Notes under the pieces: model-generated
The model's input: the letters and a program-made list of their open reading frames with translations, nothing else
Databases searched by the model: none
Told to the model about the DNA's origin: nothing
Source of the DNA: a virus
Virus record (IMG/VR): IMGVR_UViG_3300049825_000344
Coordinates: 1-22,421 of that record
Length of the DNA stretch: 22,421 nucleotides
Reading direction: 5' to 3' (one strand)
Part shown: positions 1 through 22,421 of the stretch, one piece after another
Layout of the letters: each line of letters starts with the position of its first letter
Position numbering within the stretch: the first letter of the stretch is position 1
Made by a program: the position numbers and the translations under genes

Positions 1-257
1 ATCTGGACGGCAAGCTGCACCGCGTTGATGGTCCAGCGATCAAACGTGCAGACGGCAGCGAGCGCTGGTATCTAGACGACAAGCTGCACCGCGTTGATAG
101 TCCTGCGGTCAAAAATACAAAAGGCAACACGGCAGAAGAATGGTGGCAGGACGGCAAGCTGCACCGCGAAGATGGTCCGGCGATCACGTGGAGAGATGGC
201 GGTTTAAGCTGGTACCTGAATGGTACATCACTAAAAAGGCCTCCAAATGAAAAATAA
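1..257 (+). CDS. MORN-like tandem-repeat protein, 5' partial
   Basis: This is the 3' end of a gene that begins before the window; the reading frame starts at base 3. The visible 84 residues are built from repeats of the form KRADGSE.WY.DDKLHRVDGPA, with unit starts near 39, 108 and 183. The spacing is 69 bases and then 75, because one unit has two extra codons. The repeat resembles the WY.NGK.HR.DGPA units common in phage proteins, often labelled MORN-variant repeats. No catalytic residues are apparent and the function is unknown. The last 11 bases overlap the start of the next gene. Bases 17-62 are identical to 1023-1068 in the complete paralogue downstream, so the two genes are recent duplicates or have exchanged sequence. 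Confidence 0.8.
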   Translation, partial: LDGKLHRVDGPAIKRADGSERWYLDDKLHRVDSPAVKNTKGNTAEEWWQDGKLHREDGPAITWRDGGLSWYLNGTSLKRPPNEK

Positions 258-657
258 ATTCTGGAAAGACAGCACATATGCAATCGTCAAAGCGATCAAA
301 GCAAATGGCAATCAAAAAAGTATAGTGACGCGGTGGAAAGAGCAAGTCGAATATTGGGCTAAACTCAATCCTTCTGATACTGATGCAATTGCTTGTATGG
401 CTTGGTTGCCTTTATGGAAGACTCGCCCTTTCTATAAGGTTTCAGAGCTTCGACCTATATGGCCAGCTCTCGCGATTGCCGTAGGCTATACGGATAAATG
501 GATTCCTGCTTCGCACATAGTTCGTTTGGATAACGAACTTGAATATGCAGGACTTCCAAGTTTTAGACATAATGGCGAAAAATATTTCATTATCGAACGT
601 CCGCATTATTGGAAAAATGCAAATATGCAGGAGAGAATTGATGTACTCAATAGCTGA
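247..657 (+). CDS. hypothetical protein (136 aa)
   Basis: I do not recognise this protein. It is a soluble-looking 136-residue polypeptide, rich in Trp and Tyr, with a basic N-terminus. The middle segment around W72-P73-A74-L75 reads like a hydrophobic helix followed by a loop, and the C-terminal third (around residues 95-125) is aromatic and charged. There is no signal peptide, membrane segment or metal-binding cluster. The ATG overlaps the stop of the upstream repeat-protein gene by 11 bases, and the C-terminus runs over the start of the MerR-like gene at 641, so the three are probably translated together. Its place between two copies of the repeat gene suggests an accessory rather than a core phage role; that is inference from position only. 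Confidence 0.75.
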   Translation: MKNKFWKDSTYAIVKAIKANGNQKSIVTRWKEQVEYWAKLNPSDTDAIACMAWLPLWKTRPFYKVSELRPIWPALAIAVGYTDKWIPASHIVRLDNELEYAGLPSFRHNGEKYFIIERPHYWKNANMQERIDVLNS

Positions 658-961
658 AATAGCAAAAGCCGGGCGATGTTCTCCTAGAGCTATACGGTAT
701 TGGGAAGATTTAGGGTTGCTTGGTGAAGTCCTGCGGACCGACGGCGATACTCGGCGTTACACAGATGTTCAAATTCAAAAAGCAAGGATTATATCCGCTT
801 GTCAATTTGTCGATTGGCCTCTTAGTAATGTGGAAGAAATACTAAATAATTGGACTCCGCTAAGACGTGCAGATGTTGTGCAAGCGTTGAAATCTTATGT
901 CGATACTGCACAAGAGCTTATCGAAGAATTGCCCCAGCCTAAGCAGGAATATGATTTATGA
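641..961 (+). CDS. MerR-like helix-turn-helix DNA-binding protein
   Basis: The 106-residue protein begins M-Y-S-I-A-E-I-A-K and continues with R-A-I-R-Y-W-E-D-L-G-L-L, the classic winged-helix start of MerR regulators. It is followed by R-R-Y-T-D-V-Q-I, the wing and second helix. The DNA-binding domain fills about residues 1-70; the rest is a short helical, probably dimerising tail with no Cys-rich metal site. The reading frame stays open back to 539, but 641 has a GGAGA ribosome site seven bases upstream and begins at the domain, so it is the likely start. The gene ends at an ATGA overlap with the repeat-protein gene. MerR proteins usually act as dimeric transcription switches; the target here is unknown. 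It could instead be a structural or excisionase-type DNA binder. Confidence 0.8.
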   Translation: MYSIAEIAKAGRCSPRAIRYWEDLGLLGEVLRTDGDTRRYTDVQIQKARIISACQFVDWPLSNVEEILNNWTPLRRADVVQALKSYVDTAQELIEELPQPKQEYDL

Positions 962-1380
962 CAAATCCAAAAATGATCAAACGTGCAGACGGCAGCGAAA
1001 GTTGGTATCAAGATGGCAAGAGGCACCGCGTTGATGGTCCAGCGATCAAACGTGCAGACGGCAGCGAGTTTTGGTATCTGGACGACAAGCTGCACCGCGT
1101 TGATGGTCCAGCGATCAAACGAGCAAACGGCAGCGAAGAATGGTGGATGAACGACAAGCGGCACCGCGCTGATGGTCCAGCGATCAAACGTGCAGACGGC
1201 AGCGAAGAATGGTATTTGGACGGCAAGCGGCACCGTGTTGATGGGCCAGCGTTCAAAAATACAGACGGCAGCGAAGCATGGTATCAGGACGGCAAGCTGC
1301 ACCGCGCTGATGGTCCAGCGGTCACATACGCAGACGGCAGCGAAGAATGGTATGTGAACGACAAGAGTATTTTGAAATGA
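958..1380 (+). CDS. MORN-like tandem-repeat protein (140 aa)
   Basis: The whole protein after a five-residue leader is a tandem array. Five full 23-residue units and part of a sixth follow the pattern K-R-A-D-G-S-E-x-W-Y-x-D-x-K-x-H-R-x-D-G-P-A-I. The conserved Trp-Tyr, Gly-Lys, His-Arg and Asp-Gly-Pro positions match the WY/GK/HR/DGPA repeat of many phage proteins related to MORN-variant repeats, which form beta-hairpin ribbons. No enzyme motif is present, so a binding or scaffold role is more likely than catalysis, but this is inference. The start overlaps the MerR-like stop (ATGA), and the stop overlaps the next start the same way. The opposite strand is open across the array only because of the repeat's composition. 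Confidence 0.85.
   Translation: MTNPKMIKRADGSESWYQDGKRHRVDGPAIKRADGSEFWYLDDKLHRVDGPAIKRANGSEEWWMNDKRHRADGPAIKRADGSEEWYLDGKRHRVDGPAFKNTDGSEAWYQDGKLHRADGPAVTYADGSEEWYVNDKSILK
976..1366 (+). repeat. 69-bp tandem coding repeats
   Basis: Units begin at 976, 1045, 1114, 1183, 1252 and 1321, exactly 69 bases apart, and the last unit is incomplete. Neighbouring units are very similar in DNA as well as protein, which suggests recent expansion or ongoing homogenisation. A related but diverging array lies at 1-230. These are coding repeats with no spacers, not a CRISPR array. Confidence 0.9.
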
Positions 1381-1559
1381 CAAATCCAACTATTTCGGGT
1401 CTTTACTGTGCTGAAGTTTATTTCGGGTGGAAGCTTTTGGAATGGCACGAGGGCGCTTGGTGGCATCAAGGATTGCGTTCCCGCTGGACCGCTGGCGAGC
1501 CTATTCAATTTATAGGGCCGATGCCTAAATTATCAACTGATATGGAATTTGATTTGTGA
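1377..1559 (+). CDS. small hypothetical protein (60 aa)
   Basis: I do not recognise this 60-residue protein. It is rich in Trp, Gly and Tyr (W-K-L-L-E-W-H-E-G-A-W-W-H is the central segment) and ends in the acidic tail M-E-F-D-L. The frame is open from 1347, but the ATG at 1377 forms an ATGA overlap with the preceding stop. It repeats the thirteen-base start ATGACAAATCCAA of the repeat-protein gene at 958, so 1377 is the better start. The Trp-rich pattern resembles small beta-sheet phage proteins of unknown role. Its end overlaps a GTG start for the next gene, giving the coupled chain seen across this block. Confidence 0.65.
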   Translation: MTNPTISGLYCAEVYFGWKLLEWHEGAWWHQGLRSRWTAGEPIQFIGPMPKLSTDMEFDL

Positions 1560-1909
1560 ATTATATTTTGAACCTGCAAGAGTTTGCTGAATCAAATCTC
1601 TGTCCAGTAGAATGGGGCAGGGAAATTCAGGCGCTAATTGATATTTGTGAAGAGTTAGATTATCATCTTGAGCAAATACGCGACAGCCTGAATCTACCTT
1701 TTCCGCATACTATGGAGTTAGTAGATAGAGCGCGCGAAGTGACAAATTTGCACGATGATGTGATTGAAGAATTGGATACTATCGGACTATCTGAATATGG
1801 ACCTGCCGGGACCTCTACAGCTACAATTCTTCGCGCGGCCTTAGGTGCTTTGACCGCTGATCAAATCGACGATCTCTTGACCAAGAGCAAACAGGATTAT
1901 GATTTGTGA
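1556..1909 (+). CDS. hypothetical helical protein (117 aa)
   Basis: This unrecognised 117-residue acidic protein looks mostly helical. Leu/Ile/Glu-rich stretches at about residues 20-45 and 50-78 have a coiled-coil-like pattern, and a third helix (A-L-G-A-L-T-A-D-Q-I-D-D-L-L) precedes the tail K-Q-D-Y-D-L. It starts with GTG inside a GTGA overlap with the preceding stop and ends in a GTGA overlap with the helicase gene. Its translation is therefore probably tied to the helicase. An adaptor or regulatory partner of the helicase is possible, but only the arrangement suggests it. Confidence 0.7.
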   Translation: MNYILNLQEFAESNLCPVEWGREIQALIDICEELDYHLEQIRDSLNLPFPHTMELVDRAREVTNLHDDVIEELDTIGLSEYGPAGTSTATILRAALGALTADQIDDLLTKSKQDYDL

Positions 1910-3537
1910 AAGTTACAGTCAACGGCAATAATTTTGTGTTGCATGTCCCTGCTGCAAAAAAGAGCGATGTAGCGAAGCTTATGGCAGAGCGTGGCTTGCT
2001 GTTTAGTACGTCTGCTTCTTCGCGAGCAGAGGCTGTGCTGTTCTCGCATAATCCTTATGCTCTTGCTGATCTAGCAGAAACAGATTCCGAAACTCTCGGA
2101 GTCTACCGTCAAAAAATTGATCAGTCTCGTTCACTGCAAGGTATAGGAACACGGTTTTTACCTCCTGATGTTGAACTTTGGGATTATCAGAAAGCCACAT
2201 TAGATTATCTCTTGGCGCGGAGCGGCGGGATCAATGGCGACGCGCCGGGCTTGGGCAAGACAATCACGTCCATAGCTTATTGCAACGAACGTGAAGCGCA
2301 GCGTATCTTGGTCATAGTTCCGGCCTCAGTCCGTATTCAATGGGGCGAACAAATCAAGCGCTTTTCGACAATTCCAAAAGTCAATGTCTCTGTAATGCTC
2401 AAGGTCAAAGACGGTATTCATCCGACTGCACACTATCAAATATTGAGCTATGATGCAGCACGTAATCCGGCGATCATGCGCGCTATTTCAAAATATAAAT
2501 GGGATGTGCTGATATGTGATGAAGCTCACAAAATGAAGAATATAGACGCACTCACAACGCGCGCCATTATTGGAAACTCTCGCGGGGAGTATCACCACGG
2601 TGATATCAAGGTGAAAGCAATCTCAGGACACTGCAAAGAACATCTGGCTTTGACAGGAACTTTGTTGCTCAATAGACCGTCTGAGGCATATGTCCTTTTT
2701 AGATTTTTCGACTGGGAAGCGATTGATTTTATCAGTGAGGACACTTTCAAAAACACCTATAATCGTCAAGCGGATATGAAGTCTATCAATGGTAAGCGCT
2801 TCAAGCTTGAAAGCACGAGCCTAGAGCAAGAGCTTCAAAATCGCCTGAGAGTGCATGTCATGGCTCGTCACGAAAAACGAGACGCTTTGCCTTTCATGAA
2901 ACCGCCGCGCTATTCCATCGTTAAATGCGAAGAAAAAGGCCTTGTCCGGGATGCTCTTGACGCAGAAGGAATGCTAGGTATCTCGATTGACGAAATTCAA
3001 ACGACTAAAGATTTTGAGATTTTAGGACATATCGCAGAGGCCAGAAGATTGATGGGAGTAGCTCTTGCGCCTCAGATTGCTGCCTATGCATTGGACTTTT
3101 TAGAAGGTAGCGAAGAAAAATTATGTATCTTCGCTTGGCATATAGAAGTGCTGGATATTTTTGAAAAAGCACTGTCCCACTTTGGTACGGTTCGTGTAGA
3201 CGGTCGAAAATCAGCAAATGCGAGACAAAAAGCAGTTGACGACTTTATCGAAAATGATAAAGTCAGGGTGTTCATTGGGAATATCCAATCTGCCGGAACG
3301 GGCTTAGATGGTTTACAAAAAGTTTGCTCAAAATGTTATTTAGCAGAGCCGGATTGGGTACCTGCACAAAATGAACAAGCTGTTTCGAGATTAGACCGTA
3401 TAGGTCAAGAAAATTTGGTTAGTGCAGAAATATTTGTTGCGCCCGGTTCACTATCCGAAAAAATACTCGTTCGGGCGCTGGAAAAAATGAACGTGATACA
3501 CCGTGTTATGGACCAAAAGGAGAAATCAAATGGATGA
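1906..3537 (+). CDS. SNF2-family ATP-dependent DNA helicase/translocase
   Basis: The 543-residue protein carries the superfamily 2 set of a SNF2-type translocase. A Gln-containing motif (W-D-Y-Q, Q95) precedes Walker A G-L-G-K-T at 115-119. DEAH is at 205-208 and L-T-G-T at 249-252. Motif VI, Q-A-V-S-R-L-D-R-I-G-Q, is at 491-501 with candidate arginine fingers R495 and R498. The first 80 or so residues are an extra N-terminal domain of unknown role. SNF2 proteins move along duplex DNA and remodel protein-DNA or branched structures rather than unwinding long stretches. Phage genomes often pair them with DUF2800, DUF2815 and a family A polymerase, as here. The start is GTG in a GTGA overlap. 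The end overlaps the next gene by eight bases, which carry that gene's start. Confidence 0.92.
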   Translation: MKVTVNGNNFVLHVPAAKKSDVAKLMAERGLLFSTSASSRAEAVLFSHNPYALADLAETDSETLGVYRQKIDQSRSLQGIGTRFLPPDVELWDYQKATLDYLLARSGGINGDAPGLGKTITSIAYCNEREAQRILVIVPASVRIQWGEQIKRFSTIPKVNVSVMLKVKDGIHPTAHYQILSYDAARNPAIMRAISKYKWDVLICDEAHKMKNIDALTTRAIIGNSRGEYHHGDIKVKAISGHCKEHLALTGTLLLNRPSEAYVLFRFFDWEAIDFISEDTFKNTYNRQADMKSINGKRFKLESTSLEQELQNRLRVHVMARHEKRDALPFMKPPRYSIVKCEEKGLVRDALDAEGMLGISIDEIQTTKDFEILGHIAEARRLMGVALAPQIAAYALDFLEGSEEKLCIFAWHIEVLDIFEKALSHFGTVRVDGRKSANARQKAVDDFIENDKVRVFIGNIQSAGTGLDGLQKVCSKCYLAEPDWVPAQNEQAVSRLDRIGQENLVSAEIFVAPGSLSEKILVRALEKMNVIHRVMDQKEKSNG

Positions 3538-4228
3538 ATTTATCGAAATGCGTGTTCTGGTTAAAGCAAACCAAATTCAATCAGTCTATGCCGTTTTGGC
3601 AGGATCGACTGGGATTGTTGAAAAGGCTGCTATGCCTATCATGACAAGCACGTCTACTGGCGACACTGCAAGCGACCCTACACCTGTTGAAGCCTCTGCA
3701 CCTGTTGAAGCTCCCGAGGGCGTAGACGCGCATGGTCATGCTTGGGATGCATCTCTTCATGCTTCTACGGGATCGAAGACTAAAGAAGGCCTTTGGCGCA
3801 TGAACAAGGGAGTAACCCGCCCTGCCCCTTTGGAAGGCTATCCGAAAGAGGACATTGGCACAACGGAACAAGTGCGGGAGGATTCAGCACAAGAGACCTC
3901 TGCTACAGAGCCGACTGTGACGGAAGCGGAGAACGTCCCGGAAGTGACGACGGAAGAAGATGAGTTTGCCGCTTTCACTGCCGCTGCACAGGAAGTTGAA
4001 GCTCCTAGCGAAGTGAAAATTCCAGAACGTGTATGGACTGATGCAGACCTAGGTGTCTTGTGTAATAAGGCCGCTGTCAAGATGGGCAACCCTTCTCAGA
4101 TCAAGGAAGTCATTGCAAAATACATTCCAGAAGGCGTAGTGTCGCACAGTCGCAATATTGCTGAGACTGATCGCGCCGCTTTTGCTGTTGAGATTGAAGA
4201 ATTGGCAGGTGTGAAGTTCGATAGTTAA
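3530..4228 (+). CDS. phage protein with W-D-A-S-L-H-A-S motif and low-complexity linker
   Basis: I choose the ATG at 3530 (232 residues) because AGGAGA stands seven bases upstream; the frame is open from 3503. There is a short N-terminal domain (1-30), then a Pro/Glu/Ala-rich linker. A conserved-looking block near residues 66-90, A-W-D-A-S-L-H-A-S-T-G-S-K-T-K, is followed by L-W-R-M-N-K-G-V. A second acidic linker leads to a folded C-terminal segment of about 65 residues that looks helical. The W-D-x-R/S-I/L-H-x-S-x-x-x-x-K block with a following W-R-x-x-x-G-V recurs in phage proteins encoded near replication and recombination genes, and its function is not established. The position between SNF2 helicase and nuclease suggests an adaptor role, which is inference. 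Confidence 0.8.
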   Translation: MDEFIEMRVLVKANQIQSVYAVLAGSTGIVEKAAMPIMTSTSTGDTASDPTPVEASAPVEAPEGVDAHGHAWDASLHASTGSKTKEGLWRMNKGVTRPAPLEGYPKEDIGTTEQVREDSAQETSATEPTVTEAENVPEVTTEEDEFAAFTAAAQEVEAPSEVKIPERVWTDADLGVLCNKAAVKMGNPSQIKEVIAKYIPEGVVSHSRNIAETDRAAFAVEIEELAGVKFDS

Positions 4229-4272
4229 CCCGGTAGGGTCGCACCCGCTGGCAGACCGGGAAAAGTCTGCCA
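4229..4272 (+). promoter_or_regulatory. competing RNA hairpins before the nuclease gene
   Basis: The 47-base gap holds three short stems. TGGCAGAC (4249-4256) pairs perfectly with GTCTGCCA (4265-4272). GGGT (4236-4239) pairs with ACCC (4243-4246). CCCGGT (4229-4234) can pair with ACCGGG (4255-4260), which overlaps the first stem, so the outer and downstream stems exclude each other. No run of T follows, so this is unlikely to be a simple terminator. The arrangement could set translation of the nuclease gene, but no ligand or switch class is recognised. Confidence 0.5.
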
Positions 4273-4299
4273 ACCATGATTATTGAAGGTATTGACGCT

Positions 4300-5511
4300 A
4301 TGTTAGAGCTTGATCATTCACCTCTTGGAGGTAGCGGAGCGCACCGCTTCATGAATTGCGCTGGTTCTTTTTTACTTCACAAAGAACAACTGGAATCAGG
4401 AGAGTTTGAAAACTCTGAAAGCCATTACGCAAAATTAGGCACTGCTGCGCATGAACTTTGCGCTGTGTCATTGCAGACTGATACTGAACCTTTTGAATAT
4501 CTCGGAAAAGAGTTTGACGGCTTCACGGTCGGGGCAGAAGACGGTATTAGCCTTGACGCTGTGCAGCACTATTTCAATCACTGCCAAGACATTCGTAAAG
4601 CGCACGACTTCAAAGGATGGATGCTTGTTGAGCAGACTTTCAAGCTCCCTAATCTACATCCTCTTTTGCGAGGTACCGTAGATTTTGCCTTTCTCGCTTT
4701 CGACAAGATTTATCTAAGAGATTACAAAAATGGCGAAGGTATCGGCGTTTCTGCAAAAGATAATGAACAGCTTTTATATTATGCATTTTTGCTTGCTGTA
4801 GGCGATGCACAGTGCTGCACTATGCCGAATGAGACGATTGTTTCCCTTGGCATAGTCCAACCTAATTTTTACGGATTATTTTCTGAACCTGAGGTGTGGG
4901 AGACGACATTAGGCTTTGTCCGCTCGTGGGGCCATGATACTTTGCTGCCTCATATGAAAATGCTGATGCAACCTCAAGACGTAGCAGAAAGTGATTTTGT
5001 AACCGGCGATCATTGCCAGTTCTGCCCTGTCCTTCTGGATTGCCCTAAAATGCAGCGTGCTTTCAAGGCATATGCTGCCGCTGATGAGGAGTTTATTGCT
5101 GTGTTGACGAACGAAGAACTTGACCAATATTATAGTCAGAAAGAGCAAGCACGTCGTTTCATGACAGTGTTGGAATCAACTGTACATGCGCGTCTCGTAG
5201 GCGGAAGCTCCATTCCGAGTGCAAAGCTTGTCGAGAAGAAAACAGCGCGTATATGGCGACCTGAGGCTATCACAGCACTCAAGGAAGCTTTCGGGGATCA
5301 AGCTTTTGAAGCACCCAAAATTAAAAGTCCTGCCGCGATTGAAAAACTGTCTAGTCGGGGTAAAGCTATGTCGCTGGAATGGGGCTATAAACCCGAAAGT
5401 TCAGGTCTTGCTGTTGCTCCTGTCTCTGATCCTAAGCCAGAAGCCAAAGGGGGTGGAAACGCGAAAGTGTTTGGAAACTACACGCAAGACCTAAGCACAA
5501 TGGATTTTTGA
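4300..5511 (+). CDS. DUF2800 family Cas4/AddB-like Fe-S nuclease
   Basis: This is a PD-(D/E)XK nuclease of the DUF2800 type. Counting from the upstream ATG at 4276 (411 residues), the set is H59, D136 in G-T-V-D-F-A, D149 and K151 in R-D-Y-K-N-G-E-G, and Q165. C28 in the M-N-C-A-G block and C247/C250/C256 (Cx2Cx5C) give the one-plus-three cysteine pattern that binds a 4Fe-4S cluster in Cas4 and AddB. I prefer the ATG at 4300, which has GAAGG ten bases upstream; 4276 has no ribosome site and lies just after a strong hairpin. The family sits in phage replication modules beside DUF2815 and polymerase genes, consistent with resection of DNA ends to make single strands for recombination. The exact substrate is unproven. 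The C-terminal 40 residues are a flexible tail. Confidence 0.88.
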   Translation: MLELDHSPLGGSGAHRFMNCAGSFLLHKEQLESGEFENSESHYAKLGTAAHELCAVSLQTDTEPFEYLGKEFDGFTVGAEDGISLDAVQHYFNHCQDIRKAHDFKGWMLVEQTFKLPNLHPLLRGTVDFAFLAFDKIYLRDYKNGEGIGVSAKDNEQLLYYAFLLAVGDAQCCTMPNETIVSLGIVQPNFYGLFSEPEVWETTLGFVRSWGHDTLLPHMKMLMQPQDVAESDFVTGDHCQFCPVLLDCPKMQRAFKAYAAADEEFIAVLTNEELDQYYSQKEQARRFMTVLESTVHARLVGGSSIPSAKLVEKKTARIWRPEAITALKEAFGDQAFEAPKIKSPAAIEKLSSRGKAMSLEWGYKPESSGLAVAPVSDPKPEAKGGGNAKVFGNYTQDLSTMDF

Positions 5512-5515
5512 GATA

Positions 5516-5568
5516 TTGCGCAAGAGAATTGATCCTCACTGTTGCGCGATCCTGAATATGGTAGGATC
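5516..5568 (+). promoter_or_regulatory. duplicated TTGCGC/GATCCT elements and hairpin before the SSB gene
   Basis: TTGCGC occurs at 5516-5521 and 5542-5547, and GATCCT at 5531-5536 and 5548-5553. AGGATC at 5563-5568 can pair with either GATCCT copy; the nearer pairing leaves a nine-base loop and ends just before the AAGGAA ribosome site at 5571-5576. This could be an operator, an RNA hairpin controlling the highly used single-strand-binding protein, or chance in a short gap. A clear sigma-70 promoter is not visible. Confidence 0.35.
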
Positions 5569-5582
5569 ATAAGGAAATTGAA

Positions 5583-6305
5583 ATGTCTGACATGATTAAG
5601 TATACTTTGGTAAAGCCCGCACGGTTGATTTTTTCGTCTATTGCGGTCAAATCTGCCCCGCGTGTTCAGGGAGCCGTCCCTAAGTTTTCGGGGACATTCG
5701 GAATTGAGAAAGAGGATTTTGACGCTCTCGTCAAGCTTATGGTCCAGTCGATCACAAGCGAGCTAGGTTCATTTTCCAATCCGGCAGATTATTACCTCGC
5801 CTGTCTTTCAGGAGCAACCGCTGCAAAGAGAGCAATCCAGAAAGGTGAATTTGATGCTCAAGGCAAGACCTCTGACGAAGCTTTCAAAATCAAAGATAAG
5901 GCGGAAAAGCGCGCTGCGCTCTATACGCCTTATGCAGGTATCTTGACTGCATCCTCTCAGTTCGATGTTGAGCTTGCTCGCCTTGAAGGAGGTAAAATTC
6001 TCGATATTGCGAATGAGGAACTTGCCCGTGCACAAGCTCAAAAAGACCTGTTTTATGCAGGCGCTTACGTTGTTCCTGCCGTGGCTTTGAAAGCTTATCG
6101 CCGGAAAAAAGTTGACGATAAGGACGGCGTGACTGCATTCCTGCAAAACTGTCTGTATATTCGGAAGGGTGAACGGTTGGGAACTATGGGAGGTCCAGCT
6201 AACAATGAAGTGTTTGGCGGATATGCTGGATATAGCGACCATGACCCTCTTGCGAATGCGCCAGACGGTGTTGAAAGCCGAGAGGAAGCATTCTCTGACT
6301 TCTGA
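5583..6305 (+). CDS. DUF2815 single-stranded DNA-binding protein
   Basis: The 240-residue protein begins with the DUF2815 pattern: an N-terminal strand (L-V-K-P-A-R-L-I-F-S-S-I) followed by P-K-F-S-G-T-F-G-I-E-K. It later has a K-A-Y-R-R-K-K and G-V-T-A-F-L-Q-N core, then V-F-G-G-Y-A-G-Y. DUF2815 proteins are OB-fold single-strand binders of the T7 gp2.5 type. The C-terminal residues 231-240 are acidic and end in Phe (E-S-R-E-E-A-F-S-D-F), as in gp2.5 and bacterial SSB, where such tails bind partners. AAGGAA lies seven bases before the ATG. It coats single strands made by the nuclease and feeds the polymerase; the order nuclease, SSB, polymerase supports this. Confidence 0.88.
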   Translation: MSDMIKYTLVKPARLIFSSIAVKSAPRVQGAVPKFSGTFGIEKEDFDALVKLMVQSITSELGSFSNPADYYLACLSGATAAKRAIQKGEFDAQGKTSDEAFKIKDKAEKRAALYTPYAGILTASSQFDVELARLEGGKILDIANEELARAQAQKDLFYAGAYVVPAVALKAYRRKKVDDKDGVTAFLQNCLYIRKGERLGTMGGPANNEVFGGYAGYSDHDPLANAPDGVESREEAFSDF

Positions 6306-6336
6306 TTTGTTGCTCCCTAGGCACGGAGTAAAACTG

Positions 6337-6447
6337 CCTCAATTTAGTACATCCCTGCAACTGGTAATTAGGGTGATACCCCGGTCGTTAATTCGCGACT
6401 TTATCCTAGGTCTATGCAGAAATTTGCAGGGATGTACTAAATTGAGG
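6337..6447 (+). ncRNA. 24-bp perfect inverted repeat with structured loop (unknown element)
   Basis: The left arm 6337-6360 (CCTCAATTTAG... ) is the exact reverse complement of the right arm 6424-6447 over all 24 bases. The 63-base loop holds two further stems: GGGT/ACCC at 6371-6381 with a three-base loop, and GGTCG/CGACT at 6383-6400. The right arm ends in GAGG, which is the Shine-Dalgarno core for the ATG at 6457, so in RNA the site would be buried in the stem. Possible roles are a translation or attenuation control, an RNase III processing site, a structured RNA, or a DNA cruciform acting in replication. I do not recognise any known RNA family. The inverted repeat itself is certain; its role is not. 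Confidence 0.6.
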
Positions 6448-6456
6448 AGATGAAAT

Positions 6457-6642
6457 ATGCCAGAAGAACAATTTATAATTTTCTATTTTATGATAGGTTT
6501 TATGCTGTGGTTAGTTGCGATTATGTATATTAAAGAAACTGAAATAGACGAGTTATTAATTTCCCTAGTAGCTGCGATAATCGGATGGCCTATTGTTTTA
6601 GTCATAGGTGCGGTTTCATATATCAATGAGCTTAGGGAATAA
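6457..6642 (+). CDS. small two-helix membrane protein
   Basis: This 61-residue peptide has two hydrophobic helices, about residues 6-24 and 34-54, joined by a short acidic turn (K-E-T-E-I-D-E). It ends with a charged tail I-N-E-L-R-E. No lipobox or cleavable signal is seen, so it should sit in the inner membrane as a hairpin. GAGGAG lies seven bases before the ATG, but its first four bases are in the right arm of the 24-bp inverted repeat. Translation may therefore need opening or cutting of that stem. The role is unknown; superinfection exclusion, host membrane modification or an early lysis effector are all possible, and nothing in the sequence chooses between them. Confidence 0.65.
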   Translation: MPEEQFIIFYFMIGFMLWLVAIMYIKETEIDELLISLVAAIIGWPIVLVIGAVSYINELRE

Positions 6643-6653
6643 GGAGAATAGGG

Positions 6654-7328
6654 ATGAGTGACTCAATTAAAGCTTACGAAGAGAGATACGAAGCGTATGA
6701 GGCGCGATGTGCAGAGCTTGGAATTGCGGCCCTTGGATTTCATGATATATGGAGTCCGCACGACTGGAAGCTTCGAGCTAGATTTTCATCCAAGTCAATC
6801 CTGCCAAAATCTCCTCAATCAATGGTTCGCGAGTTTGCAACTAAGTTTGGGTTGCCGATGAATGCACGAGATCAGTACCCTCATGAACTTTCCGTTGAGC
6901 GTAGGAAGTTTCGACTTGAATTGATTTTGGAGGAGCTAGTTGAATTGTTTGATGCGTCCGGGGCAGAGATTCAATTGTCGCCCGGGGAAGAAGCATCAGC
7001 AGGTGAGCAGCTAAATGAAGAATTGCAAGTAGCTGACATCACTAGCCCCGAATACAACATCATAGAAATGGCCGACGCGCTAGGCGATTTAATCTACGTT
7101 ACCTATGGCATGGCAATTGAAATGGGGATTGACCTTGACGCGGTTGTGACTGAGATTCACAAATCCAATATGTCCAAGCTAGATCAAAACGGGTTTGCGA
7201 TCATCAATGGAGTCACGCCGGGGTATCGAGAAGGGACCGTTGGATTCAGGTCTGATCTACCAATTGGTAAGGTGTTGAAGTCAGACCAGTATAGGAAACC
7301 TGATATCGCAAGTGTGGTTTTGCTCTGA
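6654..7328 (+). CDS. MazG/PRA-PH-like nucleotide pyrophosphohydrolase
   Basis: The 224-residue protein shows the all-alpha NTP pyrophosphohydrolase core. The first helix, E-R-R-K-F-R-L-E-L-I-L-E-E-L-V-E, has metal-binding E93, E94 and E97. The second, E-M-A-D-A-L-G-D-L-I-Y-V, has E138, D141 and D145, and is followed by E-I-H-K-S-N-M-S-K, typical of phosphoribosyl-ATP pyrophosphohydrolase-like phage proteins. An acidic insert of about 30 residues separates the two helices, and the first 55 residues are an added N-terminal segment. The family splits nucleoside triphosphates or related compounds to monophosphate and pyrophosphate. In a replication cluster it may clean or rebalance the nucleotide pool, or remove a host signal nucleotide; the substrate is not predictable. 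AAGGAG precedes the ATG, and the end overlaps the polymerase start as TGATG. Confidence 0.85.
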   Translation: MSDSIKAYEERYEAYEARCAELGIAALGFHDIWSPHDWKLRARFSSKSILPKSPQSMVREFATKFGLPMNARDQYPHELSVERRKFRLELILEELVELFDASGAEIQLSPGEEASAGEQLNEELQVADITSPEYNIIEMADALGDLIYVTYGMAIEMGIDLDAVVTEIHKSNMSKLDQNGFAIINGVTPGYREGTVGFRSDLPIGKVLKSDQYRKPDIASVVLL

Positions 7329-9328
7329 TGAAGTATGTAGTCGTCGATTTTGAGACTGCCAGCCGTGCGGACCTTTTGAAAATAGGCGCATGGAAGTATG
7401 CACAGGACATGACGACATTTCCGCTCTGTTTGGCGTTGAAAGTTGTGGAAGACAACCGACCTCAAAAAACTCGCGTTCTGTCAGAGCATCAACTGCATTC
7501 GCTTGACGCTGAACTGCTGGCATTGGTCAATGAGCCGGACGTGATTTTTGTTGCTCATAACGCTTCTTTTGAGCATGCTATGTGGAAGTTCCATCTTGAG
7601 CCTATGGGCTTCCCTGCCTTGCCTCCTGAACGCTGGCATGACACAATGGCAACCGCTGCCATGCGAGCGCTGCCTATGGGGCTTGACGCGCTTGTAACCG
7701 CTCTGGAATTGCCCATCCGCAAAGATATGGACGGACACAGGCTTATGCTCCAAATGTGCAAGCCTGATCGTCTAGGGGGCTGGTCTCAGCATAATGACTA
7801 TAATCTGCAAAGACTATATGATTATTGCCGCGACGATGTTGAAGCACAGTACGGCGTCTATGTTGCTTTGAAGGGTCTAGGCCCCTCTGAACGCCATGCA
7901 TGGATTTTAGACCAGCACGTCAATCAACGCGGTATCAAAATTGATACTGAGTTTGTCGATTCCTGCATGGATGTACTAGAGCAAGTCAAAGGACCGATGA
8001 CCACTAGGTTCACTGAATTGACAGGGTTGCGCCCTACACAACGTGCTAAAATTCTCGATTGGGTTAATGATCAAGGTATCTCTCTGAGTGATATGAAAAA
8101 GGCGACACTGGACGCAATCCTTGATCCTGATGACGCTTTCGGAGTGGAAGAATTTACGGAACCTCTCCCTTATTATATCCATGAAGCTATTACTCTGAGA
8201 CGGTCGCTTGCATCGTCTAGTGTAGCAAAGCTCAAGCGCATGAAACAATGTGCAGGAGGTGACGGACGGGTTAGATATACGACACAGTACCACGGCGCTC
8301 GCACAGGCCGCGACGCCGGCAGACTTATACAAGTGCAGAATTATCCAAGAGGTGAGATAGGCGACCGGCAAGGGTTGACGGCGGATATATTGGCAGACGC
8401 TATTTTGACGCGCGATATTGATCAAGTTCGCGAGCTTTGGGGGCCTGATATCTTTTCTGCAATTGTGTCATCTCTCCGGTCGTGCATTGTGCCTGAAAAA
8501 GGCAAGGTGATTGTGGCAGGGGACTTTGCAGCGGTGGAAGCCCGTAACCTGCTTTCAATGGCTGGAGAACATGACCGCGTAGACCAGATGCACAACGGCC
8601 TAGATGTTTACTCCGAATTGGCTTCCATGATTTATAAACGTCCAGTAAACCGCAAATTGCCCGAAGATCAAAAGGCTGGTGCCGTGGGCAAAGCATGTTT
8701 TTTGGGAAGCGGATACGGTTTGGGGCCTGTTGGCTTCCGAGCTAGGTTCATTCCAAAAGATACTATTGACTTGGCATTACTTGCGATCAACACTTACCGT
8801 AAAGAATTTGCGCCTCTTGTACCTAAGTTCTGGTATGCACTTTGGGAAGCCAGTGTATCGGCTGTTTGGTGCGATCATGCAAAGACCTACAGTCATTACG
8901 GGATTGAGTTTCGTAAGGAAGGCGAGGACTTTCTGACTATGAGACTGCCTAGCGGTCGCAAAATCTGGTACCATCGCCCTCGAAAAGGTCGTACTTTCAC
9001 TCCGAACGGAGACGAAAAGCCGACGTGGACTTTCATGTCTTACCAAGGTAAATCATTCCGTCGATTGATGTGTTGGCACGGAATGCTGACTGCTGACTGC
9101 ATCCAAGGCAGTGCACGAGATTTGATGGTTGACGCCCTCAAAAAGGCAGAAGCGGCGGGACTGAGAACAATTTTCAAGGTCCATGATGAATTGGTATTTG
9201 AGGAAGTTGACAGGCCTGATTTAGTGCAGACGGTCAAACAAATCATGGAGGATATAGAGCCTTGGGCAAAAGAAAGAAAGTTTCGAGTCAAGGCCGAAGT
9301 CGAAACAATGCAAAGGTATCGAAAATGA
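7328..9328 (+). CDS. family A DNA polymerase with 3'-5' exonuclease
   Basis: The 666-residue enzyme has a DEDD exonuclease and a family A palm. Exo I is D-F-E-T with D7 and E9; Exo II is H-N-A-S-F-E with N78 and E82; Exo III is Y-C-R-D-D with Y165 and D169. Motif A is A-G-D-F-A-A-V-E-A-R with catalytic D399, motif B has K455 and Y463 in G-K-A-C-F-L-G-S-G-Y-G, and motif C is V-H-D-E with H619, D620 and E621. There is no 5' nuclease domain, which fits T7-like replicative phage polymerases (about 700 residues) rather than full-length Pol I. It is the phage's replicative polymerase, working with the DUF2815 protein upstream. Exo II has Glu where Pol I has Asp, a variant I believe is found in this phage subgroup. 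The start overlaps the preceding stop. Confidence 0.95.
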   Translation: MKYVVVDFETASRADLLKIGAWKYAQDMTTFPLCLALKVVEDNRPQKTRVLSEHQLHSLDAELLALVNEPDVIFVAHNASFEHAMWKFHLEPMGFPALPPERWHDTMATAAMRALPMGLDALVTALELPIRKDMDGHRLMLQMCKPDRLGGWSQHNDYNLQRLYDYCRDDVEAQYGVYVALKGLGPSERHAWILDQHVNQRGIKIDTEFVDSCMDVLEQVKGPMTTRFTELTGLRPTQRAKILDWVNDQGISLSDMKKATLDAILDPDDAFGVEEFTEPLPYYIHEAITLRRSLASSSVAKLKRMKQCAGGDGRVRYTTQYHGARTGRDAGRLIQVQNYPRGEIGDRQGLTADILADAILTRDIDQVRELWGPDIFSAIVSSLRSCIVPEKGKVIVAGDFAAVEARNLLSMAGEHDRVDQMHNGLDVYSELASMIYKRPVNRKLPEDQKAGAVGKACFLGSGYGLGPVGFRARFIPKDTIDLALLAINTYRKEFAPLVPKFWYALWEASVSAVWCDHAKTYSHYGIEFRKEGEDFLTMRLPSGRKIWYHRPRKGRTFTPNGDEKPTWTFMSYQGKSFRRLMCWHGMLTADCIQGSARDLMVDALKKAEAAGLRTIFKVHDELVFEEVDRPDLVQTVKQIMEDIEPWAKERKFRVKAEVETMQRYRK

Positions 9329-9501
9329 TAGTCAGAGACGAAATTGAAGGTCATTATGTATGCATCAAATGTGATCAATGCTCTAGGACTTCACCTCCTG
9401 CTAAAGAGCTTCTAGAAGGTCATGGACTAGTCAATATGGGCTGGTATTGTTCGGGCGGTATTCATCTTTGCCCTGATCACTCAGATGAAGCTTCAACATG
9501 A
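9325..9501 (+). CDS. small zinc-finger-like protein (58 aa)
   Basis: The ATG at 9325 overlaps the polymerase stop (ATGA); an earlier ATG at 9262 lies inside the polymerase gene and is unlikely. The 58 residues contain Y-V-C-I-K-C-D-Q-C and, after a loop, W-Y-C-S-G-G-I-H-L-C-P-D-H. These give enough Cys and His ligands for one zinc ribbon. Small proteins with a C-x2-C and CPDH pattern are common in phage replication regions and their roles are mostly unknown; DNA or protein binding is plausible. The stop overlaps the resolvase start, so the three genes from 7328 to 9971 are one translation-coupled unit. Confidence 0.75.
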   Translation: MIVRDEIEGHYVCIKCDQCSRTSPPAKELLEGHGLVNMGWYCSGGIHLCPDHSDEAST

Positions 9502-9971
9502 TTGTAGCTGGTATAGACCCCGGAAAGACGGGCGCTCTAGCAATATTGCAGCTTGATAACAGTGTACTGTTTCTGGACGTTCCGCAAATCAAGCTCAAAG
9601 GCAAGGCCGTTCCGGCGTGGCAAGCATGGGCGAACGATTGGCGATTTGCTTTGGACTTTGCAGGAGTGGACAGGATCGTGATTGAATCCGTAAGCGCACG
9701 TCCGGGGCAAGGCGTCACAAGCATGTTTAGTTTTGGGCGTACTCTCGGATTTGCGCACTGCTTGGGGATAGCAACGGCGGGGGCTTCGATACACTCAGTA
9801 ACGCCCGCTGTCTGGAAAGCCAAGTTTGGATTGCTCAATTCGGATAAGGGGGCAAGTCGCGAAAAGATGGCGAACCTACTGCCAAAAGCGGCAAGCTCTG
9901 TCAGCCGCGCAAAAGACGACGGACGCGCAGAAGCCGCCCTACTGGCCTATTACGGAAGAATGTATTTATAG
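9498..9971 (+). CDS. RuvC-like Holliday junction resolvase
   Basis: The 157-residue protein has the RNase H-like resolvase fold of RuvC. The first strand is I-V-A-G-I-D-P-G-K-T-G-A with D7, followed by R-I-V-I-E-S-V with E63. A C-terminal helix R-A-K-D-D-G-R-A-E-A-A-L-L-A carries D140/D141 and E145. These are the metal-binding acids expected of the active site. Phage RuvC-like enzymes cut branched DNA left by recombination and replication before packaging. It starts in an ATGA overlap with the zinc-finger gene and is the last plus-strand gene. Its last six bases overlap the end of the convergent minus-strand gene. Confidence 0.88.
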   Translation: MIVAGIDPGKTGALAILQLDNSVLFLDVPQIKLKGKAVPAWQAWANDWRFALDFAGVDRIVIESVSARPGQGVTSMFSFGRTLGFAHCLGIATAGASIHSVTPAVWKAKFGLLNSDKGASREKMANLLPKAASSVSRAKDDGRAEAALLAYYGRMYL

Positions 9972-10154
9972 GTTTTGGGTCGCTTTATGGATGTCATCGC
10001 TTTTTGCACGTGCCTTTTTCAGCACTTCGCGAAGTTCTTCCTGATCCTTGGAATTGAACAACGGCATGACACTATCAAAGAGCGCTTCAAAAGCAGGAGT
10101 TGCGGCTCCTACAAGTTCAACAGCTTTCAAGACTGCACCGATAGATAAAATCAT
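9966..10154 (-). CDS. small hypothetical protein at end of lysis cassette (62 aa)
   Basis: I do not recognise this 62-residue protein. Residues 1-32 form a mildly hydrophobic helix (I-L-S-I-G-A-V-L-K-A-V-E-L-V-G-A). After N34-S35-K36 comes a highly charged helix, E-E-L-R-E-V-L-K-K-A-R-A-K, with a coiled-coil look. It is too polar to be a clear membrane protein. It is coupled to the lipoprotein gene by ATGA with the ribosome site CAGGATATC inside the upstream coding end. Its position last in the lysis cassette suggests an accessory of holin or spanin function, which is inference. Confidence 0.7.
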   Translation of the reverse strand: MILSIGAVLKAVELVGAATPAFEALFDSVMPLFNSKDQEELREVLKKARAKSDDIHKATQNL

Positions 10155-10492
10155 GGTTTGATATCCTGTATTGCTGATTTGAGCCGTGCGAGCGCTGCTG
10201 TGTAGCTTGAAGCGTCGCCGGCGTCATATGCGGCCCGTACAGCTTCAAGAGCGCCATATGCCGCATTGTCGAGAGCCTTGAACTTGTCCACTGTCAAAAC
10301 TCCTGCACTGACAAGACCTGAACCTATCAAGTTTGCCGTTTGGTAGGAAGCTTCTGCACCAATCGCAAGCTTTTCATCTAGGACCGTCTGGCTTGTCGCT
10401 GATCTAGGCGAAGGCAAAGGGCCGCAAGCTGTCAGATAGGAACACATTGCAGCTAAGAGCAAAACTGCCCACATTGAGCGCATTTTCGTCAT
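10151..10492 (-). CDS. predicted lipoprotein in lysis cassette
   Basis: The 113-residue protein starts with a signal sequence (M-T-K-M-R-S-M-W-A-V-L-L-L-A-A-M) and a lipobox L20-T-A-C23 followed by Gly. Signal peptidase II should cleave before C23 and leave a lipid-anchored product facing the periplasm. The mature part is about 90 residues, Ala-rich and helical, with a Pro-Ser-Pro stretch at its start. Lipoproteins in phage lysis cassettes can be outer-membrane spanins (Rz1-like), and the coiled-coil membrane protein at 11363-11752 could be the partner. The two are not adjacent, however, and Rz1 proteins are usually shorter and more Pro-rich. The start overlaps the holin-like stop as ATGA. 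Confidence 0.75.
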   Translation of the reverse strand: MTKMRSMWAVLLLAAMCSYLTACGPLPSPRSATSQTVLDEKLAIGAEASYQTANLIGSGLVSAGVLTVDKFKALDNAAYGALEAVRAAYDAGDASSYTAALARLKSAIQDIKP

Positions 10493-10743
10493 GGTTGAAT
10501 ATCCTCAGGAGGTGACTGGTCGTTATAGGCCGTTGACCCAAAATAGTAGCTATATGCATCTTTGGATAGCCCTAAAATGATACCCAAGGCGAGTATCAAC
10601 ACTTCTCGATTGGTTTCTACTATCTCTTTGTTTATCAAGCCGTGCAGTGCATAGGTCGCTACACTCAAAGCAAAAAGAGCAAGAACAAATCTCACAGTTT
10701 CAGCCGTCATCAGTCTTAGCCAGAAAGCTGCCCATCCCGTCAC
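10489..10743 (-). CDS. holin-like membrane protein
   Basis: The 84-residue protein has two hydrophobic helices, about residues 16-36 and 46-62, with a short polar loop (N-K-E-I-V-E-T-N-R-E) and a hydrophilic C-terminal tail with D-Q-S-P-P-E-D. Size, topology and its position directly after the lysin gene fit a class II-like holin, which would form lesions in the inner membrane and time lysis. It begins with GTG in a GTGA overlap with the lysin stop. The identification rests on topology and context; many phage membrane proteins of this type are labelled holins without experiment. Confidence 0.7.
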   Translation of the reverse strand: MTGWAAFWLRLMTAETVRFVLALFALSVATYALHGLINKEIVETNREVLILALGIILGLSKDAYSYYFGSTAYNDQSPPEDIQP

Positions 10744-11366
10744 GCTTCATTCTCCGATACAATTCCGTATTCCATGACAGGCAAGATAATAGTAGTTGGT
10801 GTAGAGCTCCCGGAAGGCCAACGGATCGAATCCACCTCAGATTTTCGAATATCCATGATGTTGACTTGATTGCGTTGATTACCTCCTAAAGCCTTGAAAA
10901 AGCGCTTGTCTCTTGTCTCTCCTACAATGAAGAAAACATGATTGCCGCCTTTTCGTGACTTCACTCCAATTGCCCCAAGTTGCGCACGGCAAGATGTTCC
11001 AAAGTCTTTGAAAGACTCAGCGGCGGGAAAATGCTTAGGGTAAGCCAAGCCTACAGCGTTCAAGCAATCTGCGATAAAGAAGCCGCACCACGGCGTTTCA
11101 TCTGAGTTATACCACTTAGCCCCAAGCCTCGCCCAACCTGCTGCAATCCACGAATTATGCTTAGGTCCAATAATTTCAGCTTCGCCAATTTTTGAACGAG
11201 CTTGCGCAATCCAAGACGGTTGTTCAAGCTCTGCAAGTTTCATATTTTCCCTTGGGATTTTGAGACGATCTAGCAAATCATCCACTTGTGCGACTTCCAT
11301 CTGAGAAAAAGGTGCAGACGCCCGCAAAGCTTTGATAGCGTCGAAAACAGGAGTACGGATATTCAT
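10740..11366 (-). CDS. endolysin, TIGR02594-type peptidoglycan hydrolase
   Basis: The 208-residue protein has a small N-terminal helical region (1-45) and a cysteine peptidase-like domain of the NlpC/CHAP-related TIGR02594 group. The domain shows T-P-W-C-G-F-F-I-A-D-C with catalytic C94, G-G-N-H-V-F-F-I-V-G with H143, and A-L-G-G-N-Q with N163/Q164. These are the conserved positions of the family. There is no signal peptide, so export should depend on the holin-like protein encoded next. AAAGGA lies six bases before the ATG, in the end of the preceding gene, with an ATGA overlap. Its place between a membrane-anchored coiled-coil protein and a holin-like protein supports the role in host lysis. 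Confidence 0.85.
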   Translation of the reverse strand: MNIRTPVFDAIKALRASAPFSQMEVAQVDDLLDRLKIPRENMKLAELEQPSWIAQARSKIGEAEIIGPKHNSWIAAGWARLGAKWYNSDETPWCGFFIADCLNAVGLAYPKHFPAAESFKDFGTSCRAQLGAIGVKSRKGGNHVFFIVGETRDKRFFKALGGNQRNQVNIMDIRKSEVDSIRWPSGSSTPTTIILPVMEYGIVSENEA

Positions 11367-11752
11367 GTTTGATCCTTTTGTAATTTTTTCATACGATGTA
11401 AAAACGCACTGGCGTTACGTTCGGCAATCTTGAGACTTTCCGGGTTTTCGGGAAACAATATAGCTTCCAAATGGTCAATAGCCTGTTGAAAATGATAAAA
11501 ATGCGATTCCATGCTTCGAAGCTTTCTGTTCTCGTCGCGAAGTTCTATAACTTCTTCCCGTGCTGTTGACATTTCAGCCCGCGCACCTTGCAGAAGTTCG
11601 AAAGTCAATTCGTCTCGGTGGATTTCCAGCTTATCGCCTCTATCTACTCGCAAATCCGAACGCTTCTCATAGTGCACATAGAGAGACGCAAGCCAAGATA
11701 TGACGGCTGTAATAGCTACCCAAGGCGCTACATTCAGGAACTCAGTCAACAT
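11363..11752 (-). CDS. membrane-anchored coiled-coil protein, possible inner spanin
   Basis: The 129-residue protein has one N-terminal membrane segment (about residues 7-27, A-P-W-V-A-I-T-A-V-I-S-W-L-A-S-L). A long charged helix of about residues 28-85 follows with a heptad-like pattern (E-V-I-E-L-R-D-E-N-R-K-L-R), and then a helical C-terminus. An N-terminal anchor plus a coiled coil is the layout of Rz-type inner-membrane spanins, and the gene stands next to the lysin. The order of genes differs from lambda, where Rz and Rz1 overlap, so the assignment is tentative. It could instead be a membrane protein tied to the upstream ejection proteins. The start overlaps the preceding stop as TAATG, with GGAAG eight bases upstream. 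Confidence 0.7.
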   Translation of the reverse strand: MLTEFLNVAPWVAITAVISWLASLYVHYEKRSDLRVDRGDKLEIHRDELTFELLQGARAEMSTAREEVIELRDENRKLRSMESHFYHFQQAIDHLEAILFPENPESLKIAERNASAFLHRMKKLQKDQT

Positions 11753-14742
11753 TACATAATCTTCCGTACATATTCTTGTGTCTCAGCAGGGAGGTAAGGA
11801 TTTCCTGCTGCGTATTGGTCTGCCCTGCCCGGTCCTGCATTATAAGCGATAAGCGCCTTTTCTACATTGCCGTCGTATCTCTCAAGCATATTTTCGAGAT
11901 AAGCAATACCTATGATTTTGTTATAGTCAGGATCATTTTTATAGGCATATTCATCCCAAGGTATTCCTGCCATTTTTGCAGCTTCTGGGGCCGTTGTAGG
12001 CATAACCTGCATGACGCCAATAGCACCAGCAGATGAGGTCAAAGGCTGTCCATTTGCGTCAAATTGCTGCCCTCTGCTCTCTTGATGAGATAGTCGGTCA
12101 ATCAAATCTGCAAATTCAGGCGATATGTCCTCATTCAATTGCTGCAAATGTGCAGAGTATTGACCTTGCGGGACATCCTCTGGAAAATCATCAATTGGCA
12201 GGTCTTCAACAGGAGCCTCTTCCTCAAGCTCTTGAGGCTGATCATAAGTCGATACGTCTTCTCCAAGGTCTTGCACTTGGGAAGTCTCCGGACCGCCTGT
12301 AGCACCCTGCAAAGCAATACCGCCCTGCAATTCTCTCGTGATATTGCGCAAAACGTCTTGCCCGCCCGGACCTGCCGAATTGAGAAACTTCATAGCCCGT
12401 GCAATTGATGTAGGATTTTGTGAGAACAGCATGTCGATGATTTCAGAAGCTTGTCTATCTGGAATACGAGTAGCGCCTTGCAAAAGCCGCGTAAGCCCTG
12501 CAATCTTGGTTTGAGGCATTGTGCCGGGTGAAAGCTGCAAAAGACTCTGCATGATACGTACAGGAGGCATTGTGCCGCCGCTTGACGATTGTTCATTGAC
12601 CAAAGAACCAAGACGCCTTGCACTCTCCGAACGCAACTCTGCAATACGAGTCAAGTCACTTGCTGCGCTTAGACCGAGATTGCCTCCTAGAGCTTGCTGT
12701 ACTTGCGGATTTTCCGAAATTTGATTGAGTGCAGCAAGCGAACTATCCGGGTCTGACAAGATATCGTCTTCTACCCTGCGCGCTTGACCGAGTGCACGTC
12801 CTGCTGATCCTGCCGACGTACGATAAGCTGTATTCCGCGCTCTTTCGTCCATTGTGCTTGTTTGACGTTCTGTGCGTTGCTTTCCGCCCTCAATATTTCC
12901 GGTTTCCGTCTGCCCCCGTTGATGCCATTTTGCGCGCATCATTCGAATAGCGTCTTTGGCTTCCGGTACATTGCGGGCAAGATAATCGTCCAGATGTTCT
13001 ACTGTGTCCTTCAAAGCCAAGTCGTCGGTCGTATTATTGGATTTGTACCGTTGACGAGCTATATCGGAACGCAAATCCATGATGTTACGAACAGTCAAAG
13101 GCGCATTCTGGCGATTGAGTGACCTCGCAAAATTTCGGATCATGGCCGAAATTTCAGGGTCGCTTTCTTTCATGTAAATAGTATTGTCAGGACGTAATTC
13201 AGGAGACTGAGGAATAAGAGCGTCTACGTTTTCAGCAGCCGTCAAATCGTCAAAAGGTGCCATATAATTGCGTGCTTCGGTATTACGAAGTTCAACTGCA
13301 TCGCCGGGATTGCGAGAGGCACCTTGTACAAGCGTTTCATCTGCTGCACGACGTTCTGCTCTTGCAGCAAGTGCGGCAGCTTCATCAGGATTTAGTGAAC
13401 TTAGATACGGCTCTTTTGACATATTCTGATCAAAAGAAGACCAAATTTCATTGCGTGAAGTCGCCAAGTCTCGAAGCATATTATCTTCGATTGGCTTTGT
13501 CGCACGGCGCGTAATGCCTTCCACTTGTGCAGCAGTCGCACCTACCGAATCATTGACGCCTCGACGCACGGTAGAAGCTAGTTGCTCTTGGGAATCCCCG
13601 GACATTCTAGCGATTGCATCCGAAAAGCGCTGCCTGTCTTGGAGAGGCAAGTTTTCGTAAACAGAAGTAGGCAATCCGACTTCTTCCCTCGCTGCAACTC
13701 CTGCTGCAATTCGTCCGTCATCTTGGCGTATATAGCGCCGCAAGATGTTCTGGACAGGTTCTTTACCTATGAGATTGCGCACTCCCCGAACAGCGCCTAC
13801 GATGGCAGGGGCTGCAACTGCACCTACAAGCACCCCTGTTCCTACATCTGATCCTTCGCCAAGGGCTTGAGCGCCACCTCCTACGGCTCCTGCACCTGAA
13901 ATTTTTGCTACGTTTTGCAACTTTTGACCGCGCTGTAAAGTTGTCGCACTGGTAAAAGAATTGCCTATTTTGCGAGCGATTTGACTCCCTGAACTTGCCA
14001 GCTTTCCGGCAACTTTTGCCCCGCCTTTAGCTACCAGCCCTCCTGCTGCCCCGCCACCTATAATCTGTCCTAGAATATTGCCTGTGACGGACTGCCCAAG
14101 CTCTGCGTCTGTGTTCGCTCTGACAAGCTGCAAAGTTTCGTCATAGTCGAGATTACCTGCCTTGCCAGTATGATAAGCTGCACGAGCAATTAGGCGTTCG
14201 GGAATGCCTAGACCGCCGCGAAGAACGCCAGACTTAATCGAAGTCCCCAAATCTCCTAAAAATTCACCTCCAAAGAAATTATCTGCACGTGCGTCTTTAC
14301 GTGCCTTGACTTGATTCTGTGCAGTGGTCGTAATGAGATTTGACCGCGCCTGTCCTGCCCGTCGTGCGACTTCCTGCAAATCTCCCCGTGCTGTTGATAC
14401 TTTTGCAAGTCCAGCAATTCCGCGAACAGCTTGCATTCTCGGGTCTGTATCAAAACGGGACAGTGCTTGTTTCCGTTTTGCCGGGTCTGTGATTTGACGA
14501 GACAGCGCAGTACGAGCATTTTCATAGGCTTTCCGCGCGTCACCGGCTTGCAGGTTCTCAAAACGCTTGAGGTTGCTGTCTACACTCCCCCGGCCTTGCG
14601 GCCTAGGTGTAGCTTGTGTTGATCCTGCTGCGTCGGGAAATTGCTTCAAGACTTGCGAGCGAATTTGATCCTGTGAGGCATTTGCTGGACCTTCAATCTG
14701 ATAGGTCTTGCCATTGGGCGCGCGAATAGAATGGATAGGCAT
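11752..14742 (-). CDS. internal virion/ejection protein with lytic transglycosylase domain
   Basis: The 996-residue protein ends in a soluble lytic transglycosylase domain from about residue 872. It has the catalytic E888 in S-H-Q-E-S-R-G, then G-V-M-Q-V-M at 909-914 and A-Y-N-A-G-P at 966-971, the standard motifs. The N-terminus I-R-A-P-N-G-K-T-Y-Q-I-E-G-P-A-N recalls the short beta segment found at the start of many phage ejection proteins. Residues 180-340 include Gly/Ala-rich hydrophobic stretches that could form membrane-active helices, and the middle is helical and charged. The role resembles T7 gp16: carried in the virion, ejected with the DNA, and opening peptidoglycan locally. The domain is at the C-terminus here, unlike gp16 where it is N-terminal. 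GAGAGG is eight bases upstream of the ATG. Confidence 0.85.
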   Translation of the reverse strand: MPIHSIRAPNGKTYQIEGPANASQDQIRSQVLKQFPDAAGSTQATPRPQGRGSVDSNLKRFENLQAGDARKAYENARTALSRQITDPAKRKQALSRFDTDPRMQAVRGIAGLAKVSTARGDLQEVARRAGQARSNLITTTAQNQVKARKDARADNFFGGEFLGDLGTSIKSGVLRGGLGIPERLIARAAYHTGKAGNLDYDETLQLVRANTDAELGQSVTGNILGQIIGGGAAGGLVAKGGAKVAGKLASSGSQIARKIGNSFTSATTLQRGQKLQNVAKISGAGAVGGGAQALGEGSDVGTGVLVGAVAAPAIVGAVRGVRNLIGKEPVQNILRRYIRQDDGRIAAGVAAREEVGLPTSVYENLPLQDRQRFSDAIARMSGDSQEQLASTVRRGVNDSVGATAAQVEGITRRATKPIEDNMLRDLATSRNEIWSSFDQNMSKEPYLSSLNPDEAAALAARAERRAADETLVQGASRNPGDAVELRNTEARNYMAPFDDLTAAENVDALIPQSPELRPDNTIYMKESDPEISAMIRNFARSLNRQNAPLTVRNIMDLRSDIARQRYKSNNTTDDLALKDTVEHLDDYLARNVPEAKDAIRMMRAKWHQRGQTETGNIEGGKQRTERQTSTMDERARNTAYRTSAGSAGRALGQARRVEDDILSDPDSSLAALNQISENPQVQQALGGNLGLSAASDLTRIAELRSESARRLGSLVNEQSSSGGTMPPVRIMQSLLQLSPGTMPQTKIAGLTRLLQGATRIPDRQASEIIDMLFSQNPTSIARAMKFLNSAGPGGQDVLRNITRELQGGIALQGATGGPETSQVQDLGEDVSTYDQPQELEEEAPVEDLPIDDFPEDVPQGQYSAHLQQLNEDISPEFADLIDRLSHQESRGQQFDANGQPLTSSAGAIGVMQVMPTTAPEAAKMAGIPWDEYAYKNDPDYNKIIGIAYLENMLERYDGNVEKALIAYNAGPGRADQYAAGNPYLPAETQEYVRKIM

Positions 14743-14743
14743 A

Positions 14744-16192
14744 TTAGTTGCCTCTCACAATAGTGGCTTTACCCCAGCCGCTTGCAGCAGGTGCAGGAGA
14801 TGTTCGGCGCGGCGTTACGTTGCCGGGTTTTCCAGCCGTAGGTTGCGTATTAGATGCACCTTTCAACATTCTTCTAATTCCTGCTGTGGCAGCTTTATTG
14901 GCCTGATACGACGAGGTAGGATCAGATATGATTTTCTTATATTCTTGAAGTTCCACGTTACTATTAAGCTGCGTAGCGGTTAGTCCTAGGGCCTTTGCCA
15001 TGGATAGCAGAAGTTCAGGACGAATAGAATTTACCCGATCAAGCCGAGTCTGGTTTTGAGAACCTACCGCGCCTCCTACAGCTTGCCCTATTGCAGATGT
15101 TCCTATGCGAGCAATAATATTGCGTCCTGCACTGTTATTGGGGTTTACCGCTGCTCCTGCTTTGTTCATATCATCATACAGTTTATCTAGCTCGTTCAGG
15201 CTTGCTATCGCACCGGAATATCCCTCTTGTCTTCCTCCTTTGCTCTTTCCGGCTGCACGAGCTTCCGCTACTTCTTTTTGTGCCTGTATTCTCGTTGCAG
15301 CGATACGTTCGCGAGAAGTGGTATTCGCTGCTGCAATCTGCCCCCGCTGATTGCGTGTTTCTACAGCGCCGGGACGTTCGGAGCGTGTAATAATTGTTCG
15401 CGGCTTATTCGAGTAGGAATCGACCCCTACCATTTGACCTCCTGCATCTACAAATTTTGTAGTGCCTAAAGGTTCTTCACCTTCACCAAATGCAATAGGC
15501 GATGCTCCCCCGCGCTTGTTCAATTGATATAGTCGCGTTTTTCCGTCTGCACCACGTACTGGAATAGGCTCCATGCCATATTGACCGCCCTCTGACTGAT
15601 CAAACATGGCAGCAACGCCTTCAAGTGCATTTGGGTTTGATGCAAAAAGCTGCCCTAGTTCGGCTGCACGTTCTTCTGAAATACCGGCTTGACGTGCCAA
15701 CAGAGGCCAAGCTGTGTTGACATCGCCGCCGCCGCGCTGGATTGCTTGAAGCCCTCGAATTGCAGAGCTTGCGAGCTTATTCTGTCCCTGTGTCGCGTCG
15801 ACTTCTCCAGCACCTATCTGCTGCTCCAAAAGCTGCTTGCGCATTCCGTCAAGGTCGATCTCTCTTGAACGATCAATCTGCGCATTGTCTCGCGCCAAAC
15901 TGGCGTCAAGACTAGGCTGATAGAGCGCTTCTGCACCTCCTACGCGGGCAAATACATCTGCAATACCTCCTACGGTATCCAGCAAGGATCGACGCTGCTT
16001 AGGTGGCTGCGATTGTACTTGAGGAAGGTTCTGCGAAACATCAGGTACGTCTACTTGCAATTGAGGCATATCATAGGACTGCGAAAATCGGCCATTGGAA
16101 GACATACCTACATCATCATATTGAGGCATGATAGGAGGTGTTCCACCAAATCGACGCTGCCTAGGGCCTAAAAGCTGTTCGAGAATATTCAT
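14744..16192 (-). CDS. putative virion ejection protein (482 aa)
   Basis: I do not recognise a catalytic domain. The 482 residues are Gln-, Ala- and Gly-rich. The disordered N-terminus (1-75) has many Pro/Gln residues, a helical region at about 75-190 is followed by a beta-looking segment near 200-265, and long charged helices run at about 275-335. The tail is basic and Pro-rich. Composition, size and position between a gp14-like small protein and the transglycosylase match podovirus internal or ejection proteins such as P22 gp20 or T7 gp15; this is by analogy, not by recognised homology. The ATG overlaps the preceding stop as TAATG, with GAGG in the end of that gene. Confidence 0.65.
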   Translation of the reverse strand: MNILEQLLGPRQRRFGGTPPIMPQYDDVGMSSNGRFSQSYDMPQLQVDVPDVSQNLPQVQSQPPKQRRSLLDTVGGIADVFARVGGAEALYQPSLDASLARDNAQIDRSREIDLDGMRKQLLEQQIGAGEVDATQGQNKLASSAIRGLQAIQRGGGDVNTAWPLLARQAGISEERAAELGQLFASNPNALEGVAAMFDQSEGGQYGMEPIPVRGADGKTRLYQLNKRGGASPIAFGEGEEPLGTTKFVDAGGQMVGVDSYSNKPRTIITRSERPGAVETRNQRGQIAAANTTSRERIAATRIQAQKEVAEARAAGKSKGGRQEGYSGAIASLNELDKLYDDMNKAGAAVNPNNSAGRNIIARIGTSAIGQAVGGAVGSQNQTRLDRVNSIRPELLLSMAKALGLTATQLNSNVELQEYKKIISDPTSSYQANKAATAGIRRMLKGASNTQPTAGKPGNVTPRRTSPAPAASGWGKATIVRGN

Positions 16193-16878
16193 TACAGAGC
16201 CTCATAATCGACTGTAGCAAAGCCATGTTTGACAGGACCTAAAGCGTCTGGACGCAGTGCTGCAACCTCATCAGCCATAACACCTACGCGCTCCTGATCC
16301 TGTCCAATATAGCGGTATTTATATACGCCTAGTCCGTCTGGACGTTCTCCAATTTTTTCAATATCCCGTTTCAATTCGCGGTCTGAAAAGATACCCAGTT
16401 TCAATTTTGACGCAATTCCTCCAATCGCAGAACCAATAGACCCGGCAGTAGAAGGGCCGCCGCCTGTACTCTTGGATACGTTGCCTGTGTTTGCTACCAA
16501 GCCTCCTGCTTGAAGCCCTTGACCAGAAAGCCCTGAAAGCTGTTGCAGATAATTGTTGAAGAAGCCTTGATTAAGTTCAGTTCCACGCGTCTGCAAAGCC
16601 TTTGCGGTTGCTCCACTATTCAAAAGACCCGAAGCCGCCCCTTGCCCTGTAATATTTTGAGAGAGTTGACGCATAGCAGGAGCAAAACCGGCTTGACTGA
16701 GATAGTTCTGAAAACCGCCTTGCGCCTGTCCTGTGTTGCCTTGACCTGTCAAAAGTGCAGACAAAAAGTTATTGGCATTTGTTCCTTGGTTCATCATTGA
16801 ACCATAGGTCGATTTGATCAAGTCATTATTGATATTGCTTGACGATGACTTAGGAGCCTTTGGCTTTAGAAAACTCAT
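16192..16878 (-). CDS. small virion/ejection protein with S74-like C-terminal motif
   Basis: The 228-residue protein has a low-complexity Gln/Gly/Asn/Ser-rich body (1-155) like small ejection proteins. Its C-terminal segment of about 65 residues resembles the start of peptidase S74/intramolecular chaperone domains: F-S-D-R-E-L-K-R-D-I with S165 and K170, then G-V-Y-K-Y-R-Y, R-V-G-V-M-A-D-E-V and G-F-A-T-V-D-Y. In tail spikes S74 cleaves itself at the Ser of a Ser-Lys dyad. Here the segment is short, so cleavage is doubtful and it may be a domain kept for assembly. Its place just before two larger ejection proteins supports a role in the DNA ejection apparatus. AAAGG lies nine bases before the ATG, with an ATGA overlap. 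Confidence 0.75.
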   Translation of the reverse strand: MSFLKPKAPKSSSSNINNDLIKSTYGSMMNQGTNANNFLSALLTGQGNTGQAQGGFQNYLSQAGFAPAMRQLSQNITGQGAASGLLNSGATAKALQTRGTELNQGFFNNYLQQLSGLSGQGLQAGGLVANTGNVSKSTGGGPSTAGSIGSAIGGIASKLKLGIFSDRELKRDIEKIGERPDGLGVYKYRYIGQDQERVGVMADEVAALRPDALGPVKHGFATVDYEAL

Positions 16879-17285
16879 GAGTCTAAACCTTTATTTGTCC
16901 ACATTTCTTTGGAGAGTATGAATAGCTCACAAGGACCGTTTGAAGTGTCTCGAATACCTGCACTTTTTGCGCCTGTCCAGCGCATGAAGAGCTTTACGGC
17001 AGGAAGTGAATTAGGGATGAGGCCATAGAGCAATTGCGCGCCGTGCTTCTCAAACATTTGCCTGTATGCGCTCTGCACATCTGCGATACCTTGGCGCTTA
17101 CCTACTGAAAAAAGCAGATGCATTTCGTAATCGTGGTCGTGGCAGTGATCAAACAAAGCGAGATTTCCGCTATCAAAAGAGATAGGAATGTTTCCGGGCG
17201 TTTGAAGCCAGACAGCGCCTTGCAACCCTCTGTTCATTGGAGAGTTGTCTATCGCTTTTATAATGTCTGAATTGCTGAGAGCCAT
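16875..17285 (-). CDS. GNAT-like phage protein (DUF2824-type)
   Basis: The 136-residue protein has the layout of the small DUF2824/GNAT-like phage proteins found among tail and ejection genes. After a strand-rich start comes E-M-H-L-L-F-S-V-G-K-R-Q-G-I-A. Then A-Y-R-Q-M-F-E-K-H-G-A-Q-L-L-Y-G-L-I-P and A-V-K-L-F-M-R-W-T-G-A-K-S-A-G match the acceptor helix and the N-R-x-A-x-x-x-x-R-x-x-G-F region of acetyltransferases. The acetyl-CoA loop (normally R/Q-x-x-G-x-G/A) appears as G-K-R-Q-G-I-A, so activity is possible but not certain. It may modify or assemble a virion protein, or act on a host component. It follows a non-coding gap with a candidate promoter and is the first gene of the downstream ejection and lysis run. 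Confidence 0.65.
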   Translation of the reverse strand: MALSNSDIIKAIDNSPMNRGLQGAVWLQTPGNIPISFDSGNLALFDHCHDHDYEMHLLFSVGKRQGIADVQSAYRQMFEKHGAQLLYGLIPNSLPAVKLFMRWTGAKSAGIRDTSNGPCELFILSKEMWTNKGLDS

Positions 17286-17355
17286 GCGCTATGTCCAATG
17301 CCTCTCGGTTTCCTTTAGGCTCTGAAATATGCGCTTTTAGCGGGGAAACTTGATT

Positions 17356-17383
17356 TCTTTATCATGCGAAAAAACTCTGTCAA
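17356..17383 (-). promoter_or_regulatory. candidate sigma-70 promoter for the ejection/lysis genes
   Basis: On the minus strand a perfect TTGACA (17378-17383) is followed, after a 16-base spacer, by TAAAGA (17356-17361), a partial match to TATAAT. It lies in the only gap of about 100 bases in the minus-strand block (17286-17386), directly after the fibre gene stop and 70 bases before the next start. The -10 match is weak, so this is a candidate. Phage-encoded control could instead use another signal. Confidence 0.4.
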
Positions 17384-17386
17384 TAC

Positions 17387-18382
17387 TTATATTAGGGATT
17401 CATAAAATACTGATAGCAGCGGGTTTTTTGTAGGAGCGGCAGAGGCATTCCTAAAACCGTATCCGATACGTGTTGCTCTAGTAGTAAAAGAAGCAGTGGC
17501 TAAAGAAGATATCTCAAATATCCAATTTTTTCCATCTGATGAAGTGAATAAAGAGTAGGTGGATGTTGCATTATCATAGGTTATTTTAGTCCATAAATCT
17601 CGGGTAGAAAGAGTGTACGTGAAAAGAACTGCTGCTAGACTGGTTAGTGTTCCTCTATATGCATGTACTGTTGTACCTATATCTACTCCGAATACTAATA
17701 CTTTTCCGGTTGACTCTTCTTGAAGAACTACACCTGATGACCCACCTAAATTAGATCGTGTATGTCTAACCAATGCAATATGTTCAAAATCTGCCGCACC
17801 TGAGGAAGGCAAAAGTTTAGTTGTTATTCTATGAATGTTTCCATTTACTGACGGGCCATTATTGAGACTAAGCCCTACGTTTACATCATCTGCTTTAGTT
17901 ACGTTCGTAGCGTCACCGCTAAAATTAGTGAAAGTAGCGGCTAATGGCGATTGTAAGGGAGGCCAACTCCCTCCTGTTGCTGGCGCTGCCCAATTAGGAT
18001 CAGCAGCAGCCCCATTCGTCCGTAAAAACTGCCCTGCTGTTCCCGGTGCCAACGCTGCCCAAGCTGCTGCACCTCTATAAAGCACAGAGCCGCGTACCGT
18101 AGTTATTTGGTCTAAAATCTCCTGCACAAGAGCAGTTATTGTAGGGCTGTCAGTCAGATTACCTGATGGCGTTAATGCAATGCCGCTTCCTTCAATCAAA
18201 GGATGCGCAGTGAGATAATCTACGATCAATTGCGTTGCTGTCTCAGAGGTGATGCTGGCTGTTATATCAATTTGCCGCTGTTGCGCCCATCTGATGAAAT
18301 ATTGCGTAGGGCGTCCGTCAGGACCTACAATTGCAAAAGACTGTTCAAGAGGCTGTAGCTTACCTGCCATCGTCAGGATCAT
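17387..18382 (-). CDS. tail fibre-like protein
   Basis: The 331-residue protein has a short N-terminal segment (1-50). Next is a tail-fibre linker with G-S-V-L-Y-R-G, A-A-W-A-A-L-A-P-G-T-A-G-Q-F-L and N-W-A-A-P-A near residues 100-135, a motif frequent in phage fibres. A C-terminal beta-rich domain of about 170 residues has T-K-I-T-Y-D-N-A-T-S-T-Y-S and S-S-D-G-K-N-W near its end, as in lectin or carbohydrate-binding folds. It probably forms a trimeric fibre or appendage that contacts the cell surface. Two starts are possible, 18382 or 18370 (M-A-G-K); both lie inside the end of the preceding gene and neither has a strong ribosome site. Confidence 0.75.
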   Translation of the reverse strand: MILTMAGKLQPLEQSFAIVGPDGRPTQYFIRWAQQRQIDITASITSETATQLIVDYLTAHPLIEGSGIALTPSGNLTDSPTITALVQEILDQITTVRGSVLYRGAAAWAALAPGTAGQFLRTNGAAADPNWAAPATGGSWPPLQSPLAATFTNFSGDATNVTKADDVNVGLSLNNGPSVNGNIHRITTKLLPSSGAADFEHIALVRHTRSNLGGSSGVVLQEESTGKVLVFGVDIGTTVHAYRGTLTSLAAVLFTYTLSTRDLWTKITYDNATSTYSLFTSSDGKNWIFEISSLATASFTTRATRIGYGFRNASAAPTKNPLLSVFYESLI

Positions 18383-19199
18383 TCATTTCAAAACTGTCTA
18401 TACGGGCCAAGGCCCCGTCATCTACGAGCTTGAACAGTCTTCCCGGTGCTTGGATTTGGCCAAGAGAATACCATGCAATTTGAGGACTGTAGGTTCCTTC
18501 TGTAACTGTCACTGTCCCTACATCAATGAATGTATTTCCTGCATCGTCGCTTATCGAGAGATTGATGCCTGCCTCTAGATATGCAGGATCGCCCATATCC
18601 GAAGTCAGCCACGTTACATAAGCAGGAAGAACTTCACGTCCTTTCATAGGAACCTGCCCCATAGTGATACGGTCGAAATATATTTGCTGAGTTTCAGATA
18701 GATAATCGGGGTGTTCGTCAAAAGGCTGCTTAGGGTCAAGGAACCATAAAAGACCAAAATTGTCGTCTCCTACGACAACATTACTCCCATATGAATTTGC
18801 TAGAGCCTGTGCACCTTGCCAATTTATTCCTGTATTTGCGCGCCAAGTCAGTGATTCCAAATCTGCCCAATCTACCCACTGTTCAGAATATACGTCATAT
18901 ACCAAAGTCAGCCTGTCTCCCAAGCGCAGCACATAAAAATCATGTCCATCTAGGGAAAATGTCCATGCGCGCAATTTTGGATTTGACGGACGGCCTCTAT
19001 ATGCCACGAGGATTTGCGCTTGAGTGACTGAAATATCCGCTTGCTGCCGAAACGCGACGATGAATTGACTTTGTGCGGCTGCTACTCCGTCTGCTGGAAT
19101 ATTATAGGCTACAAGTGCCTGAAATTGCGTCGCCCTTAGCTGAGGTGTGTTGATACCTGTCGCTAGTATTTGACTTTGAAGAGATTGAATATCTGTCAT
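18360..19199 (-). CDS. gp10-like tail protein fragment, C-terminal propeller type
   Basis: The 279-residue protein has an N-terminal helical repeat-like stretch (1-65; Q-A-L-V-A-Y, Q-F-I-V-A-F and Q-I-L-V-A-Y recur). A beta-rich region then begins L-D-G-H-D-F-Y-V-L-R-L-G and continues L-V-Y-D-V-Y-S-E-Q-W-V-D-W, N-V-V-V-G-D-D and G-L-L-W-F-L-D. Such blades look like the C-terminal half of P22 gp10-type stabilisation proteins, in which a G-H-E-F-Y-V-L...YD...W segment follows the R-I-S...I-E block. That block ends the 418-residue gene at 20298-21554. It may therefore be the separated other half of that protein. The start is an ATGA overlap with the lectin gene, without a good ribosome site. Confidence 0.65.
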   Translation of the reverse strand: MTDIQSLQSQILATGINTPQLRATQFQALVAYNIPADGVAAAQSQFIVAFRQQADISVTQAQILVAYRGRPSNPKLRAWTFSLDGHDFYVLRLGDRLTLVYDVYSEQWVDWADLESLTWRANTGINWQGAQALANSYGSNVVVGDDNFGLLWFLDPKQPFDEHPDYLSETQQIYFDRITMGQVPMKGREVLPAYVTWLTSDMGDPAYLEAGINLSISDDAGNTFIDVGTVTVTEGTYSPQIAWYSLGQIQAPGRLFKLVDDGALARIDSFEMNDPDDGR

Positions 19200-20287
19200 A
19201 GCGTCCGGTTAAGTCGGATTCTCGCAGCATTGACTGCGTTTGGTAGCCATGCTGCTGCTGTGTCAGGATCGACTTCAAACACATCTCTCCAATAGTTTTG
19301 GGTTGTATTGATAGGCCTGTTTGCTCCTAATCCAGTCGTGGGAGTTCCAAGAGGGTCTGAAATAACGCCTACTTGCAAACTTGCGTCCCCGCCGTCTGTT
19401 TTCGCAGCCCGTACCATTGTCATAATAGCTTTTACGCTTGTCACGTCATTTGGTAGATCGCTCATAATTGCTACATAAGGTGCAGGGGGAGGATCAATAG
19501 CGGTGATATATTCAGCACCATTAGGCGGGATATTGTCCAGCAAATTGAAGCCTGTTGCGCCTGTGGAAGGTAGCCAATTCAATGACGCATCTGCTGTAGG
19601 AATGAGATTTGTAACGATTACAGACCCCAAGAAATTATTGTTCTGAGTGCCGTTCGCATCCCAAATAACTAAATCTTTGAAGAAAGTTTCAACTGCCGAA
19701 CTTGTGCCAGTAGGATCGTTTGCAATTTCGACTTGAGCAATCGTTGCGGTCCCTGTCGTCAAAGGCCAAGTATCTCCGGGTGCGGTTGTTAGTACCGTTG
19801 CCCCTTCTACGCGAACCTCTAATGTCCCCACTGTATCACTCAAGAAATATTTCATCTCTATGTGATACCAGCCTGTTGCTCCTATTACTGGATTAGTAGT
19901 TTGAGTGACGAATGAATCAGCATCGTCAAAACTTCCGACGCGAATAGCTAATCTGCCCGTCGTCGTTACGATTAGTGAATACAGTATTTCATTGAGGTTA
20001 TTTTTGAATACGAAAGGTGCGGGACGATTAAAGGGGCTTGTCGGAAGTGAGGTTAGCCAAAAGCGCCCTGCCATACCTATCGTTGTTTGGAACGTAGGCA
20101 AAGGAAAACGCAAATGTGCATAATTTCCGCCGCCGCCTCCTACTTGAGGAATGCGGAGAACCTTACCGGGCGAAACCCCATCCGGGTCATTTTCGACGGT
20201 GCAGCCATTATTGGAAATATATACGTTATTCAGCAAATTGGCTGAATTTCCGTAAATTGTGAAATTATCCATGTGAATAATAGACAT
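19196..20287 (-). CDS. virion protein with lectin-like (ConA/LamG) fold
   Basis: The 363-residue protein has a jelly-roll pattern in residues 1-220: Y-A-H-L-R-F-P-L, G-M-A-G-R-F-W, G-R-L-A-I-R-V-G and G-W-Y-H-I-E-M-K, then G-T-L-E-V-R-V-E-G and a late F-F-K-D-L-V-I-W-D. These are the strands of ConA/laminin-G-like lectin domains found in phage tail and capsid proteins. The C-terminal 130 residues contain P-Y-V-A-I-M-S-D-L-P and end W-R-D-V-F-E-V-D-P-D, seen in similar structural proteins. It probably forms a surface-binding part of the tail. It lies between two gp10-like coding parts. AGGA stands eight bases before the ATG; a second ATG five codons in is also possible. Confidence 0.72.
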   Translation of the reverse strand: MSIIHMDNFTIYGNSANLLNNVYISNNGCTVENDPDGVSPGKVLRIPQVGGGGGNYAHLRFPLPTFQTTIGMAGRFWLTSLPTSPFNRPAPFVFKNNLNEILYSLIVTTTGRLAIRVGSFDDADSFVTQTTNPVIGATGWYHIEMKYFLSDTVGTLEVRVEGATVLTTAPGDTWPLTTGTATIAQVEIANDPTGTSSAVETFFKDLVIWDANGTQNNNFLGSVIVTNLIPTADASLNWLPSTGATGFNLLDNIPPNGAEYITAIDPPPAPYVAIMSDLPNDVTSVKAIMTMVRAAKTDGGDASLQVGVISDPLGTPTTGLGANRPINTTQNYWRDVFEVDPDTAAAWLPNAVNAARIRLNRTL

Positions 20288-20297
20288 GTGCCTGATC

Positions 20298-21554
20298 CTA
20301 TGCCGGTTGAGAAGCTTGGTACTGGATAGCTTCCCTAATGCGTTCTTCTATATCGGGCCGTGAAATTCTCTTAGCTCCCCCGGCTATTTGAAATACCGCC
20401 CCTTCACTATCGACCAATATCATACTGTCTCGTACTTGAACAGCCGTTCCTTCCCAAGCGCCTCTGTCAAATACAATTCCCTGCATTCGCGCTACCGGGC
20501 TATCGTCCACGCCGGTAAAATACCAGACTTCGGTTGTCGTACTACCGGGAAGCCAGAATTGATCTCCAAAAACTACCACCTCTGAAATAGGATCAGGGGC
20601 ACGTTCTGCTGTCGCAAAATCGAGTGCGTCTATAACGGTTTCACCCGGATCAATCCAGAAAAAACGCCCATTGATCCCTTGGCCTTGTGAAGGAACGCAA
20701 ACGACATATGAAGCGATATAGCCTAAGCTGACAATACCTACATCATCCGGCGTCGTGACTTGACTCCATGACGGCGCTCCCCCGCCTGTCAAAGTTCCTG
20801 CCCCCCATGCAATCCCTGCACCTGTCTCTGTCGTAATGATTGAATTGCCTAGAGCGCCGATAAGAGTTGCTCGCACAGATACGAGATTGGCTGCTACAAC
20901 TCTCACTGCTACTTGAGTATGTCGCGTTAACGCTGTGCTGTACTGCGTACCTGCAATTCCTGTTGCCTCTATCGCTGCTGCAAAATTCGCCCATGCCTCA
21001 GTGGCAGAGCCTCCTACTGCTACACGCCAAGGATTTGCGAGCGTTCCTGCCGGCGCTCCTGCGTCTACGCTCGCATTGGTGAATTGATAATAGATCAAAT
21101 CTATGCGGATAACGTCTCCTGATACAGGTGTTCCTGAAACTGTACCTATCGCATATCCATTTTCGATATAAAGCATCAAGGAAGACCCTGCTGCTACAAA
21201 GAGAAAAGCAGGAGTTACGCCGATATTGCTGGTTGCTGCCATTGCTACCGCGTTCTTAAGGCTAGAGCTTGGGATGTTGCCTATGAAGGTTTTTACGCCT
21301 GTTTTGTCAATGCGCCAAAGAGCTTCCCCCGTTGCGACAAACAAAGCATCATTGAAGCTTCCTGCTTGACTGTAGACGCCTCGAATAGGGCCGTCGCCTA
21401 CATATTGCCAGCGCTTCAATCCCATACGTGCCAAGAGCGCAGATTGTTGCTCTGTCAAAACAGGATTCTGCTCAAAATATCTATTGCGAGTACGTATACG
21501 TGCTTCTTTAGCTACCCCTCGAAAATAGTCACTTCGCGAAAGAGGAATATCCAT
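20298..21554 (-). CDS. P22 gp10-like packaged DNA stabilisation/tail hub protein
   Basis: The 418-residue beta-rich protein shows blade-like motifs of the phage stabilisation family: G-P-I-R-G-V-Y near residue 58, D-A-L-F-V-A-T-G-E-A-L-W-R-I near 70, and then K-T-F-I-G-N-I-P. Further on are F-L-F-V-A-A-G-S-S-L-M-L-Y, G-D-Q-F-W-L-P-G-S-T-T-T-E-V-W-Y, and finally R-I-S-R-P-D-I-E-E-R-I. In P22 gp10 (about 470 residues) such a protein closes the portal after packaging and seats the tail needle. This one ends just after the R-I-S...I-E block, where gp10 relatives continue with another blade, and that blade appears in the gene at 18360. The ribosome site GGGGAGG is ten bases upstream of the ATG. 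The gp4-like gene precedes it by three bases. Confidence 0.8.
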   Translation of the reverse strand: MDIPLSRSDYFRGVAKEARIRTRNRYFEQNPVLTEQQSALLARMGLKRWQYVGDGPIRGVYSQAGSFNDALFVATGEALWRIDKTGVKTFIGNIPSSSLKNAVAMAATSNIGVTPAFLFVAAGSSLMLYIENGYAIGTVSGTPVSGDVIRIDLIYYQFTNASVDAGAPAGTLANPWRVAVGGSATEAWANFAAAIEATGIAGTQYSTALTRHTQVAVRVVAANLVSVRATLIGALGNSIITTETGAGIAWGAGTLTGGGAPSWSQVTTPDDVGIVSLGYIASYVVCVPSQGQGINGRFFWIDPGETVIDALDFATAERAPDPISEVVVFGDQFWLPGSTTTEVWYFTGVDDSPVARMQGIVFDRGAWEGTAVQVRDSMILVDSEGAVFQIAGGAKRISRPDIEERIREAIQYQASQPA

Positions 21555-21557
21555 AAA

Positions 21558-22319
21558 TCATGAACCTCCCCAATAGCTTCCACTATTGAAAGAGTTTGTA
21601 GAATTATATTCTCTCTGCTGATCATATCCTTGAGTAGACATGAAAGGCCATGAGAGACTATCGTCAATCTCAAGAGGTGCGGCTTGCAGATACCGTGCAA
21701 TGAATTTACGTCTTTGGTTTTTGTAAACCATGACGGATTGTTCGTCCATGGTGCGCCCATAGCGAGGGTTTATCCGCATAGCCAAACACGTAATAAAATA
21801 CTCATCAAACTCAGCCGCAAAAGGCATTTCGTCAGTTTCAGCTTTGCTCGTCAGTCTTACCCAGTTACCTAAGTCTGCCCGGTAAAACCACTCCGAAAAT
21901 GTATTATTGGTATTGATCAGAAGCGTTTGTACGCCTTCAATAGTCCTCCCGTTGGCGTCAAGAGTCAGTGGGACAGTCGCGAGACGCCCTAGAGGGTCTA
22001 CAACGGCCATTCGCGAGCCGTCTTGAGGTTTTGCAGTCAGGTAGACGGTCAAAGGCGCTTCATTGGTTGCAATCAGGCGTCGATTGATTTTAGGATGTTG
22101 TATTGATTCAGGCAGAGCATATTGCGCTCTTTCGCGTCCAAAGTCTCCTAAAAGCCAATCTGTCAGCGGCTCTCCTGCATCGTCTCCGTATAGTGCCGAA
22201 AATACCGCGTTTAACAGTCGCAATGCCTCTGCACTTTGCAAAGCATTGGGGACTGTTCCGAGAGGAAGAATATTTCCCTCTCGGAACGCATCAGCAATGA
22301 TCGACGATATTAAAGTCAT
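21558..22319 (-). CDS. P22 gp4-like tail accessory/adaptor protein
   Basis: The 253-residue protein opens M-T-L-I-S-S-I-I-A-D-A-F-R-E-G-N-I-L-P-L-G and continues A-L-R-L-L-N-A-V-F. G-E-P-L-T-D-W and a helical C-terminal half follow, with F-D-E-Y-F-I-T-C-L-A-M-R-I-N-P-R-Y-G. Head-completion and gp4-like adaptor proteins of short-tailed phages have this start and this helical shape. It would bind under the portal and form the seat for the gp10-like protein encoded next. P22 gp4 is shorter (about 166 residues) and has muramidase-like activity; no catalytic motif is evident here. The C-terminal 30 residues are Asn/Ser/Gly-rich and probably flexible. The start overlaps the upstream stop as TGATG. 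Confidence 0.65.
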   Translation of the reverse strand: MTLISSIIADAFREGNILPLGTVPNALQSAEALRLLNAVFSALYGDDAGEPLTDWLLGDFGRERAQYALPESIQHPKINRRLIATNEAPLTVYLTAKPQDGSRMAVVDPLGRLATVPLTLDANGRTIEGVQTLLINTNNTFSEWFYRADLGNWVRLTSKAETDEMPFAAEFDEYFITCLAMRINPRYGRTMDEQSVMVYKNQRRKFIARYLQAAPLEIDDSLSWPFMSTQGYDQQREYNSTNSFNSGSYWGGS

Positions 22320-22421
22320 CAGATATCCAGCGCGGGCAGAGCCTTAGAAGGATGATCCTCCCAACCTTCCGGAACCTCTTCCGCTGTTTGAAAAATCTGG
22401 CCTTCGCCACCCGGTCCGTAG
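22319..22421 (-). CDS. unknown phage protein, C-terminal end only
   Basis: Only the last 33 residues of this gene are in the window; it runs off the right edge. They contain Y-G-P-G-G-E-G-Q-I-F, then E-V-P-E-G-W-E-D-H-P-S-K and the end L-P-A-L-D-I. The V-P-x-G-W-x-D-H-P segment is common in small phage virion proteins encoded beside head-completion genes, but the family is not assigned. The stop overlaps the gp4-like start, which supports coupled translation. Confidence 0.65.
   Translation of the reverse strand, partial: YGPGGEGQIFQTAEEVPEGWEDHPSKALPALDI

Follow-up and report, generated by a model that had tools for sequence, protein, structure and literature searches.

Downstream of the gene for its single-stranded DNA-binding protein (SSB), an IMG/VR virus carries a perfect 24-bp stem which closes a 63-nt loop and terminates within the Shine–Dalgarno (SD) sequence of the next open reading frame. 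By computation we could show this stem, its overlap with the SD, the energies needed to open the SD, the conservation of a hairpin at the same slot in related phages and the covariation of the RNA that usually occupies the slot. We suggest that the element works as an intercistronic mRNA hairpin, which would conceal the SD of the following gene, has a length sufficient for RNase III and would be cut in such a way that the SD becomes free. For this whole package taken together we see an even chance of being correct.

The window, by which we mean the whole stretch of DNA that was analyzed, is a virus record of 22,421 bases. On the plus strand it encodes an SNF2 helicase, an unknown ORF of 241 amino acids, a DUF2800 exonuclease, an Enc34-type SSB (5583–6305, plus strand; PF10991; phrog_112, Gp2.5-like) and a hydrophobic ORF of 61 amino acids, the putative membrane peptide (6457–6642, plus strand), followed by a MazG-like protein, a family A DNA polymerase, and a RuvC-like resolvase. 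The stem is intercistronic within this co-directional operon and, as originally predicted, lies between the SSB gene, whose stop codon is at 6303–6305, and the membrane-peptide ORF starting at 6457. The latter has a GC content of 32% compared to 47% for the window and yielded no family in Pfam, PHROGs, and PADLOC, and a search for relatives of it found none. Given its low GC content and the lack of detectable relatives it probably represents a small, recent cargo gene; an ORF without relatives may also be no real gene. When named phages were compared by DNA and by SSB protein, no relative was found. At the left side of the window, the region 958–1377 encodes 23-residue (69-bp) repeats of the pattern DGxxHRxDGPAxxxADGSxxWY, and a related repeat ORF at position 3–257 is truncated by the left end. 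A small ORF at position 539–961 matches mad1 of PADLOC (1.4e-10) as well as phrog_11671; it reads like a MerR-type DNA-binding protein.

The repeat search reproduced the perfect inverted repeat that had been noticed in the sequence: the left arm (6337–6360) and the right arm (6424–6447) are complementary at 24 of 24 positions and enclose 63 nt (6361–6423, all on the plus strand). The stem starts 31 nt past the SSB stop and ends 9 nt upstream of the ATG at 6457. Directly 3′ of the stop there is in addition a small hairpin, TTGCTCC/GGAGTAA (6310–6331, plus strand), and a small hairpin at this position is also present in many relatives. The loop of the long stem folds into weak internal stems. 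Two such stems had been predicted; small stems are indeed found but their number differs, with three in the fold of the minus strand and one compound stem in the minimum free energy structure. The RNA fold of the region 6306–6460 has an energy of −65.9 kcal/mol compared to a mean of −35.5 kcal/mol for shuffled sequences (z = −8.0, none of 200 shuffles being equal), and the minus strand as well as DNA parameters give similar z-scores. We rejected a switch that would pair the base of the left arm with AATTAGGG of the loop, as it is incompatible with the upper stem and such a match is likely to arise by chance.

In 316 kb comprising the window and related loci the 24-bp stem is the longest perfect repeat with a span of up to about 260 nt, the next one having 15 bp; in a wider set of 1.6 Mb a few perfect repeats reach 16–22 bp. 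The stem is rare, yet it is not unique. A distant DUF2800 phage (L210, 3576–3701) has a perfect stem of 21 bp with a loop of 84 nt which follows a gene stop and lies 16 nt upstream of the DUF2800 start codon, and on a further contig (L121, 1161–1264) a perfect stem of 20 bp with a loop of 64 nt comes directly after a long ORF. Both lie in intercistronic gaps among replication genes and have the architecture and the place of the stem in the window with unrelated sequence, and the likeness between the loops of the three stems is not significant (about 0.08). Long near-perfect repeats in L262, one beside a tRNA-like sequence and one a coding repeat, and in L146 are different things. As the record is a metagenomic contig, the stem could be suspected to be an artefact of assembly or amplification. 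This we regard as hardly credible at all, since the repeat is internal, is placed neatly between a stop codon and an SD, leaves the synteny intact, and has similar counterparts on other contigs.

Searches for a known element at this position gave little. Rfam contained no family for the stem, neither at the gathering threshold nor at E-values up to 5, and the matches to MIR6140 and rliD are far under the gathering score and reflect the long stem only. A search for tRNA and tmRNA found none, and an exact 18-mer of the arm had no match in IMG/VR. The signals of a promoter and terminator scan were at the level of shuffled sequences. Intrinsic terminators have a short GC-rich stem with a loop of 3–8 nt followed by a T run. 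The terminator scan detected none on the plus strand at the 24-bp stem, whose right arm is followed by AGATGAAATATG and not by a T run, just as had been stated beforehand, and 24 bp with a 63-nt loop are far from terminator geometry. The exclusion of a simple terminator thus stands for the window, yet several relatives have a terminator-like GC hairpin with a T run in the corresponding slot and in this respect resemble intrinsic terminators.

The SD of the 61-aa ORF, GAGGAG (6444–6449, plus strand), has four of its six bases paired in the stem, as the first four bases of the left arm, CCTC, are complementary to the core GAGG. In the predicted fold the probability of GAGG being unpaired is 0.0 when the stem is present. 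Opening the SD costs 11.3 kcal/mol with the stem, 1.4 kcal/mol without the left arm, and 1.4–1.7 kcal/mol after a cut in the stem. The 24-bp stem is thus predicted to sequester the SD, whose bases pair in the computed fold and become accessible when their partner is absent. The stems of the relatives and of L210 end farther from the start codon, mostly 17–26 nt, and thus outside the SD, so that SD hiding is not what the slot does in general. An alternative mode of pairing the downstream SD may exist in L012 (6748–6830) and L015 (1450–1530), where the slot hairpin has a loop (CUCUCCCA) with complementarity to the following gene's SD, comprising UGGGAGA in L012 and being partial in L015.

The position and the length of the stem give a hint how it might act. 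The transcript of the early replication operon would fold into the 24-bp duplex 3′ of the SSB gene, and the duplex would set the message of SSB apart from that of the genes behind it and might block 3′–5′ decay into SSB. With four SD bases paired, the 61-aa membrane peptide would be poorly translated from the intact transcript. The minimum target of RNase III is 22 nt (PMC5371410), which the stem with its 24 of 24 base pairs exceeds, and the perfect duplex is thus a predicted substrate of this enzyme. A cut in the stem would take off the left arm, whereupon the SD would become accessible, and in this way processing may set the ratio of SSB to membrane peptide. Transcription through the element, cutting by RNase III, the effect on translation and the stabilization of the mRNA are all steps that we infer.

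Relatives were collected by three SSB-based and one polymerase-based scan of IMG/VR and by one scan of prokaryotic genomes, which yielded 40 distinct relatives whose slot could be read and whose SSB proteins have about 51–77% identity. The gene order SNF2 – X – DUF2800 – SSB – polymerase is constant across them. Downstream of SSB the organization varies: the polymerase may follow at once, or small genes covering up to about 2 kb may intervene. The 61-aa ORF is not common to the relatives, and the same holds for MazG. A script that examined the sequence from the SSB stop up to the next start identified stems of 8 bp or more in 34 of the 40. Five of the remaining six show a hairpin on inspection, the start having been miscalled or the stem being slightly shorter, and only L049 is an exception. 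From one lineage to another the stems are unrelated in sequence; they include G–U pairs and in about half of the cases are followed by a T-rich stretch. Compared to windows of the same contig the median fraction that folds as well as the slot hairpin is 0.07, several single cases being unremarkable. None of the 40 relatives has the 24-bp stem or its sequence, so that covariation lends no support to this particular stem. Homologous phages with unrelated sequence or no stem at this place had been named as a refutation; the sequences are indeed unrelated, but a hairpin is retained at this place.

These comparisons support that selection acts on an RNA hairpin at the slot and not on a DNA sequence. 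As the hairpin persists although the sequences differ, and as the pseudoknot described below covaries, the slot appears to act at the RNA level as punctuation between genes. Of the possibilities offered by the original prediction, a phage RNA element is accordingly the best reading, given the unrelated sequences, the G–U pairs, and the compensatory changes of the slot hairpins. An element working at the DNA level, that is a cruciform, a single-strand replication origin or paired protein-binding sites, would fit the location in a replication module and the nearly equal folding of both strands. We consider it very improbable: in the relatives the slot has unrelated arms, G–U pairs and a pseudoknot topology, which are features of RNA, the arm sequence is not conserved, and the record holds no second copy of the arms. 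In particular the proposed DNA cruciform for replication finds no support in these features, the pseudoknot topology being sensible in single-stranded RNA only.

About half of the relatives have in the slot the sequence (C/U)CCG – C – UGGCAGAC – CGG(G/A) – short loop – GUCUGCCA, which forms an H-type pseudoknot with helices of 4–5 bp and 8 bp. In an alignment of 18 sequences 97% of the cells are paired and seven of the 13 pairs have changes on both sides. None of 500 shuffles reaches any of the five measures used, and in slid versions of the alignment the paired fraction falls to 25–38%. By eye, L031, L032, and L047 have the same topology with another sequence. Variants with an additional hairpin in the third loop were seen in L012 (4341–4386) and L079 (1070–1128). 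The relatives often hold two copies, one after the unknown ORF before DUF2800 and one after SSB (e.g., 1654–1688 and 3755–3793 in L028). In the window, the covariance model R1 detects an intact copy before the DUF2800 exonuclease (4241–4275, plus strand, 44 bits) and no match at 6306–6456, even with the filters off. Thus, the window lacks the copy behind SSB and has the long stem at this place instead.

The pseudoknot is found beyond these relatives. A 14-mer of its core matched at least 120 IMG/VR stretches, and in 80 of the at least 120 core-matched loci the covariance model finds 72 places (E up to 0.01), some loci having two to four copies. In an alignment of 82 rows, nine pairs keep double changes among the matches listed; the loci L098–L177 were chosen by the core sequence, so that their independent evidence comprises the outer pairs and the variable loop only. 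Carriers are, for example, L099, L100, L101, L110, L130, L134, L152, and L167 besides dozens of other IMG/VR loci, and among the matches listed the environmental copies are mostly placed 2–20 nt past a stop codon. One copy in L100 is immediately upstream of a tRNA gene. Rfam has no match to the pseudoknot, and a collection of named phages gave matches at chance level only. Its likeliest role is that of a terminator-like or 3′-protecting element, and the pseudoknot family is a more novel by-product of this study than the long stem. Tentatively, and with more doubt than confidence, we put forward that this phage group and dozens of further environmental phage contigs share a pseudoknot outside Rfam which punctuates operons after stop codons, and that in the window the post-SSB copy has been swapped for a hairpin which fulfils the same task and in addition gates the SD, the modules being interchangeable.

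The same data bear on a simpler reading, namely that the 24-bp stem is a plain 3′-end stabilizer or insulator of the SSB mRNA, acting by protection from 3′–5′ exonucleases or by slowing transcription, and that the SD overlap and the RNase III length are incidental. The slot is tied to the upstream gene while the downstream genes vary. Among the matches listed, 52 of 81 distinct instances of the replaced pseudoknot start no more than 20 nt past the stop codon that ends a long ORF, compared to 8% of random positions, and 40 of 81, about half, have TTTT at the 3′ end. The terminator-like slot hairpins of several relatives point in the same direction. Nevertheless, the stem of the window has no T run, is three times longer than any slot stem of the relatives, and reaches the SD in the window only. 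We therefore rate a plain stabilizer as unlikely, though it deserves to be taken seriously.

Perfect pairing exceeds what an RNA function needs, and a recent origin could be conceived. The stem might be the product of a recent template switch or inversion, or a tiny insertion, without any selected function. The neighboring strand would have been copied in reverse, which would generate perfect arms and perhaps destroy an older pseudoknot that became inverted into the loop. Such an accident would explain why the arms are perfectly identical and why the stem is lineage-specific. Moreover, the reverse complement of the loop holds AGACC(TA)GGATAAAGTC, which is similar to the pseudoknot core of the relatives; four of 500 shuffles of the loop and ten of 500 shuffles of the whole region give an equal match. 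This weakly suggests that the loop is an inverted remnant of the pseudoknot. However, the core match is weak when one allows for the two strands and the several queries that were used, the stem belonging to it would be disrupted, and the covariance model finds nothing at the slot. An insertion element or MITE was rejected, as inspection by eye revealed no target-site duplication and the record contains no further copy. In addition, the position of the element coincides exactly with a slot in which selection otherwise maintains a structure. A recent accident is in our view improbable, and we prefer the SD-gating, RNase III-processed hairpin.

A further RNA structure is found at the other end of the SSB gene. 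Its leader (5516–5576, plus strand) contains a stem formed by GCGCAA (5518–5523) and TTGCGC (5542–5547), and the loop sequence TGATCCT (5530–5536) pairs with AGGATCA (5563–5569) directly 5′ of the SSB SD AAGGAA, which gives a pseudoknot. Many relatives have a leader hairpin whose loop pairs with the bases directly 5′ of the SSB SD, using different partners such as GTCCC/GGGAC, GCCCC/GGGGC, TTCTCCC/GGGGGAA, and TGCTC/GAGCA. The native partners pair better than swapped ones (0 of 300 permutations), a statistic that ignores the relatedness of the sequences. The leader pseudoknot looks like a translational operator of the T4 gene 32 type.

Several known systems can be compared with the elements of the window. 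The RNase III sites in the early transcripts of phage T7 recur between several genes; their stems are imperfect, and an internal loop surrounds the position of the cut. The window shares with them a long intercistronic hairpin in a phage early operon, the absence of a T run, and the expected separation of messages. On the contrary, the window has one perfect stem with the SD within it, and cleavage by RNase III is a prediction. For gene N of phage lambda, control by RNase III consists in a 5′ hairpin which sequesters the SD and is freed by processing. Similarly, the stem of the window would hide or hinder initiation and a cut is predicted to relieve this, but the downstream protein is a putative small membrane peptide that matched no family. 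In the operator of T4 gene 32, which codes for the SSB of this phage, SSB nucleates on a pseudoknot close to the SD (PMC535899). The window resembles this system in having an RNA structure adjoining the SSB gene and a leader pseudoknot directly 5′ of the SD; in T4, however, the operator is upstream of gene 32, whereas the long simple stem of the window is downstream of SSB.

Long intercistronic hairpins in phage operons are thus already known, and what is new here is the perfect pairing, the overlap with the SD, and the replacement of a conserved pseudoknot. The comparison exposes a pseudoknot outside Rfam, supported by covariation, that environmental phages repeatedly carry behind stop codons, as well as a pseudoknot similar to that of T4 gene 32 in the SSB leader. 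The post-SSB position is a fixed intercistronic slot in which phages keep an RNA structure and replace its sequence. This slot makes it testable how early replication operons derive different protein levels from one transcript.
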